In this document: positions 1 through 64,000 of the stretch, piece by piece
Numbering within the stretch: position 1 is the stretch's first letter
Layout: every line of letters starts with the position of its first letter
Assembly: GCA_902794125.1 (NCBI GenBank)
Contig: CADBFX010000008.1
Location: 1-64,000 of the forward strand
Direction: 5' to 3'
Source of the DNA: an uncultured Elusimicrobium sp.
Lineage (GTDB): Bacteria; Elusimicrobiota; Elusimicrobia; Elusimicrobiales; Elusimicrobiaceae
Length of the DNA stretch: 64,000 nt
The notes under the pieces: generated by a model
Databases searched by the model: none
What the model saw: only the letters and a program-made list of their open reading frames with translations
What the model was told of the DNA's origin: nothing
Made by a program: the position numbers and the translations under genes

Positions 1-377
1 CGTAAACTCGCTCCGCTCAAACATACAAAATTTCTTTTCCAATCGGGCGCTTTTTATAAACGCTCCAAAAGGGCGGAGAAACTACAAACAACAAAAAGAT
101 GTTTTTCCTCATAAGTTGTTTTGTTCCGGCATTGGAACGCCGTCCACACGCCGCAATGCGAGGGGTTGTCCTGCTTGTATGTTTGAGCTTTAGCGAGTTT
201 ACAAGCAGGCCGAGCGTTGGTGGCGGGTGGGTTCCGCCGCCGGAGAGTCTTTTTCGTCCTTTTTCTACGGCTAGAAAAAGGACATATAAAAATCTTTTTG
301 GAAAACTTTTTCTAAGCAAGAAAAAGTAAATATATAATTTTTGATACTTTTTGAAAGGGAAAAAGGCGCAGAAAAAA
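1..377. other. Intergenic region with inverted repeats, no convincing gene
   Basis: I see no supportable gene here; open frames are low-complexity and lack homology-like features. The stretch holds a hairpin with 10-bp arms at 170-179 and 200-209 (CCTGCTTGTA / TACAAGCAGG, 20-base loop). A near copy of the hairpin interior lies in reverse orientation at bases 2-26. A GC-rich block at 205-250 and an AT-rich block at 260-370 follow. Confidence 0.6.
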
Positions 378-1583
378 TTATTTTTCAAATTTTTCTTTAA
401 ACCATCTAATTACCCATTCCGGCTTATAATCAATGATTTTTTTATTGTGGCGGGTGTAACTTTCCGGCGGAGCCATGAGTTGTTTTTCCCGCGGCAGGAA
501 GGAATAAAAATAATTCGTCACTACTTCTATATTAGGGTACCATAAATTGTGTACTTTCTTATCAATCCAATGTTGAAGCCCTAAGTTTGGCAAACCAAGC
601 CCGGCTGAAGCTGCCCAAAAAACGGAATTTACCGCAATTACATAAAGCGGATATTCTTTCTTTAATAAGGAAAGTAAATGCCAGGTTTGGTTGATCGTAA
701 ATTTTTTAATATCAATTTCCAAATAGTCCGGGTTTCCCGTCGGGCCGCCTTTGGTTACGCTCATTACAAAATATCCTTCTTTAATTAACCCCTGGGCAAG
801 ACTCTGCATATGCGGATACACGTAATTAGAACCGCGCGAATCTAATTGCAAAAATACGATACCTTTCTTATGGGCAGCCTTTTCGCGCACTGCCTGTAAA
901 GTTTCTGTCACTACCCCGGCAGGTTCCTGCGGGAAATACATCACCGGCGCGGGCACGTCAGCAGGCAACGGCAAACCAAACGTTTCAAACAAACTAATCA
1001 CGCGGTGCGTAACATAACAATTATATTCGTAATACACCGGCACAGCCAAAAACCCTTCCGGAATTTGCGCCAACGCATCCGAATAATCATAATTTTTCCA
1101 AATGAACGGATGACGCGTTCCGTTGAAATAAGATACCTTTTCAAAATTAGGGTTTTCTTCCAATAATTTTCCCACCAACGGCGAATTATTACGGTCAAAT
1201 TGTCCCCCCACATAAGCGTAGAACGGCAGGGAAGGATATTTTTTCTTAAGTTCGGACCAGACAGGCGTGGTATAAAGATAATCACCAATTCCCATAAAAA
1301 AGATAAAAGCAATCCCTTTCATATTGGGATTAGCAGCTAGTGCTGCGTCAAAATCATAAAACACATGTTCGTGGCGGTAAAGCGGACGGGCAACACGAAA
1401 CCAATTTTTATGAGTCGGCGGAACCGATTTTTTAGCTTGAAACGGAGCCGAGAATTGATACCACGCCGGCGTGCGCGAAGGCAGAAAAAATAAACATTGA
1501 TGCATTCCCCAACGCAACGTTTCGTACACTACACATAAAGGACGCACCGAACAAATTTTACGATAAAATGATTTCTGTGCCAT
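378..1583 (-). CDS. Putative GT-B glycosyltransferase (GT9 heptosyltransferase-like)
   Basis: A 401-residue cytoplasmic protein. A hydrophobic start of a Rossmann-type fold (GIAFIFFMGIGDYLYTTPVW) followed by LKKKYP resembles the GT9 signature of an early glycine loop, Thr-Pro and 'LKKxYP'. A C-terminal AVNSVFWAASAGLGLPNLGL resembles the donor-sugar site ('H.A.A.G.P...lfG') of ADP-heptose transferases. The start at 1583 is chosen because GGAG lies 8 bases upstream; the frame opens earlier but without a ribosome site. It lies 96 bases past the prepilin gene on the same strand, with a terminator between, so it is likely a separate unit. The family call is by pattern only; the substrate is unknown. 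Confidence 0.5.
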   Translation of the reverse strand: MAQKSFYRKICSVRPLCVVYETLRWGMHQCLFFLPSRTPAWYQFSAPFQAKKSVPPTHKNWFRVARPLYRHEHVFYDFDAALAANPNMKGIAFIFFMGIGDYLYTTPVWSELKKKYPSLPFYAYVGGQFDRNNSPLVGKLLEENPNFEKVSYFNGTRHPFIWKNYDYSDALAQIPEGFLAVPVYYEYNCYVTHRVISLFETFGLPLPADVPAPVMYFPQEPAGVVTETLQAVREKAAHKKGIVFLQLDSRGSNYVYPHMQSLAQGLIKEGYFVMSVTKGGPTGNPDYLEIDIKKFTINQTWHLLSLLKKEYPLYVIAVNSVFWAASAGLGLPNLGLQHWIDKKVHNLWYPNIEVVTNYFYSFLPREKQLMAPPESYTRHNKKIIDYKPEWVIRWFKEKFEK

Positions 1584-1630
1584 ATTAATTACTCCGTGTT
1601 TACAGTATAGCAAACCCATACCCTTTAAGA

Positions 1631-1662
1631 CAAAAAATACCCCGCACTTAGGTGCGGGGTAT
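1631..1662 (-). terminator. Rho-independent terminator after the prepilin gene
   Basis: Perfect 11-bp stem (ATACCCCGCAC arm at 1637-1647, partner at 1652-1662), 4-base loop, then a T run on the minus strand (1631-1636). Confidence 0.8.
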
Positions 1663-1679
1663 GAGGACAATGCAATTTT

Positions 1680-2138
1680 TTATTGGTAATAGCTACCTTT
1701 TTTCTTTAAACCGATATTTTTAAAGAAAGTAGCGCAATCTCCACTAGAACATTGCCAATATTCCGCTCCGGACGAAACTCCCGAAGGGAGCCCCTCCACA
1801 GAAGGATTTTTAATTAAAAAGCGAGACACCTGTACATCCCCCGAAGTAGATGTAATAAACACCCCACAGTTTCTGGCACCTCTATCGGCAAGTTCAAACG
1901 CCCAGTTTTTAGAGGAATAATTTACTTTTACATCCAAATCATCCAAACTGGTTGGGCATTGGCGAAAGGTTGTAGAGTATATATTAGCGGCGTCCAAAAT
2001 TGCCTTGCTCGTTACGACTGCTTCTGTCGTGCGGGATTTTTTAATAGCTTTTTCATATTGCGGAATGGCCACCCCGGTCAGAATACCGATGATAAGCACT
2101 ACCACTAATAACTCAATTAAGGTAAACCCTTTATTCAT
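1680..2138 (-). CDS. Type IV prepilin-like protein (pilin/pseudopilin)
   Basis: 152 residues beginning MNKGFTLIELLVVVLIIGIL. This is a short prepilin leader ending in Gly, cleavage before Phe, Glu at mature position 5 and a hydrophobic helix, as in substrates of prepilin peptidase PilD. The globular part has Cys pairs near residues 61, 91, 131 and 136 that could form disulfides. Start set at 2138 because AGGAG lies 7 bases upstream; the frame extends a further 65 codons without prepilin features. A second, frameshifted prepilin lies at 26.3-26.9 kb. Assembly genes (pilB, pilC, pilQ) are absent here, so pilin versus pseudopilin cannot be decided. Confidence 0.85.
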   Translation of the reverse strand: MNKGFTLIELLVVVLIIGILTGVAIPQYEKAIKKSRTTEAVVTSKAILDAANIYSTTFRQCPTSLDDLDVKVNYSSKNWAFELADRGARNCGVFITSTSGDVQVSRFLIKNPSVEGLPSGVSSGAEYWQCSSGDCATFFKNIGLKKKGSYYQ

Positions 2139-2240
2139 AAAATTGCTCCTTTCTTGCAAGATACTAATAGTATAACAAAAAATAGCAAAAAAACGAGTAT
2201 TTTTTAGAAAAAACATCCTATGACGGTTCATTTTTTCCGT

Positions 2241-2269
2241 TTGCGCAAAAAAAGCCAAAATTCTATAAT
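2241..2269 (+). promoter_or_regulatory. Sigma-70 promoter of PFOR
   Basis: TTGCGC at 2241-2246, 17-base spacer, TATAAT at 2264-2269. The gene has a leader of roughly 70 bases ending in AAGGAG before the ATG at 2349. Confidence 0.7.
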
Positions 2270-2348
2270 ATAAGAGGGTAGGATTATGCCTATCCTTGCG
2301 CATTTGCGCACAATACCGTTTTAAATTAAACAAGGAGACTTCCTAACT

Positions 2349-5300
2349 ATGGCTAAACTAGTTGCTATGGACGGCAATGGGGCAGTATCCCATGTCGCTC
2401 ATGCTACCAACGAAGTAATCGCTATTTACCCGATTACACCGTCCTCCACAATGGGCGAAATCTGCGACGCGAAAAGCGCCAAAGGTGAAACCAACATTTG
2501 GGGCAATGTTCCTTCCGTAAGCGAACTACAATCCGAAGGCGGTGCTTCCGGCGCCGTACACGGCTCTTTAGTAGCCGGTGCCCTCACCACTACTTTTACG
2601 GCTTCTCAAGGTTTACTCTTGATGATTCCGAACATGTACAAAATCGCAGGCGAATTAACACCGACTGTTTTCCACGTGTCTGCCCGCGCCATTGCCACCA
2701 CAGCTCTTTCTATCTTTGGTGACCATTCCGATGTTATGGCCGTCCGCCAAACCGGTTGGGCCATGCTTTGCTCGGACAATCCGCAAGAAGCGATGGATAT
2801 GGCTTTAGTAGCCCAAGCTTCCACGCTGCGCGCCCGCGTGCCGTTTGTGCACTTCTTTGATGGTTTCCGCACCAGCCACGAACTGAACATGGTGGAACCG
2901 ATTTCCAAAGAACAAATGAAAGAAATGATTAACGATGACCTGGTGGCCCAACACAAATCCCGCGGCTTAAACCCCGAACACCCCACCGTGCGCGGTACCG
3001 CCGCCAACCCGGATGTGTATTTCCAAGCGCGCGAAGCCGTTAACAAATTCTATAACGCCGTACCCGGTATCGTAAAAGAAGAAATGGCCAAACTGGAAAA
3101 ATTGACCGGCCGCCATTATGATTTATTCCAATACATCGGGGATGCGGATGCTGAACGCTTAGTAGTAATTATGGGTTCCGGTGCCGATGTAGCCCAAAAC
3201 GCCGTAGAAGCCATGAAAGGCGAAAAAGTAGGCGTACTCAAAGTAAAACTCTTCCGTCCCTTCAGCATTGCTGATTTCATTAAAGTAATCCCGAACACCA
3301 TTAAAAAAGTAGCCGTATTAGACCGCACCAAAGAACCCGGTTCTTTGGGCGAACCGCTCTTCCAAGATGTCTGCGCTGCTTTCTTAACGAGCGAAGCCAA
3401 AGCCAAATTTGCCGCCACGCCGCTTATTATCGGTGGCCGCTATGGTATCGGCTCTAAAGACTTTACGCCTTCCGATATCAAAGCCGTATTTGATAACTTG
3501 GCCGCTAAAGAACCGGTACGGGATTTTGTCGTCGGCATTACTGACGACCTTACCCATAAATCTTTACCGGCCACTACCTTAGCGCGCAAAGCCAATAGCG
3601 ATATTTTCGCCGCTTTGTTCTACGGATTGGGTTCTGACGGTACCGTCGGTGCTAACAAAAACACGATGAAAATCATCAGCGCCAACGGGTTCTTTGCCCA
3701 AGGGTATTTCGTCTATGACTCCAAGAAATCCGGCTCTATGACGACTTCTCACATCCGCTTTGGCAAAAACTACATCCGCGCCCCGTACCTCATTCAAGAA
3801 GCAGATTTTATTGGCGTACACATGTTTGACTTCTTAGATAAATACGATGTGCTCGGCAAAGCCAAAAAAGGCGCTACCGTCCTTATTAACGCGCCGTACA
3901 GCGCCGAAGAAGTATGGAATCACTTGACCGCGGAAGTACAAAAAATCATCATTGACCGCCAACTCAAAGTCTATGTGATTGACGCTTCCGAAATTGCTTT
4001 AAAAACCGGTATGGGCAGCCGCACCAACACGATTATGCAAACCGCTTTCTTCGGTATTGCGGGCGTAATCCCAGCCGAAAAAGCCATTGAAGATATTAAA
4101 CACGCCATTGAAAAAACCTACTCTAAAAAAGGTGAAGAAGTTGTACAGAAGAACTACAAAGCAGTGGATGCCGCTTTGGCGGGTCTGCACGAAGTAAAAT
4201 ATCCGGCTAAAGTTTCTTCCACCTTGCACACCAAAGCTCCGGTACCGGCTACGGCTCCGGCCTTTGTCAAAGACGTGTTAGGCGAAATGATTGCCGGCCG
4301 CGGGGACGCGTTACCAACCTCGGCCATGCCGGAAGGCGGCGTATATCCGACGGGTACCACCCAATACGAAAAACGCAATATCGCCATCATGGTGCCGCAA
4401 TGGGATCCGAACACTTGTATCCAATGCGGTTTCTGCTCTATGGTCTGCCCGCACGCGGCTATCCGCATTAAAGCCTATGATGCTGACGCGTTAGCCAAAG
4501 CCCCGAAAACCTTTAAATCCGCTGACGGAAAAGCCGACCTCGCCGGTAAAAAATTTACCGTGCAAGTAGCGGTGGAAGACTGCACCGGCTGCGGCGCTTG
4601 TGTATTTAACTGCCCAGCTAAAAACAAAGAAAATCCGGAAAAGAAAGCGCTTAGCATGGTGCACCAACTTTCCGTACGCGAAAACGAAATTGACAACTAC
4701 GCTTTCTTCTTGGGCCTCAAATGCGGTGAAACTCCGTATGTAAAACTCTTAACGCAATTATTCGGTGATCGTTTGGCTGTTGCCAACGCCACGGGTTGTT
4801 CGTCTATTTACGGCGGTAACTTGCCGACTACGCCTTATTGCAAACGCGAAGACGGTAAAGGACCGGCCTGGGCCAACTCCTTATTTGAAGACAACGCCGA
4901 ATTTGGTTTAGGTTTACGCTTAGCGTTTGACCAATTAAATAAAGACGCCAAAGCGTTACTCGTACAAGCCAAAGAAAACGAAAACTTCAAAGCGCATACG
5001 GCTTTAATTGACGCCATTTTAAACGCCGACCAAACCACGGATGCCGGTGTGGAAGAACAACGCGCACGCATTGCCGAACTTAAAGGAATCTTGGAAAAAG
5101 GAGCCAAAGCCGGTTGCGAAACCTGCAAACGCCTCTTAAGCTTGGCCGATTACCTGATCCGCAAATCGGTGTGGATCTTGGGCGGTGACGGTTGGGCCTA
5201 CGATATCGGTTACGGCGGCTTAGACCACGTATTAGCCTCCGGCAAGAACATCAAAATCTTAGTGCTGGATACCGAAGTGTATTCTAACACCGGCGGTCAA

Positions 5301-5834
5301 ATGTCCAAAGCCACCCCGTTAGGTGCAAAAGCCTTATTTGCCGCGGGCGGCAAAACCATGCCGAAAAAAGACCTCGGTATGATTGCCATGACCTACGGCA
5401 ACATCTATGTAGCGCAAGTAGCCATGGGTGCCAACATGAACCAGACCATCCAAGCCTTGGCGGAAGCCGATGCGTATGACGGTCCGGCCTTGGTAATTGC
5501 TTACTCGCACTGTATTGCTCACGGGATTGATATGTCCAAAGGTATGGGCGAAGCCAAACGTGCCGTACAAGCCGGCCGCTGGATTCTCTACCGCTTCAAC
5601 CCCGAAGCCCGCTACGAAGGCAAGAACCCCTTGCATGTAGATTCTCCGCTCGGCGCGCCGACCTTGCCGCTAGCCGACTATATGAGTGGCGAAAACCGCT
5701 TCAAAGGTTTGATGCGCGATAACCCGGAATTGGCTAAAGAGCTCATCAAACGGGCCGAAGCCGAATATGCGTGGAGACGCGATTTGTACAAACAACTCGC
5801 GGCCATCCAACCCGGCGAGAAAGTGATTAAATAA
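2349..5834 (+). CDS. nifJ: Pyruvate:ferredoxin (flavodoxin) oxidoreductase
   Basis: 1161 residues, the usual size of the single-chain homodimeric enzyme. It oxidatively decarboxylates pyruvate with CoA to acetyl-CoA, CO2 and reduced ferredoxin. Visible parts: N-terminal pyruvate/TPP domain with YPITPSS near residue 27; two [4Fe-4S] ferredoxin motifs, CIQCGFCSMVCP near 689 and CTGCGACVFNCP near 744; Cys ligands for a third cluster (ATGCSS near 815, CETC near 925); C-terminal TPP domain GDGWAYDIGYGG near 945 and EVYSNTGGQ. AAGGAG lies 11 bases before the ATG. In this organism it is the likely route from pyruvate to acetyl-CoA and H2/ethanol. Oddly, its last codons, stop and terminator are repeated twice downstream. 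Confidence 0.97.
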   Translation: MAKLVAMDGNGAVSHVAHATNEVIAIYPITPSSTMGEICDAKSAKGETNIWGNVPSVSELQSEGGASGAVHGSLVAGALTTTFTASQGLLLMIPNMYKIAGELTPTVFHVSARAIATTALSIFGDHSDVMAVRQTGWAMLCSDNPQEAMDMALVAQASTLRARVPFVHFFDGFRTSHELNMVEPISKEQMKEMINDDLVAQHKSRGLNPEHPTVRGTAANPDVYFQAREAVNKFYNAVPGIVKEEMAKLEKLTGRHYDLFQYIGDADAERLVVIMGSGADVAQNAVEAMKGEKVGVLKVKLFRPFSIADFIKVIPNTIKKVAVLDRTKEPGSLGEPLFQDVCAAFLTSEAKAKFAATPLIIGGRYGIGSKDFTPSDIKAVFDNLAAKEPVRDFVVGITDDLTHKSLPATTLARKANSDIFAALFYGLGSDGTVGANKNTMKIISANGFFAQGYFVYDSKKSGSMTTSHIRFGKNYIRAPYLIQEADFIGVHMFDFLDKYDVLGKAKKGATVLINAPYSAEEVWNHLTAEVQKIIIDRQLKVYVIDASEIALKTGMGSRTNTIMQTAFFGIAGVIPAEKAIEDIKHAIEKTYSKKGEEVVQKNYKAVDAALAGLHEVKYPAKVSSTLHTKAPVPATAPAFVKDVLGEMIAGRGDALPTSAMPEGGVYPTGTTQYEKRNIAIMVPQWDPNTCIQCGFCSMVCPHAAIRIKAYDADALAKAPKTFKSADGKADLAGKKFTVQVAVEDCTGCGACVFNCPAKNKENPEKKALSMVHQLSVRENEIDNYAFFLGLKCGETPYVKLLTQLFGDRLAVANATGCSSIYGGNLPTTPYCKREDGKGPAWANSLFEDNAEFGLGLRLAFDQLNKDAKALLVQAKENENFKAHTALIDAILNADQTTDAGVEEQRARIAELKGILEKGAKAGCETCKRLLSLADYLIRKSVWILGGDGWAYDIGYGGLDHVLASGKNIKILVLDTEVYSNTGGQMSKATPLGAKALFAAGGKTMPKKDLGMIAMTYGNIYVAQVAMGANMNQTIQALAEADAYDGPALVIAYSHCIAHGIDMSKGMGEAKRAVQAGRWILYRFNPEARYEGKNPLHVDSPLGAPTLPLADYMSGENRFKGLMRDNPELAKELIKRAEAEYAWRRDLYKQLAAIQPGEKVIK

Positions 5835-5855
5835 TTGCTTAATATCTCAAGCATT

Positions 5856-5885
5856 GAAAGCCCCCTTTCTTAGGGGGCTTTCTTA
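5856..5885 (+). terminator. Terminator of PFOR (unit 1)
   Basis: 11-bp stem GAAAGCCCCCT (5856-5866) with its complement at 5872-5882 and a 5-base loop. The T tract is weak. Confidence 0.75.
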
Positions 5886-5975
5886 TATCCCGCCGGACGC
5901 GATTTGTACAAACAACTCGCGGCCATTCAACCCGGCGAGAAAGTGATTAAATAATTGCTTAATATCTCAAGCATT

Positions 5976-6005
5976 GAAAGCCCCCTTCCTTAGGGGGCTT
6001 TCTTA
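5976..6005 (+). terminator. Terminator copy, unit 2
   Basis: Same stem as unit 1, shifted by 120 bases, with one base change next to the loop. Confidence 0.7.
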
Positions 6006-6097
6006 TATCCCGACGGACGCGACTTGTACAAACAATTAGCGGCGATTGTTCCTAACGAAAGAGTTGAAAAATAATCGTTAGTTAAATTCAAAGCATT

Positions 6098-6126
6098 GAA
6101 CCTCGGGCTAATGCCCGAGGTTCTTA
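6098..6126 (+). terminator. Terminator copy, unit 3 (different sequence)
   Basis: 11-bp stem GAACCTCGGGC (6098-6108) with its complement at 6113-6123 and loop TAAT. The stem position is kept but the sequence differs from units 1 and 2. Confidence 0.7.
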
Positions 6127-6152
6127 TATGTTAAAACCACTAACAAAAATCC

Positions 6153-6797
6153 TTATTTGCGTCCGTACAAAAATTGGTCGCCGTGTATTAAATAGTACCA
6201 CACGCTCCATATGGACAAAACAAGTAACACCACACTAATAAAAATAAAAGTTTTACCAATGATAATATCGTAATCCAACAGGCCAAGCGGTTGTAAGATA
6301 TTATACCAATCGCCCTTTACCTCACCCGGCGCCCAATTTGTCATCATATCCGAAGAAGTAAGTGCCAGCTTACTGGCCCGCGCATCACAGGCATAAATTC
6401 CGGCTCCGTAAAAAGTCGTCGCCAACCAATAGGTTATCAGCGGTAACAAATATCTCCCCCCGCTTAAACGCAACGTGCTTAACGCAACTAATATCGGCAG
6501 TAAAGTTTCCACCCCGTTGCCCATGAATGAAGACCACCAACGAGCCACCGGGAAAAGATCATTGGGCAGCAACAAATACCCCAGCCGTCCCACCATATTA
6601 TGCCCCAACATTTCGTGCGTTAAATAATTAGGAAGATAAACGAAGATATTGTCCAACAGGGTTTTTACGACCCAGCCGTCCCAATGGTTCCAGCACCACC
6701 ATATTGCTAACCCGCAAAATAGGATTCCCCAAAGGCTCCATTTGAAATAAAAAAAACTTTGTTGATAGGGGTCAATTCTTTCCAATAATTTTTTCAT
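6153..6797 (-). CDS. Integral membrane protein with HEMLGH motif, function unknown
   Basis: 214 residues with about five hydrophobic segments (near 20-36, 70-85, 98-110, 120-135, 183-205). HEMLGH at residues 61-66, just after a hydrophobic stretch, resembles a membrane zinc-peptidase site (HExxxH spacing rather than HExxH). A few acidic residues later in the chain could be a third ligand, but no known family signature is clear. I choose the start at 6797 because the frame's earlier Met overlaps the -10 box. The -10 TATAAT (preceded by TG) lies 6 bases from this ATG and no Shine-Dalgarno is visible, so the mRNA is probably leaderless. Divergent from the ankyrin gene. I do not recognise a specific family. 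Confidence 0.7.
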   Translation of the reverse strand: MKKLLERIDPYQQSFFYFKWSLWGILFCGLAIWWCWNHWDGWVVKTLLDNIFVYLPNYLTHEMLGHNMVGRLGYLLLPNDLFPVARWWSSFMGNGVETLLPILVALSTLRLSGGRYLLPLITYWLATTFYGAGIYACDARASKLALTSSDMMTNWAPGEVKGDWYNILQPLGLLDYDIIIGKTFIFISVVLLVLSIWSVWYYLIHGDQFLYGRK

Positions 6798-6803
6798 AAG
6801 AGT

Positions 6804-6812
6804 ATTATAACA
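6804..6812 (-). promoter_or_regulatory. Extended -10 promoter, leaderless start
   Basis: TGTTATAAT on the minus strand, ending 6 bases before the ATG at 6797. It lies immediately beside the -35 of the divergent promoter at 6815. Confidence 0.65.
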
Positions 6813-6814
6813 CA

Positions 6815-6843
6815 TTGCCAGCTCGCCCTGTTTATGTTACAAT
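6815..6843 (+). promoter_or_regulatory. Promoter of the ankyrin gene
   Basis: TTGCCA at 6815-6820, 17-base spacer, TACAAT at 6838-6843; GAAGGA precedes the ATG at 6862. Confidence 0.6.
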
Positions 6844-6861
6844 AAACGTCGAAGGATTCTT

Positions 6862-7569
6862 ATGAAAAAAGCCATTATCTGCCTATTGTTATTCATTGTA
6901 CTCTTACTGGCCTGGGGATATAAAAAAGCTGCCCAGCAAGATTTAAATGAACGCCTCATCGCTGACGCATATTACGGCGATTTTGTATCTGTTAAAAACG
7001 ACGTGGAAGAAGGCGCCCAATTATCATTTATCTTTTACTTTCAAGACGAAGAACGCCAATATAACGGCGTAGAATTTAACGCATTGCATGCGGCAGCTTC
7101 CAGCGGCAACGAAGATATTATCAATTTTTTACTCAATCAAAAAATGGATATCAACGCCCGCACCGATGGCGGTTGGACACCTTTGTTTATTGCCGCGCGG
7201 GATGGCCGCGCCGAAGCTGCTAAACTCTTGGTATATCGCGGGGCAGATGTTAATGCCCAGTCCGACTCCGGAGCCACCGCACTTACCATGGCGCTCACCC
7301 AAAAATTCCCGTCGGAAACAGAAAGAAATGAAGTATTGTTATATATGTTAAAACGCGGGGGCAACCCCAATTTAGTGGATAATTACGATTTAGCACCGTT
7401 ATATTACGCGGCAACAGCCGGCCATACACAAGCCGTAGCATTACTGTTAGAATATGGGGCGGACAAAGAACATCCTTCCGTAAAAAAGGCCCTTTCGTAT
7501 TTAAAAAAACACGAAGAGCCTTCTCACAAAAAAATAATCCGTTTATTAACAACGCCTAAGGAACTGTAA
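6862..7569 (+). CDS. Membrane-anchored or exported ankyrin-repeat protein
   Basis: 235 residues. An N-terminal hydrophobic segment (residues 4-17) followed by positively charged residues suggests export with an uncleaved anchor. Ankyrin repeats follow: NALHAAASSGNEDIINFLL near 74, WTPLFIAARDGRAEAAKLLVYRGADVN near 106-132, a longer diverged repeat near 138-170, and APLYYAATAGHTQAVALLLEYGAD near 178-200. The repeats indicate a protein-binding scaffold in the envelope; no enzymatic domain is seen. It converges with the minus-strand PAS gene, leaving 66 bases between. Confidence 0.85.
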   Translation: MKKAIICLLLFIVLLLAWGYKKAAQQDLNERLIADAYYGDFVSVKNDVEEGAQLSFIFYFQDEERQYNGVEFNALHAAASSGNEDIINFLLNQKMDINARTDGGWTPLFIAARDGRAEAAKLLVYRGADVNAQSDSGATALTMALTQKFPSETERNEVLLYMLKRGGNPNLVDNYDLAPLYYAATAGHTQAVALLLEYGADKEHPSVKKALSYLKKHEEPSHKKIIRLLTTPKEL

Positions 7570-7635
7570 ATAAGATATCATACCGGATAGGCCCTTGCGT
7601 ATGCACTCTGGGCCTTGGCCTATAATGAAAAGCAA

Positions 7636-10600
7636 TTACTGTTTTGAGGTAGAAGATACAATCAAGGCGTAGCCGTCCGCTTTCCCTTCGGCATTTTTAC
7701 ACACAAAAACATCCCATGCGGTATCGGCATACAGACCGTCTTGTTGTTGAAGATCTAAATTTACATGGAACAAGTTAGCAGAAATATCCGCCTTGGCCGC
7801 CTTAAAAATTTGCTTAGACAAGTCGCTGTTACGGATACATTCTTCAAAGAAATTGCGCCCTTGTAAATTCTCCATGCGCCGGCCCGTAACTTTCAAAAAC
7901 GGCTGGTTGGCATAGTTGATTTGATAATCTAAATCAATAAATACAGCGGGCATTTCCACATACTCCAAGGTCCGCGCCAAAGAACGCGACGCATCACTAA
8001 GCATTTTGCCCGTTTGCCGCAGCTCAATCCGAAGGCCTAAGAGTTTAGCCATTAGCCCAATTAATTCTTCCGTGCCCGGTTCAAATTCCCGCCGGGGCTG
8101 ACGCGACGCAAAACACAACGCTCCTTCTACTTGATTTCCCACCTGCAGCGGAGCCGCTACCATAGAAGCAAAATGTTTTTCTTTGTGTAAACAACGCGTA
8201 CAAGAAGTTACCTCCAAATCCGGCCATAACCGGACCACTCCGTCCTGCACATCCGTCAGACATTCTTCCACGGCAAATTCCATATGCCGCTCTATATTAA
8301 AATCATTGGGCGTAGTATAGATTACCAAACTTTCGCGGCGATCTTTTCCCTGCTGAAACCGACACACTAAGCCGATATCCGCCTGAAAAACTTGGCAACC
8401 GAATTCCAAAATTTTATCTACTTGTTCGGTAAGCGTAAGCCCCGGTTCCCGCACAATACGGTATAACGCATGAATTTTTTCATCATAAATGCGCTTTTCC
8501 GAAGCATCCTTAATCCACAGAACCACTTCTTCGCGCCCGTTAATCGGCGTGACGGCCACTTCAAAATAATGGGGTCTATCGGTCAGCATCCACTCAAATT
8601 CAAATTGAGTGCTGACATTGACTCCCAACGCTTCTTTGATAGAAAATAATGCCTGCGAAGCGGCCTCAGCCGGCCAATATTCTTCCGGTGTTTTCTTCAA
8701 AAATATTTTTTGTGCAGTGGCATTATCCAAATAATCTAAGTTGGAATGGACCTCCAGCACCCGGCCGGAAGCATCTGCTTTCATATAAATACCGGGCAAC
8801 GCTTCCCGCACGCTTTTTAACTCTTGTGCTTCTTTGGAATCCTTGGCAATTTCGTTAAGTTGGTGGGTCACATCCTCAATAACCACCAGGGCCGATTCCT
8901 TACCCGGCAAATTAAGCGCCGCGATAGCTACCTGCGCATCAAACCAAGAGCCGTCTTTTTTACGGACTGCTAAGCGGAAATCCGCCTTCCCGTCCAGGGC
9001 TAATGCTTGCTCCGTTTGTTTAAATATTTCTTCCACCGCGCCGTCATTTTTAGACGGGTCTGTAAACAAATTACGCAGCGGCATATTAATTAATTCTTCC
9101 CGGGAATAACCGACTTTGTGTTCCAACAGGCGGTTTGATTGTTCAATTTTTCCCAAACGGCCATCCTCTAATTGTATAGAGAAAACAACACCGTCGGTAG
9201 TTTCTAATAAGGCGTTTAATTGGGCCGAACGTTCTTCCAAAATCTTCATAATCTGCAAGTGAAATGCCAAACTACGGAAGATAAACAGGTAGCGTCCATC
9301 CGCTTCTTTAAGCGCATTTAAACGCACCATGCAAGTCTCTAAGCCGCTGCCCAACACCAAGGCATATTCCCGGTTGGAAAGCGTGTTTTCAGTTTGCAAG
9401 GTTTGTAAATCCTGCGTTAAAGCAGCCGTGGAATCTTCTTGGAATAAACAGCGGATATCTTGCCCGATTAATTCCTCCGGCTGTAACTGACACAACGAAC
9501 AGAATAAATCGTTGCACGATTCTATTTTAAAATCGCTATTACACAACACGTAAGGTTCGCTATTGGGCAATACCAACGTCTCTTTGCCAAAATTTGACGG
9601 AGCCAACAACGCCGCAGAAAGTCCTTGATTTGACGGCATCGCCGGGGCGGCCGGTTTACGCGCCACATACACCACATAATCGGCTTCAATAGAACCGTCT
9701 TTTGCGTCGCGCTTGTTAATCGGCACTAACGTCGCCCGCAGTGGCAAACTTCCCGTTTTACGGATACGGCCCGGGAATAACATTTGAGCTTTTTCCCAAT
9801 TCACCACATAATCCATCTCAGCCGATTCACCTTTTTTCATTTTGCGGCGCACAGCTAATGTCAGTGCCGGGCGCATGTAAATATTGCGGTAGAAATTTTT
9901 ATCAGCTTCGGTAAAGCCAAATAAATTTCTAGCTGCGTTATTCATTACCGATATGTAACCCTTATTGGATAAAATAAACGCCGGCATTACGCTGTGTTCA
10001 AAGGCTGCCCGGAAATTTTCCCGCTCTGCCTTCATATCCCGCAGCATACGGTTAGATTGGGTAACATCGCGGATAAATCCCATTACAATCCGGCGGCCCA
10101 AATACTTGGAAAGTACCGCCGCAAATTCCGTTTCTACTTTTTGCCCGTTCTTCTTCGTAAAGCGAACTTCAATCGCGCGGGAAGAATCAGCCGCTCCGGC
10201 TAAAACGGCCTCGTACTCTTCTTTTAAGAACAAGCGGTGATCTTCGCTGACTAAGTCCAACAGTGGGTGGTTGGTTAATTCATCTAATTGGGCATACCCC
10301 AAAATCTGACAGAAGGCGCGGTTTGCATAAATAATTTTACCGTCCTCCACAATCACCACTCCTTCCCGAGCATTTTCCACGAGTAACGTGTTTTTATCGC
10401 TCGCTTCGCGGATTTGCTTTTCCATTTTCGTTTTAGCGGTGATATCTTCGGAAACGACTAACAGACAATTGGGCGTCCCGTCGGGGTTGAAGACCGGGGT
10501 CTTAACGGTATGCATAATCTTGATACCTTCCCGGGCGGAAGAAATAAGTTCTTGCGGAATATTTTGTTCCTTTTTGCTTTCAAATACACGCAAATCGGAT

Positions 10601-12657
10601 TCCCGCAAAAATTCGGCTTGGTCTTTGTTTAAATCAGTCCGATACGACGTACGTCCAATTACTTCCGCCGCCGGCACGCCGAAAAGTTCTTCACTTTTCT
10701 TATTCCACAGAATATATTTCCCGTCGTAATTTTTAACGGATAACGAAACCGGCAGCTGGTTAATAACCGCTTGCAAAAAGTTCTTAGCGTCTACAATGGC
10801 GCGCTCTTGTTCTTTTTTAGCGGTAATATCTTCCGCCACCGTTAGCACCATAAACGGATTGCCTTCTTTGTCAAACACCGGAGCTTTAATTAAGTGTAAT
10901 AATATCTTATCGCCGCGTTTGGTGGTGTACCATTCTTCCGGGAATTCCAAAATTTTTCCGTCGCGGAAAATAGATTTTTCACGTTCCCCGTAAAAACCGG
11001 GTTCTTGTTGATAAGTCGTTTCCCCGGGGAAAAGTTCCAAAGCCCGGCGGTTAATAAACGAAATTTTATCATCAACACTGCGTGCATAAATGGCCACAGG
11101 CACGTTGTCTAATAAACTTTGCAACGTATTTTTGGTTTCGCTTAACGTCCGTTCTTGCAAGCGGCGTTCGGTAATATCTTCCACTAACGTCACCACAAAC
11201 CGTGTTTCGGGGGTGTTGCCCAGAACAGGTACTTTTACCAAGTGTAACAATTTGCGCTCACCCGCTGCGGTGGTGTATTCTTCTTCGGGAATATCCAACG
11301 TTTTCCCGTTTTCCAACAAATCATGTTCACGGCCGATATACTGGGATACTTGTTCATCCGTTTCATGCGGCAAGGAACCTTTTTCGTCGTAATCTTCTTC
11401 TTGCACATTACCAAAAATTTCGTTGCATATTTTATTACGCAGCAACATTTTTCCGTACTCGTTGCGCGCATACAAACCAATAGGCGCGTTTTGTACAATG
11501 GCGGACAAGAATCCGTTGATGCGGTGGACCTCTTTTTCCTGGCGGCGGCGTTCGCTGACGTCTTCCACGATAGACAACACCAGCGGTTTGGGGCCGGCAT
11601 CCATAAGCGGCACTTTAATCATGTGAATAATGTGTTCTTTACCACTGGCATCTACATAAATTTCTTCGGGGAAATCAATTGTTTTACCTTCCCGTAAAAT
11701 TTGTTGTTCGCGCTGCCGGTGGAATTTAATAACGTCTTGCCCTTGGTATGAATGCGGCGAATCAGCCTTTTTGCCGTCCGGTTCGTTAAACACCAGTGTA
11801 CTCTGCTTATTAAAAAACGTCATTTTCCCTTCGCAATCGCGCGTGTACAACCCCAAGGGCACGTTATCCAAAATGGCCTGTAATAAAGTTTTGTTGCGCT
11901 GCAAATCTTGCCATTGGAGGTACCGGTCGGTTATGTCCTCATAAGAAGTAAGAATCAGTGTTCCTTCGTTAGCCGGAGAAAACATCACATTTTTATAGAT
12001 AGAAAGGACTCTTTCTCTACCGTCTTGCGTTTTATAAGCCAGTTGTACCGGACCAAAGAGGGGTTGCTTGTTGCGCAATTTTTCATCCATGCGTTGCAAA
12101 GAAGAAGTAATCTCTTTCGGCAGGAAATTGTCCAGAGGCTTTCCAATCACATCTTTGACGGTATATTTAAAAAATTCTTGGGCTTTTTCGTTCCACCACA
12201 AACAAATTCCTTCTGTGTTTTGTACGGTCATAGCTAAGGGGCTTTTATTAAGTAAGCGCGTCAGGAATTTCTTATCCGCACTTAACCGCGAAAACATAGA
12301 AATTTCTTCTAAACTTACCAGTACAAGCGAGGTATCTGCCATCGGTCGTGCGCCCACACTAGCGGATATTACTTCCGCGGACGGGGTAACAAGTTCCATG
12401 ACCGTTTTTTTGTGATTCGTATGGGTCAGTTCTTGCACACGCTCCCACGTCAACCCGAAACGTTCCGCTTTACTTCCCACCAATTTATCGGCGGGGAGCT
12501 GCAACAGTTGGGCAGCCGCCGTATTAGCGTATTTAATTTTTCCGCCTACTTCTAACAAAAGAAGCGGCGTAGGAATTTGTGCAAAAAAATTTAACATCTC
12601 CGGCGTTAACGCGGCAATCGATTTAGAAAAAATATTTTTCTTAGAAAAAAAAGACAT
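7636..12657 (-). CDS. Giant multi-PAS/GAF protein without output domain
   Basis: 1673 residues, with no signal peptide or membrane segment seen, so probably cytoplasmic. By reading repeated PAS landmarks (LL..VP..., ...NK.....F, ...EDIT.R...E) I count about twelve PAS units. Those near residues 250-760 are clearly related to each other (LDNVPLGLYTRD, VQNAPIGLYARN, LDNVPVAIYARS, INQLPVSLSVKN). A GAF-like domain at about 1400-1560 contains Cys-rich TSCTRCLHKEK, and a last PAS ends the chain. No histidine kinase, GGDEF, EAL, HAMP or helix-turn-helix is present. AAGGAG lies 8 bases before the ATG. It may sense ligands and act through partner proteins; no obvious partner gene is adjacent. Confidence 0.85.
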   Translation of the reverse strand: MSFFSKKNIFSKSIAALTPEMLNFFAQIPTPLLLLEVGGKIKYANTAAAQLLQLPADKLVGSKAERFGLTWERVQELTHTNHKKTVMELVTPSAEVISASVGARPMADTSLVLVSLEEISMFSRLSADKKFLTRLLNKSPLAMTVQNTEGICLWWNEKAQEFFKYTVKDVIGKPLDNFLPKEITSSLQRMDEKLRNKQPLFGPVQLAYKTQDGRERVLSIYKNVMFSPANEGTLILTSYEDITDRYLQWQDLQRNKTLLQAILDNVPLGLYTRDCEGKMTFFNKQSTLVFNEPDGKKADSPHSYQGQDVIKFHRQREQQILREGKTIDFPEEIYVDASGKEHIIHMIKVPLMDAGPKPLVLSIVEDVSERRRQEKEVHRINGFLSAIVQNAPIGLYARNEYGKMLLRNKICNEIFGNVQEEDYDEKGSLPHETDEQVSQYIGREHDLLENGKTLDIPEEEYTTAAGERKLLHLVKVPVLGNTPETRFVVTLVEDITERRLQERTLSETKNTLQSLLDNVPVAIYARSVDDKISFINRRALELFPGETTYQQEPGFYGEREKSIFRDGKILEFPEEWYTTKRGDKILLHLIKAPVFDKEGNPFMVLTVAEDITAKKEQERAIVDAKNFLQAVINQLPVSLSVKNYDGKYILWNKKSEELFGVPAAEVIGRTSYRTDLNKDQAEFLRESDLRVFESKKEQNIPQELISSAREGIKIMHTVKTPVFNPDGTPNCLLVVSEDITAKTKMEKQIREASDKNTLLVENAREGVVIVEDGKIIYANRAFCQILGYAQLDELTNHPLLDLVSEDHRLFLKEEYEAVLAGAADSSRAIEVRFTKKNGQKVETEFAAVLSKYLGRRIVMGFIRDVTQSNRMLRDMKAERENFRAAFEHSVMPAFILSNKGYISVMNNAARNLFGFTEADKNFYRNIYMRPALTLAVRRKMKKGESAEMDYVVNWEKAQMLFPGRIRKTGSLPLRATLVPINKRDAKDGSIEADYVVYVARKPAAPAMPSNQGLSAALLAPSNFGKETLVLPNSEPYVLCNSDFKIESCNDLFCSLCQLQPEELIGQDIRCLFQEDSTAALTQDLQTLQTENTLSNREYALVLGSGLETCMVRLNALKEADGRYLFIFRSLAFHLQIMKILEERSAQLNALLETTDGVVFSIQLEDGRLGKIEQSNRLLEHKVGYSREELINMPLRNLFTDPSKNDGAVEEIFKQTEQALALDGKADFRLAVRKKDGSWFDAQVAIAALNLPGKESALVVIEDVTHQLNEIAKDSKEAQELKSVREALPGIYMKADASGRVLEVHSNLDYLDNATAQKIFLKKTPEEYWPAEAASQALFSIKEALGVNVSTQFEFEWMLTDRPHYFEVAVTPINGREEVVLWIKDASEKRIYDEKIHALYRIVREPGLTLTEQVDKILEFGCQVFQADIGLVCRFQQGKDRRESLVIYTTPNDFNIERHMEFAVEECLTDVQDGVVRLWPDLEVTSCTRCLHKEKHFASMVAAPLQVGNQVEGALCFASRQPRREFEPGTEELIGLMAKLLGLRIELRQTGKMLSDASRSLARTLEYVEMPAVFIDLDYQINYANQPFLKVTGRRMENLQGRNFFEECIRNSDLSKQIFKAAKADISANLFHVNLDLQQQDGLYADTAWDVFVCKNAEGKADGYALIVSSTSKQ

Positions 12658-12733
12658 AAACCCTCTCCTTTGTACAGAAATACAAGGACTCGCTTATATA
12701 TTAATAAATTCCGCTCCGGCTTGCAATAACGCA

Positions 12734-12765
12734 CCGAACGCGCACCAGCCTGCGTGCGCGTTCGG
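12734..12765. repeat. GC-rich 12-bp perfect inverted repeat
   Basis: CCGAACGCGCAC at 12734-12745 and its complement at 12754-12765, with an 8-base loop, in the 179-base gap between the divergent PAS and secreted-protein genes. Neither strand has a T run after the stem, so it is not a standard terminator. Confidence 0.75.
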
Positions 12766-12821
12766 AAAAAATCAACGCTACGGTTCTAATATATCTTTTT
12801 GACAACGGGTTTTCCAAAATT

Positions 12822-12830
12822 TGCTAGCAT
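12822..12830 (+). promoter_or_regulatory. Extended -10-like box, leaderless start
   Basis: TGCTAGCAT ends 6 bases before the ATG at 12837. A consensus TTGACA lies at 12799-12804, 20 bases from the -10, which is longer than usual. Confidence 0.45.
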
Positions 12831-12836
12831 ATTTTT

Positions 12837-13418
12837 ATGTATCGGTTATTCATATATTGTTTTTTAGTGCTCGGCTTAGCCATGCCGTCAGTGGCTAAAG
12901 AGCGCCCTTACAAGCCTGAAACCGTCCGTCAAACGCCCCAATATCTCTCCACCAATCCGGCTTTAGTGGAAGACACCTGCCCCGGTCATAACATTTTTGA
13001 ACCTTTTTCTTGTACCAAACAGGATGATCCCGGTTTTACCTGTTTTGATGTGTATCGCTTACAAGGAGACCCTATTGATACCGAACGGTACGTCCTATTA
13101 GACCAAGCTCTTACTACCGAATCTGTCTCCGCCGATCCACGTTGCACATTTGATGAATTAACCTGTGATAATTTTTTAAAAGCATTAAAATATAATTTAG
13201 ATTTTTCGTTTTTCATTGATAATTTCCCCTCCTCCTCATTCCCGGAGTGCGGAAAAACCTATTCTTGCACGCGGATTTCGTGTTTATTGCCGCTTTCCCC
13301 GTTACAAGATGGCACGCCCCAATCGCGCAAATTATCATGCGTGTTTAAAAAGAACCAATTTTTCTTTTTAGGCACCAATATCTCTTGCCGCGACAAAAAC
13401 CAACCGTCCGCTAACTAA
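12837..13418 (+). CDS. Secreted cysteine-rich protein of unknown function
   Basis: 193 residues. The signal peptide has a hydrophobic core at residues 5-16 with likely cleavage after AMPSVA. The mature part has 14 Cys, several in short pairs (TCPGH, SCTKQ, TCFD, RCTFDELTC, ECGKTYSCTRISC), as expected of a disulfide-rich extracytoplasmic protein. No family is recognised. There is no Shine-Dalgarno; the -10-like box is 6 bases upstream. The gene for a DUF1189-like protein follows 30 bases later, with its own -10 box. Confidence 0.65.
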   Translation: MYRLFIYCFLVLGLAMPSVAKERPYKPETVRQTPQYLSTNPALVEDTCPGHNIFEPFSCTKQDDPGFTCFDVYRLQGDPIDTERYVLLDQALTTESVSADPRCTFDELTCDNFLKALKYNLDFSFFIDNFPSSSFPECGKTYSCTRISCLLPLSPLQDGTPQSRKLSCVFKKNQFFFLGTNISCRDKNQPSAN

Positions 13419-13433
13419 TCGTCCCTCTCAAAT

Positions 13434-13442
13434 TGGTATAAT
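13434..13442 (+). promoter_or_regulatory. Extended -10 promoter of the queuosine/folate operon
   Basis: TGGTATAAT ends 6 bases before the ATG at 13449. No ribosome site is visible, so a leaderless transcript is likely. Confidence 0.65.
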
Positions 13443-13448
13443 GAAGAT

Positions 13449-14189
13449 ATGTTATTGGCCTATTTGCAAAGTATTTTTTCGTTTCGCGCTTATCACCGCA
13501 TGGCGCTTACCTCGCGCAAGGTGTGCTTGGTGTTTGTGCTGTTTATTTTTCTTCTTTCCCTGATTGTTTTTTACTTTTTTACAGGTTCTTATGTCCGGAA
13601 AAACTTGCCTGCCTTTTTAAAAAACTTTCCGCAAATTACGTTTGAAAAAGGCGTGCTGACCGCTCCCGACAAATTGGTTACAGCACCACTGCCCGGAAAC
13701 GATTTTTTCTTCGCATTTGAAGCCAAACGTGCTACGCCGCCCACCTTTAGCGAAATGGCCGAAAAAGGCTGGCTGATGTTAGTGGTCGGCAATACAATTT
13801 ATATGCCCGGTTCCGGCACCGTTCAAACACAAGTAGTGCCCGAACAACTTTCGTTCACCACTTCCCCCGATTTTTTAACCCAACATCAATCCACGCTGGC
13901 CAGTTTACTCAAAGTAACAGCTATGGCTTTTGCTTTGTTTTTTATTCCGCTTACCTTGGCGTTTGATTTCTGTCTGGCTTGCACGATTGGGATGATTTTC
14001 AACTTAATTACCCACCGCGCCGTGTCCCTGGGGTTTATTACACGCTGGGCCATATTTTTGCTGGGGCCTTTGTCCTTATTATGGTATGTACGGCTGTGGT
14101 GGAACATTCCGCTGTTTACATTTGCCCAAGTGATTTTATGTATCATTTATATACAACAAATTTTTAATACACTCCCGGAGGGAAAATAA
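13449..14189 (+). CDS. DUF1189-like membrane protein
   Basis: 246 residues. A first membrane helix near residues 26-46 follows a basic start. A roughly 100-residue extracytoplasmic part contains the family-like phrase NFPQITFEKGVL, and three or more helices follow near 153-240. This layout matches DUF1189 proteins, whose function is not established. It is the first gene of a co-directional run through folK: its stop codon overlaps the queD start (TAATG), implying translational coupling. Its role in that operon is unknown. Confidence 0.6.
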   Translation: MLLAYLQSIFSFRAYHRMALTSRKVCLVFVLFIFLLSLIVFYFFTGSYVRKNLPAFLKNFPQITFEKGVLTAPDKLVTAPLPGNDFFFAFEAKRATPPTFSEMAEKGWLMLVVGNTIYMPGSGTVQTQVVPEQLSFTTSPDFLTQHQSTLASLLKVTAMAFALFFIPLTLAFDFCLACTIGMIFNLITHRAVSLGFITRWAIFLLGPLSLLWYVRLWWNIPLFTFAQVILCIIYIQQIFNTLPEGK

Positions 14190-14533
14190 TGCTTATTAAA
14201 CTGATCCGCTCGTTTAGTTCCGCGCACCGGCTCCCGCAATACGACGGAGCTTGCCAAAAATTGCACGGACACACGTGGAAAGCCGTTTTTGTAATAGAAG
14301 GTCCCATCCGGGAGGACGGCATGGTGTGCGATTTTAAAGTAGTAAAAAATCTATTGGACGAAAACCTCCCCGACCATCAATTTCTAAACGATTGGGTGGA
14401 AAACCCCACCGCCGAAAATTTGGCCCAATTTTTATTTAAAAAAATCGGCACTAAACTGGCCGACATGGGCCTAACTTTAAAAACCCTGGAAATTTGGGAG
14501 AGCGATAATGCCGCAGCCGTCGTGGAAGGTTAA
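14189..14533 (+). CDS. queD: 6-carboxy-5,6,7,8-tetrahydropterin synthase
   Basis: 114 residues, typical QueD length. QueD converts dihydroneopterin triphosphate to 6-carboxytetrahydropterin, the second step of queuosine/7-deazaguanine synthesis. Zn-binding and catalytic motifs are visible: FSSAHRL near residue 9, then C22 and HGH at 26-28 (CxxxHGH type), and a late Glu (EIWES). It overlaps the preceding stop by one base and queE by 26 bases, so the three genes are tightly coupled. A second PTPS-fold gene in the same operon (16.4 kb) lacks the Cys and probably has another job. Confidence 0.92.
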   Translation: MLIKLIRSFSSAHRLPQYDGACQKLHGHTWKAVFVIEGPIREDGMVCDFKVVKNLLDENLPDHQFLNDWVENPTAENLAQFLFKKIGTKLADMGLTLKTLEIWESDNAAAVVEG

Positions 14534-15101
14534 CGAAATTTTTTATTCCATCCAAGGCGAAGGGGCTCACAGCGGCATGCCCGCCGTATTTTTACGCTTA
14601 TCCGGCTGTACCATGGGATGCGATTTTTGCGATACCAAATACGCATTTAATGACGGCAAAACCATGAACGGGCTTGAAATTTTAGTGGCTCTGGCCGAAC
14701 ATCCCTGCAAAACCGTGGTAGTTACCGGCGGCGAACCGGCCGAGCAAGATTTGCCGGGGTTAATTTCTTTGTTAAAATCAGCCGGGCATATCGTACACTT
14801 GGAAACTAACGGCGCGCACGATTGTGACGTTAGCAAAGCGGATTTTGTTTGCGTTTCTCCCAAAAAATACGTCAGCCCGGAAATGCTAAAAAAAGCCGAT
14901 ATTATTAAATTAGTAATTGGTCAACAAACCGATTTGGAAGATGTAAAAAAATACTATAATTACGAAAACGAAAAAACAACCATTTATTTACAACCCGAAA
15001 GCAACAAACAGGAGAATATAGACTTATGCGTAAAACTGCTAAAAGAACATCCCTCCGCTCGGCTAAGCCTGCAACTGCACAAATTCGCAAACATAAAATA
15101 A
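14508..15101 (+). CDS. queE: 7-carboxy-7-deazaguanine synthase (radical SAM)
   Basis: 197 residues. It converts 6-carboxytetrahydropterin to 7-carboxy-7-deazaguanine using SAM and a [4Fe-4S] cluster. The start NEIFYSIQGEGAHSGMPAVF is characteristic, followed by the cluster motif CTMGCDFC (CxxxCxxC) near residue 33 and the SAM-binding VVTGGEPAEQ. The C-terminus (RLSLQLHKF) is like other QueE proteins. It overlaps queD upstream and folE downstream (76 bases). queC and queF are not in the window. Confidence 0.93.
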   Translation: MPQPSWKVNEIFYSIQGEGAHSGMPAVFLRLSGCTMGCDFCDTKYAFNDGKTMNGLEILVALAEHPCKTVVVTGGEPAEQDLPGLISLLKSAGHIVHLETNGAHDCDVSKADFVCVSPKKYVSPEMLKKADIIKLVIGQQTDLEDVKKYYNYENEKTTIYLQPESNKQENIDLCVKLLKEHPSARLSLQLHKFANIK

Positions 15102-15646
15102 GCGAAGAAAAAATTTTAAATAATTTGCGCGAAATTTTGGCCTTTATCGGCGATGATCCCTCCCGCGAAGGTTTATTGGAAACACCACACCGTATTTTAC
15201 GCAGCTGGAAAAAACTCTACGGCGGTTACCAACAAAAACCGCAAGACGTACTCAAAACCTTTACAGAAGGTTCATGTGAAGAAATGGTGGTACTTAAAGA
15301 TATTGAATTTTACTCCACCTGCGAACACCACTTGCAACCGTTTTTCGGCACCATTAGCATTGGATATTTACCCAAGGGAAAAGTGCTCGGTATTTCCAAA
15401 CTGGCGCGCTTGGTGGAAGTGTTTGCCCGCCGACTTCAAATTCAAGAAAAACTTGTGGCTCAAATTGCCGATAGTTTAATGGAAACCTTACATCCGCACG
15501 GCGTAATGGTAGTATGCAAAGCTAAACACATGTGCATCAGTTCGCGCGGCATTGAAAAACATAATGCCGTCATGGTGACAAGCGCTATTCGCGGTGCGTT
15601 TAAGAAAATGGAAGTAAGAAACGAATTTTTAGAAATGATTAAATAG
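15026..15646 (+). CDS. folE: GTP cyclohydrolase I
   Basis: 206 residues. It makes 7,8-dihydroneopterin triphosphate from GTP, the shared precursor for QueD and for folate. Zn site residues are visible: CEHH at about 95-98 and the later Cys in KAKHMCISSRG; the core GYLPKGKVLGISKLAR is intact. AGGAG lies 11 bases before the ATG and there is no later plausible start before the conserved ISEEKILNNLREIL region, so the 76-base overlap with queE is likely real. The first 22 residues are basic and unlike the family core. Its place between queE and folP links both pathways. Confidence 0.93.
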   Translation: MRKTAKRTSLRSAKPATAQIRKHKISEEKILNNLREILAFIGDDPSREGLLETPHRILRSWKKLYGGYQQKPQDVLKTFTEGSCEEMVVLKDIEFYSTCEHHLQPFFGTISIGYLPKGKVLGISKLARLVEVFARRLQIQEKLVAQIADSLMETLHPHGVMVVCKAKHMCISSRGIEKHNAVMVTSAIRGAFKKMEVRNEFLEMIK

Positions 15647-15657
15647 GAGTTTTTGCC

Positions 15658-16452
15658 ATGGCTGCCCAAATCATGGCGATTGTAAACGCTACGCCGGATT
15701 CGTTTTACGACGGTAATCTACACAACACTACTGCCGGGCTAATAGCACGGGCCGAACAATTTGTCAAAGAAGGTGCGGACATGTTGGATATTGGCGGCGA
15801 ATCTACCCGCCCCGGCTCGGCCCCGGTAGATGAAAATACAGAACGTGCACGCGTCATCCCTTTAGTTACTGCCTTACACCAACGCTGGCCGGATTTACCG
15901 CTTTCCCTTGATACCACTAAATTATCCATCGCCGAAGAAGGATTAAAAAACGGAGTCCAAATCATCAATGATGTTAGCGGACAACCGACAAACGATTTAT
16001 TTCAACTCATTAAAAAATTCAACGCACAACTCGTTTTGATGCACACGCGCGGCACGCCAAAAACTATGCAACAATGCACCGCTTACACCGATGTAGTGGC
16101 CGAAGTAAAATCTTCCTTAGAAGAAAAAGTAACACAGGCCCGCACAGCGGGTTTAAAAGACGAACAACTAATTATAGACCCGGGGTTTGGTTTTGCCAAA
16201 ACGCGTGAACAAAATTACACGTTACTCACGCACTTATCCCAATTAAAAATACCGGGCATACGATTGCTAGCGGCTTTATCGCGCAAAAGTTTTTTAAGTT
16301 TGCCGGGTGATACTCCCAAAGAACGGCTCCCCCAGACTATTGCGGCACATACAATGGCCCTGCAACAAGGAGCTGACATGCTACGTGTGCACGACGTGTT
16401 AGCCGCCAAACAAACGATTTCTTTCTTTTTTCATTGTCAGGAGGCCTTATGA
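15658..16452 (+). CDS. folP: Dihydropteroate synthase
   Basis: 264 residues, TIM-barrel DHPS condensing p-aminobenzoate with dihydropterin pyrophosphate. Landmarks: the N-terminal MAIVNATPDSFYDG loop, ADMLDIGGESTRPGS near 41, SLDTTK, INDVSGQ, VLMHTRGTPKTMQ and IIDPGFGFAKTREQN, then the Lys-containing SRKSF and a terminal His (RVHD). All pterin- and pABA-site motifs are present. GGAG precedes the ATG by about 8 bases. Its end contains the ribosome site for the next gene. Confidence 0.95.
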   Translation: MAAQIMAIVNATPDSFYDGNLHNTTAGLIARAEQFVKEGADMLDIGGESTRPGSAPVDENTERARVIPLVTALHQRWPDLPLSLDTTKLSIAEEGLKNGVQIINDVSGQPTNDLFQLIKKFNAQLVLMHTRGTPKTMQQCTAYTDVVAEVKSSLEEKVTQARTAGLKDEQLIIDPGFGFAKTREQNYTLLTHLSQLKIPGIRLLAALSRKSFLSLPGDTPKERLPQTIAAHTMALQQGADMLRVHDVLAAKQTISFFFHCQEAL

Positions 16453-16799
16453 TGAACGTTTATCTTACACATACCGGCCAATTTACGGCGCGCCACGGAC
16501 ACGGAGGAACGTTAGCCGAAGAAATACACGAACATACATTTCACTACGAAATTACTTTTTACGGGCCGCTTAATGCGGAGGGATACCTGTTGGATTTTCG
16601 CCAAATTGCCCAAGTACTTAAAGAACACGTCAACACTCCGATAGCCGGCAAAGATTTGGGCTCTTTTTTGCCCAATCCCACCACCGAGGCATTGACCATT
16701 TGGCTTTTTGAGCGCTTGCAAAATCTACTCCCTTATTTATATAGTGTAAAAGTAGCCGAGGAACCGGACCGTTGGATAGAATATAAAGGAGAACACTAA
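16452..16799 (+). CDS. PTPS-family protein, likely PTPS-III (FolB substitute)
   Basis: 115 residues from the ATG at 16452; AGGAGG lies 7 bases upstream. An in-frame ATG three bases earlier overlaps the folP stop and is an alternative. The PTPS fold is indicated by FTARHGHGG, EEIHEHTF, LLDFRQIAQVLK and PTTEALTIWLFERLQ. The active-site motif reads EEIHEH, i.e. Glu three residues before the His pair and no Cys. This matches the ExxHGH type described for PTPS-III, which replaces dihydroneopterin aldolase in folate synthesis. Position between folP and folK, with no folB in the cluster, supports that role. The middle Gly of HGH is Glu here. Confidence 0.75.
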   Translation: MNVYLTHTGQFTARHGHGGTLAEEIHEHTFHYEITFYGPLNAEGYLLDFRQIAQVLKEHVNTPIAGKDLGSFLPNPTTEALTIWLFERLQNLLPYLYSVKVAEEPDRWIEYKGEH

Positions 16800-17296
16800 T
16801 GCCGCAAGCCATTATTGCACTGGGCAGTAACATTGCTCCCTGCAAAGAAAATATAGAGGCAGCTTTAGCCGCTTTAAGTTCGGTGGGGACGGTAAAAGAA
16901 GTGGCACCTTATATTGTGTCCCAACCGGAAGGGTTTTCGCAACAAGACGATTTTGTAAATACCGTAGCTATTTTAAGCACGCCTTATTCCCCATTAGCTC
17001 TTCTTAAAAAATTAAAATCACTGGAAACCCAGCTGGGGCGCACGCCGACTTTTCGCAACGGCCCGCGGGTAATAGATTTAGATATTTTGTTTTACGAGGA
17101 TCAGGTCCTCTTTGAAGATGATGAACAATATCCACTACTAATTCCGCATCCGCGTCTGCAAGAACGGGAATTTGTACTAAAACCCCTCTCTTATTTAAGG
17201 CCGGATTTTGTACATCCCAAGTTAGGCAAACCCATTATCCGCCTGTACCGGGAACTTATGAAAAAAAAGGGCCAACCTACTTGCAGGATATTGTAG
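16799..17296 (+). CDS. folK: 6-hydroxymethyl-7,8-dihydropterin pyrophosphokinase
   Basis: 165 residues, HPPK. It transfers pyrophosphate from ATP to hydroxymethyl-dihydropterin, giving the substrate of FolP. Visible motifs: ALGSNIAPCKENIEAAL at the start, YIVSQPEGFSQQDDFVNTVA, GPRVIDLDILFYED (Mg/ATP-binding Asp pair) and IPHPRLQEREFVLKPL. The start overlaps the previous stop (TAATG). This is the last gene of the queuosine/folate run; the next gene has its own promoter. Confidence 0.93.
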   Translation: MPQAIIALGSNIAPCKENIEAALAALSSVGTVKEVAPYIVSQPEGFSQQDDFVNTVAILSTPYSPLALLKKLKSLETQLGRTPTFRNGPRVIDLDILFYEDQVLFEDDEQYPLLIPHPRLQEREFVLKPLSYLRPDFVHPKLGKPIIRLYRELMKKKGQPTCRIL

Positions 17297-17320
17297 AATA
17301 TATTTGTTAAGCTGTATATT
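17291..17320 (+). promoter_or_regulatory. Promoter of the first OmpA-family lipoprotein
   Basis: TTGTAG at 17291-17296, 18-base spacer, TATATT at 17315-17320; AAGGAG follows 7 bases before the ATG at 17341. It overlaps the end of folK. Confidence 0.5.
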
Positions 17321-17340
17321 TTTCAAAAAAGGAGAACTCA

Positions 17341-17970
17341 ATGAAAAAAGTACTGACCGTTTTGGTAGCCGCTTTGTTTTTAGGCGCCTGCCATTGCAGC
17401 AAATGCACCACCGCGCCGAACCGCTCTAACACGTGCGCTAAAGCCACCTGCCAATGCAAACACCATCACAACAAAGGTTGCAAATGTGACAAGTGCAAAA
17501 AAGCAGGTTGCTTTGCCGAAAAGCAAGCCGCTAAACCGGCTCCTGCTCCGAAACCGGCCCCGAAAGTGACCGAAGACAAAGCCTTGAGTGAAGTGGCTAC
17601 TATCAGCAAAAGAGCCGACAACACCGCAGTTTTATCCTTCAAAGAACCCATCAACTTCCGCTACAACAGCGACGAAATTGAAGGCGCTTCTTTAACCCCG
17701 GTTCAAAAAGCCGCTGCTGCTCTTAAAAAATATCCGGATGCTACCGTACGTGTAGCCGGTTATACGGATTCCTTGGGTGATGCCAACTATAATATTGATT
17801 TGTCCCAACGCCGCGCTAAAGCCGTAGCGATGGAACTCGTTAAAGAAGGTGTGCCGGCCAAGAACGTATCTTTCATCGGATACGGTGCCGCCAACCCGAT
17901 TGCTACCAACAAAACTTCTGCCGGCCGTGCACAAAACCGCCGCGTAGAATTGGAAGTAACCAATAACTAA
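17341..17970 (+). CDS. OmpA-family (Pal-like) lipoprotein with Cys/His-rich linker
   Basis: 209 residues. Lipoprotein signal with lipobox LGAC, lipidated Cys17. Residues 19-57 contain nine more Cys and three adjacent His (CHCSKC, TCQCKHHH, CKCDKCKKAGC), metallothionein-like. A Pro/Ala/Lys linker (61-78) follows, then an OmpA_C peptidoglycan-binding domain (about 95-209) with NFRYNSDEIE, GYTDSLGDANYNIDLSQRRAKAV and GRAQNRRVELEV. It should tether the outer membrane to peptidoglycan from the periplasmic face. Binding of metal by the Cys/His part is an inference. Own promoter and terminator. Confidence 0.9.
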   Translation: MKKVLTVLVAALFLGACHCSKCTTAPNRSNTCAKATCQCKHHHNKGCKCDKCKKAGCFAEKQAAKPAPAPKPAPKVTEDKALSEVATISKRADNTAVLSFKEPINFRYNSDEIEGASLTPVQKAAAALKKYPDATVRVAGYTDSLGDANYNIDLSQRRAKAVAMELVKEGVPAKNVSFIGYGAANPIATNKTSAGRAQNRRVELEVTNN

Positions 17971-17984
17971 TTGGCCAAGTTTCA

Positions 17985-18017
17985 AAAAAGCCTCCGTCGA
18001 AAACGGAGGCTTTTTCT
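17985..18017 (+). terminator. Terminator after the first OmpA-family gene
   Basis: Stem GCCTCCGT (17990-17997) with its complement at 18003-18010, flanked by an A run before and T run after. Confidence 0.85.
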
Positions 18018-18097
18018 TTTTTCCTTTTGTTTCTGGCCGGAAAAAAGTACAATATACGCATAGTTTCTTATTTTCAAAAAAAGGAGAAAACAGTAGC

Positions 18098-18733
18098 ATG
18101 AAAAAAGTTGTTTTGTTGTGCACAGTTTGTGCGTTGTTTTTATCCGCCTGCACGACCCCCGGTAAAAGAACCGCTTGGGGTGCTGCGGGTGGCGCTGCGG
18201 TAGGTGCCGCGGCCGGAGCCATCATTTCCCATAACACGGGCGGAAAAAGTGGTACCGGTGCTGTCATCGGTGCTTTAGCCGGTGCTGCGGCCGGTGGTGC
18301 TTTGGGTAACTACTACGACAAACAAGCCAAAGAATTGGCCGCTATTGCCGACGTAGTAAAATCCGAAAACGGCCTTCAAGTATTCTTGAAAAACGATATT
18401 TTGTTTGCTACCGGCAGCTCGGAACTTTCCGCCGCTTCCTTGCAAACCCTTACGGACTTAAACAAAGTTCTCAAAAAATATCCGAAAAACCGCATCGTGG
18501 TACAAGGTTACACCGATTCCACCGGCACCGCCGCTCGGAACCAACAACTTTCTACCCAACGCGCTAAAGCCGTGTACGATTTCTTACTCGGCAGCGGTTT
18601 AAAAACCTTGAGCATCCAATACGTTGGTTTTGGTGCCTCTAACCCGATTGCCAGCAACGATACCGAAGCCGGCCGCGCGCAAAACCGCCGCGTCGTCTTG
18701 GCCATCACGGCAAACGAAAAAGATATTCAATAA
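18098..18733 (+). CDS. OmpA-family lipoprotein with glycine zipper (YiaD-like)
   Basis: 211 residues. Lipobox LSAC (Cys18), then a Gly/Ala-rich glycine-zipper segment (about 27-75: GAAGGAAVGAAAGAI, GALAGAAAGGALG). An OmpA_C domain from about 95 onward has LFATGSSELS, GYTDSTGTAARNQQLSTQRAKAV and GRAQNRRVVLAI. The zipper may insert in or associate with the membrane while the C-terminus binds peptidoglycan. AAGGAG lies upstream of the ATG. It is paralogous to the preceding gene in the C-terminal domain but has a quite different linker. Confidence 0.9.
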   Translation: MKKVVLLCTVCALFLSACTTPGKRTAWGAAGGAAVGAAAGAIISHNTGGKSGTGAVIGALAGAAAGGALGNYYDKQAKELAAIADVVKSENGLQVFLKNDILFATGSSELSAASLQTLTDLNKVLKKYPKNRIVVQGYTDSTGTAARNQQLSTQRAKAVYDFLLGSGLKTLSIQYVGFGASNPIASNDTEAGRAQNRRVVLAITANEKDIQ

Positions 18734-18753
18734 TTGTTGATATCTAAGCAAAT

Positions 18754-18789
18754 AAAACCGGAGCCCACAAAGCTCCGGTTTTATTTTTT
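18754..18789 (+). terminator. Terminator after the YiaD-like gene
   Basis: 11-bp stem AAAACCGGAGC (18754-18764) with its complement at 18772-18782, then a T-rich tail. Confidence 0.85.
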
Positions 18790-18840
18790 CCCATCCGTCA
18801 ATAAACAACTAAAAAATCAGTAGCAAAAATTTACTCAATT

Positions 18841-18849
18841 TGCTATCTT
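18841..18849 (+). promoter_or_regulatory. Extended -10-like box, short or absent leader
   Basis: TGCTATCTT ends 10 bases before the ATG at 18860. No Shine-Dalgarno is visible between. Confidence 0.45.
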
Positions 18850-18859
18850 ATTAATAGAT

Positions 18860-19705
18860 ATGGAAAAGACTAATAATTCCCGCCTAAGAGCGTTATTGCA
18901 ACTCATCAAAGCCGAAGACGACACTTACGGCCCGGTTCTTAAGCGCGAATTAGCCGCCGCCATTAAAGAAAATCCGTCCCAAGTACAAACGGTGATAGAG
19001 GAGGAATTTAAAGAACAAACTCCCCTGCCGGTACTACATACTTTAGAAGAAATCTGCTGGGAAGATTTATCCAAACAATTGGCCCGTTTTTCCGCCAAAA
19101 TTAATCCCGACTTAGAAGAAGGGTTAATTTTACTTTCTAAATTTATTTATCCGTCCATTACTCGCAAAGATGTTACATCTCCGCTGGACGAACTTGCCAA
19201 ACAAATGCGCCCTTACTTATTAAATGCCACCACACAGGCGGAAATTGCCGCTATTTTCAGCCGTCAATTTTTCCGTATAAATCAATTCCATCCGTTGCAA
19301 GCCAATTTAGATATCAAAGACATTTCTTTTGCCCGCTTACTACGCAAGAAAAAAGGCTCCAGCTTGTGTTTGGCCTGTCTGTATATTTTAATTGGGCAAC
19401 GCTACGGGTTGGATATTAACTTGGTAGATTTAGCAGGCCGAATTTTAATCCATTTACAAGACTTTGCACATCAGGAAACTTTATTTATTGACCCGCTAGA
19501 TAACGGAAAAATTTTATCGCAAGCAGATTGCCGCATTTATATTGAGTCCCGCCAGATTGAATGGAACGACGATTTCCTGCGGCCGCTTCCGTCTCGCCAT
19601 ATTATACGACGGATGATTGCCAATATGATTTACGTGCTTAATAAAGTACACGATGAACGGCGGTTAAAATTCCTACGGGAATATTTGGAAATTATTAAAA
19701 ACTAA
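18860..19705 (+). CDS. SirB1-family / transglutaminase-like (Transglut_core2) protein
   Basis: 281 residues. The central part (about 95-215) resembles the SirB1/Transglut_core2 fold: LDELAKQMRPYL, FFRINQFHPLQANLDIKDISFARLLRKKKGSSLCLACLYILIGQRYGL, then LAGRILIHLQ and FIDPLDNGKIL. A Cys (residue 174) lies where the family's nucleophile region (G.P.sLs.lY) falls, but activity is unproven for the family. The N-terminal roughly 90 residues are helical and acidic. No signal peptide. The nfeD-like gene follows after 11 bases with its own GGAGG. Confidence 0.65.
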   Translation: MEKTNNSRLRALLQLIKAEDDTYGPVLKRELAAAIKENPSQVQTVIEEEFKEQTPLPVLHTLEEICWEDLSKQLARFSAKINPDLEEGLILLSKFIYPSITRKDVTSPLDELAKQMRPYLLNATTQAEIAAIFSRQFFRINQFHPLQANLDIKDISFARLLRKKKGSSLCLACLYILIGQRYGLDINLVDLAGRILIHLQDFAHQETLFIDPLDNGKILSQADCRIYIESRQIEWNDDFLRPLPSRHIIRRMIANMIYVLNKVHDERRLKFLREYLEIIKN

Positions 19706-19716
19706 TTGGGAGGAAT

Positions 19717-20142
19717 ATGAGTTACTACACATATTTGATTCTCGCTGTTGCGTGTTTCGTGTGTGAAATGTTCACCATGGAATTTTCTTTAGCGTGTTTA
19801 GGAATTGGTGCTTTAGGAGCGAGTTTAATGTCGTGGTTAGGGTTTGGCATTTGGCCCCAAGTAATCGTTTTTGCATTGGTAGCCTCGGCCTGCTGGATAG
19901 GGATTCGCCCGTTTGCCTTGCGCCATTTTTACGGCAAAGCCAAAAACATCAAAACTCCGGCAGAAGATGTAATCGGTCAAGAAGCGGTCGTAGAAACCGA
20001 TATTGACCCCAAAAACCAAACCGGACGTGTCAAAGTATTGGGCGAGAGCTGGAAAGCCACCGCCGCCGCCCCCATTGCCGCCGGCACAAAATGTGTGGTA
20101 GAAAAATTGGACGGCGTAACACTTACCGTCCGTGCCAAATAA
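19717..20142 (+). CDS. NfeD-like membrane protein
   Basis: 141 residues: N-terminal hydrophobic half with two to three membrane helices (about 5-70), and a C-terminal OB-fold-like soluble domain (about 85-141) with DVIGQEAVVETDI, GRVKVLGESWKA and LDGVTLTVRAK, typical of NfeD C-domains. NfeD proteins pair with stomatin-like SPFH proteins, and such a gene is the next one (54 bases on), so the two probably form one membrane microdomain complex. GGAGG lies before the ATG. This is the short NfeD form without the ClpP-like protease domain. Confidence 0.85.
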   Translation: MSYYTYLILAVACFVCEMFTMEFSLACLGIGALGASLMSWLGFGIWPQVIVFALVASACWIGIRPFALRHFYGKAKNIKTPAEDVIGQEAVVETDIDPKNQTGRVKVLGESWKATAAAPIAAGTKCVVEKLDGVTLTVRAK

Positions 20143-20196
20143 ATTTGTAAGCAGGGCACGTTTTACGACGTGAAATTAAAATAGAGGAGAAACAAC

Positions 20197-21216
20197 ATGG
20201 AAGAACTGGGTATTATTTTTTTAGCAGCGTTCATCTTGTTTGTCGTGGTAATCATTGCCAAAGGTATTATCATCGTAAAACAAGCACAAGTGATGATTAT
20301 TGAACGCTTCGGTAAATATTTAGCGGTACTTAATCCGGGTATTAACTGGATTATTCCGATTATGGACCGCCCGCACTTAATGGAATGGCGCAATAGCCGC
20401 GAATTTGTAGATTCCTCCGGGCGAACCCGCTCCGTTCCGTTTATGGAAATGCGCGATACGATTGATATGCGCGAAACGGTATATGATTTCCCACGTCAAA
20501 GCGTTATTACAAAAGATAACGTAGGCATTGAAATTAACGCCTTGTTATATTTCCAAATTACGGACCCGATCAAAGCCGCTTACAAAGTAGAATCGTTGCC
20601 CACCGCTATTGAAAAATTAACGCAAACCACGTTAAGAAACATCATCGGTGAAATGGATTTGGACCAAACCTTAACTTCGCGCGAAATCATCAACAGCAAA
20701 TTGCAAGTTATTTTGGATGATGCGTCCAACAAATGGGGCGTAAAAGTAAACCGCGTAGAACTCCAAGATATTATTCCCCCCGCCGCCATCCGCGAAGCCA
20801 TGGAAAAACAAATGAAAGCCGAACGCGATCGCCGCGCTATGGTAACGGAAGCGGAAGGTACGAAAAAAGCTCAAATCTTAAAGGCTGAAGCCATCCGCGA
20901 ATCTGAAATTCAAAAAGCGGAAGGTATGAAGCAAGCCGCCATTTTACAGGCGGAAGGTCAAGCCGAAGCCAAAATTAAAGTAGCTAACGCCGAAGCTGAA
21001 GCAGTACGCATCGTGGCTGGCACGGTGGCTCAATCTTCTAATCCGGCCAGTTATATGATCTCTATCAAGTACATTGAAGCACTGTCTAAAATGACGGAAG
21101 GCAAAGATAACAAAGTAATCTATATGCCTTTTGAAGCCAGTAATGTACTCGGTGCAGTGGCTGCCATTAAAGACTTAACCGGCGGCGCTCCGACAAATAC
21201 TCCGGCAGCTCACTAA
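20197..21216 (+). CDS. SPFH/Band 7 (stomatin-like, QmcA-type) protein
   Basis: 339 residues. One N-terminal membrane segment (about 4-24), then an SPFH domain with VIIERFGKYLAVLNPGINW, RETVYDFPRQSVITKDNV and LRNIIGEMDLDQTLTSREIIN, and a long coiled coil rich in Ala/Glu/Lys (about 195-275). It oligomerises at the inner membrane; partner is the adjacent NfeD-like protein. GAGGAG lies 8 bases before the ATG. A strong terminator follows. Confidence 0.92.
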   Translation: MEELGIIFLAAFILFVVVIIAKGIIIVKQAQVMIIERFGKYLAVLNPGINWIIPIMDRPHLMEWRNSREFVDSSGRTRSVPFMEMRDTIDMRETVYDFPRQSVITKDNVGIEINALLYFQITDPIKAAYKVESLPTAIEKLTQTTLRNIIGEMDLDQTLTSREIINSKLQVILDDASNKWGVKVNRVELQDIIPPAAIREAMEKQMKAERDRRAMVTEAEGTKKAQILKAEAIRESEIQKAEGMKQAAILQAEGQAEAKIKVANAEAEAVRIVAGTVAQSSNPASYMISIKYIEALSKMTEGKDNKVIYMPFEASNVLGAVAAIKDLTGGAPTNTPAAH

Positions 21217-21240
21217 CAATTGCAAATCTTGCAACGCAAT

Positions 21241-21272
21241 AGAAGCCCTGTCAGTTTGACAGGGCTTCTTAC
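21241..21272 (+). terminator. Terminator after the SPFH gene
   Basis: 13-bp perfect stem (21241-21253 with 21257-21269), 3-base loop, weak T tail. Confidence 0.8.
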
Positions 21273-21291
21273 TATTTAGGTTTGATAATTC

Positions 21292-21368
21292 TTACACGAG
21301 CAAAGCAGTTTGCCCGCTCAGGGCGTAAAAAAGCCACGCACTCGCGTGGCTTCTAAATGGCTCGCCCT
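21292..21368 (-). repeat. Distal copy of the tRNA-Asn 3' end/terminator module
   Basis: This 77-base segment repeats 21481-21556 with a few substitutions and one indel. Read on the minus strand it contains the last bases of the tRNA including CCA, the following TTTA, a terminator hairpin with different stem bases, and a palindrome with loop CTGC. No tRNA body is present. Confidence 0.9.
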
Positions 21369-21480
21369 TTCGTCCTCGGCCACCAGTCCGCTCGTTGACT
21401 CTCGCGGCTTGCGGCCCCGCCTCGCGGTTTTTGCCTTGCGCTTACGCGCAAACAAAAACATCGCTCCGGCTTTCGAGTCC

Positions 21481-21545
21481 TTACGCGAGCAAAGCAGTTT
21501 GCCCGCTCAGGGCGCAAAAAAGCCACACCCTCGTGTGGCTTTAAA
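21481..21545 (-). terminator. tRNA-Asn terminator and following palindrome
   Basis: On the minus strand the tRNA is followed by a stem AAAGCCACAC (partner arm at 21519-21528) with a T run. A second hairpin follows, with GCGGGCAAA and TTTGCTCGC arms around CTGC (21485-21507). Confidence 0.75.
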
Positions 21546-21620
21546 TGGCTCGCCCTGAAGGACTCGAACCTTCAACCTACCGGTTAACAGCCGGTCGCTC
21601 CACCATTGAGCTAAGGGCGA
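21546..21620 (-). tRNA. tRNA-Asn (GTT)
   Basis: 75 bases with encoded CCA. Acceptor TCGCCCT pairs with AGGGCGA. The anticodon stem CCGGC/GCCGG encloses a loop with GTT. The T arm GAAGG-TTCGAGT-CCTTC is regular. Confidence 0.95.
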
Positions 21621-21750
21621 ATAAATCTTCACTACACTATTATTGTAGTAAATATATTTTGGTTTGTAAACTTTTTTTTCAAATAACACCTTCTCGGTTG
21701 TTCCGAATGAACAAAATTATATAAAATAAAAACAACAAGGGGGTGTTGTT

Positions 21751-22695
21751 ATGGCAGATTATAAAGATTATTACAAAATTTTAGGCGTCGGAAAAACCGC
21801 CTCAGATGCGGAAATCAAAAAGGCTTTTAAAACGCAGGCCCGCAAGCCAAATGGACCGAAAAATTTAAAGATTTAAACGAAGCCTACACCGTTTTATCCG
21901 ATAAACAAAAACGTACCATTTACGACCAAGTCGGCCAAGGCGGGTATCAAAACTTTGCGCGTGGCGGCGGAGCCACCGGCGGACGAAGTAGTGGCTTTGG
22001 CGGCAACCCTTATCAAGGATACCAACAATACACCTATTCCGGCAATGGGGGCCAAAATTTTTCCGGCTTTGGTGGTAGCGGCGGCTTCTCCGGCGGCTTT
22101 AACGGAGCCGATTTTAGCGACTTTTTCCAAAGCATTTTCGGCGGCATGGGTGGCGGCAATTTCGGCGGATTTGGGCAAAATTTCGGCCGTAGCGCAGCCT
22201 CCGGGCAAGCCGCGGGCGACGTGGAAGCAGAACTCGCCCTTAATTTGGAAGACGCCCACCGGGGCGGCAACATGCAACTTACGCTCCCTAACGGACGCAC
22301 CGTCACCGTTAAATTACCGGCCGGCGTGAGCGAAGGCAAAAAAATCAAATTAAAAGGCATGGGTAACCCCACCCAACGCGGCACCGGTGACTTGTACCTC
22401 ATTATCAAAATCCGGCCGCATCATGTACCGTTTGGAAGGAGAAGATTTGCACGTTCCCGTCACACTCATGCCGTGGACAGCGGCATTAGGCGGCACTATT
22501 TTCGTTCCCACGTTAGACGGCCCGGTAAAAGTGAAAATTCCGGCGGGCACCCATAACGGAAAAAAATTAAAACTAAGCGGGAAAGGGCTGAGCAGTAAGG
22601 GCAGTTTGTTTGTAACCTTAACGGTGGACGTGCCCCGTACGCTTACTAAGGAACAAAAGGAATTATTTACCCGTTTGGCACAGTTAGAATCGTAA
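21751..22695 (+). pseudogene. CbpA/DnaJ-like co-chaperone, broken by two frame disruptions
   Basis: Reads as a zinc-finger-less J-protein (CbpA type). J-domain start MADYKDYYKILGVGKTASD, then a break near 21843-21848. The frame shifts and the HPD loop is missing, so the text jumps from the QARK helix to AKWTEKFKDLNEAYTVLSD. After that come a Gly/Phe-rich linker (about 21955-22210) and substrate-binding domain (VEAELALNLEDAHRGG, KKIKLKGMGNPTQRGTGDLYL). A second break near 22418-22428 comes before RLEGEDLHVPVTLMPWTAALGG and the C-terminus at 22695. Start ATG has AAGGGGG upstream. Loss of HPD would abolish DnaK stimulation. It is either a pseudogene or has sequence errors. Confidence 0.85.
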
Positions 22696-22715
22696 TTTCT
22701 AATCTGAAAAACGGC

Positions 22716-22744
22716 TTGAGTATTTTTTGGGAACTTGGTAAGAT
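22716..22744 (+). promoter_or_regulatory. Promoter of the osmC-like gene
   Basis: TTGAGT at 22716-22721, 17-base spacer, TAAGAT at 22739-22744 preceded by TGG; a leader with AAGGAG follows. Confidence 0.6.
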
Positions 22745-22770
22745 AAAGAAAATTCATACAAGGAGTGTTT

Positions 22771-23157
22771 ATGGCAAACATCAACGTAGTGCTTAACGAC
22801 AATCTGTGTACCACCTGCCAGTTAGACGGACATTCCGGCAGTATCCGCACCGCTTACAATATTCCACGCGAAGATATGAACCCCGGCGAATTATTAACCG
22901 CCGCTCTGGGCGCGTGCATGCTGACCATGATTGGTTTTTTAGCCGCACGCCGCGGGGAAAATGTGGCTGGGACTACCGCACAAGTTACGCCGACATTTGA
23001 CGAAAAACACTCCCGCATTACGGCCTTTACCGTGACGTTTACCTTTCCGGCGCATCTGACGCAAATCCAAAAAGATTTTTATGCCAATGCTGCCCAGAGC
23101 TGCCCTGTTCATAACAGTTTAAAAGAAGATATTACCTATAACGTAGTGGTAAAATAA
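22771..23157 (+). CDS. OsmC/Ohr-family protein
   Basis: 128 residues. OsmC-family thiol proteins act on organic or other peroxides, or have related redox roles. The two expected Cys are present: LGACMLTMIGFLA near residue 50 and QSCPVHNSLK near 111. The phrase NPGELLTAALGAC is typical of the YhfA/OsmC subgroup. Start set at ATG 22771 with AAGGAG 5 bases upstream; a GTG two codons earlier is too close to that site. Single gene with its own promoter and terminator. Confidence 0.88.
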   Translation: MANINVVLNDNLCTTCQLDGHSGSIRTAYNIPREDMNPGELLTAALGACMLTMIGFLAARRGENVAGTTAQVTPTFDEKHSRITAFTVTFTFPAHLTQIQKDFYANAAQSCPVHNSLKEDITYNVVVK

Positions 23158-23170
23158 ATCTTTCTTTTTA

Positions 23171-23202
23171 AAAAGCCGCCAAGGCAACTTGGCGGCTTTT
23201 TT
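23171..23202 (+). terminator. Terminator after the osmC-like gene
   Basis: 13-bp stem AAAAGCCGCCAAG (23171-23183) with its complement at 23188-23200, loop GCAA, then a T run. Confidence 0.88.
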
Positions 23203-23204
23203 AA

Positions 23205-23510
23205 TTACCAAAAACGTAATTGGGGCGAGTTACGCGTAGCGGCACCCGGTACATGCACCGGAACTGCTTTCTGGTGGGGGTGGTGATGCCGCACTATCGC
23301 CGGCCCCGCTTGATGAGGTTTATACGGGGGTTTTGCATGATGGGGTTCCACTAACGGAAGTGGTCTAACCCTCTGCACATACACGGGGGCATGTTGCCTA
23401 ATGGGAGCAGTGGGCACCAGATACGATACTCGGGTTCCCCCCGGCGTAACCGTTGCCATACATCCGCTGGCTAACAATACACTTCCCATTGCTAATAATA
23501 TTTTTTTCAT
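23205..23510 (-). CDS. Small His/Pro-rich lipoprotein
   Basis: 101 residues. The signal peptide has lipobox LASGC (Cys17), so it is probably a lipid-anchored envelope protein. The mature part is rich in Pro, His and Val (PHHAKPPYKPH, RHHHPHQKAVPVH), low in acidic residues and probably largely unstructured; His clusters might bind metal. GGAGG precedes the ATG at 23510 by 5-6 bases. No family is recognised. It is divergent from the K+ transporter gene. Confidence 0.7.
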   Translation of the reverse strand: MKKILLAMGSVLLASGCMATVTPGGTRVSYLVPTAPIRQHAPVYVQRVRPLPLVEPHHAKPPYKPHQAGPAIVRHHHPHQKAVPVHVPGAATRNSPQLRFW

Positions 23511-23564
23511 AAACACCTCCCTACCCTTATCAAACACACTCCTCCTTTAATTTATTGCACCCAC

Positions 23565-23594
23565 TTTTCCCTACAAAAGACAAATTTATATAAT
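23565..23594 (+). promoter_or_regulatory. Promoter of ktrB-like gene, leaderless start
   Basis: TTGCAC at 23565-23570, 18-base spacer, TATAAT at 23589-23594, 8 bases before the ATG at 23603; no Shine-Dalgarno. Confidence 0.65.
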
Positions 23595-23602
23595 ATACAT
23601 AT

Positions 23603-24991
23603 ATGAACAGAATTAGTTGGCAGGAACTTTTTTCAAAAACCAGAGAATTATTCAAGGTTTCCTTAAAGAAATACTTGCTGTTTCTGTTGCATCTTTCCCC
23701 TCACCAAAACATCGCCCAAACCGTTCTTTCCTATACCGCTTTAGGGACGGTGCTTCTCTGCCTGCCTTTCATGACACGCGGGAACGTTTCCGTAGTGGAT
23801 AATTTTTTTACAGCCGCCGCCGCTGTATCCACTTCCGGGTTAAATAGCGTCAATTTCGCCGAATCTTATACGCTCTTAGGTAAGTTAATCGTGTTATTCC
23901 TCATTCAAATCGGCGGGATCGGATACATGACTTTTTCTTCATTTATCTTTTTATCCTTCTCACAACGCCACCGCCTGCGCCGCCACCAACAAGAAAATCT
24001 TTCCGCGGAAATTTCGCTTCCCAAAACATTGCAATTGTCCGATTTTTTGTGGTCTGCCGTTATTTTTACGGTCATTGCGGAATTGATCGGGATCGGGTTT
24101 CTATATAATTATTTCCGTCACCACGATTTTACTGTACTTAATGCACTGTGGTATAGCATATTCCATAGTATTTCCGCGTTTTGTACCGCCGGGTTTTCGC
24201 TATGGAATAACAGCTTGGAAAACTTTGCCGATAGCAAAACAATCAATATCGTTGTTTCGTGTTTGGCTTTAGCCGGATCTATGGGGTTTATTGTGGTAAC
24301 AGACGTATTTAATTTTATTCGCCGCAAAACAGATTCCATTTCTCTGACGACCAAAATTATCACTTTGGCTACAGCCGCTATGTTGGCCTTCGGTACATTT
24401 ACTTTATTCGTTACCTCACCGGGATTATCGCTAATGGAATCGTTTTTCCAATCAGTAGCTGCTATGACGACGGTTGGGTTTAATACCGTGAAAATAGGAA
24501 CGTTATCCTCGTGTTCGCTGTTACTGCTTATTTTGCTAATGAGTATCGGCGGGGCTCCCTCCGGAACGGCCGGTGGTATGAAAATGACTACCTTTGTGAG
24601 CATGATGGCTATCATGCGCACCCGTTTACAACTTAAAAGCCGCGTGGAATTTTTAGGTCGGCGCTTGCCGCTTATCCGTCTTTACACGGCCACCTCTACC
24701 TTTCTGCTCTACTCCTTATTTTTGTTTACGAGTATTTTCTTATTAACGTGGACGGAAGAATTGCCCTTTTTAAGTATCGTACTGGAATCCACCGCCGCGC
24801 TTAGTACGGGCGGACTCTCCACCGGAATTTCAAGCCAGTTATCCCTCCTGGGGAAATTAATTGTTATCGCCACCATGATTATCGGCCGTATCGGCGTGCT
24901 TACGTTTGGAACAGCTATTATGGCTCACGAAGATGATGACGATGACGACGATAAATCCAAAACCGTTACCACGGAAGATGTGGCCGTTTAA
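23603..24991 (+). CDS. K+ transporter membrane subunit (KtrB/TrkH family)
   Basis: 462 residues, about ten membrane segments. The four pore-loop selectivity motifs are visible: AVSTSGLNS (about 74), AFCTAGFSL (about 195), AMTTVGFNT (about 289) and ALSTGGLST (about 398), each with the family's central Gly; GGAPSGTAGGMKMTTF is also typical. It moves K+ (often with Na+ or H+) across the inner membrane. The C-terminus ends in a run of seven Asp, unlike most family members. The cytoplasmic gating subunit (KtrA/TrkA) is not in this window. rimO follows after 2 bases. Confidence 0.9.
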   Translation: MNRISWQELFSKTRELFKVSLKKYLLFLLHLSPHQNIAQTVLSYTALGTVLLCLPFMTRGNVSVVDNFFTAAAAVSTSGLNSVNFAESYTLLGKLIVLFLIQIGGIGYMTFSSFIFLSFSQRHRLRRHQQENLSAEISLPKTLQLSDFLWSAVIFTVIAELIGIGFLYNYFRHHDFTVLNALWYSIFHSISAFCTAGFSLWNNSLENFADSKTINIVVSCLALAGSMGFIVVTDVFNFIRRKTDSISLTTKIITLATAAMLAFGTFTLFVTSPGLSLMESFFQSVAAMTTVGFNTVKIGTLSSCSLLLLILLMSIGGAPSGTAGGMKMTTFVSMMAIMRTRLQLKSRVEFLGRRLPLIRLYTATSTFLLYSLFLFTSIFLLTWTEELPFLSIVLESTAALSTGGLSTGISSQLSLLGKLIVIATMIIGRIGVLTFGTAIMAHEDDDDDDDKSKTVTTEDVAV

Positions 24992-24993
24992 TT

Positions 24994-26277
24994 ATGAAAT
25001 TTTATCTAATTAGTCTGGGCTGCCCTAAAAATTTAACCAATAGCGAAGAATTTTCCGCGCGGTTACTTGCCAAAGGGCATGAAATGGTTTTTGCGCCCGA
25101 AGAAGCCGACGAAATTATTATTAATACATGCGGTTTTATTGATTCGGCCGTTCAGGAAGCCAAGACGGAAATTCGCCAAGCAATTTCTCTAAAAAAGAAA
25201 GGTATTGTAAAAAAGGTGGCCGTTACAGGGTGTTTAGTAGAGCGTTTTAAAGAACAAGTGGCGGCCGAATTTCCGGAAATTGACACGCTTTTTTCTATCG
25301 GGGCACAAGAACAAGTAGAAAAAACTCTACGCAAAAAAGGTGCTTTCTTAGAGCCCTTACCGTCCTCTCTTTATCTTCCTCCGTACAAAATGAGTTTAAC
25401 CGCCCCGCACACGGCTTATTTAAAAGTGGCGGACGGCTGTAATAACCGTTGTGCTTATTGTACAATTCCTTTTATCCGCGGCAATTACCGCTCCAAACCG
25501 ATGGAGGATATCTTGCGGGAAGCCGCGCTGATGGTGGAACACGGTGTAAAAGAGATCTCTTTAATTGCGCAAGATACCACTTCTTACGGTATGGATTTAT
25601 ACGGTCGGCCGTATTTATTGGAACTGTTAGAAAAATTATTAAAAATCCACGGTTTGGGACGTTTACGCATTATGTACGGTTATCCACACCGCGTCACCCA
25701 AGAAATCGCCTCTTTAATAGCCTCTACGGACAAAATTTTTCATTATATAGATATTCCGCTGCAACACATTGCCGACCCGGTGCTTAAGCGCATGAACCGC
25801 CATTGTGACGGAGCCCAAATCCGCCGGACACTGGACATGCTTAAAAAAACTGTACCGGATATTTCGCTACGTACTAATTTTATTGTGGGGTTCCCCGGTG
25901 AGACAGAAAAAGATTTTAAAGAACTACAACGGTTTGTGAGCGAATACGAATTTGACAATATGGGTGTATTTGAATACTTCCGCGAAGCAGGTACTGCCGC
26001 CTACGACATGGAGCAAATTCCGCAAACGGTAAAACACACACGTGCGCTCGCCTTAGAAGAAACCCAAAGCCGCGTGATTGATAAAATCAATAAAAAATTA
26101 ATAGGCACTACATTAGAAGTAATTGCGGACGGCCCCACCTTTGGGCGTACGTATAAAGATGCTCCGGATATTGACGGCAAGGTAACATTTGCTAAACCTG
26201 TTACAATGGGAAATATTTTTAAAGCAAAAGTAATAAAAGCAGAAGGATACGAACGCACGGTAGACCCTATTAAGTAA
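24994..26277 (+). CDS. rimO: Ribosomal protein S12 methylthiotransferase
   Basis: 427 residues, radical-SAM methylthiotransferase. N-terminal UPF0004 domain with Cys ligands (SLGCPKN, NTCGFI, VTGCLVERF); radical-SAM core with VADGCNNRCAYCTIPFIRG near 147; then a C-terminal TRAM domain (about 360-427). SLGCPKNLTNSE and EYFREAGTAAYDM are closer to RimO than to MiaB. It adds a methylthio group to an Asp of S12. Only 2 bases from the ktrB-like gene, so co-transcribed; no strong Shine-Dalgarno. Confidence 0.93.
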   Translation: MKFYLISLGCPKNLTNSEEFSARLLAKGHEMVFAPEEADEIIINTCGFIDSAVQEAKTEIRQAISLKKKGIVKKVAVTGCLVERFKEQVAAEFPEIDTLFSIGAQEQVEKTLRKKGAFLEPLPSSLYLPPYKMSLTAPHTAYLKVADGCNNRCAYCTIPFIRGNYRSKPMEDILREAALMVEHGVKEISLIAQDTTSYGMDLYGRPYLLELLEKLLKIHGLGRLRIMYGYPHRVTQEIASLIASTDKIFHYIDIPLQHIADPVLKRMNRHCDGAQIRRTLDMLKKTVPDISLRTNFIVGFPGETEKDFKELQRFVSEYEFDNMGVFEYFREAGTAAYDMEQIPQTVKHTRALALEETQSRVIDKINKKLIGTTLEVIADGPTFGRTYKDAPDIDGKVTFAKPVTMGNIFKAKVIKAEGYERTVDPIK

Positions 26278-26302
26278 ATTCTCTGTGTTGCATATAAAAC
26301 AA

Positions 26303-26333
26303 AAACGGCGGGCTTTTGGCCCGCCGTTTGTTT
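26303..26333. terminator. Bidirectional terminator between rimO and the prepilin remnant
   Basis: 11-bp stem (26303-26313 with 26319-26329), 5-base loop; T-rich on both sides (GTTTTG on plus, TTTTTGTTTT on minus), serving both converging genes. Confidence 0.8.
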
Positions 26334-26346
26334 TGCAAAACTTCGA

Positions 26347-26883
26347 TTAGGACGCTTTAATAGCCGATGCGGCATAGGTGCGGCCAGCTTTGGTGGAGAT
26401 TTCAGCATATGTATCTACACCCATATAGTCGGCGCACAATTCTTGGTCGTCAGTCGTCGTCCCTTCGCACCAGGGTTGATGCGGATCATCGTATTTTTTA
26501 TAAATCTTATACGAATATTGACCCGTACCTCACTACACCGGAGTTGTTACCAGATTTCGTGTTGGTACCAACCAATTGGATGGCATAACCGTTACCGACG
26601 GTTCCGGCCTCCGTGCTGCTCGTGCTGCAGTTGCCTTGGGCAGCTTTGGCCAGCTTCGTGCAGTACAAAGATTGAGCAGCAGCGTTGGCAGGAGCTACGT
26701 CCAACGCAGTCCACGTGGTCGTGTAGTTACCGCTTTTCATTTTGTAGCGTTGTTGAGAGTTAACTACCGTACCAATCATGGTATCAGCTTCCGCGGTGCG
26801 GGAGCGTTCTACGGGCCAAGATCCCGATGATAAGTACTACCACCAGGAGTTCGATCAGGGTGAAACCCTTATTATTATTCATG
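26347..26883 (-). pseudogene. Type IV prepilin-like gene with two frame disruptions
   Basis: Starts MNNNKGFTLIELLVVVLIIGILA at 26883 with GGAGG upstream, a standard prepilin leader and helix. At about 26811 the frame breaks: the expected AIALPQYQKA-like segment is missing and the text resumes one frame over as VERSRTAEADTMIGTVV. It continues through a pilin globular region with Cys (YCTKLAKAAQGNCS, then near 26523 a probable one-base gain) to GQYSYKIYKKYDDPHQPWCEGTTT and a stop at 26347. Content and length match an Elusimicrobium-like pilin. Single-base and short-deletion changes may be natural decay or sequence error. Confidence 0.85.
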
Positions 26884-26985
26884 AAACCTCCTACAGTTTT
26901 ATTATAAGGATCGTGTAACCTTTGCAGGCTACCTTTTTAGTTTACCAGTAAATAAAAAAAATTGCAAGAATTTTTTACCCTTTCC

Positions 26986-27615
26986 TTAGCGTAAACTAAT
27001 AAGCTGCATATCTAGCGTAATATTCCCGTCTTTATATACCAGTTGATGCGGAACTTGCACACTCTCTTTTGTAGTGGAGGGAGCATATTCTGCATACGTT
27101 AAATCAGCCGTGTTTAATAAAGTAATTGTTTTTGCCGCAAACGGATAAACCGCTTCCGGAGCATACAACAAACGAACAGTTGCATCTTTACCTTTGTAAG
27201 TGATAGTTAACTGCGTTTTAGCGGAAGAATAACTTTTGTAATCACCCGGTTCCAACAAAAGCAAATTCAAAAATTGCTCAATTCGGCCGCGCACGAGTAG
27301 CTTATCCACGTCCGGGAATAAATATTTATAAGCCGTACCCACCGGGGTAACGGTGGCTTGTAAAGCACGATAAGTTCCCCCCGTTAGTACTTGCACGTCA
27401 AATTCGCTATCGCCAATTTTTTTAATAAGAAGCACCCCTTCCAAATACGCATCACTCAGTTGCCCCACTACTTTAAACGCTGCCTGTTGATGTCCGCCCG
27501 CAAAAAAATCTACCCGCTTATGCTCTCGCACCTGAGTGGGAAGTTGCTTAATGGGGGCAGTCGCACAAGCACACAAAACAAATGCTGCTGAAAATGTTAA
27601 AATTTTTTTAAACAT
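26986..27615 (-). CDS. Putative outer-membrane lipoprotein (LolB/DUF3261-like?)
   Basis: 209 residues. Signal peptide with lipobox LCAC (Cys15). The mature part alternates hydrophobic and polar residues in a beta-rich pattern (FKVVGQLSDAYLEGVLLIKKIGDSEFDVQVL, then YRALQATVTPVGTAYKYLFPDVDKLLVRGRIEQFLNLLLLE), reminiscent of LolB/LolA-type or DUF3261 lipid-binding lipoproteins. That similarity is by pattern only. AAGGAGAAAGGGT precedes the ATG. Divergent from the WecA-like gene, 33 bases apart. Confidence 0.55.
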   Translation of the reverse strand: MFKKILTFSAAFVLCACATAPIKQLPTQVREHKRVDFFAGGHQQAAFKVVGQLSDAYLEGVLLIKKIGDSEFDVQVLTGGTYRALQATVTPVGTAYKYLFPDVDKLLVRGRIEQFLNLLLLEPGDYKSYSSAKTQLTITYKGKDATVRLLYAPEAVYPFAAKTITLLNTADLTYAEYAPSTTKESVQVPHQLVYKDGNITLDMQLISLR

Positions 27616-27632
27616 ACCCTTTCTCCTTATTA

Positions 27633-27641
27633 TGATATTAT
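27633..27641 (+). promoter_or_regulatory. Extended -10 box, leaderless start
   Basis: TGATATTAT ends 7 bases before the ATG at 27649; no Shine-Dalgarno lies between. Confidence 0.5.
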
Positions 27642-27648
27642 AGATATT

Positions 27649-28674
27649 ATGAGCACATTTGTCCTTTACCTCTTAAGTGCCTGCAGTGCCTATTTGCTTA
27701 CGGCGGTTGTGTTACCGCCGCTACATCGCTACACCTTACGCCAATTAGCCGACCGCCCGGGCGGACTTAAAACTCATAAACGTCCCGTTTCTGCCGTAGG
27801 CGGTAGCGCTATCTTAATAGGGGTACTGGGCAGTTTAACACTGATTCGCTTCTGCACGAATTTCCCTTCCGGCACGCTGCATAACCTACGCGGTATTTTT
27901 ATAGGGGGCGCACTCATTTATGCCATGGGGATTTTAGACGACATGCGCAAACCGGGCGGACTCCCGATAAGCGTAAAATTAATTTTTCAAGCGGCGGCTA
28001 CAGCAGCCCTTATTTATTATGATGTAGTTATTCATGTATTTACCACGCCCTGGTTAAGTATTCCGCTTACTTTTTTGTGGGTAGTCGGCCTGACCAATGC
28101 CTTTAATCTATTGGATATTATGGACGGGCTTTGCGTCAGCCAAGCCGTTGTATGCACCTTGGGGTTGGCGGTAATTGCGCTACCTTCGGAATTTATTTAC
28201 GTTAATTTTGCGGCGTTAGCACTTTTAGGTGCGTGCCTGGCTTTTTGGCCACACAATCACGCTAAGAAACACAAGATTTTTTTGGGGGACAGTGGATCTA
28301 ATTTACTTGGTTTTTTGATAGCGGCTATTTCGCTAGGAACGGGATACAGTCGCCATTCCGATTGGGGATTTTTGGCTCCTTTATTCATTTTGGCCGTACC
28401 GCTTTTTGATACGTTCTTCGTATCATTAGCCCGAATCTTAAAAGGGAAAAACCCGTTAAAAGGCAGTAACGATCACGCCGCCTTGCGTTTAAAAACAGCG
28501 GGGTGGAAGCCATCTCGCATTGTGCTAGCGTTTATAAGCACCGGGCTATTTTTCAATTCTCTCGCTTTTGCACTAACCCGTTGCACCCCGGTTATAGCGA
28601 CGTCTTTATTTTTAATTGCTTTTCTGCTGGCAGCTACCGGCACTTTTTGGCTACTAATGCTGAGGACTTCCTAA
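27649..28674 (+). CDS. Undecaprenyl-phosphate sugar-1-phosphate transferase (WecA/MraY family)
   Basis: 341 residues, about ten membrane helices. It transfers a sugar-1-phosphate (GlcNAc or similar) to undecaprenyl phosphate at the inner membrane, starting a surface glycan. Family motifs: GGSAILIG near the start, ILDDMRK (Asp pair), LTNAFNLLDIMDGL, KIFLGDSGSNLLGF and a His-containing GSNDHAALRL loop. These fit the WecA/TagO branch rather than MraY. It overlaps the next gene by one base (TAATG); the pair may serve one glycan pathway. Confidence 0.85.
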   Translation: MSTFVLYLLSACSAYLLTAVVLPPLHRYTLRQLADRPGGLKTHKRPVSAVGGSAILIGVLGSLTLIRFCTNFPSGTLHNLRGIFIGGALIYAMGILDDMRKPGGLPISVKLIFQAAATAALIYYDVVIHVFTTPWLSIPLTFLWVVGLTNAFNLLDIMDGLCVSQAVVCTLGLAVIALPSEFIYVNFAALALLGACLAFWPHNHAKKHKIFLGDSGSNLLGFLIAAISLGTGYSRHSDWGFLAPLFILAVPLFDTFFVSLARILKGKNPLKGSNDHAALRLKTAGWKPSRIVLAFISTGLFFNSLAFALTRCTPVIATSLFLIAFLLAATGTFWLLMLRTS

Positions 28675-29939
28675 TGCACACGCACACGCTTATTTTAGGG
28701 GCCGGACTCGCCGGCCTAAGCACCGCTTACCATTTAGAACAAGCCGGCCGGCGCGACTATATTTTGCTGGAGCAAGAAAATGAGCCCGGGGGATGGGCAC
28801 GCAGTATTTATAAAAAAGGTTTCACTTTTGATTTTTCCGGGCATTTATTGCATTTGCATACTCCGTACGGGAAAAAACTGGTTACCCGCTTATTAGGAAA
28901 AAATCTGCACCGTGTGAAACGCCGCGCTTGGATTTACACGCACGATTCGCGCGTTCCTTTCCCGTTTCAAGCCAATTTGTTTGCCCTGCCGCCCAAAGAA
29001 CGTGCGGCTTGCTTAAACGGGCTTGCTTCCGCGGCGACCCGCCGGTATAAAACGCCTCCCGCTCATTTTAAAGCGTGGTGTTTACGTGCTTTTGGAAAGG
29101 GAATCTATGAACAATTTTTGCGTCCCTATAACACAAAATTATGGGGCCGCTCTCCACGTGAACTTACGGCCGAATGGTGTAATCCATTTATTCCCCGCCC
29201 CACTCTCGCGCAAATTCGGCGCAGTGCGCAACACCCGTTGGATAAAACATTAGGATATAATGCTTATTTCTACTATCCTCAAAAAGGCGGTTGCGGTGCT
29301 TTGGTGCACGCATTGGCCAAACAAGTGCAAGTGCAAACCAACACGCGTGTTACGCGCATTGATTTAAAAAATAAAACCGTTTATGCCGGATCCAAAAAAT
29401 TTACTTTTGATAAATTGGTAAATACACTTCCGCTACCTGTTTTTTTAAAACTACTGCAACAGGAACCCGATCTAACTCCCTTGGCGGGCCATCTTTGCGC
29501 AGCAAATGTAACGGTGTATCAGGTGGCCCTGCAAGGCAAGTCCACTCCGTTTAGTTGGATTTACTGCCCCGACAAACAAGATCCCTTCTACCGCGTAGGC
29601 ATGTATAGTTCTTTTGCGTCCGCGAATGCCCCGAAAGATTGCTACTCCTTATACGTAGAAATCCCCGGCTCACGAACCGTACAGGAACGGACCATTTGGC
29701 AGGCATTGCAAAAAAAAGGCATTGTGAAAAGTGCGGATAAAAAACTGTTCTCTTTTTGGCAAAAAATTCCATTTGCCTATGCAATATACGATAAAAAACG
29801 CACAAAAACCGTTCAAACCGTTTTAAAGAAATTACAACAAAAAAATTGCTTTTGCCTGGGCCGCTACGGTCGGTGGGAATATTCCTTTATGGAAACCGCC
29901 CTACTGCAAGGCAAAGAAGCAGCGCAAAAACTGCTATAA
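28674..29939 (+). CDS. FAD-dependent amine oxidase / UDP-galactopyranose mutase-like protein
   Basis: 421 residues from the ATG at 28674, which overlaps the previous stop. N-terminal dinucleotide-binding motif LILGAGLAGLSTAYHLEQ, then ENEPGGWARSI. Middle phrases FDFSGHLLHLHTPYGKKL, PFPFQANLFALPP and FLRPYNTKLWGRSPRELTAEW closely resemble flavoproteins of the protoporphyrinogen-oxidase/UGM-like group found in surface-polysaccharide clusters. The C-terminus GRYGRWEYSFMETALLQGKEAA completes the FAD fold. Coupling to a WecA-like gene suggests a role in nucleotide- or lipid-sugar rearrangement; the substrate is unknown. Confidence 0.75.
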   Translation: MHTHTLILGAGLAGLSTAYHLEQAGRRDYILLEQENEPGGWARSIYKKGFTFDFSGHLLHLHTPYGKKLVTRLLGKNLHRVKRRAWIYTHDSRVPFPFQANLFALPPKERAACLNGLASAATRRYKTPPAHFKAWCLRAFGKGIYEQFLRPYNTKLWGRSPRELTAEWCNPFIPRPTLAQIRRSAQHPLDKTLGYNAYFYYPQKGGCGALVHALAKQVQVQTNTRVTRIDLKNKTVYAGSKKFTFDKLVNTLPLPVFLKLLQQEPDLTPLAGHLCAANVTVYQVALQGKSTPFSWIYCPDKQDPFYRVGMYSSFASANAPKDCYSLYVEIPGSRTVQERTIWQALQKKGIVKSADKKLFSFWQKIPFAYAIYDKKRTKTVQTVLKKLQQKNCFCLGRYGRWEYSFMETALLQGKEAAQKLL

Positions 29940-29940
29940 T
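29932..29940 (+). promoter_or_regulatory. Extended -10 promoter, leaderless start
   Basis: TGCTATAAT, inside the end of the upstream gene, ends 9 bases before the ATG at 29950; no Shine-Dalgarno lies between. Confidence 0.6.
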
Positions 29941-29949
29941 TAAAATACC

Positions 29950-31080
29950 ATGAAAGTACTCGTTTTTGGGGGCAGTTTTGACCCCGTCCACAAAGGCCAT
30001 GTAGCACTTTTCCGCCGGGCTATGAAAACCATCTGCCCGGATGTGGCTCATATTGTGCCGGCTTATCACTCGCCGTTTAAGGCCAAATCTCCCACGCCCT
30101 TTCGCTTACGCATGAAGATGGTCAAACTGGCCTTTAAAAATTGCGGCAACAATATTATTTTTGATGATTACGAATTGCAACAGGGTGGCAAAACTTATAC
30201 GTATCAATTGGTCCAATATTTGCAAAAGCGCTACCTCAATCCCGAAATTTATTTACTCGTCGGTACAGATTGTTTAAACGACGTACACAATTGGAAAAAT
30301 CCGGAGATTATTTTTAAAAATTCCGTGGTCGTGGCAGGCAAACGTAAAGGCTACCACGAAAATCCGGCCTCCTTTAACCACATATTTTTACCGGGATTTT
30401 TCCCTAAACTTTCTTCCAGCCGGGTGCGTGCTCATATTTTAGCCAGTGGAGATATCCCAAATACCGTGCCGGCTTCTATTGCGCCGACTATTCGCCAAAA
30501 CAAACTCTACGGCTTGGACGTACACGATTGGTTAAAAGCCCATTTAAAAACAAACCGTTATTTGCACTCCAAAAATGTAGCGGAAATGGCGGCCGTCTTT
30601 AGCGATATTTATGATGTTAATGTAGAAACCGCCGTGCGCGCCGGCATTTTGCACGACGCGGGAAAAGGGTTTTCCGGGCCGGAACTGATTTCTTTCTGCC
30701 AAAAGCATAAAATAAAAGTTCCGTTTTTTGAAGATATTTGCCAACAGGAACCCAGTTTATTGCACAGTTTTGTTTCCGCGTGGCTGGCCAAACACGTTTT
30801 TGGCGTAAAAGATAAAAATGTTCAAGCCGCCATTGCCGAACATACACTGGGTAGTTTGCACATGAGCACGCTTTCCAAAATTTTATTTGTGGCGGATATT
30901 TCTTCTAAAGACAGAAAATACAAAGATGCTTTTTTGATTCGCAATTTGGCACTGCAAGATTTGGATAAAGCCCTTCTGTATGCCGCCAACCGTAAATTAT
31001 TATTTACGATTGATTCACAGAAGTGGCTCTGTCCGTTAGGGATTGATCTATGGAATCATCTCATCAAGCAAGAAAAATAA
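29950..31080 (+). CDS. nadD: NadD-YqeK fusion: nicotinate-nucleotide adenylyltransferase plus HD phosphohydrolase
   Basis: 376 residues, two domains. The N-terminal part (1-190) is NadD: FGGSFDPVHKGHVAL (nucleotidyltransferase HxGH-type site), YHSPFKAKSPTPF, LVGTDCLNDVHNWKN and the ISSSR-like KLSSSRVR; it makes deamido-NAD from nicotinate mononucleotide. The C-terminal part (about 195-376) is an HD domain of the YqeK type: HSKNVAEMAAVF, AGILHDAGKG, AIAEHTLG and LFVADISSKDR. YqeK proteins hydrolyse diadenosine tetraphosphate. These are often separate neighbouring genes; here they are one chain. It overlaps the next gene by 31 bases. Confidence 0.9.
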   Translation: MKVLVFGGSFDPVHKGHVALFRRAMKTICPDVAHIVPAYHSPFKAKSPTPFRLRMKMVKLAFKNCGNNIIFDDYELQQGGKTYTYQLVQYLQKRYLNPEIYLLVGTDCLNDVHNWKNPEIIFKNSVVVAGKRKGYHENPASFNHIFLPGFFPKLSSSRVRAHILASGDIPNTVPASIAPTIRQNKLYGLDVHDWLKAHLKTNRYLHSKNVAEMAAVFSDIYDVNVETAVRAGILHDAGKGFSGPELISFCQKHKIKVPFFEDICQQEPSLLHSFVSAWLAKHVFGVKDKNVQAAIAEHTLGSLHMSTLSKILFVADISSKDRKYKDAFLIRNLALQDLDKALLYAANRKLLFTIDSQKWLCPLGIDLWNHLIKQEK

Positions 31081-31946
31081 TAGGCCGTATATTATTGATT
31101 GGGATGTTAGGGGCGTTGGGCTGGTCTTTTTGGGCCCAGCAAACTTCCGTTTTGATACAAAAATTAGTCCGGCGCGAAAACCAACCGGTAGAAATTACTC
31201 TTGGAACGCGGCCCGCTATGCGTGTTTCCTACAATCCCTCCAGCCGAAAAGCATTTGTTACGCTTACGCCCCCCGAAGATACGTGCCTGGCCAATAAAAA
31301 GCGTTGTCCCCCCCATATGCCCAAAGGATACCGTTTTTTAACTCCCAAAACAGAGTCGCAAGAAACCTATTGGGAAGAATTTAAATACACCTTAACCAAC
31401 TGGCGTTATAACCCTTTACTCGTAGGAAAAGTGCTATGGGGTTATTTAACAGCCGTACACGAACGGCGCACTAATTTATCTCCGGCTGAGTTCATACTGC
31501 TTAGTAAAGAACTATCTCTATTGGAGACAAACGATTTTACGGTAAAACTAATACAGTCCAAAAAGAAAAAATCCCGCAAACAGCAGGCAGAGCCGGACGG
31601 ATTACCCGCCCCGGTAAAAGATATGGCCCCGCTAGCGGTGCAGGACCGACCGATTATTGTGGAAATTTTAAATGCTTCCGGCAAACGCGGGTTGGCCGCT
31701 GAACTGACGCAGTATTTGCGCGATAAAAACCAAAAAGGACTTCTGCGGGTAGACGTTTTGCAATACGACAATTACCCCACCCAGGAAGAAACCTCTTGGC
31801 TGGAAGATTATACCGGCCGTACCGTACAATTAAAACAACTGGGCAATGCTATTGGCATTAACAGTGAAATCCGCGCCGGAACGGCCCCCAACGTAATTTG
31901 CGATACACGCATTATCATTGGCAAAGATTTTACGGTGCCGCTGTAA
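31050..31946 (+). CDS. Membrane-anchored protein with LytR C-terminal domain
   Basis: 298 residues. A single N-terminal membrane segment (about 11-27) follows basic residues, so the bulk is probably periplasmic. A middle region of about 140 residues is unrecognised, with a lysine-rich stretch (KKKKSRKQQ near 171). The C-terminal part (about 200-298) reads IIVEILNASGKRGLAAELTQYLRDK and ends near NVICDTRIIIGKDF, matching LytR_C. Together with nadD, rsfS and argS nearby, this resembles the common nadD-yqeK-lytR-rsfS order, in which a LytR-type protein sits between yqeK and rsfS. The LytR catalytic domain itself is absent. Confidence 0.7.
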   Translation: MESSHQARKIIGRILLIGMLGALGWSFWAQQTSVLIQKLVRRENQPVEITLGTRPAMRVSYNPSSRKAFVTLTPPEDTCLANKKRCPPHMPKGYRFLTPKTESQETYWEEFKYTLTNWRYNPLLVGKVLWGYLTAVHERRTNLSPAEFILLSKELSLLETNDFTVKLIQSKKKKSRKQQAEPDGLPAPVKDMAPLAVQDRPIIVEILNASGKRGLAAELTQYLRDKNQKGLLRVDVLQYDNYPTQEETSWLEDYTGRTVQLKQLGNAIGINSEIRAGTAPNVICDTRIIIGKDFTVPL

Positions 31947-31968
31947 GGTCGCAAAGAAAGTTTAAAAA

Positions 31969-31977
31969 TGCTAGACT
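31969..31977 (+). promoter_or_regulatory. Candidate extended -10 of rsfS
   Basis: TGCTAGACT, 39 bases before the ATG at 32017. A CAGGAG ribosome site follows, so this gene has a normal leader. Confidence 0.4.
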
Positions 31978-32016
31978 AAAAGGAGTAGAAAGCACGGTTG
32001 TAACAGGAGTTGTTTT

Positions 32017-32514
32017 ATGAATACAAAAGAACTGGTATGTTTTGCCGCCCGGTTAGCGGATGATAAAAAAGCCGAAAATATCAAAGTAATCGATTTGTGC
32101 GGCCTTTCTTCGCTGTGCGATTTTATCCTCATTGCCACGGCCAACTCCAAACCGCATTTGGATTCCGTAGAAGAAGAAATCAGCAAAAAGCTCAAAGAGC
32201 ACGGTTTTTATAAATTAAACCGTGACGGGGGCGACAGCAACCTCTGGCGCGTGAGTGACTATGGCGGTTTTCTCGTCCACGTAATGACCCAAGAAGCCCG
32301 CGATTTTTATGCGCTAGACAAAATTTTCAGTTTTGGTAAAGAAATCAATTTCGCGAAACCCGTCAAAAAGGCACCTGCGAAAAAAACCGTTAAAAAAACT
32401 GCCGTAAAGAAAGCAGCCAAAAAAACAACTACCAAAAAATCTGCTACGGCGAAAAAAACCGTCAAAAAACCGGCTGCAAAAAAGACAGCTAAAAAAACTT
32501 CCAAAAAGAAATAA
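32017..32514 (+). CDS. rsfS: Ribosomal silencing factor RsfS with histone-like lysine-rich tail
   Basis: 165 residues. Residues 1-110 are a standard RsfS (binds L14 and blocks 30S-50S joining): ENIKVIDLCGLSSLCDFILIATANS, the DGGDSNLWRVSDYGGFLVHVM core and ARDFYALDKIF. The remainder (about 114-165) is almost only Lys, Ala, Thr and Pro in KKTAVKKAAKK-style repeats, like histone H1 or AlgP tails, and is not part of the usual family (about 105-120 residues). The tail is presumably nucleic-acid binding. CAGGAG lies 7 bases before the ATG. argS follows 2 bases later. Confidence 0.92.
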   Translation: MNTKELVCFAARLADDKKAENIKVIDLCGLSSLCDFILIATANSKPHLDSVEEEISKKLKEHGFYKLNRDGGDSNLWRVSDYGGFLVHVMTQEARDFYALDKIFSFGKEINFAKPVKKAPAKKTVKKTAVKKAAKKTTTKKSATAKKTVKKPAAKKTAKKTSKKK

Positions 32515-32516
32515 TC

Positions 32517-34109
32517 ATGCTAGAGAAATTAAAAGAAGATATCGCTTTAAAACTTGCCAGCGCTCCTTGTTTTGAAGGAGCCGAACTGCCGGCCGTAGAA
32601 TTTACGCCGGCCCCTGCCCATACCGGGGCGGATTTGTCCTTAAATTGGGCCATGGCTGCGGCCAAGAAATTACGCAAAAATCCGTTAGAAATTGCAAAAG
32701 TAGCGTGCAATATTTTAAAAGAAATGACCGCCATCTCCGACGCACAAGCCATTGCTCCCGGATTTATTAATATTAAATTAGATGACACGTTCATCATTAA
32801 CACTGCCTCGGACCGCCGCATTAAAATCCGCGAAAGCGAATCGTGCAAACAAAATATTTTAATTGAATTCGTTTCCGCTAACCCGACGGGTCCCTTGCAC
32901 GTGGCCAGCGGCCGCGGGGCTAGCTTGGGTGACAGCTTGGTAAAAATTTACCGGGCACTCGGATACGCTTGCGACAGCGAATATTACGTCAACGACGCGG
33001 GCAATCAAGCCGAATTATTGGCCGTTAGTATTAAGGCGCGCAAAGAAGGCAAAGAACCGCCGGAAAACGGCTATCACGGCTCTTATTTAATAGACCTTGC
33101 CAAACGCATGCCGGCCGACTTACCGGAAGACCAGTACGGACGTTGGGCTATGGAAGAACTTATTAAAACCCAGCAACAAGACATGAAAGATTTTCATGTG
33201 GATTTTACCCGCTGGTTCCGCGAATCTGATTTACATAAAGAACAAGCTCCCAAAAAGGCCTTAGAGGCCTTAACTGCCAAGGGCTACACGTACGAAAAAG
33301 AAGGAGCCGTTTGGTTTGGCTCCACCCAAGATGATGAAGCCCAAGACGATAAAGACCGCGTGCTCGTGCGCAAAGATGGCCGCCCGACTTACTTTATGGC
33401 CGATATTGCCTACCACAAAAATAAATACGATCGCGGATATACCACTTTAATTGATATTTTAGGAGCGGACCATCACGGTTATGTGCCGCGTATGAAAGCC
33501 GCCGTCCATGCGTTAGGACACGAAGAAAAAACCTTCGTACCGATTATTCACCAACTGGTGCACTTAACCGAACACGGCGAACAAGTTAAAATGTCCAAAC
33601 GGGCAGGTCGCTTTATTACCTTGCGCGAACTGATGGAAGACGTCGGCACGGATGTTTGCCGCTTCTTCTTTGCCAGCCGTACGCCCAACGCCCATATGCT
33701 TTTTGATATGGACCTTGCCAAAAAGCGCACCAACGAAAACCCCGTTTTCTACGTGCAATATGTACACGCACGTATTCACTCCATTTTTGCGGCTGCCGCC
33801 GAAAAAGGTATTACCGATTACACCGGTATCACCACCACGTTGGCCCCGCAAGAACGGGCACTGCTGTTAAAACTGGTTTGGTTTAAACAAGTGCTACGCA
33901 ATTGTATTGCTGACTTAAGTCCGCACCACTTAACTACCTACCTCGTTGAACTGGCAGGCTTGTTCCACGCATTTTATGATTCGTGCCGCGTGTTGGATGA
34001 AGAAAATTTGGCGCAAACCAAATCACGTCTGTTCATCTGCCAACGGGTAGCGGAACGCATCAAAAAAGGCCTTGAATTTATTGGTGTTAGTGCACCGGAA
34101 AAAATGTAA
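32517..34109 (+). CDS. argS: Arginyl-tRNA synthetase
   Basis: 530 residues, class I aminoacyl-tRNA synthetase. Landmarks: NILIEFVSANPTGPLHVASGRG (the HIGH region, here HVAS), YYVNDAGNQ, the catalytic KMSKRAG near residue 358 (KMSKS-like), YVQYVHARIHSIF, and the C-terminal anticodon-binding DALR-type domain ending LEFIGV. The N-terminal Arg-S additional domain (1-90) is present. Spaced 2 bases from rsfS; the rsfS Lys-rich tail runs into its ribosome-site region. Confidence 0.95.
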   Translation: MLEKLKEDIALKLASAPCFEGAELPAVEFTPAPAHTGADLSLNWAMAAAKKLRKNPLEIAKVACNILKEMTAISDAQAIAPGFINIKLDDTFIINTASDRRIKIRESESCKQNILIEFVSANPTGPLHVASGRGASLGDSLVKIYRALGYACDSEYYVNDAGNQAELLAVSIKARKEGKEPPENGYHGSYLIDLAKRMPADLPEDQYGRWAMEELIKTQQQDMKDFHVDFTRWFRESDLHKEQAPKKALEALTAKGYTYEKEGAVWFGSTQDDEAQDDKDRVLVRKDGRPTYFMADIAYHKNKYDRGYTTLIDILGADHHGYVPRMKAAVHALGHEEKTFVPIIHQLVHLTEHGEQVKMSKRAGRFITLRELMEDVGTDVCRFFFASRTPNAHMLFDMDLAKKRTNENPVFYVQYVHARIHSIFAAAAEKGITDYTGITTTLAPQERALLLKLVWFKQVLRNCIADLSPHHLTTYLVELAGLFHAFYDSCRVLDEENLAQTKSRLFICQRVAERIKKGLEFIGVSAPEKM

Positions 34110-34133
34110 TTTCAACCCACAAGGAGGTTTTTG

Positions 34134-35087
34134 ATGGATATTGCGTATTTGCTGTTTCTGCAAAACTTTCGCAACAGTATCCACGATGCGTGGACGCCGT
34201 TTTTAGAGGGGCTTTCCTTTTTTGCTATTTCGTATTTGTTTTTGGTACCGGTGTTTATTTACTGGTGTATAAATAAACGCAAAGGTCTTTTCACACTTAC
34301 CGCCATGTTTGCTTGCCAAGCCGTGGCCGCCACTGTTAAATTAACTGCTTGTGCATATCGACCCTGGATTCGCGACGCACGCATTTTACCTGCCGGTAAT
34401 GCCATTACCACGGCTACGGGGTATTCCTTCCCCAGTGGACACAGCACCTTAGCCACCACCATGTACGGCGGAACTGCCGTCGGATTTTGGGAAAACAAAA
34501 AAACGCGCTGGATTTCCTGTATATGTGTATTGGCCATTTTACTGACTGGCTTTTCTCGAAATTATTTGGGCGTGCATACTCCGCAAGACGTAGTTGTGGG
34601 TATTACCTTAGGCGTACTGGCTTTATGGGCAACCCATTGGCTTTTTGCCTATCTTACAAAACACCCAGAAAAAGAAAATAAATGGTTACTGAGCGGATTT
34701 ATATTGGGTCTTTTGGCCTTAGTATACATAACGTATAAACCATATCCTATGGACTATATAAATGGGAAATTGCTGGTGGACCCGCAAGCTATGATGAATG
34801 ATACATTCAAGGATATTGGTGCTTTTTTGGGTTTTTGTGTAGGTCGCTACATTGAAAAGCGCTGGATTCGTTTTACTTCCGTCGGGTTTACCATAAAAGG
34901 AATTTTGTTTACACTGGTAGGGTTGGGAATATTGGTTTATTTGGCCGGGCATATTTTTCAACCCGCTATTACGTGGCTGGGTCCTCATTGGGGACGGCTC
35001 TGCGCGCAATCCTTCTTAGCAGTATATGTAGTAGCACTTTATCCGTTACTTTTAAAATGGTTGGCTAATTCGCGCAATAATGCTTAA
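34134..35087 (+). CDS. PAP2-family membrane phosphatase
   Basis: 317 residues, start at ATG 34134 with AAGGAGG 6 bases upstream. The phosphatase triad is visible: KLTACAYRPW (KxxxxxxRP, about 63-72), YSFPSGHS (about 96-103) and SRNYLGVHTPQDVV (SRxxxxxHxxxD, about 139-152). Around it are about eight membrane helices. Such enzymes remove phosphate from undecaprenyl pyrophosphate or other lipid phosphates at the outer face of the inner membrane. The long C-terminal membrane region (about 185-317) is not typical of the smallest family members. Confidence 0.88.
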   Translation: MDIAYLLFLQNFRNSIHDAWTPFLEGLSFFAISYLFLVPVFIYWCINKRKGLFTLTAMFACQAVAATVKLTACAYRPWIRDARILPAGNAITTATGYSFPSGHSTLATTMYGGTAVGFWENKKTRWISCICVLAILLTGFSRNYLGVHTPQDVVVGITLGVLALWATHWLFAYLTKHPEKENKWLLSGFILGLLALVYITYKPYPMDYINGKLLVDPQAMMNDTFKDIGAFLGFCVGRYIEKRWIRFTSVGFTIKGILFTLVGLGILVYLAGHIFQPAITWLGPHWGRLCAQSFLAVYVVALYPLLLKWLANSRNNA

Positions 35088-35102
35088 ATTTTAAAATTAC
35101 TT

Positions 35103-35130
35103 AAAATCCCCCCTTCGGAGGGGATTTTTC
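35103..35130 (+). terminator. Terminator after the PAP2 gene
   Basis: Stem AAATCCCC with complement GGGGATTT around a short loop, then a T run. Confidence 0.82.
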
Positions 35131-35153
35131 ATATTAGTAACACAGGGGAATGC

Positions 35154-38100
35154 ATGAAAAAATATTTTCAATGGGTGATTGCCATCTTATTTTTCCCGCT
35201 TTTCGTAGCGGCCCAAAATTTAACACAAGCAGAGGAATTCTTCCAAAAAGGAGATTTCGCTGCCGCCAAAAAAGAATATGAACAAGTGCTCAAGTCCGCC
35301 ACAGAAAGCGAACTCTGGCAAGCACAACTTCGTTACGCCTCCTGCCAATACAGCGAAGGCGAATATTTAAATGCTGCCACTTCCATGCTTTCTTATCCGC
35401 TACCGAGTGAGGATATATGGAAAGCCCGCTTTTTGCTGTACCGAATTACAACGGCTCAACAAGCATCCAATCTCTACAACCCTATTTTAAACGAAACGGA
35501 AATTGACGACGAAACCGCCCAAAAAGACCCCTCTACTTGGACACACAAACAATGGCAACGCCAAATAGATACCGATTTTCATCAACTTTGGTCTTTACGC
35601 GCCAATTTAATAAATGCTCCGGTGGCGGCTGAAAATTTAATTTTAACCCTAGAAAAAGCCGACCAACAACGCATCCCCACGCTATTTGACGTAACGGTAA
35701 ATAAATGGCTGTCTTACTTAGATAATTCTCCTGAGACGGTCAGTAAATTAAGCGACAAAGAACCCTCCCTTTTAAATGAAACAGTGCGTTTTTGGGAAGG
35801 CACAAATAAAGATAAAGAAATCCTTCGCGCCCAAATTTTAGAAACGGCTTATTCGTTGGAAGGAACCACCCGCGGCAATGCCCGCGTTTTTTGGAAAGCC
35901 GATTACATTTCTCTGCCGTTTGACCGCTCGCACGCTTTTAAATTTATAGACCAGAAACAAGCCGCTTTAAACGCTTCTGAACAGTTATCCATATTAAGCG
36001 GTCAAAATGAACCGGTGCGTAGTTGGTGGGAAAAAATTAAAGGATACTTAAAGCAAGAAAAAGATCATTCGTACGGCCGCACCTATGCGGCATGGAAAAA
36101 TGCCTCTTTATTAAATAGCCAAAAAAAATATCCGCAAGCATTGGCTGTTTGCCAATATGCGGCCACCCTTCCTTCGTCTTACTTTACCGAACAGTGTGCC
36201 CGGTTGGCCGACCAACTTACGGCTTTGTCACTCTCGTTAAATTCCGTAGAACAGCCCCTAAATCGCGAACACCCCTCTTTATCGTTTAGCGGTAAAAATT
36301 TAAAACAAATCTACGTGCGCCTTTACCGCACTTCATTTGAAGAATTAAATAAATGGTACGAAAAACCGCGTTGGCAACAAAATCTCAGGGAATGGAGCGA
36401 CCTTTTCCACTTAAATGAAAAGGCTCTTCAAACACTCTTATCCCGCCCAGCGATTCACACACAGACGGAAAACGTACCCTTTGAAGAAGTGGCTAAACAA
36501 CAAAAAGGTTCTTTTGTATTGCCCGCGCTTGACGAAGGGCTCTATGCGGTATTGGTGTCTTACGAGGAGAGTTTCAATCCGCAAGAAGCCCCGGTGTATG
36601 GCGTATTATTAAACGCTTCCGATTTGGCTCTCTTTACCGTTGCCGCCATTGAAGATATACCTACCCGTTATACCGTTACCCGTAACGTAACCCCCCATAC
36701 CGAAAATCCCAACTTATTCCATATCTACACGCTTAATTTAAAAACGGGTCAGCCCGCCCCGCATGCCAAACTCGATTTTATTACATCCTATGAAGGCAAC
36801 CGGGTCAGCGGCCAAACCGATATAAATGGGCAATATGCGTTAAAACGTTCTATCAACGTTGTTAACCATTACACGGATAATTCTTATCAATTAGACACGT
36901 TGGCTCGACTTCAAAATTCGCTAGCCTATTCCAGCCGGCCGCTTCATTTTTCACTTTCTAACTCCGAACCGGTCCGGCTTTTTATTCAAACCGACCGCGC
37001 CATTTACCGTCCCTCCCAACAAGTACAATTCTCCGTCAACTTGTTTGAGCGACTCCCCCTCGGGTTTAAAACGCTCGGCGGCAAAAAAATAAATGTTACG
37101 GTAGAAGACCCTAATTCTAAAGCCATCTTCTCCGCTACGCTTACCGCTAACGAAATGGGCACCGCTACTACCCGGTTTACCCTCCCGAAAGAAACCTTAC
37201 TCGGGAATTATTATATTTCTTGCCACGTGACAGATAACAACCGCACGTATCACGAGTCTTTTTGGTTTAAAGTAGAAGAGTATAAACGGCCGGATTACGA
37301 AGTAACTTTTGCACCGATTTCTAATACGTTTGAATTTGACAAGAGTGCCTCCGTCACCGGTTCGGCCCAATATTATATGGGCACCCCGCTGGCCAATGCA
37401 AAAGTACAATACACCATTAGCCATACCGAATATGTACCGCCTTTTTACTGGTGGCGCTGGATCTCCCGCCCAACCGTATTTTCTAAAGAAGAAGGATCTA
37501 CCACTACCGATGAAAAAGGTAATTTTTCTATTTCGTTTACTCCCAAACGCAGTAATGAAAATGAAGATTTTGCCAAATACGAAATTAAAGCCGAAGTCTT
37601 GGATGAAAGCGGCCGACCAATTGAGAGCAAAACTTCCTTTGTGGTTAGCGCTCAACCGCATTTATTCCGTGTAGAACTAGCACAAGGTTTTTATGATGCT
37701 AACACCGCCGTCCCGTTAGGCACGTTGGATTTAACCAATGCCAACGGCCAATCGGTACCCGGCAAAGTAACAGTAAAAATCGCTCAAGTGGAAGATGTTG
37801 TTTCTGCTCCCGAAAAAGAAATCTCTGTAGAAGAAGAATTCTTTGCATTTGATAGCGACACCCTCTATTATCAAGATAGAACTCCCTCTTTCTCGCTGGA
37901 CAAATACTATCAGTCCGCCAAAACTATTAAAACGGTTTCCCAGCAAACGCTCTCTTACCAAAAACCGGGGGTTCAAACTTTGCGCTTACCTGCTTTACCG
38001 GAAGGTATCTATCGTTTGGAACTTTCCAGCGAAAAAGCATCTCCCCAACAATTTATTTTCGTAGTAGCATCTACCGCGCCTGCCTTACATTTGCCACAAG

Positions 38101-41100
38101 TATCATTGGTGCAAAATAAAACGTATTATCCCGGCGAGACAATGCGCGTCTTAATAGGTGCCAGCGATTTACAAGGCATTAAGCAAGTGGGTGTTTTCCA
38201 GGAAAATGGAAAATTTTTGGCGCATAAAGCCACTTTACCCGGAGGCGTAAGCATTTTTAATCTCCCGGTTACGTCCGCCATGCGCGGCGGATTATCGGTG
38301 CATTGGTTCGGGGTCAGCAATTACCGCTTCTTTGATGGTAACGCTACTGTGGAAGTGCCCTTTAATAACAAGGCACTCTCCGTTTCTTTACAAACGCCCA
38401 AAACCGTAGAACCCGGCACGGCCGTGCGTTGGAAATTAACAGCCAAAGATGCGAATAATAAACCTATTAACGGACAAGTAAGCGCCACCGTGTATGATGC
38501 ATCATTGGACTATTATGCCAAATTAAAAAATGACCTTTCGTTGGATGCCCTTTATCCGCAGCGAGCTTCCGCCCCCTCATGGAGCAATAGTCAATCTGTG
38601 TTTTCATCCACTACATACAACAAGATGCCACATAAAAAATACGATAACTCATATCCGCTACTCGGGTTGCCCAGCATTAACTTAAACCGTGCTTTCCGAG
38701 CCTACGGAAGAGGGTTAATGGGCGGTATGAAAATGATGCGGGCCGCCGCGCCTGAAATGGCCATGGCGGATAATGCTGTATTTGGAGTATCCGAAGATTT
38801 TGAAGAAGCAAAAGCCGTTGCCTCTTTTTCAGCCCGAGGCGCGGCAGACGAAGAGGAAGACTCCTCCGTCCCCGTCCGCACCGACTTTGCCGAAACAGCG
38901 TATTTTAACCCGCAAATTCCGCTTACAAATGGGCAGGCCACGTTGGCTTTCACTTTCCCGCAAGCACTTACTACGTGGAACGTGTTGGGCTTTGTGCTCA
39001 CTAAACAGGCCGACTTTGGGAATTATACCGCTCAAGTAATCACTCGCAAAGACTTTATGCTGCGTATGCAAACTCCGCGTTTCTACCGTGAAGGAGACAC
39101 CGGCACGTTGCAAGCGGCTATCACCAACCAAACGGCTCAGAAACTAACCACGCAAGTAACAATTACAATCCGCAACGGCAAACGGTTAGCCAATGCTGAT
39201 TTTGGCATCACGCAAGCGACACAAACCGTTGAAATCCCGGCCAACTCCACTCGTTTTGCTACGTGGAAAGTTACTGCGCCGACAACCCCTGAACTTTACG
39301 ATATAACGATGGTAGCCCGCAGCGGCACGCGCTCAGATGGCGAACAAAAACAGTTCCCGGTTCTTCCCGGCAAAATGCGCCTACTTGCCAGCGCGCATAA
39401 AGCTTTAAAACCCGGTACGAACACATTACAGTTAACGGAATTAAACAATGTGCCCGCTAAGGACGTGGAATTACTAGCGCTGACACTCAACCCCAGTTTG
39501 GCTTTGTCGGTACTTAACAATATGCCCAACTTACTTTCGTGCCCGCATAACGACTTAATATCCACGCTAAACCGCTATGTACCGTTAGCGGTGGTACATC
39601 AATTCTATACCAAATATCCGCAATTCAAAACGGCAGTTGCCAAATTGCCCAAACGTACCGGACTTACGGCCAGCTGGAATGAACAAAATCCGTTACGGTT
39701 GCAATTATTGGAACAAACTCCGTGGTTACGCCAAGCACAAGGACGGCAAGTGCATCAAGCCAACATCATTGATTTATTTAATGATGAAATCGTGCAAAAG
39801 CACCTAACGGCTTCTATTAAACGTTTGGAACAATTCCAAAATTCAAACGGTTCCTTCTCTTGGTTCCCGGGTGGACCGGATGATAATTATTTAACACTGT
39901 ACGCCTTAGAATCTTTTTCACAAGTGGTACGTTACGAAGTACCTGTGGACCAAGCACGCGTTGAGCGAGCTTTGTCCTTCATTGTTCCGCAAATTAAAAA
40001 AAGCCTGAAGCAAGATAAAGAAGGCTCTGCGGCCACGGTTGCTACCGCGTTGTATGCGGCTTACACATTGTCTTCCTTCCCGGCAAATTGGAAAGCCGTT
40101 AATCAAGCCAAAGCGTCTATCAAACGCTGGGCAGATTACGCAGCGGAACACGCCACCGCGCTGACGCCTTTAGGCAAAACGTATGCGGCGTCTGTCTATC
40201 ACCGGTTAGGAGATGATGTCAACGCCAACCGCTACTTAGATTTGGTACTCTCCAGCCTCAAAGAAGACCCGTTAACCGGGGCTTACTTCGCACCGGAAGC
40301 CCAAAGTTGGTTGTGGTATAACGACACGTTAACTACACAAAATATCACCTTGCGCACTTTATTGGAAATCCGTCCGCAGTCGGATAAGATAGACTCCCTC
40401 ACACAATGGTTGTTATTTAACCGCCAAGTAAACGATTGGAAAAACCCCAAAGCCGCCGCACAAACGGTGTTCACGCTATTGGACGTCATGCAAGCCAAAG
40501 GGGCGTTATCACAACCGGCTACGTATCAAATCAATTGGGCGGATACCCAACAAACGCTCTCTTTTGAACCAACCGACTTTACAGAAGATTTGCAATGGGT
40601 CCGCACCGGCACGCAAGTCTCCCCGCAAGCATATCAAGCACGCGTTACCAAAACCGGGAAGATAACAGATTTTGCTTCGTTAAACGCCGTCTATCGTGCG
40701 AGCACTGTCCAAGCCTCTCCCAAAGGGGTTATTAATGTAACGCGCCGCTATTTTGTACGGGAAAAACAAGACAATGAAGTAAAGTTAAAACCCGTAGAAA
40801 ATATAGAAGCCCTGCGTGTGGCCGACGAAGTAGAAGTCCACTTGACGCTGGATACGGACAGTGCTTTTGAATATGTGCTACTGCAGGACCCCAAACCTGC
40901 CGGCTTTGAAAGCGAAGCGCTCTTAAGCGGCTGGGATTGGAAACCCGTTAGCTTCTATCGCGAAGTGCGCGACGCAAGCACCAACTTCTTCATTAATTGG
41001 GTACCCCGCGGCACCATGACGCTACGCTATATCTTGCGTCCTACGGTGGCCGGAAAACTCCACGCGCTTCCGGCGCAAGCCCAATCCATGTACGCACCGG

Positions 41101-41147
41101 AGTATGGGGCCCATTCCGCCAGCAGCAGTTTTGCTATAGAAAAATAG
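35154..41147 (+). CDS. Alpha-2-macroglobulin-like protein, thioester motif absent
   Basis: 1997 residues. A signal peptide (cleavage near VAAQN) without lipobox is followed by a TPR-like segment (about 25-90). Macroglobulin domains include PVRLFIQTDRAIYRPSQQVQFSV near 604; an Ala/Glu-rich linker lies near 1190-1240. The A2M core (RTDFAETAYFNPQI) and a terpenoid-cyclase-like domain (NSNGSFSWFPGGPDDNYLTLYALESF near 1563) follow. Where C-x-E-Q forms the thioester in active forms, this protein reads LLSCPHND near 1460, so covalent trapping is unlikely. Bacterial A2Ms are thought to inhibit invading proteases. No pbpC neighbour. A tandem gene is not seen. Confidence 0.9.
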   Translation: MKKYFQWVIAILFFPLFVAAQNLTQAEEFFQKGDFAAAKKEYEQVLKSATESELWQAQLRYASCQYSEGEYLNAATSMLSYPLPSEDIWKARFLLYRITTAQQASNLYNPILNETEIDDETAQKDPSTWTHKQWQRQIDTDFHQLWSLRANLINAPVAAENLILTLEKADQQRIPTLFDVTVNKWLSYLDNSPETVSKLSDKEPSLLNETVRFWEGTNKDKEILRAQILETAYSLEGTTRGNARVFWKADYISLPFDRSHAFKFIDQKQAALNASEQLSILSGQNEPVRSWWEKIKGYLKQEKDHSYGRTYAAWKNASLLNSQKKYPQALAVCQYAATLPSSYFTEQCARLADQLTALSLSLNSVEQPLNREHPSLSFSGKNLKQIYVRLYRTSFEELNKWYEKPRWQQNLREWSDLFHLNEKALQTLLSRPAIHTQTENVPFEEVAKQQKGSFVLPALDEGLYAVLVSYEESFNPQEAPVYGVLLNASDLALFTVAAIEDIPTRYTVTRNVTPHTENPNLFHIYTLNLKTGQPAPHAKLDFITSYEGNRVSGQTDINGQYALKRSINVVNHYTDNSYQLDTLARLQNSLAYSSRPLHFSLSNSEPVRLFIQTDRAIYRPSQQVQFSVNLFERLPLGFKTLGGKKINVTVEDPNSKAIFSATLTANEMGTATTRFTLPKETLLGNYYISCHVTDNNRTYHESFWFKVEEYKRPDYEVTFAPISNTFEFDKSASVTGSAQYYMGTPLANAKVQYTISHTEYVPPFYWWRWISRPTVFSKEEGSTTTDEKGNFSISFTPKRSNENEDFAKYEIKAEVLDESGRPIESKTSFVVSAQPHLFRVELAQGFYDANTAVPLGTLDLTNANGQSVPGKVTVKIAQVEDVVSAPEKEISVEEEFFAFDSDTLYYQDRTPSFSLDKYYQSAKTIKTVSQQTLSYQKPGVQTLRLPALPEGIYRLELSSEKASPQQFIFVVASTAPALHLPQVSLVQNKTYYPGETMRVLIGASDLQGIKQVGVFQENGKFLAHKATLPGGVSIFNLPVTSAMRGGLSVHWFGVSNYRFFDGNATVEVPFNNKALSVSLQTPKTVEPGTAVRWKLTAKDANNKPINGQVSATVYDASLDYYAKLKNDLSLDALYPQRASAPSWSNSQSVFSSTTYNKMPHKKYDNSYPLLGLPSINLNRAFRAYGRGLMGGMKMMRAAAPEMAMADNAVFGVSEDFEEAKAVASFSARGAADEEEDSSVPVRTDFAETAYFNPQIPLTNGQATLAFTFPQALTTWNVLGFVLTKQADFGNYTAQVITRKDFMLRMQTPRFYREGDTGTLQAAITNQTAQKLTTQVTITIRNGKRLANADFGITQATQTVEIPANSTRFATWKVTAPTTPELYDITMVARSGTRSDGEQKQFPVLPGKMRLLASAHKALKPGTNTLQLTELNNVPAKDVELLALTLNPSLALSVLNNMPNLLSCPHNDLISTLNRYVPLAVVHQFYTKYPQFKTAVAKLPKRTGLTASWNEQNPLRLQLLEQTPWLRQAQGRQVHQANIIDLFNDEIVQKHLTASIKRLEQFQNSNGSFSWFPGGPDDNYLTLYALESFSQVVRYEVPVDQARVERALSFIVPQIKKSLKQDKEGSAATVATALYAAYTLSSFPANWKAVNQAKASIKRWADYAAEHATALTPLGKTYAASVYHRLGDDVNANRYLDLVLSSLKEDPLTGAYFAPEAQSWLWYNDTLTTQNITLRTLLEIRPQSDKIDSLTQWLLFNRQVNDWKNPKAAAQTVFTLLDVMQAKGALSQPATYQINWADTQQTLSFEPTDFTEDLQWVRTGTQVSPQAYQARVTKTGKITDFASLNAVYRASTVQASPKGVINVTRRYFVREKQDNEVKLKPVENIEALRVADEVEVHLTLDTDSAFEYVLLQDPKPAGFESEALLSGWDWKPVSFYREVRDASTNFFINWVPRGTMTLRYILRPTVAGKLHALPAQAQSMYAPEYGAHSASSSFAIEK

Positions 41148-41162
41148 AGTTTATCCCCCCAC

Positions 41163-41191
41163 AGCCCCGCGTTTTTACGCGGGGCTTTTTC
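41163..41191 (+). terminator. Terminator after the A2M gene
   Basis: Stem AGCCCCGCGT with complement ACGCGGGGCT, short T loop, then TTTTT. Confidence 0.85.
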
Positions 41192-41228
41192 GTCTAAAAA
41201 TTTGCAAGAAAAATTTGCCCGAATATAC

Positions 41229-41234
41229 TATAAT
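41229..41234 (+). promoter_or_regulatory. -10 box of the nag operon
   Basis: TATAAT, 23 bases before the ATG at 41258. The best -35 candidate, TTGCAA at 41202-41207, is 21 bases away, so the spacer is poor and an activator could be needed. GGAGG precedes the ATG. Confidence 0.5.
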
Positions 41235-41257
41235 GAAAATTAACTTACGGAGGTATT

Positions 41258-43765
41258 ATGACCCAACCCTTTCATCTTGTCAGTCCGCTGGACGGTTCTG
41301 TGGTGCCTTTAGAACAAGTGCCGGATCCTGTTTTTAGCGAACACATGTTAGGTGACGGCTTGGCCATAGACCCTCAATCTTGCGAATTATATGCCCCTTG
41401 CGAGGGAACCGTTCTCACGCTTAACAAAGCCAACCACGCTTTAGTATTGGGATATAATGGCCTGGAAATTTTACTGCATATTGGTTTAGACACTGTTAAA
41501 TTAGAAGGGGAAGGATTTATTCCCCATGTAAAAACCGGCGACCAAGTACGCCCCGGCCAAAAACTGATTTCTTTTCAAATGGACACCCTGCGCAAAAAAG
41601 CCACCAGTCCGCTCGTACTCGTGGTAGTGACCGCGCCGGCAGATATTACTCTTTTAAACAAAGCCTCCGGAAACGTCCAACAAGGGCAACCTTTCTTCTC
41701 TATCCCGGCGGAACGGCTTTTACCCAATGCTTCGGTAGAAGATATTTCTTCTTTTGAAGATTCGGCTCCGTTCACCGTTTCCAATAAAAACGGTTTGCAT
41801 GCGCGCCCGGCCGCGGTGCTGGCCAAATTGGCTTCGCTTTATCCATACGCTATACAAATTGTGCATAACGGACAAACCGCAAATGCAAAAAGCATTGTGG
41901 CCATTATGGGTTTAGGCATTACTCAGGGGATGACAATTTCATTACGCGCTTGCGGACCTAAAAAAGAGGCCCGCCAAATTTTGGCCCAACTGGAAGATGC
42001 CTTTAAAAAAGGATTAGGAGAAACCATCGCAGTAGCCCCCACAGAAGAAAATCCTGTGGCGGCTACCACCGTTTCTTTTGCAACTCCCGTCGTTGTACGC
42101 GGTTTATGTGCAAGCGGTGGCTTGGCTTGCGGACCGGCATTCATATATAAAAATACCCGTCTGTCTTTTGAAGAAAATTCAGCGAACTCGCAAGAAGAAT
42201 TCCGCGCGCTGGAAACGGCTCTTTCTACATTAAGTAAACAACTGGAAACACGCATTAGCGAAGAGAAGAACGAAATTTCCCGCACCATTTTAAATGCACA
42301 TCTGTTGCTGTTAAAAGATCCGCTCTTGGCAGATGCTACCCGTAAAACTATTTTGCAAGGCAAAACAGCTGCTTTTGCTTTTAACACAGCTATCCGCCGA
42401 AGTGTGGACATTCTTAAAAAAACCAATAATCAATTTTTAATGGAGCGTATCTCCGATTTAAAAGACGTTCGGCGCGAAGTTCTTGCGTTACTGACCGGGC
42501 AACAAAAAAATCGCATATCTATTCCCCCCGGCAGTATTTTGGTAGCGGAAGATTTGCTTCCTTCGGAAGTTTCATCTTTACCTGATACGCTTGCCGGCGT
42601 AGTGCTCAGCGATGGCTCGCCCACGTCACACACGGGTATTTTATTAAGAAACCGGGCTATCCCCACGCTCGTACACGCTGGGCCGGTGGTACAAACCTTG
42701 CCGCCCAATACGCCCATTTTATTAGAAGCCGATGCCCAACAAGCCATTTTAGCTCCTTCCCAAGAGCAAATTAAAACCTTTTTAGCGCGCTTGCAACAAG
42801 AAAAAGAACTTTCAGCTCAAGCCACCCAAGCGGCCCATACACCCGCACGCACGCAAGACGGATTACTCGTTCAAGTGGAAGGAAACGTCTCTACGGCGCA
42901 AGAAACAGCCCGCGCCGCACAAGCGGGAGCCGACGGTTTTGGCCTCGTACGTACGGAATTTCTATTTCATGATTGCGCATTGGCTCCGTCAGAAGAAGAA
43001 CAATACAAACTCTATCAATCCATTTTGCAAGCCGCCGGGAATACGCCGGTTACGTTTCGTTTGTTAGATACCGGTGGCGATAAGCCGTTACCCTTTATTA
43101 ACATCGCCCCGGAAGAGAACCCCATCGTTGGCGTACGTGGTATTCGGGTACTTAAAAATAATGAATCTTTCTTCCGTGCCCAACTGCGCGCGCTACTGCG
43201 TTTAAAACCGCTTAGCCAAGTACGTATCATGGTTCCTATGGTTGCGTTTGCAGATGAAATTTCACTAATAAAACAAATGCTAGCCGAAGAAGCCCCTCGT
43301 TTGCACGTAACGGAACCGGTGCAACTGGGCATTATGGTAGAAGTACCTTCGGCAGCTTTACAAAGCGAACAGTTAGCCCCGGAAGTAGATTTCTTCTCTA
43401 TCGGCACGAACGATTTAACACAATATACGCTCGCCATTGACCGCGGGCACAAAGAACTTAGTGTACTGGCTGATTCGTTACATCCGGCGGTACTGCGTAT
43501 GATTGCGCTCACCTGTCAAGGCGCGCAAACGCATCAAAAACCGGTCGCTATTTGCGGAGCGATGGCCAGTGATTTGGATGCCGTACCGCTATTAATTGGA
43601 TTCGGAATTACACAATTAGCCGTCAGCACGGGGGCCATTGCACGTGTGAAAGCACTTGTGCGCAGAGTTACGCTTCAGCAATGTCGCCAAGCGGCCCAAC
43701 ATGCGTTACAATTAAAAGATGCAGCTGCCGTTCGGGCATACGTCCGGAATACTTTTAAACTCTAA
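41258..43765 (+). CDS. PTS EIIA(Glc-type)-HPr-Enzyme I fusion
   Basis: 835 residues carrying the soluble phosphorelay of the sugar phosphotransferase system. EIIA (1-150) has active His74 in ILLHIGLDT. HPr (about 170-255) has His181 in NGLHARPAAV, and no Ser-46 kinase-type motif is obvious. Enzyme I (about 275-835) has the phospho-His458 in GSPTSHTGILLRN, the PEP-binding GLVRTEFLF and GVRGIRV, and CGAMASD near 766. Phosphate passes from PEP through EI, HPr and EIIA to NagE. Being one chain in the nag operon, it may supply most or all soluble PTS functions. GGAGG lies 5-6 bases before ATG. Confidence 0.95.
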   Translation: MTQPFHLVSPLDGSVVPLEQVPDPVFSEHMLGDGLAIDPQSCELYAPCEGTVLTLNKANHALVLGYNGLEILLHIGLDTVKLEGEGFIPHVKTGDQVRPGQKLISFQMDTLRKKATSPLVLVVVTAPADITLLNKASGNVQQGQPFFSIPAERLLPNASVEDISSFEDSAPFTVSNKNGLHARPAAVLAKLASLYPYAIQIVHNGQTANAKSIVAIMGLGITQGMTISLRACGPKKEARQILAQLEDAFKKGLGETIAVAPTEENPVAATTVSFATPVVVRGLCASGGLACGPAFIYKNTRLSFEENSANSQEEFRALETALSTLSKQLETRISEEKNEISRTILNAHLLLLKDPLLADATRKTILQGKTAAFAFNTAIRRSVDILKKTNNQFLMERISDLKDVRREVLALLTGQQKNRISIPPGSILVAEDLLPSEVSSLPDTLAGVVLSDGSPTSHTGILLRNRAIPTLVHAGPVVQTLPPNTPILLEADAQQAILAPSQEQIKTFLARLQQEKELSAQATQAAHTPARTQDGLLVQVEGNVSTAQETARAAQAGADGFGLVRTEFLFHDCALAPSEEEQYKLYQSILQAAGNTPVTFRLLDTGGDKPLPFINIAPEENPIVGVRGIRVLKNNESFFRAQLRALLRLKPLSQVRIMVPMVAFADEISLIKQMLAEEAPRLHVTEPVQLGIMVEVPSAALQSEQLAPEVDFFSIGTNDLTQYTLAIDRGHKELSVLADSLHPAVLRMIALTCQGAQTHQKPVAICGAMASDLDAVPLLIGFGITQLAVSTGAIARVKALVRRVTLQQCRQAAQHALQLKDAAAVRAYVRNTFKL

Positions 43766-43775
43766 CGGAGGCACT

Positions 43776-45197
43776 ATGCCACCTATCAAACAAATCTGTT
43801 CTTCCTTTACCAGTGGGCTTGTGCAGTTAGGAAAAGCCCTCATGTTGCCAATTGCCGTACTTCCTATTGCAGGGCTTTTACTGCGTTTGGGACAGCCGGA
43901 TTTACTTAACATTGCCTTTATTTCCCAGGCGGGGGCAGCCGTATTTAATAACTTGCCGCTTATTTTTGCTATCGGCGTAGCAATCGGCTTTGCACACGAA
44001 AATCACGGCGCGGCGGCTTTAGCCTCTTTAGTCGGGTACGTCATTATGACTTCCGCCCTTGGCGCTTTGGATTCTTCCATTAACATGGGTGTACTAGGTG
44101 GTATTTTATGCGGTGTGACAGCCGGGCTTCTCTATAACCGCTACAGAAACATCAAATTACCCTCTTACCTAGCATTTTTTGGTGGGCGACGTTTTGTGCC
44201 GATTGTAACGGGCGGCGTTTGTTTAGTATTGGCGGTGGTTGCCTATTTTATTTGGCCGCCGATTGGCCGCGCCATTGGGGCTTTTGGTAATTGGACTATT
44301 TCTTCCGGCAATATAGGTCTTTTCTTTTACGGGCTTGCCAATCGTTTGTTAATTCCGCTGGGACTGCATCACATTTTAAATAATCTGGTTTGGTTTCAAT
44401 TTGGCGATTTTGCGACCCTTCAAAATGGTGTTCAAACTGTCGTCCATGGCGATTTAACACGCTTCTTTGCCAAAGACCCTACCGCCGGTGCTTTTATGGC
44501 GGGTTTCTTCCCGGTGATGATGTTTGGCCTTCCGGCCGCTTGTTTGGCGATGATTAAAACGGCTCATTCTACCCGCCAAAAAGCCGTAGCCGGGTTACTT
44601 CTTTCCATGGCGTTAACGTCCTTTTTAACCGGCATTACGGAGCCCATTGAATTTTCATTCTTATTTTTAGCGTTCCCGTTATACGTATTACATGCAATAC
44701 TCACCGGGCTGTCTATGGTGATCATGAACGTCTTGCAAATTAAGTTAGGGTTCACTTTTTCTGCCGGGTTATTTGACTACTTATTAAGTTCCGGCTTGGG
44801 TACAAATCCGTGGTTATTGTTGCCGGTGGGGCTTGTGTATGGCCTCATTTATTACTTTGTATTCTATTTTGCCATCACACGCTGGAACTTAAAAACCCCC
44901 GGACGCGAAGAAACCGTCTCCCCCTCCCCACAGGAACAACCCTCTGTGCCGGAAGTACCCGTTTCTTCCCGTGCGGCACAATACTTACAAGCACTGGGGG
45001 GAAAAGATAATATTAAGACCTTTGGTTCTTGCGCCACGCGTCTGCGTTTAGAGGTAAAAGATTTATCACTTATTAACGAACCCGCTCTCAAACAAGCCGG
45101 GGCGCGCGGAGTAATTAAAATAGGAAACGAAAGTGTGCAAGTCGTAATCGGGCCGGAAGTAGAACAACTGGCCAACGAGATTAAACCGCTTCTATAG
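43776..45197 (+). CDS. nagE: PTS N-acetylglucosamine permease, EIICB
   Basis: 473 residues from ATG 43776 (CGGAGG upstream). The EIIC membrane domain (about 10-375) has ten or so helices, GLANRLLIPLGLHHILNN and the sugar-site FLTGITEPIEFSFLF. The EIIB domain (about 400-473) has the phospho-Cys in IKTFGSCATRLRLEV. EIIA is missing but is supplied by the preceding fusion. It imports and phosphorylates GlcNAc (possibly glucose) as GlcNAc-6-phosphate. NagA/NagB downstream favour GlcNAc. Confidence 0.93.
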   Translation: MPPIKQICSSFTSGLVQLGKALMLPIAVLPIAGLLLRLGQPDLLNIAFISQAGAAVFNNLPLIFAIGVAIGFAHENHGAAALASLVGYVIMTSALGALDSSINMGVLGGILCGVTAGLLYNRYRNIKLPSYLAFFGGRRFVPIVTGGVCLVLAVVAYFIWPPIGRAIGAFGNWTISSGNIGLFFYGLANRLLIPLGLHHILNNLVWFQFGDFATLQNGVQTVVHGDLTRFFAKDPTAGAFMAGFFPVMMFGLPAACLAMIKTAHSTRQKAVAGLLLSMALTSFLTGITEPIEFSFLFLAFPLYVLHAILTGLSMVIMNVLQIKLGFTFSAGLFDYLLSSGLGTNPWLLLPVGLVYGLIYYFVFYFAITRWNLKTPGREETVSPSPQEQPSVPEVPVSSRAAQYLQALGGKDNIKTFGSCATRLRLEVKDLSLINEPALKQAGARGVIKIGNESVQVVIGPEVEQLANEIKPLL

Positions 45198-45208
45198 AAG
45201 GAATTTTC

Positions 45209-45970
45209 ATGCGCATACGAGTATTGCATCAATCGGTAGAAACTTACGCCGCTAATTATATCCAGCAGAAAATTAATTCCGTTGGTGCGTCTCGTTTTGT
45301 GTTGGGGCTTCCCACCGGGAGCACCGCACTTGCTATGTATGCCCGCTTGCGCGAATTACATCAACAAGGCCAATTAGATTTTCAACAGATAGTTACGTTT
45401 AATATGGACGAATACGTCGGTCTTCCGCCTACCCATCCGCAAAGTTATCATTATTATATGGAGAAAGAACTTTTCTCGGCTGTAAATATACCTTTGCAAA
45501 ACACCCATATTTTAAACGGTCAAGCGGACGATTTACAAGCCGAATGTCGCGCTTATGAAGATGCTATTACGCAAGTCGGCGGGATTGATTTATTTATCGG
45601 CGGAGTTGGGCGCAACGGACATATTGCATTTAACGAACCGGGTACTCCTTTTGATATACGCACCCACCTAGTCACGTTAGCCCCCGCCACGTTAAAGGCC
45701 AATGCACGATTTTTTGATAACGATATTTCCCGCGTACCTACCCACGCTCTTACGGTAGGAACAGGAACCGTATTGGATGCACGCGAACTATTATTTATGG
45801 CTACTGGGGCGGTAAAGGCTTCCGCGGTGGCCACGTTAGCCCATGCACCTAATCCGGACGAACCATTAACCGCTTTAAAATTACATCCAAACGCTTTATT
45901 ACTGGCCGACGAGGAAGCTGCTTCTTTGCTGCCGGCAACGTTGTCGGATGTGGAGATTATTCATGAATAA
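45209..45970 (+). CDS. nagB: Glucosamine-6-phosphate deaminase
   Basis: 253 residues. It converts glucosamine-6-phosphate to fructose-6-phosphate and ammonia. Motifs: FVLGLPTGSTALAMYARLRELH, VTFNMDEYVGL (catalytic Asp), HPQSYHYYM, IDLFIGGVGRNGHIAFNEPGTPF and the late MATGAVKASAVA. GAAGGAA lies before the ATG, 11 bases after nagE. Its last codons overlap the nagA start. Confidence 0.95.
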   Translation: MRIRVLHQSVETYAANYIQQKINSVGASRFVLGLPTGSTALAMYARLRELHQQGQLDFQQIVTFNMDEYVGLPPTHPQSYHYYMEKELFSAVNIPLQNTHILNGQADDLQAECRAYEDAITQVGGIDLFIGGVGRNGHIAFNEPGTPFDIRTHLVTLAPATLKANARFFDNDISRVPTHALTVGTGTVLDARELLFMATGAVKASAVATLAHAPNPDEPLTALKLHPNALLLADEEAASLLPATLSDVEIIHE

Positions 45971-47108
45971 ATTACTGATTAAAAACATTTCTTTAATTAC
46001 AAAAGATACCATTCTTGAAAAACATAGTTTATTAGTAGAAGACGGCAAAATTGCGCGCATAGCACCAACAGAGCAGTTATCACACATTTCAGATGCGTCC
46101 GTCGTGCAAGCGGAAGGAGAATATCTTGCCCCGGGGCTGATTGATTTGCATATTCACGGGTTTGCGGGCCACGGACCGGAACAAGCCACTCCAGAAGCGT
46201 TGCTGGAAATGTCCGCAGCGCTAGCTAAGCATGGAGTCACCGCGTTTTGCCCCACGCTTTACGCCGAGCAACCGCAAGAACTCGCTGTCAAACTAAAAAA
46301 ACTTGTGCCTTCCTTTGGAAAAGAAAAAGGTGCCAAAATTATCGGTTTTCATTTGGAAGGGCCTTTTATCTCCCCCTATAAACTGGGTGTAATGAAACCG
46401 CAAGATATTGCTGCGCCGGACGTTAAAATTTTGGAAAAGTTGTACGAAGCCGCCGACGGCCATATTGCCGCCGTGACGCTGGCCCCGGAACTAAAGAACA
46501 CACAACCTATTATTGATTTTTGTTTAAAACATCATATCCTGCCACAAGCCGGGCACACCAATGCTACGTATGAAGAATTTTTATATGCCATCAAAACCGG
46601 TGTAAAACACGTAACGCATTTATTTAATGCCATGAGCCCCTTCCATCACCGGGCACCCGGCGTGGCGGGCGGGGCGTTGATGCACCCGGAAGTATCTTGT
46701 GAAGTGATTGCGGACGGCGTACACGTACATCCGCACTTGGTTTCTTTTTTGCGCACCGTAAAACCGCTGGACAAAATTGTACTGGTAACAGATAGTTTAC
46801 TGCCTACGGGCTTAGAAGATGGTCCGTTTGTAGCCAACGGGGAAGGCGTAATTTTTGAAGCGGGTGCTTGGCACCGCACCTTTGACCACGTACTTGCTGG
46901 CTCGGCTTTAACCATGGCGCAAGGGGTGCGCAATTTGGTGGCATGGGGTTATTCGTTACCGCAAGCTATTCAATGTGCCGCGGCAAACCCGGCCCAACTG
47001 ATGAATTGGCCCGCCGGGAAACTAACAGAAGGGGCTCCGGCCGACTTGATACTTCTAGATAAAAACTTAAACGTTTTGCACACGTTTATTAACGGCCAAG
47101 AAAAATAA
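45963..47108 (+). CDS. nagA: N-acetylglucosamine-6-phosphate deacetylase
   Basis: 381 residues, start at ATG 45963 overlapping nagB by 8 bases with GGAG 7 bases upstream. Amidohydrolase fold: APGLIDLHIHGFAGHG, IIGFHLEGPFISPYKLG (metal Glu), QAGHTNATYEEF (His), VTHLFNAMSPFHHRAPG (His) and VTDSLLPTG (catalytic Asp). It removes acetate from GlcNAc-6-phosphate. It converges directly on rex, with 9 bases between and no hairpin visible, so transcripts may read through. Confidence 0.95.
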   Translation: MNKLLIKNISLITKDTILEKHSLLVEDGKIARIAPTEQLSHISDASVVQAEGEYLAPGLIDLHIHGFAGHGPEQATPEALLEMSAALAKHGVTAFCPTLYAEQPQELAVKLKKLVPSFGKEKGAKIIGFHLEGPFISPYKLGVMKPQDIAAPDVKILEKLYEAADGHIAAVTLAPELKNTQPIIDFCLKHHILPQAGHTNATYEEFLYAIKTGVKHVTHLFNAMSPFHHRAPGVAGGALMHPEVSCEVIADGVHVHPHLVSFLRTVKPLDKIVLVTDSLLPTGLEDGPFVANGEGVIFEAGAWHRTFDHVLAGSALTMAQGVRNLVAWGYSLPQAIQCAAANPAQLMNWPAGKLTEGAPADLILLDKNLNVLHTFINGQEK

Positions 47109-47117
47109 CGTTTTCAA

Positions 47118-47756
47118 CTATCTGCTTTTCAACTTGGCACAAAGTTCGGCTAACCCGGAAGCAATATCTTCTTTCTGCACCACAACATCCGACGGAACTT
47201 TTAAATTAACCGGAGCAAAATTCCAAATTGCTTTAATGCCGGCCGCCGTGAGTGTATCGGTTACACCTTGCGCTGCGGCAGCGGGCAGCGTTAAAACAGC
47301 AATTTTTAAATTCTCTTTCTCAATAATGCTTGTTAACTGCGCCGTGTGATACACCGGCACCCCGTTTACAGGCACGCCAACTTTTTCCGGCCGCGTATCA
47401 AACGCAGCCACAATTTCCAGCCCGTGGTTTTTAAACCCGTCAAACCCCAGTAGTGCCGCGCCTAAATGCCCTACCCCTACTAAAAATGCTTTATTTAAAT
47501 TATTCCAGCCCAAAAATTGTTCTATCACGTGGATCGTGCCCGCCACCTTAAACCCCGCCCGCCGTTTGCTGGGGGCTCCGACGGATTGCAAATCTTTTTT
47601 GATGACAATCGGCAACAGGTGCGTTTCGGCGGCCAAGTCGGTAGAAGATACCAATTCCCGCCCGTAAGTATGGAAATTATAAAAAATACGCAGGTATTGC
47701 GGCAAACGGCGAATCGTCTGCACGCTAATAGATTTACGACGAGTAGATAAGGACAT
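47118..47756 (-). CDS. rex: Redox-sensing transcriptional repressor Rex
   Basis: 212 residues. The N-terminal winged helix (about 10-85) includes ISVQTIRRLPQYLRIFYNF, VSSTDLAAE and VIKKDLQSVG. The Rossmann domain (about 90-212) has AFLVGVGHLGAALLGFDGF and AAFDTRPEKVG, which bind NADH/NAD+. Rex represses fermentation genes when NAD+ is high and is released by NADH. GAGG lies before the ATG. Divergent from adhE, 179 bases apart; a dyad abuts its own -10, implying autoregulation. Confidence 0.95.
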   Translation of the reverse strand: MSLSTRRKSISVQTIRRLPQYLRIFYNFHTYGRELVSSTDLAAETHLLPIVIKKDLQSVGAPSKRRAGFKVAGTIHVIEQFLGWNNLNKAFLVGVGHLGAALLGFDGFKNHGLEIVAAFDTRPEKVGVPVNGVPVYHTAQLTSIIEKENLKIAVLTLPAAAAQGVTDTLTAAGIKAIWNFAPVNLKVPSDVVVQKEDIASGLAELCAKLKSR

Positions 47757-47773
47757 AGGGGACCTCTTTTTGC

Positions 47774-47791
47774 TAGATATTTCAATATCTA
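47774..47791. promoter_or_regulatory. Predicted Rex operator at the rex promoter
   Basis: TAGATA-N6-TATCTA perfect half-sites; same 6-6-6 geometry as classical Rex sites (TGTGAA-N6-TTCACA) but different bases. It starts at the edge of the rex -10 box. Confidence 0.6.
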
Positions 47792-47819
47792 TAATAAGTA
47801 TTTATAAATCATTTGTCAA
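47791..47819 (-). promoter_or_regulatory. rex promoter
   Basis: Minus-strand TTGACA (47814-47819), 17-base spacer, TATTAT (47791-47796). Confidence 0.75.
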
Positions 47820-47849
47820 GTTTTTTAAAAAAATATTGTAGAGTAACAG

Positions 47850-47878
47850 TTGACAAAAAAACATATAAAACATAAAAT
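47850..47878 (+). promoter_or_regulatory. adhE promoter
   Basis: TTGACA at 47850-47855, 17-base spacer, TAAAAT at 47873-47878. Confidence 0.75.
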
Positions 47879-47879
47879 A

Positions 47880-47907
47880 TAGATAACAAAATATCTATAC
47901 ATAGATA
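47880..47907. promoter_or_regulatory. Predicted Rex operator(s) at the adhE start site
   Basis: TAGATA-N6-TATCTA at 47880-47897, then a further TAGATA at 47902-47907 forming a second, everted dyad with the 47892-47897 half-site. It lies 1 base after the -10 and covers the expected start point of transcription. Confidence 0.6.
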
Positions 47908-47935
47908 TTTTGCACTGATTAAGGAGAATAACATT

Positions 47936-50540
47936 ATGGCGGAAAAGAAACAATCCTCGCCGGCAGTTGCCACAAAAGAAGAACTAGCTATGCTAGATAA
48001 AATTGTGGACAAAGTAAAAGCCGCGCAACTTAAATATGCAACCTACACGCAAGAACAAGTAGATAAAATTTTCCGTGCAGCAGCCATTGCGGCCGCCCAG
48101 CACCGGATTCCGTTATCCAAAATGGCCGTGGAAGAAAGCGGCATGGGTGTAATGGAAGATAAAGTAATTAAAAACCAATTCGCTTCCGAATACATTTACA
48201 ACCAATATAAAGACACCAAAACCTGCGGCGTTTTGTCTGATGATGACGCTTTCGGCTACCGCCAAGTAGCCGAACCGATTGGTGTGATTGCGGGCGTTAT
48301 TCCCACCACCAATCCCACCTCTACCGCAATTTTCAAAAGTTTACTCGCTTTAAAAACGCGCAACGGGATTGTTTTCTCCCCCCATCCGCGTGCCAAAAAA
48401 TGCACCATTGAAGCGGCTAAAATTGTGTTAAATGCCGCCGTAGAAGCAGGCGCCCCGGAAGGAATTATCGGTTGGATTGAAAACCCGACCATGGCTCTTT
48501 CCAATGCATTGATGCACCACCCGCATATTAACTTAATTTTGGCCACCGGCGGCCCGGGCATGGTTCGTGCGGCATACTCCTCCGGCAAACCGGCTATCGG
48601 CGTAGGTGCCGGAAATACCCCGGCTGTGATTGATGCTACCGCCGATATTAAAATGGCTGTCAGCTCCATTATTATGAGTAAAACCTTTGATAACGGTATG
48701 ATTTGCGCCAGCGAACAATCCGTGATCGTAGAAGACAGCGTGTACGATGCCGTCAAGCAAGAATTTATCACCCGTGGTTGCCATTTTGTAACCGGTAAAG
48801 ACCGCAAAAAATTAGCCGAAACTATTGTGGTAAACGGTAAATTAAATTCCGGCATTGTCGGTCAAAGTGCGGAAAAAATTGCCGAAATGGCCGGTATTAA
48901 AGTTCCCGCCGGAACCAAAATTTTAATTGCCGAAGCCAAAGAAGTGAGCGACGAAGAAGTATTCGCCCGCGAAAAATTATCTCCGGTGCTCGGCTTCTAC
49001 CGCGCTAAAGATTTTCCGCACGCCGTTACCTTAGCCCGCGATTTAATCTTGTATGGCGGTGCCGGACATACCTCTGTTCTCTACACAGCTGAAACAAACG
49101 AAGATCATATCACAGCTTTCCAAGATATGCCTACGGCTCGCACGCTCATCAACATTCCGTCTTCCCAAGGGGCTATCGGAGATGTGTACAACTTCAAACT
49201 CGCGCCGTCTTTGACGCTTGGTTGCGGCTCTTGGGGCGGCAACTCGGTCAGCGAAAATATCGGAGTAAAACACCTTATGAACGTGAAATCCGTCGCGGAA
49301 CGCCGCGAAAATATGTACTGGTACAAAGTACCTTCTAAAATCTACTTCAAACGCGGCGCGTTGTCGCAAGCGTTAGCGGAACTAAAAGATAAAAAACGCG
49401 CTTACATCATTACCGATAAAACCATGGAACAACTCGGCCATGTACGCGCCGTAGCGGATGTGTTGGAAAGCTTGAATATTAAATTCCGCGTATTTTCCGA
49501 CGTTCTGCCGGACCCGAACATCACGAACGTAAACGAAGCGTTAGCTATTGCCAATTCCTGGCAGCCGGACCTTATTATTTCGTTAGGTGGCGGTTCTGCC
49601 ATGGACGAAGGGAAAATGGTGTGGCTGATGTACGAAAACCCGGACACGAGCTTTGAAGATATTGCCATGCGCTTTATGGATATCCGCAAACGCATCTACG
49701 CCGCCGGACCGTTGGGCAAAAAAGCAACCATGGTGGCCATCCCCACCACTTCCGGTACCGGTTCCGAAGTTACGCCGTTTACCATTATTACCGACGAAAA
49801 AACCGGCACCAAATACGCCATCACGGACTATGCCTTAACCCCCGACGTGGCTATTATTGACCCGGAATTTGTACTCGGTATGCCTAAATCTTTAACGGCT
49901 TTCTCCGGGTTGGACGTGTTGACCCACGCTATTGAAGCCTACACTTCCGTGTACTCCACCAACTTCACGGAAGGGCAAGCCTTAGAAGCTATGCGCCTGG
50001 TATTTAAATACTTAGAGAAGTCCAATGCACTATGCGGCCACCATTGCCGGTATGGCATTTGCTAACGCCTTCTTGGGGCTCTGCCACTCCATGGCGCACA
50101 AATTAGGCGCCATGTACCACGTTCCGCACGGATTAGCCAACGCGATGCTTTTGTCCTACGTTATTGAATTCAACGCTACGGATAAACCCACCAAGCAAGG
50201 ATTATTCCCGCAATACAAATATCCGTTTGTAAAAGGACGCTATGCCAAGATTATTGACTTCCTCTTGCCGCATAACAACCTGGGCGACGATAAAGATGCC
50301 AAAGTGCAGAAACTGATTGACATGGTGGAAGAATTGAAACACAAACTCAATATTCCGCGCTCGCTCAAAGAATACGGTATTCAAGAAAAAGAATTCTTGG
50401 ATAACTTGGACAAACTTTCCGAACTCGCTTTTGACGATCAGTGCACCGGCGGAAATGCCCGCTACCCGCTCATTAGCGAAATTAAGGAATTGTTCTTAAA
50501 AGCCTACTATGGTGAACCCGTGAAACATAAAAACAAATAA
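47936..50540 (+). pseudogene. adhE: Bifunctional aldehyde/alcohol dehydrogenase AdhE, frame broken near 50015-50025
   Basis: The N-terminal acetylating aldehyde dehydrogenase domain (about 15-450) has the catalytic Cys in NGMICASEQSV near 255. The Fe-dependent alcohol dehydrogenase domain (about 470 on) has GGGSAMDEGK near 550, IPTTSGTGSE and the metal-site DVLTHAIEAYTS near 659. The first frame stops at 50065. The rest (MHYAATIAGMAFANAFLGLCHSMAHKLG, with metal-site His, to 50540) continues one frame over. Compared with the family, about a dozen residues between FKYLEKS and MHYAAT are missing, so a short out-of-frame deletion fits. AAGGAG precedes the ATG; Rex-type control is predicted. Loss of the second half would kill alcohol dehydrogenase activity. 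Sequence error is possible. Confidence 0.9.
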
Positions 50541-50554
50541 ATGCTGTTCTTCTC

Positions 50555-50588
50555 AAAATCCCCGCCAACCCGGCGGGGATTTTTTTGT
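50555..50588 (+). terminator. Terminator of adhE
   Basis: 12-bp stem AAAATCCCCGCC (50555-50566) with its complement from 50572, then a T run. Confidence 0.88.
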
Positions 50589-50594
50589 TATAAA

Positions 50595-50603
50595 TGCTAT
50601 AAT
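50595..50603 (+). promoter_or_regulatory. Extended -10 promoter, leaderless start
   Basis: TGCTATAAT ends 6 bases before the ATG at 50610. Confidence 0.65.
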
Positions 50604-50609
50604 AGGGCT

Positions 50610-50951
50610 ATGGGACTGGAAGAATTAGAAAACAAGGAATACTTTTCTATCGGCGACGTGAAACGCATTACCGGCGTGCCGGAGTATTCCGTGCGCTATT
50701 GGGAAGCGGAGTTTAATTTAATTCGTCCCATTCGGTTAGAAAGCGGACACCGCCGTTACACTAAAAACGACGTGTACACTATCCTTAAAATTAAAGACTT
50801 AATCTACAAACATAAACTCACCTTGGAAGGCGCAAAAAAACAGCTGGGCAATTATCGTTTACCTACCGCGGGCGATACCAAACGCCCCCGCGCGGACATC
50901 AAACTTCTGACGGAAATTAAAGAAACGCTGGAAGATTTGTTAAAAGAATGA
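50610..50951 (+). CDS. MerR-family transcriptional regulator (short)
   Basis: 113 residues from ATG 50610; an earlier in-frame codon lies inside the adhE terminator and is unlikely. The MerR helix-turn-helix (about 12-80) is clear: YFSIGDVKRITGVPEYSVRYWE, then GHRRYTKNDVYTILKIKDL. The C-terminal part is short (about 80-113), Lys-rich, without effector-binding Cys or a ligand domain. This matches the small MerR-type regulators of unknown signal found near tRNA or ihf genes. -10 box 6 bases upstream, no Shine-Dalgarno. tRNA-Pro genes follow after 38 bases. Confidence 0.85.
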   Translation: MGLEELENKEYFSIGDVKRITGVPEYSVRYWEAEFNLIRPIRLESGHRRYTKNDVYTILKIKDLIYKHKLTLEGAKKQLGNYRLPTAGDTKRPRADIKLLTEIKETLEDLLKE

Positions 50952-50957
50952 TACAAT
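50949..50957 (+). promoter_or_regulatory. Extended -10 of the tRNA-Pro pair
   Basis: TGATACAAT overlapping the end of the merR-like gene, 32 bases before the first tRNA. Confidence 0.5.
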
Positions 50958-50989
50958 ATATAGGTGGCCCCCAGGAGGGGTACTTTTTA

Positions 50990-51064
50990 CGGGGAGTGGC
51001 TCAGAGGTAGAGCGCTCGCTTGGGGTGCGAGAGATCGCGGGTTCGATTCCCGCCTTCCCGACCA
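50990..51064 (+). tRNA. tRNA-Pro (GGG)
   Basis: 75 bases with encoded CCA. Acceptor CGGGGAG pairs with CTTCCCG (one G-T). The anticodon stem CTCGC/GCGAG encloses TTGGGGT, anticodon GGG. The T arm GCGGG-TTCGATT-CCCGC is regular. Confidence 0.95.
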
Positions 51065-51087
51065 TTTAAAAATTTAGAGACGTTTTA

Positions 51088-51163
51088 CGGGGCGTAGCGC
51101 AGATGGTAGCGCGCACGGTTCGGGACCGTGAGGTCGCTGGTTCAAATCCAGTCGCCCCGACCA
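51088..51163 (+). tRNA. tRNA-Pro (CGG)
   Basis: 76 bases with encoded CCA. Acceptor CGGGGCG pairs fully with CGCCCCG. The anticodon stem CACGG/CCGTG encloses TTCGGGA, anticodon CGG. 23 bases after the first tRNA-Pro, so one transcript. Confidence 0.95.
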
Positions 51164-51395
51164 TTTAAAACAGTTTTTGGCGTATGCCGAGAACTGTTTT
51201 TTATTGGGGTGAAGCAGGCAAACTGCTTTGCCTGCGGCGGGATTTGAAAGGCGCAGCGTTGTACGAGTTTTGCCACTTGGCAAAGGCGAGTACCGCGAGC
51301 CCGGCCTGTAGGAAAATTTCGTCAGAAATTTTACCGGAAGGCAAATCCAGTCGCCCCGACCATTTAAAATTATTGGGGCGAAGCAGGCAAACTGC
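51143..51395 (+). repeat. Duplicated tRNA-Pro(CGG) 3' end and flanking motif
   Basis: The 28 bases from the T arm through CCA and TTTAAAA (51143-51170) recur exactly at 51342-51369, 199 bases on. The 26-base segment at 51201-51226 (containing GAAGCAGGCAAACTGC) recurs at 51370-51395 with one change. The distal copy lacks the terminator hairpin between the two. The stretch between copies, up to 51341, holds no gene I can support. Confidence 0.92.
51167..51203 (+). terminator. Terminator of the tRNA-Pro pair
   Basis: Stem AAAACAGTT (51167-51175) with its complement at 51192-51200 and an inner GGC/GCC pair, then a T run. Confidence 0.75.
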
Positions 51396-51402
51396 ATAAA
51401 AG

Positions 51403-51437
51403 ATGTCATCCCCGAGGGTTTCTATCGGGGATGACAT
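51403..51437 (-). terminator. Terminator of the RND efflux operon
   Basis: 13-bp perfect stem (51403-51415 with 51425-51437), 9-base loop. On the minus strand it is followed by CTTTTATG, a moderate T tract. Confidence 0.7.
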
Positions 51438-51465
51438 TTATTGATAGCAGTTGTAATACACGTGT

Positions 51466-52824
51466 TTATTCCTTCCAACCACCGCCGAGGGCTTTAACTA
51501 AATCCACCACCGCATCCAATTCGTTATTGCGAGAAGAGGCTAAACTCATCTCGGAAGAAAGCAAATTTTCTAGGTCCGTCACGCCGATAAGGCCGGCATT
51601 TTCCTGTTTTTTGGTCAACTCGTAACTGCGGCGCATATCATTCGTTTGCGCCAAATACGAATCGTAAATCTCGCGGTACATTTGGTTGGAGTTAATAGCA
51701 TCCAGCGCGTCTTTAAATGCAAGTTGCACCGTCTTCTGATAATTGGCTAACACTTCGCGGTACTGGGCTTCCGCCTTTTTATTTTCGGCTTTAATTTTGC
51801 CCCCGTTAAAAATAGGAGCCACCGCATCTGCACCCAGCGACCATACACCCGCACCGCCTGTAAACAAACTAGATAGCGCGTTACTGGCATATCCGGCCGC
51901 GGCCGTAAGCGAAATATCCGGGAAGTAAGACGCACGCGCCACACCGATATTGGCATTGGCCGCAATTAAATTTTGCTCTGCGGTCATTACGTCCGGCCGG
52001 CGCTGTAATAAATCGGACGGTAAATTAGCCGGCACATTCGGCACGAGGGTAACTTCGTTTAAATCTTTGCCGCGAGCCTGGCGCTGCTCCACCATAACGC
52101 GGGGCGATTGCCCCAACAATACCGCTAACGCCGTTTCGGTTTTGGCTAGGGACAAGCGCAACTGTTCTTCTTCCGCTTTAACGCTGGACATATTGGCTTG
52201 CACACGGCGTAAATCTACTTCCGTGGCATATCCGGCTTCGTAGCGGCTTTTGTAAATGCGCACGTTTTCTTCGCGCGCTTGCAAGGTCTGCTGGGCAATT
52301 TTAATTTGTTCGTCCAACATAAGCATTTGGAAATACGTTTTGGCTACTTCGGCCGTTAAGGTTAAGCGTACCGTATCGCGCGCGGCCTCCGTGGATAAAA
52401 GTTGGGCTCGGGCCGATTCTTTCATACGGCGATATTTGCCCCACAAATCAAGCTCAAACGAAGCGGTAAGCCCGGCACGGCTGGTGGCTTCCCCCGAACC
52501 GGCACTACTACCTTGGCGGCCCGTAGAGGCTCCGGCAGAAAGGCTGGGCAATTGGTTGGCTTCGGCAATTGTCACTTCCGCCCGCGCCTCATCTACCCGT
52601 GCGATAGCAGCCTTTAAATCCCAGTTATATTTTAACGCGGTGTCTTCCATCTGCGTTAAAACAGGGTCATTAAACATGGTCCACCAATTTTGTTGGGTAA
52701 ATACCGCGTAATCCGCGGGATTTTTCCCCTCCGGCGTGTCTATCGTGGGTTTTTTATAATTAGGCCCCAACGTGCACCCCGCCACTAATACGGCTAAAAG
52801 AGTAACTAATTTCATTGATTTCAT
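51466..52824 (-). CDS. RND efflux outer-membrane factor (OprM/NodT family lipoprotein)
   Basis: 452 residues. Signal with lipobox VAGC (Cys17) and the typical mature start TLGPNYKKPTIDTP. Two repeated outer-membrane efflux (OEP) units follow, with long helices: WDLKAAIARVDEARAEVTIAEANQLPSLSAG near 70, RLTLTAEVAKTYFQMLMLDEQI, DLLQRRPDVMTAEQNLIAANANIGVARASYFPDISLT near 275. It forms the trimeric exit duct of the pump encoded just upstream. AAGGAG lies 5 bases before the ATG, and the start overlaps the pump's stop (ATGA). Confidence 0.93.
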   Translation of the reverse strand: MKSMKLVTLLAVLVAGCTLGPNYKKPTIDTPEGKNPADYAVFTQQNWWTMFNDPVLTQMEDTALKYNWDLKAAIARVDEARAEVTIAEANQLPSLSAGASTGRQGSSAGSGEATSRAGLTASFELDLWGKYRRMKESARAQLLSTEAARDTVRLTLTAEVAKTYFQMLMLDEQIKIAQQTLQAREENVRIYKSRYEAGYATEVDLRRVQANMSSVKAEEEQLRLSLAKTETALAVLLGQSPRVMVEQRQARGKDLNEVTLVPNVPANLPSDLLQRRPDVMTAEQNLIAANANIGVARASYFPDISLTAAAGYASNALSSLFTGGAGVWSLGADAVAPIFNGGKIKAENKKAEAQYREVLANYQKTVQLAFKDALDAINSNQMYREIYDSYLAQTNDMRRSYELTKKQENAGLIGVTDLENLLSSEMSLASSRNNELDAVVDLVKALGGGWKE

Positions 52825-55800
52825 TTTTGCTCCTTATTTTTACCGGCAAATAAACAGAAGAACCACGGCACAAACATCGGTGCTACCCCGGTGGCTACTA
52901 ACATCCCGCACACCACGGCCGTACCGATAGAGTGACGGCTGGCCGCACCGGCGCCGGAACTAATCGCTAGCGGCACACAACCTAAAATAAACGCAAGTGA
53001 CGTCATTACAATCGGTCTAAAGCGCAGTTCCGCAGCTTGCACAGCAGCTTTTGCATTTTCAAGCCCCTGTTCTTTTAACATGACCGCAAATTCCACAATC
53101 AAAATAGCGTTCTTAGCGGCCAAACCGACCAAAGCCACGAGCGCAATCTGGAAGTAAATATCATTATCCAATCCGCGTAGCCACGTACCCAAAAGTGCCC
53201 CAAACAAAGCAAACGGAACTGCCAACAATACTGCCACCGGCAAACTCCATTTTTCGTACTGGGCCGCCAAAATCAAGAACACAACCAGCATCCCTAACAA
53301 CAAAGCAGAGGTGGATGAACTGCCGGCGATTTTTTCTTGGTAGGTAGTACCGGTCCAAGCAAGCGTAAAGTTAGAATCTAACGTCTGGGCAGCCGTTTCT
53401 TCCACCGCTTTAATAGCATCTCCGCTACTATATCCCGAAGCCGGGCTAGCCATAATTTTAGCCGCCGGAAAGACGTTAAACCGTTCCACGATATCCGGCC
53501 CTAAAGAAGACGTAAGCGTAACAAGCGAAGAAAGCGGCACCATAGCTCCCTTGCTGGATTTTACGTAAATACCGCTTAATTGTTCCGGGCGCGCGCGGTA
53601 TTCGCCTTCCGCTTGCATCATTACTTTAAAACTGCGGCCCATGTACGTAAAGTCGTTGATATACATGGATCCAAAAGTTCCCTGTAACGTAGCAAATAAA
53701 TTATCCAACGATACGCCCATAGATTGGGCTTTCGTTTCGTCCACCGTCAGCGCATATTGAGGAACAGACGCCGAGAATGAAGAAGAAACACTCGTCAGTT
53801 CCGGCCGTTTGCGAGCGGCATCTAAAAATTTATTTAACTGTACCGCCAGCTCGGCATAACTAAAGCCGCCGGGAGTGCTTGCAGCGCTTTTTGATATACC
53901 TGCGCAACTGTAGCCATAGAAGATAAATTTTTTGCTTTGCGCTCATCCCACGGCTTTAACATCACGAAGGAAGCTACCGAGTTATTCTTTTGAGCGCCTG
54001 TTAACAAATCGTATCCGGCAAAGGTCATTTCTTTTTTCACGGAAGGAACAGATAACAACAGGTCTTCCATTTTACTGGCTGTTTTTTGGGTAGCTTCTAA
54101 CGAAGTGGACGGGTCCAACTGCGAAGCCACCATAATAATCCCTTGGTCTTCGTTGGGCAGTAAACTGCCGGGCACAATTTTAAAAAGCCCCGCTGTTAAA
54201 AGTAACAGCACTACCATTACAATGGCCGACACCGTTCCCTTACGAACAAACCAACCTACAATGCGTCCATATTTTTGCGTCAATTTTTCAAAGAATTGGT
54301 CAAATTTATAGAAAAATCCGCGAGTAGGTGCAGCTTTGGGCTTTAAAAGAAGTGCACACAAAGAAGGGGTGAGCGTTAGCGCCACTAACCCGGAAATAAC
54401 GACGGACACCGCAATCGTAATAGCGAACTGTTTGTACATCACCCCGGTAAGTCCACCCATAAACGCCACCGGCACGAACACCGAACAAAGCACGAGCACA
54501 ATAGCTACTACCGGGCCGGAAACTTCGCTCATGGCTTTAATCGTAGCTTCACGCACGGGAAGTTTATCCTCGTGCATAATACGTTCCACGTTTTCAATAA
54601 CTACAATCGCATCGTCCACCACCATACCGATGGCCAATACGAGCCCGAAAAGCGTTAAGGTGTTAATGGAGAATCCCATCACCGCCATGCCGGCAAACGC
54701 ACCGACAATAGATACCGGCACCGCCAAACACGGAATTAGCGTAGCGCGCCAATCTTTTAAGAATAAATAGACCACCAAGAACACCAATACCATGGCTTCA
54801 AACAAGGTGTGGATTACTTCTTTAATAGATTCTTCCACAAACAGGGTGGTATCGTAGGCGGTATCGTAGGCTAAATCTAACTCGGCCGGGAAACTTTTTG
54901 CCGCTTCGGCTAAATGGGCTTGCACAGCTTTGGCAGTAGCCACCGCGTTGGCACCCGGGGACAAATACACCCCCACCGGTACGGCCGGTTTCTTATCAAA
55001 ACTACCATTAAATTCATACGTCTGGCTGCCCAATTCTATCCGCGCCACATCTTTTAAACGTAAGGTGGTACCGTCGGCATTGGCACGCAAAATAATATTT
55101 TCAAATTCTTCTACCGTGGAGAAACGACCGGGCGCAATAATGGAATAACTGCGGTCCACTTTTACAGGCATCGGGGCTTGACCGATTTTACCCGCAGCGC
55201 GCTGGGCGTTTTGAGCCTGAACGGCTTGTGCTACTTCGGAAATAGATAAATTGCGTTGCGAAAGCACATCCGGGCGCACCCAAATACGGATGGCGTAATC
55301 GTTAGCGGACATGACCATCGCGTCCCCAACCCCTTCAATACGCTTAAGTTCATCTACGATGTTAATAAGCACATAGTTACCGATAGTTGTTGTGTCCGAA
55401 CGACCGCTGGGCGAATAAAAAGCAATCATTTGCAAAATAGCGGAAGATTTTTTATCAACCGTTACCCCGTAGCGGCGCACGTCTTCCGGCAAGGTAGCCG
55501 TAGCTCCTTGTACACGGTTGTTGACGTTAATCATGGCTTGGTCGGGGTCTGTGCCTACTTTAAAGGAAACAATCAGGTTCATATCCCCGCTGGAAGAAGA
55601 AGTGGAGTTCATATACAACATGTCTTCCACCCCGTTGATTTCCTGCTCCAAAGGAGCAGCCACGGTGTTGGCAATTACTTCCGGGCTGGCGCCGGGATAT
55701 TTAGCCGTAACGGCAATGGTTGGAGGAGTTAAATCAGGGTATTGTTCAATGGGCAGCGATTTGATAGAAACAATACCCGCCAAGGTAATTAAAAGTGATA

Positions 55801-55846
55801 CTACCGCTGAAAAAATAGGCCGGTCAATAAAGAATTTGGAAAACAT
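52821..55846 (-). pseudogene. RND (HAE1/AcrB-type) efflux pump, frame broken near 53870
   Basis: Starts MFSKFFIDRPIFSAVVSLLITLAGIVS, typical AcrB N-terminus. The proton-relay segment VLAIGMVVDDAIVVIENVERI lies near 403, and the first frame ends at 53834 (670 residues). The rest, in another frame, runs YAELAVQLNKFLDAARKRPE, DETKAQSMGVSLDNLFATLQ, and membrane helices (LVGLAAKNAILIVEFAVML) to 52821. Family comparison suggests about 30-40 residues are missing between KALQALP and GGFSYAEL in the periplasmic domain, with a frame change at about 53870. So the pump is unlikely to be made unless this is a sequence error. Membrane fusion and outer-membrane genes on both sides are intact. Confidence 0.9.
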
Positions 55847-55854
55847 AGTTACTC

Positions 55855-57162
55855 CTAGTTAGCGGCCGCAGGCGCTTGCGGGAGCGATTGGGCATCCGGC
55901 ACTTCGGATTCTTCAATAGCTGTTTCCAATTGGTCCATTTTTTCTTCATCGGCCAAAGGAGAGGTTCGTTCCTGTTGCTTTTTAACTTCAAAAGGTTGTA
56001 TGTCGGCTTTTACTTGTTGCCCGGCATGAACGCGGGAAAGCCCTTCGCTGACAACCGTTTCGCCGTTTTTTAAACCGCTGGTTACAATATACATATCTTC
56101 TTGTAATTCTCCGGTAATCGGGCGGGATTCAATGGCCCCGTTTGCATCCACCACGTACACCAGCAATTCATTGGTAGTATGCAAAACAGCGGAAGAAGGA
56201 ATTAAAATAGCTTCTTTATAGGTAGCCCCTACCAAGTGAACACGCACAAACTGGCCGGGCATTAAAAGGCGAGAATTAGTAGGGTTGGCAAATTCGGCTT
56301 TCATGGCAATGCTGGAGGTTTGAGCATTTTCACCGCTGTCAAAGAAAATAATTTTACCGCGTTGCGGATAAATTTCCCCATTAGGTAAAACCGCTTCAAT
56401 ATATACAGAGGCTTCTTCGGCCGATTTTTTACGGTATTCTTCCGTACTTATTTTTTTAGAAGGATCCGCATTTCCAAAAGCAATTTGACCGGAAGCAAAT
56501 CCTTGCGCTAAACGGTTGAATTGGCTACCCGGCATAGAAAATTTAACATACAGCGGGTCAATTTGCACCATATTGGTTAAATACCCGGTTTCCCCCGCCG
56601 GAGAGATTAAACTCCCCACCGATTGGGCAGCTTCCCCAGCGATACCGGAAATAGGGGCCGTTACTTTGGTGTAGCCTAAATTGATTTCGGCTCCTTCCAC
56701 GGCGGCCTGCGCCACTTTTACATTGGCTTGCGCCGTCTCGTAAGCAGACAAAGCATTGTCGTAATCTTGTTGGCTGACGGCGTTAGAAGCCCGCAGGGTT
56801 TTCATACGGTTAAAGGTACGTTTGGTGCGTTTTTCTTCAGCTTGTGCTTGAGCTAAAGAGCCTTGTGCTTTTTCTAATGCTACCTTATATTCGGAATCAT
56901 CTATCTGAAAGAGTAAAGTCCCTTCTTCTACATATTCGCCTTCATTATATAACCGTTCTTTTAAAATCCCCCCTACTTGTGCGCGAATTTGAATTTCCAG
57001 CGATCCTGCCACTTGGGCCGGGTACTCAATATTCCAAGGCAAATCTTGCTGAATTACCTTCACGGCCGACACAACCGGCACAACCGGCGCGGCGGCTTCT
57101 TTTTTATGACATGCCATCAACATAAAAACGGCAACAAACACCATTAACCCTGCTTTTTTCAT
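55855..57162 (-). CDS. RND efflux periplasmic adaptor (membrane fusion protein) lipoprotein
   Basis: 435 residues. Lipobox LMAC (Cys18). HlyD/AcrA fold: the lipoyl half VAGSLEIQIRAQVGGILKERLYNEGEYVEEGTLLFQID, a coiled-coil hairpin (KAQGSLAQAQAEEKRTKRTFNRMKTL, about 92-165), lipoyl half GYTKVTAPISGIAGEAAQSVGSLIS and beta-barrel RLLMPGQFVRVHLVG. It bridges the inner pump to the outer duct. The acidic/Gln-rich C-terminal tail (about 395-435) is an extension. GGAGG lies 9 bases before the ATG. First gene of the efflux operon. Confidence 0.93.
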   Translation of the reverse strand: MKKAGLMVFVAVFMLMACHKKEAAAPVVPVVSAVKVIQQDLPWNIEYPAQVAGSLEIQIRAQVGGILKERLYNEGEYVEEGTLLFQIDDSEYKVALEKAQGSLAQAQAEEKRTKRTFNRMKTLRASNAVSQQDYDNALSAYETAQANVKVAQAAVEGAEINLGYTKVTAPISGIAGEAAQSVGSLISPAGETGYLTNMVQIDPLYVKFSMPGSQFNRLAQGFASGQIAFGNADPSKKISTEEYRKKSAEEASVYIEAVLPNGEIYPQRGKIIFFDSGENAQTSSIAMKAEFANPTNSRLLMPGQFVRVHLVGATYKEAILIPSSAVLHTTNELLVYVVDANGAIESRPITGELQEDMYIVTSGLKNGETVVSEGLSRVHAGQQVKADIQPFEVKKQQERTSPLADEEKMDQLETAIEESEVPDAQSLPQAPAAAN

Positions 57163-57190
57163 GTAACCAATCCTCCTAAATTACTTAAAA

Positions 57191-57219
57191 ATTGTAGGAA
57201 ATCGTAATTTCCTTTACAA
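57191..57219 (-). promoter_or_regulatory. Efflux operon promoter with operator dyad in the spacer
   Basis: Minus strand: TTGTAA (57214-57219), 17-base spacer, TACAAT (57191-57196). Within the spacer GGAAAT (57197-57202) and ATTTCC (57207-57212) form a perfect dyad; the -35 and -10 edges extend the symmetry (ATTGTA/TACAAT). Confidence 0.65.
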
Positions 57220-57245
57220 TCCGTTTTCTTTAATTAGAAAAAATT

Positions 57246-57701
57246 TTATTTTTGTTCTTCTAAATATTGCGCTAATATAGCAGCCGCGCTTTTTACTTTG
57301 TCCGGGCACGGACGTGTGCCATAATACGCAGAAGTTCTTTTTTCGGGGGTAGGCAAGCTGGGGCCGGGCGGCAAGGCCAAGAGTTCCCGGCAAATAATAG
57401 AGCCGTTTTCTTCTTTAAACCGGCGGCACACTTCCTGAATACGCGCATAAAAGGCGGCTTTCTGTTCGTGATCGGTAGGGTCTTTGGGAGCATATTTTAA
57501 AGCCAGTGCCATGCACATACCGCTAACAGCTCCGCATACTTCCCGCTGGCGGCCTAAACCGCCCCCAAAACAGGCAGAAAGCGTTAGGGCTGTTTGTTCG
57601 TCCAGCCCGAAATCCTTACAAAATGCACAAAGTACCGCTTGCGCGCAATTTTGTCCGCTTAAAAAACGTTGTTTGGCTTGTTCGCCTTTTTCCGTGTTCA
57701 T
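57246..57701 (-). CDS. C_GCAxxG_C_C family protein
   Basis: 151 residues from ATG 57701; the frame extends 21 codons earlier but over the -10 box. Ordered Cys features of this small redox-type family are visible: GQNCAQAVLCAFC near 16-28, SACFGGGLGRQREVCGAVSGMCMA near 43-66, CRRF, ICREL, and a C-terminal CPDKVKSAAAIL. No signal peptide, so cytoplasmic. The biochemical role of the family is not established; cluster or metal binding is likely. -10-like TATGAT (with TG before) lies 6 bases upstream, no Shine-Dalgarno. Confidence 0.82.
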   Translation of the reverse strand: MNTEKGEQAKQRFLSGQNCAQAVLCAFCKDFGLDEQTALTLSACFGGGLGRQREVCGAVSGMCMALALKYAPKDPTDHEQKAAFYARIQEVCRRFKEENGSIICRELLALPPGPSLPTPEKRTSAYYGTRPCPDKVKSAAAILAQYLEEQK

Positions 57702-57707
57702 ACTGCT

Positions 57708-57716
57708 ATCATAGCA
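57708..57716 (-). promoter_or_regulatory. Extended -10 box, leaderless start
   Basis: Minus strand TGCTATGAT ends 6 bases before the ATG at 57701; divergent from the next promoter. Confidence 0.55.
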
Positions 57717-57730
57717 AATATAATTTTTTT

Positions 57731-57739
57731 TGTTATAAT
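57731..57739 (+). promoter_or_regulatory. Extended -10 promoter, leaderless start
   Basis: TGTTATAAT ends 5 bases before the ATG at 57745. Confidence 0.65.
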
Positions 57740-57744
57740 AAAAT

Positions 57745-58668
57745 ATGCGTATCAAGATAAACACTCCCTATCAACAAGAACGCCGCAATATGTGGATCGC
57801 ATGTGTTATTTCATCTATATTGCTTGTTTTCTGTGCAATTATCCTTTATATAAGTTCAAACGGGCAACTTGGGGTAGCGTGTCAATCCGTATGGTCTTTG
57901 TTAAACCAAATTAAGCAAGAAAATTTTTTGATATTTTTATGCTTTCTTGTTTTGCTCGTAGGCGTGTGTGGGGCTCCCTTTGCTTTAGCCGCCGCCATCT
58001 ACCATTATTCCCGCCGGATAAAAAACCGGGCGTACTTTGCGTATATGAATTTTTTAGAGGCGGGTCTTTCCCTTGAAAACACAGATCCGGCCTTGTCTTT
58101 TTTTACCCCCTACGAGGAACTGGGATGTTCTTTACTGGTTACCACCTATATCCAACGCGGTTCTAAGGGAGCAAAATACCGCCGCTTGGATACCACTACG
58201 CTTACCTTTCACACGCCGCAAGGGCCGCAAACAATTAGGCATGTCGGCTCGCTTTCTTTTATCCGGCAAATTTTAGATGTAGCTCCGCATTTTAAGTCGT
58301 TTTCCAGCGAAGTGCGCCCCCGGCGGGACAGTTACGACGAAGATGAGCAGGATCTCGTCCGATATGTTAAAGAACAAATTTATAATTACCAAACCTACGG
58401 CAAAATGTTGCGCTATTCCGTTGCCCAGCGCAAAGAAATTCGCCTGCTGGGGTGGATACTGGTGGGGGTAGGCATTTTCTTTACTGCTTACGTTTGGTTT
58501 TCCTGTACGGAAATGATACACGACTCTCTGACAAAGGGCTGGTATGTCGGCATATTGTTTCTATTGTCAGGTCCGGTAATGGTACTTATCCCGGGCGTCT
58601 TGATGTTGTACAAAGTTCGCCAAGATGAGAAGGCCGAAAAAGAAATTAATTCTTCTGCGCACCGCTAA
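57745..58668 (+). CDS. Membrane protein of unknown function
   Basis: 307 residues with four hydrophobic segments: near 16-38, 62-88, 232-252 and 265-290. The central soluble part (about 95-225) is probably cytoplasmic and carries a charged stretch (RPRRDSYDEDEQD near 195). No family recognised; the layout (2 TM, domain, 2 TM) resembles DUF-type bacterial membrane proteins. -10 box 5 bases before the ATG. It is followed after 92 bases by the moxR-bat operon but has its own promoter. Confidence 0.65.
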   Translation: MRIKINTPYQQERRNMWIACVISSILLVFCAIILYISSNGQLGVACQSVWSLLNQIKQENFLIFLCFLVLLVGVCGAPFALAAAIYHYSRRIKNRAYFAYMNFLEAGLSLENTDPALSFFTPYEELGCSLLVTTYIQRGSKGAKYRRLDTTTLTFHTPQGPQTIRHVGSLSFIRQILDVAPHFKSFSSEVRPRRDSYDEDEQDLVRYVKEQIYNYQTYGKMLRYSVAQRKEIRLLGWILVGVGIFFTAYVWFSCTEMIHDSLTKGWYVGILFLLSGPVMVLIPGVLMLYKVRQDEKAEKEINSSAHR

Positions 58669-58681
58669 CCCAAAAAATTAC

Positions 58682-58710
58682 TTTCAAATCGCAAAACCGT
58701 TTTCTATAAT
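58682..58710 (+). promoter_or_regulatory. Promoter of the moxR-bat operon
   Basis: TTTCAA at 58682-58687, 17-base spacer, TATAAT at 58705-58710; a leader of about 45 bases with CGGAGGG before the ATG at 58761. Confidence 0.55.
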
Positions 58711-58760
58711 ATAGGAAAGCTGTTAAACGGACACGTTTTATACGGAGGGATGAACCGCTT

Positions 58761-59744
58761 ATGGATATTACAACCATTAATAAACAAGTACAACAGGAAA
58801 GCCTTTTCTTACAAGATTTAAAACAAGAAGTCGGCAAAGTAATTGTTGGGCAAGAAGCCTTATTGGAAAAAATGTTGGTAGCCCTGCTCGCCGACGGGCA
58901 CTTGCTGATTGAAGGCGTCCCCGGGCTTGCCAAAACGCTTGCCGTAAAAACGCTGGCCCAAGCGATTCACGCCCAATTTCAACGTATTCAATTCACACCG
59001 GATTTACTCCCTGCCGATATTACCGGTACCTTAATTTTTAATCCCAAAGACGGCATGTTCTACCCCAAACGCGGCCCGGTATTTTCCAACTTTGTGCTGG
59101 CCGACGAAATCAACCGTTCTCCCGCCAAAGTACAAAGCGCACTGTTGGAAGCCATGCAAGAACGCCAAGTAACTATCGGCGAAAAAACTTACAAATTGCC
59201 CGAACCGTTTTTAGTAATGGCCACACAAAACCCGGTGGAACAGGAAGGGACTTATCCGCTGCCCGAAGCTCAAGTGGACCGCTTTATGCTTAAAGTGTTG
59301 GTTACGTACCCGACCAAGGAAGAAGAAAAACTGATTTTGGAACGCATGGCCAGTCATCAAAAAATTGAACTAAACACGCAAGTAACCCCGGAAATGATTT
59401 TAAAAGCCCGCGCCGTAACCGATGCAATTTACGTAGACGAAAAAATCAAAAATTATATCGTCAACCTCGTGTTTGCCACGCGCGACCCGAAGGCCGCCGG
59501 GCTTGAAAAATTAGCTTCGTTCATTTCGTACGGAGCCAGCCCGCGCGCCACTATTTTCTTAACGCAAGCCGCCAAAGCGTATGCTTTCTTAAACGGACGC
59601 GGATTTGTCACGCCGGAAGACATTAAAGCCATCGGCTTGGACGTACTGCGCCACCGCGTGCTGCTCTCTTACGAAGCAGAAGCGGAAAACGTATCGGCCG
59701 ATCAAATCGTCAAGCAAATTTTTGACACAGTAGAAGTTCCGTAG
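58761..59744 (+). CDS. MoxR-family AAA+ ATPase
   Basis: 327 residues. Lead helix, then VGQEALLEKMLVALLADGHLLIEGVPGLAKTLAVKTLA with Walker A (GVPGLAKT) near 55; Walker B LADEINRSPAKVQSALLEAMQE near 113; sensor phrase FLVMATQNPVEQEGTYPLPEAQVDRF near 152; the C-terminal lid has FISYGASPRATIFLTQAAKAYA. MoxR ATPases act as chaperones for VWA-domain partners, here the DUF58 and Bat proteins downstream. Gene order moxR-DUF58-batD-batA-batB-batC is the classic Bat arrangement. Confidence 0.94.
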   Translation: MDITTINKQVQQESLFLQDLKQEVGKVIVGQEALLEKMLVALLADGHLLIEGVPGLAKTLAVKTLAQAIHAQFQRIQFTPDLLPADITGTLIFNPKDGMFYPKRGPVFSNFVLADEINRSPAKVQSALLEAMQERQVTIGEKTYKLPEPFLVMATQNPVEQEGTYPLPEAQVDRFMLKVLVTYPTKEEEKLILERMASHQKIELNTQVTPEMILKARAVTDAIYVDEKIKNYIVNLVFATRDPKAAGLEKLASFISYGASPRATIFLTQAAKAYAFLNGRGFVTPEDIKAIGLDVLRHRVLLSYEAEAENVSADQIVKQIFDTVEVP

Positions 59745-59759
59745 GAATGGAGGCCGGCC

Positions 59760-60650
59760 GTGGATACCGCGGAAATCCTAAAAAAAGTACGCCAAATTGA
59801 AATACAAACCGGGCGGCTCGTATCCGAGACGTTTTCCGGCGAGTATTTAAGTACATTCAAAGGCCAGGGGATTGAATTTGCCGAAGTGCGCGAATATATC
59901 CCCGGGGATGATGTGCGTTCCATTGATTGGAACGTCACCGCCCGCACCGGCGTACCTTATATTAAAAAATACAACGAAGAACGCGAACTAACCCTCATTA
60001 TCGCGTGCGACGTATCCGGCTCGCAACAATTTGGCTCCGGCGAGAAACTAAAACAGGAAGCCGCCGCAGAACTTACTGCTTTGTTTGCTTTGTGTGCATT
60101 AAAAAATAACGATAAAGTGGGGCTTTTATTATTTTCTGACCAGATAGAACTTTTTGTACCCCCCCGCAAAGGGCGCAAACATATTTTGCGCTTAATTCGC
60201 GAAGTAGTAGCCTTTGAACCCAAACACCGTGGAACGAATATCGGCCTTAGTTTAGAAACACTCAATAAAGTAATCAAACGGCAAGGCATTTTAATTTTAA
60301 TTTCTGATTTTTTGGCTCCTGTTTCTTCGTTTGCTACGCCGTTTAAATTAGCTGCCAAAAAATTTGATTTAATTCCGGTCATTGTGCAAGATAAGCTGGA
60401 AAAGAAACTTCCTCTTTTAAGTGCATGCTTGGAAATTACCGACCCGGAAACCGGCGAAACCGATTTAATTGGGTTGTCTTCCAAAGAATTAAATCACGCG
60501 CTGGATGATTTGAACAGTACACACAGCGTTCAATTGCGCAGTTTATTTAATCCTTATAAAATAGAACCCATTATCATTGATACGGCCCGCCCGACGGCAG
60601 ACCCGGTGGTGGCTTTCTTTAAACAGCGGGCTAAAAAAATACGACACTAA
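59760..60650 (+). CDS. DUF58 domain protein (VWA-like) of the Bat operon
   Basis: 296 residues, GTG start at 59760 with GGAGG 6 bases upstream. The hallmark GIEFAEVREYIPGDDVRSIDWNVTARTG is present near 37, followed by a VWA-like half with IIACDVSGSQQFG near 80 (MIDAS-type DxSxS) and LILISDFLA. It has no membrane segment. DUF58 proteins partner MoxR. Spaced 15 bases from moxR and 1 base from the next gene. Confidence 0.9.
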   Translation: MDTAEILKKVRQIEIQTGRLVSETFSGEYLSTFKGQGIEFAEVREYIPGDDVRSIDWNVTARTGVPYIKKYNEERELTLIIACDVSGSQQFGSGEKLKQEAAAELTALFALCALKNNDKVGLLLFSDQIELFVPPRKGRKHILRLIREVVAFEPKHRGTNIGLSLETLNKVIKRQGILILISDFLAPVSSFATPFKLAAKKFDLIPVIVQDKLEKKLPLLSACLEITDPETGETDLIGLSSKELNHALDDLNSTHSVQLRSLFNPYKIEPIIIDTARPTADPVVAFFKQRAKKIRH

Positions 60651-60651
60651 T

Positions 60652-61557
60652 ATGAAAAAAATAATTACTTTTTTCTTTTTATTTAGTACGGTTGCGCTAG
60701 GAGCCCAGGAACTTAAAGTTTCCTCCGGCCAAGCGCCCCAACAAGCCGTATTTGCCCAACCGTTTACGCTCACCTATACCGTTGAACACGAGCCAAACGC
60801 CGTCCCCCAATTGCAAGAAGAATCTCTATCATCGGATTTTGCTATTCAACACCAACAAACTACTACACCGACCCCGTCCACAACCGATTATCAACTAACG
60901 GTTTTTCCGTTTGCGTTAGGGAAATCCACTTTTACCGCCACTTTTACAGCTCAATCCGGCGAAAAAATGCTTTCGCAGGAAGCACAACCCGTTTACATTA
61001 CCGTAAAACCCGCTTCTACCTTTAGAGATAAAGACTTGCGGGAAATCCGCGCTCCGCAAGCCCCTTATTCTTGGTGGATATGGCTCTGGATTTTGCTGGC
61101 ACTGGCGGCACTTTTCTGCATTTGCTATGTATGGTACAAACGATTGCAAGAAAAACCGTTGCATGTCGTCCAACCCGAAGACCACCGGCCGGCCGATGAA
61201 ATTGCTCTTTCCAAAATAGACGCTTTACTCAATAGCGGTTTATGGGAACAAAAACAATATAAGATTTTTTACATTACCTTATCCGACATTTTGCGCGAGT
61301 ATTTATGGCGTCGGTTTCAACTTGATACATTTGCCGACACTTCCGCCGAATTGTTACGCCGGGCTAAATACAAACAACATTTACTACCCCTATTGTATCC
61401 GTTGAAAGATTTCCTTAATTCGTCCGACTTAGTTAAATTTGCTAATGTCACGCCGGAAGAGGCCGTTCGGAACAAAGACATCCAAATTTTACGGGAAATT
61501 ATTACCGAAACCTCTCCCAAAGAAATTGTCCCCACTCCACAGGAGGATACTAAATGA
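60652..61557 (+). CDS. BatD-like membrane protein
   Basis: 301 residues from ATG 60652, 1 base after the DUF58 stop; no Shine-Dalgarno, so expression probably depends on coupling. A signal peptide cleaves near ALGAQ. A beta-rich outer domain follows (about 20-135: FTLTYTVEHEPNAVPQL). A single membrane helix near 143-160 leads into a cytoplasmic helical part (about 180-290) with KIDALLNSGLWEQKQYKIFYITLSDILREYLWRRFQLD, a DUF4381-type pattern. It lies upstream of two VWA genes as in Bat operons. Confidence 0.8.
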   Translation: MKKIITFFFLFSTVALGAQELKVSSGQAPQQAVFAQPFTLTYTVEHEPNAVPQLQEESLSSDFAIQHQQTTTPTPSTTDYQLTVFPFALGKSTFTATFTAQSGEKMLSQEAQPVYITVKPASTFRDKDLREIRAPQAPYSWWIWLWILLALAALFCICYVWYKRLQEKPLHVVQPEDHRPADEIALSKIDALLNSGLWEQKQYKIFYITLSDILREYLWRRFQLDTFADTSAELLRRAKYKQHLLPLLYPLKDFLNSSDLVKFANVTPEEAVRNKDIQILREIITETSPKEIVPTPQEDTK

Positions 61558-62678
61558 TTACGTTATTTTTCTGCGGAGCATTACTTTTTCTGATATTACT
61601 ATTGGTCGCAACCGCACTACACCGCAAATCCAAATGGTTAGAAGCCGGGTTATGGACTGCCGGGATGCTAACGCTTGTCGGATTGGCCGGTATTTTATTT
61701 ATGCACCTAGCCGCCGACCGGGCTGAGTTTCTATACCCTTGGGCCTTGTTGGGGCTATTGATTCCTTTATTTATCTTACTGGGGCACACTGTTTTTAATC
61801 CCTTATCCCGCCGGATTTATTATCCACTTACGCATCTAAAAGTAGAACAAGATTCTTTGCGCGTATTATTTACGCATTGGTTACCGATTTGCCTTTATAC
61901 CTTGTCGCTATCTCTTATGGTTATTGCATTAGCCCGTCCGGTACGGTTGGACCGGACCATCCTCCCCCCCACCGAAGGGGTAGATATCATGATGGTGTTG
62001 GACGTATCGGCCTCCATGCAAAACCGTGATTTTTACCCCAACCGTTTCGTGGCCGCCCAGCAAACCGCCAACCGGTTTATTGCCAAACGCTTAAATGACC
62101 GCATTGGGCTGGTTGCTTTTGCGCGCGTAGCCATGTTGCAATCCCCTTTGACCTTAGACCACGATGCCTTGCAAGAATATATTTCTGCTCTTTATTTAGG
62201 AATTGTGGACCCCAATTTAACAGCTATTGGGGACGCTTTGGGCGTGGCCGCCAATCATTTAAAAGACAGCAAGGCCAAAAGCAAAGTGATTATTTTATTA
62301 ACAGACGGTGACTCTAACGCAGGCACCATTGAACCGCTCATGGCTGCCAAAGCTGCAGCGGCTTATAACATCCGTATTTACACGATTGGTACAGCCAGCA
62401 CACCGGGCGATACGCCCTATTCCAACCGGGAAGATGAAATTAACGAAGGACTTTTGATGGAAATTGCCCAAACTACCGGTGGCAAATTCTATCGTGCTAA
62501 AAATGAATCCGAATTGGAGCAAATTTATGACACCATTAATAAATTGGAAAAAACGGAATTTGCCCCCAGTTCTTCCATTAACCGGACCGATTTCTATGCG
62601 CCGCTACTGTTTGCCGCGCTGGGCTGTTTGTTACTGGCCGTTATTTTAGAAAAAGTATTTTTAATCAAGGTGCCTTAA
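61554..62678 (+). CDS. batA: VWA-domain protein BatA-like
   Basis: 374 residues. The membrane-embedded N-terminus has several helices (about 1-25, 35-52, 62-80, 115-131). A VWA domain (about 140-320) has MIDAS DxSxS as VLDVSASMQ near 147, Thr region LTDGDSNAG, and an intact metal loop. A C-terminal helix near 345-365 follows. It starts 4 bases inside the end of the BatD-like gene. Together with BatB it belongs to the aerotolerance/Bat complex; the precise role remains debated. Confidence 0.88.
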   Translation: MITLFFCGALLFLILLLVATALHRKSKWLEAGLWTAGMLTLVGLAGILFMHLAADRAEFLYPWALLGLLIPLFILLGHTVFNPLSRRIYYPLTHLKVEQDSLRVLFTHWLPICLYTLSLSLMVIALARPVRLDRTILPPTEGVDIMMVLDVSASMQNRDFYPNRFVAAQQTANRFIAKRLNDRIGLVAFARVAMLQSPLTLDHDALQEYISALYLGIVDPNLTAIGDALGVAANHLKDSKAKSKVIILLTDGDSNAGTIEPLMAAKAAAAYNIRIYTIGTASTPGDTPYSNREDEINEGLLMEIAQTTGGKFYRAKNESELEQIYDTINKLEKTEFAPSSSINRTDFYAPLLFAALGCLLLAVILEKVFLIKVP

Positions 62679-62679
62679 T

Positions 62680-63711
62680 ATGAAGTTATTTGCACATCCT
62701 TTCTTTTTACTTTGCTTTATCCCGGCCGCTCTCTATTTATTATTGGTGGTTTGGGGCGGAGCTCAATTAAAAAACCGTATTATTCATGCCTTGTTTACCA
62801 ATGAGGCCTATCATAAATTAACCGCTCACTTACGCCCGATTAGTCCCTGGCGAAACGGGCTACTTTTTGCGGCGGTATTTTTCCTGTTCGCTGCCCTGGC
62901 GCAGCCGCAATGGGGCACCGAAATTTTAACGGCACAAGGTTCGTTTGCTCAAACGATTATCGCGGTGGACGTTTCGGCCTCTATGCGTGCCCGCGATTTG
63001 CAACCCGACCGATTAGATAACGCCAAAACCATGCTGCGTATGCTAATTAAAAATTTAAAAGAAGAACGCATCGGGTTATTGGCCTTTACTTCCCAGGCTT
63101 ATGTACAATGCCCGATTACTACCGATGAAGAAGCATTATTGCATTTTGTATCCGTTTTGCAACCCGATATGCTTCCCGTGCCGGGCACTTCCATAGCGGC
63201 CCCGGTAGTATTAGCCGCACGGCTCCTATCCAAGTACCCGGGCAAAAAAGCTCTTATTTTACTTACGGACGGGGAAGACCACGCACCCGAAGAACTTAAA
63301 ACCGCCAAAACCGTAGCGTTGCAAAACGGAATTCGTATTATTGCTATCGGGATTGGCACCAAAGAAGGCACGCTTATCCCGTCTAAACTAGGGGCTAACG
63401 GCCAAGTGTTAGAATATAAAAAAGATAAAAAAGGCAATACCGTTGTTTCCAAATTAGATGAAAAAGCCCTGTTGGAACTGGCCCAGGCTACGGATGGAGT
63501 CTATATCCCTTACACCACGCCGGCCCGGGTGGCTCAACAAGTAGAAGAAGCCGTACGGGAATTAGATCGTTCCCTTTCTAACACCTCTCACCGGGCTACC
63601 TATAAAAACCGTTATCAATGGGCGTTATGCTTGGCGTTAATTTGTTTGGGAGCCTATTTAGGTTGGCCGCGCGGACGAAAACCGCAGGCCGCTTTAAAAA
63701 AGGTACAATAA
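62680..63711 (+). CDS. batB: VWA-domain protein BatB-like
   Basis: 343 residues. Two N-terminal helices (about 5-25, 57-73), then a VWA domain (about 85-290) with IIAVDVSASMRARD near 91 and ILLTDGEDHAPEE near 194, and a C-terminal helix near 312-328. It is a paralogue of the preceding protein, 1 base apart. The C-terminal tail is basic. The next start overlaps its stop (TAATG). Confidence 0.9.
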   Translation: MKLFAHPFFLLCFIPAALYLLLVVWGGAQLKNRIIHALFTNEAYHKLTAHLRPISPWRNGLLFAAVFFLFAALAQPQWGTEILTAQGSFAQTIIAVDVSASMRARDLQPDRLDNAKTMLRMLIKNLKEERIGLLAFTSQAYVQCPITTDEEALLHFVSVLQPDMLPVPGTSIAAPVVLAARLLSKYPGKKALILLTDGEDHAPEELKTAKTVALQNGIRIIAIGIGTKEGTLIPSKLGANGQVLEYKKDKKGNTVVSKLDEKALLELAQATDGVYIPYTTPARVAQQVEEAVRELDRSLSNTSHRATYKNRYQWALCLALICLGAYLGWPRGRKPQAALKKVQ

Positions 63712-64000
63712 TGAAGATGAACAAATGGTTACTGGTTGTAATTTGCTGTGGTATGGCTCCCGCTCTGTGGGCAGGAGTCAAGGCAGATTTACGCCAAAGT
63801 GCCAAACTGTATGAAGACGGAAAATACGGTCAAGCTTTGTCCAATTACAATAAAATCACCCGCCAAGACCCACAAAACGAAGAGGCTTATTTGGGCGCAG
63901 GGGCCTCGGCTTATTATTTAAAAGATTATCAAACAGCCGCCGCAGCTTTTAACCGCGCCTCCGGGCAAGAAGGAGCCCGCCAACAAGATGCACTTTTTAA
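63711..64000 (+). CDS. TPR protein, BatC-like (runs off the window)
   Basis: Partial: 96 residues visible and the right edge cuts it. Signal peptide with cleavage near LWAGV. TPR units: SAKLYEDGKYGQALSNYNKITRQDPQNEEAYLGAGASAYYLKDYQTAAAAFNRA, i.e. a repeat pair starting near residue 30. TPR protein as the third Bat component fits its place after batB. The start codon overlaps the batB stop. Confidence 0.82.
   Translation, partial: MKMNKWLLVVICCGMAPALWAGVKADLRQSAKLYEDGKYGQALSNYNKITRQDPQNEEAYLGAGASAYYLKDYQTAAAAFNRASGQEGARQQDALF

Follow-up and report, generated by a model that had tools for sequence, protein, structure and literature searches.

In the window, by which we mean the whole 64,000-nucleotide stretch of DNA from an uncultured Elusimicrobium sp. 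considered here, the gene of the redox-sensing repressor Rex and that of the bifunctional dehydrogenase AdhE are divergent, and the palindrome TAGATA-N6-TATCTA stands before each of them. Its bases are not those of the published Rex operators, which raises the question whether the two dyads are operators of Rex itself and, if so, whether the change of bases is confined to this lineage.

The rex-adhE region of the window

The features of the locus are the following, O1 and O2 being the predicted operators.

47118 to 47756, reverse strand: rex, redox-sensing transcriptional repressor, 212 aa (Pfam, NCBIfam, phmmer)
47547 to 47615, reverse strand: recognition helix and wing of Rex, LPIVIKKDLQSVGAPSKRRAGFK (aligned to the T. 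maritima Rex numbering)
47774 to 47791, no strand: operator O1 (rex), TAGATATTTCAATATCTA, exact dyad, in 37/37 aligned relatives
47791 to 47796, reverse strand: rex promoter -10, TATTAT (from sequence; conserved island)
47814 to 47819, reverse strand: rex promoter -35, TTGACA (from sequence; TTGAC 28-31 bp from the dyad in 37/37)
47850 to 47855, forward strand: adhE promoter -35, TTGACA (from sequence; TTGAC 30 bp from the dyad in 34/37)
47873 to 47878, forward strand: adhE promoter -10, TAAAAT (from sequence; conserved island)
47880 to 47897, no strand: operator O2 (adhE), TAGATAACAAAATATCTA, exact dyad, in 37/37 aligned relatives
47902 to 47907, forward strand: third half-site, TAGATA, 3' of O2 (present; role uncertain)
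47936 to 50540, forward strand: adhE, bifunctional acetaldehyde-CoA/alcohol dehydrogenase (NF010378, 1104.8 bits; C-terminal part, PF25137, encoded in 50025-50540)

Both dyads are perfect 6-6-6 repeats, with coordinates and letters exactly as reported in a preliminary description of this DNA, and no further exact copy of TAGATA-N6-TATCTA is present in the 1.43-Mb assembly, where base composition leads to an expectation of about 0.16 copies per genome. The -35 and -10 boxes are separated by 17 bp in both promoters. The -10 of rex shares one base with O1 and that of adhE ends one base ahead of O2, so that the dyads indeed abut the -10 boxes of good promoters, as first described, with a one-base overlap and a one-base gap, respectively. 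Since they start at these boxes, each of them spans a predicted transcription start.

The two divergent genes had also been named correctly. The product of rex combines an N-terminal Put_DNA-bind_N winged helix (PF06971, 46.2 bits for a cut-off of 27) with a C-terminal CoA/NAD-binding Rossmann domain (PF02629, 76.8 bits for a cut-off of 22.3), has the NCBIfam equivalog NF003994 as its top model (249.6 bits for a cut-off of 130, the next model reaching 194.4) and matches the Rex chain 2vt2 with a phmmer E-value of 3.7e-35, whereas the other gene is recognized as adhE by NF010378. Compared to its relatives, this adhE lacks 38 bp near 50023 (50021-50025), between ...KYLEKS and MHYAATIAG...; the resulting frameshift leaves two open reading frames (47936-50065 and 50025-50540) in place of one. 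Every other full-length adhE seen in the genus is open, and the gap may stem from a true deletion or from an error of assembly; rex and both operators look intact in this metagenome-assembled genome despite the frameshift. Beyond the end of rex (43719-47108), the translations resemble a PTS-type transporter, a glucosamine-6-phosphate deaminase and an N-acetylglucosamine-6-phosphate deacetylase, and a small regulator that looks MerR-like from its sequence lies directly 3' of adhE (50541-50951).

Conservation among relatives

The named loci nearest to the window belong to metagenome-assembled genomes of uncultured Elusimicrobium and Candidatus Avelusimicrobium (Elusimicrobiaceae). In an alignment of 37 rex-adhE intergenic regions, one of them that of the window, both dyads are kept in all 37 as TRGATAT-N4-ATATCYA, at a distance of 105-109 bp (about 107) from each other. 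Over these 74 dyads, T1, G3, A4, T5 and their mirror bases are constant and A6 is found in 73, the half-site position 2 (A or G) being the sole core position that varies freely. Together with the -35 and -10 boxes, the dyads form the best-conserved islands of an intergenic sequence that is variable elsewhere. The preliminary description had let its reading hang on conservation between related rex-adhE regions, and on this point the outcome is strongly positive.

It had also proposed that the third half-site (47902) forms an everted dyad at adhE. The half-site itself is present, and a similar one follows at a distance of up to 70 bp in 21 of the 37 relatives, but its spacing is most often 16 bp and is 3-5 bp, as in the window, in only four of these 21. 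With such a variable spacing, the everted arrangement is not conserved and is ruled out as a conserved second operator.

A proposed Rex circuit

We consider it highly probable that, in this group of Elusimicrobia of the gut, the two dyads are operators of Rex itself, through which Rex would repress both rex and adhE until NADH releases it. A Rex dimer carrying NAD+ would bind each 18-bp TRGATAT-N4-ATATCYA site, and since the dyads lie at the -10 boxes and over the predicted starts, bound Rex would block RNA polymerase at both promoters, resulting in autorepression at rex and in repression of the ethanol-forming, NADH-consuming AdhE. A rise in NADH would then cause the release of Rex, and AdhE would be made until NADH is reoxidized. 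The sign of this control, i.e., repression at high NAD+ and release as NADH accumulates, is suggested by the sites over both starts, by autoregulation and by the nature of AdhE.

DNA contacts and operator bases

The published Rex consensus is TTGTGAA-W4-TTCACAA (PMC2883068), thus a 6-N4-6 core inside a 7-N4-7 palindrome and not the TGTGAA-N6-TTCACA form given in the preliminary description, whereas the Rex site of Clostridiaceae is TTGTTAA-N4-TTAACAA (PMC8457756). Neither form is found at rex or adhE in the window, where the 18-bp, 7-N4-7 geometry is kept and four of the seven half-site bases differ. Compared to the canonical Rex/ROP operators of Firmicutes and Actinobacteria, T1, G3 and A6 are shared, whereas positions 2, 4, 5 and 7 are R, A, T and T instead of T, T, G and A. 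The two systems also have in common a winged-helix and Rossmann protein and, as predicted for the window, rex and adhE as targets, but the Elusimicrobiaceae present only two operators per genome and their Rex has I/V at residue 45, K instead of R48 and a replaced glycine wing (G58S, G61R). The clostridial Rex that recognizes TTGTTAA (C. acetobutylicum, and Rex_2471 of C. thermocellum) resembles that of the Elusimicrobiaceae in the T at half-site position 5 and in ethanol genes as targets. On the contrary, half-site positions 2, 4 and 7 differ, its helix reads IRQDLNCFG (type 1) instead of xKKDLQxVG, and its regulon is large (PMC8457756) compared to two operators.

According to the structure of T. 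maritima Rex bound to DNA, Arg48 recognizes the G at position 3, Lys49 reads the G at position 5 and the A at position 6, and Arg60 and Gly61 of the wing touch half-site positions 2 and 1; residue 45 makes base contacts in three further Rex structures (PMC8836258); the half-site positions are our own mapping of the base numbers of that paper. At these contact residues, the window's Rex carries I45, V46, K48 (for R), K49, Q52, V54, S58 (for G) and R61 (for G). Similarly, the Rex of the genus all have I or V at residue 45, V instead of Gln46, K instead of Arg48, Q instead of Ser52 and the wing APSKxRAGF, in which Ser (or Thr) replaces Gly58 and Arg replaces Gly61. Residue 48 is K in 15/15 genus Rex and R in 56/56 sequences from outside. 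The contact residues thus deviate from canonical Rex where the bases deviate, which we count in favor of Rex as the binder of the dyads, and the first reading of a Rex-type operator with the usual overall geometry, other bases and matching changes in the recognition helix stands, provided that it is aligned as an 18-bp 7-N4-7 site.

Sensing residues

The nucleotide loop GxGxxG (VGVGHLG) and Asp191 (VVVQKEDIASGL) are kept in the window's Rex. The NAD-sensing Tyr100, a functional residue that lies outside the criteria of the family models, is Phe in all 15 genus Rex compared and Tyr in 53 of 56 others (the Phe is residue 105 in the window's own protein), and Asn92 is His throughout the genus Rex with the exception of one sequence retaining Asn. 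Tyr100 is part of the switch, in which it touches the NAD+ ribose and then, with NADH bound, Asp191 (PMC8836258), so that the response of the genus Rex to its ligand may differ and its sensing step may be modified. Rex could then bind the dyads as proposed and act, through Y100F and N92H, as a sensor of the NAD+ pool or as a near-constitutive autoregulator. We hold this to be unlikely, though the best placed of the alternatives, as Asp191 is retained along with the GxGxxG loop, an aromatic ring remains for stacking and the target is still the NADH-consuming AdhE.

Joint loss of rex and the predicted operator

The reading of the dyads as operators of Rex can be confronted with genomes that have no Rex. 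Among 37 genomes of the genus, scored by protein search and by the Pfam model, 22 possess Rex (including G014, where rex is split across two contigs) and 15 do not. TRGATAT-N4-ATATCYA is present in 22/22 of the former and 0/15 of the latter, the adhE site of G000 deviating from the strict motif at one base; the Fisher p is about 1e-10 (2.6e-10 as computed with one Rex-less genome excluded), a raw value that is inflated by kinship. Eleven of the 15 Rex-less genomes retain a full-length adhE, 85-90% identical, behind a differing promoter (G003, G004, G009, G011, G015, G018, G026, G029, G030, G031 and G036), and several of these assemblies are 95-99% complete. Upstream of adhE in these eleven genomes no operator was found, the best match having 3-5 mismatches; given an intact adhE in well-assembled genomes, its absence is not merely due to assembly loss. 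In the AdhE tree, the Rex-less genomes fall in two separate clades, which indicates no fewer than two joint losses of rex and the operator, provided that their ancestor possessed both, and these two clades are the honest number of independent loss events. A chance origin of the dyads is ruled out by this loss together with rex and by their conservation.

Where it occurs in the genus, the motif has two copies per genome, both at rex-adhE. Beyond this locus, and with one mismatch allowed, matches occur at background level only, to a similar extent in genomes with and without Rex and in a reversed-pattern control. The sites are therefore specific to rex and adhE, and the Rex regulon of the genus appears to consist of two operators. 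A wider regulon in the window's own genome was discarded, as the one-mismatch scan leaves rex and adhE alone above background. Thus, the sites that the preliminary description had looked for at other redox genes were not found above background; with the motif conserved among relatives, this points to a local two-operator circuit and does not refute a Rex box. In another family of Elusimicrobiota, whose Rex is about 33% identical, no operator of the same kind was found in the upstream regions, and three single motif matches in its genomes look like background.

A second type of Rex in Clostridia

The nearest rex genes outside Elusimicrobia are preceded by TATCGATA repeats. These clostridial sites emerged from the inspection of half-sites, a scan of the outgroups for perfect 7-N4-7 palindromes having missed them. 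The Rex of the sampled Clostridia are of two types, type 1 with a helix and wing like IRQDLNCFG..FGQQGYGYN and type 2 with VRKDLxxVS..GRPKxGY. Exact TCGATA-N6-TATCGA lies upstream of rex or its operon in 11 of the 19 type-2 loci, compared to none of the 21 type-1 loci, and with one mismatch in two further type-2 loci. Six of the 19 present no site with at most one mismatch within the stretch examined; in one of these six (G256), two exact sites occur 11-12 kb upstream, where the gene cluster starts. Genome-wide, the exact site occurs in 13 of 18 type-2 genomes and in 7 of the 178 remaining genomes of the class sample (p = 8e-12, kinship ignored), and most type-2 genomes hold exactly one copy, usually at rex. 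The shift of bases is consequently not confined to the lineage of the window, as had been supposed, since a class of Rex in Clostridia carries TCGATA-N6-TATCGA.

The type-2 cassettes bearing TCGATA associate rex with adhE in five loci, with subunits of an electron-bifurcating hydrogenase in three, of which one also has nfn-like genes preceding rex, and with genes resembling malate dehydrogenase, fumarase and heterodisulfide reductase in two, the latter judged from sequence starts only. Residue 45 is V or I in 23/23 clostridial type-2 and 15/15 genus Rex, and S, A or E in 17/17 type-1 Rex; similarly, residue 54 is V or I (rarely T or A) in type-2 and genus Rex as opposed to F in type 1. NF003994 is the best model for the six type-2 Rex tested, whereas one type-1 Rex scored best with NF003990.

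The window's Rex agrees with type 2 in its best-scoring model (NF003994), in a V/I residue at 45 and in a V/I/T residue at 54, and more broadly Elusimicrobiaceae and clostridial type 2 have in common NF003994 as best model, V/I45, V54, the half-site T-N-GATA (T1, G3, A4, T5 and A6) and the linkage of rex to adhE. They differ in that the clostridial representatives have C at position 2, R48, the wing GGRPKxGY and co-directional rex and adhE, whereas the Elusimicrobiaceae have A or G at position 2, K48, the wing APSKxRAGF and divergent genes with two operators. Exact TCGATA-N6-TATCGA is hence absent from the locus, and because position 2 is not C we call the Elusimicrobiaceae Rex a variant of the type-2 class and not a plain member. 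To judge from its sequence, the window's Rex thus falls in a class with the half-site TNGATA and not TTGTGAA, with TRGATAT as the Elusimicrobiaceae form, in which the purine at position 2 would go along with R48K, Q46V and the rebuilt wing. A tree of the Rex C-terminal domain, meant to show one origin of the TNGATA class, has too few columns to settle its deep forks.

Several clostridial loci show further particularities. Five of them (L041, L042, L050, L052 and L057) exhibit arrays of palindromic TATCGATA octamers at intervals of 14-15 bp, in which neighboring Rex sites overlap; such arrays are missing in Elusimicrobiaceae because of the A or G at position 2. In four others (L249, L255, L258 and L259), a gene with a LysR-type-looking N-terminus (HLKYAVEVEKTGSISKAAQNLYMNQPQ) adjoins the TCGATA site or the type-2 rex. 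Anaerocolumna sedimenticola harbors three Rex paralogues (C1:4974149, C1:4951954 and C1:4178236), one belonging to type 1 and the others to type 2, and the exact site lies upstream of the operon of only one of the two type-2 genes.

In C. thermocellum, the gene of Rex_1799, which we take to be Cthe_0422 adjoining the adhE gene Cthe_0423, would fit type 2, and its product is probably of the NF003994 type. Rex_1799 is the second Rex of this species, 36% identical to the characterized one, and the DAP-seq paper reports no motif for it (PMC8457756). A literature search found no description of a TCGATA-type Rex operator; Ravcheev et al. 2012 and RegPrecise lay outside its scope, and priority is not established.

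Other readings of the dyads

The dyads might alternatively be operators of another, unlinked regulator, for instance a global regulator of fermentation, that would happen to control both rex and adhE and have disappeared along with rex from some species. Indeed, divergent gene pairs can share a third regulator, the binding of Rex to the dyads is a prediction from sequence, and at a few loci of Clostridia LysR-type-looking genes do adjoin the TCGATA site. On the contrary, two motif copies per genome at a single locus are what a local autoregulator, as opposed to a global one, would need, a site of this type precedes type-2 rex in Clostridia whatever the neighbors (adhE, hyd, nfn or mdh-fum-hdr), and changes in the site are accompanied by changes in the contact residues of Rex, which makes an unlinked regulator very improbable. 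That the dyads are AT-rich hairpins or chance palindromes at transcript starts and not protein sites has a next to negligible probability since, despite their AT-richness and their position over the predicted starts, their base identity, beyond mere symmetry, is constant in 37 sequences, the site vanishes along with rex, and a dyad that begins at the -10 has the transcript starting inside it, so that the full stem could not form.

Significance for the Rex family

Beyond the operators of Rex in Elusimicrobiaceae, it seems likely to us that the family comprises two classes of DNA specificity. Beside the TTGTGAA class, on which studies have centered, the second, widespread but little-studied class (NF003994, V/I45) would read T-N-GATA-N6-TATC-N-A and run small, self-contained redox cassettes (adhE, HydABC, Nfn or mdh-fum-hdr), in many cases from one operator per genome, and the Elusimicrobiaceae would have drifted further, to TRGATAT with R48K. 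If this two-class reading is true, genomes that encode both classes would possess two insulated NADH circuits. Since a given change of bases goes along with a given contact residue (45, plus 48 in Elusimicrobiaceae), Rex would offer a clean test of how a winged-helix protein changes its address on DNA, and the type-2 class yields a concrete prediction for Rex_1799 of C. thermocellum. Rex regulons are usually predicted by scans for TTGTGAA or TTGTTAA, and such scans miss the TNGATA class. In anaerobes of the gut and of biofuel production, this class seems to govern operons that encode AdhE, electron-bifurcating hydrogenase and transhydrogenase.
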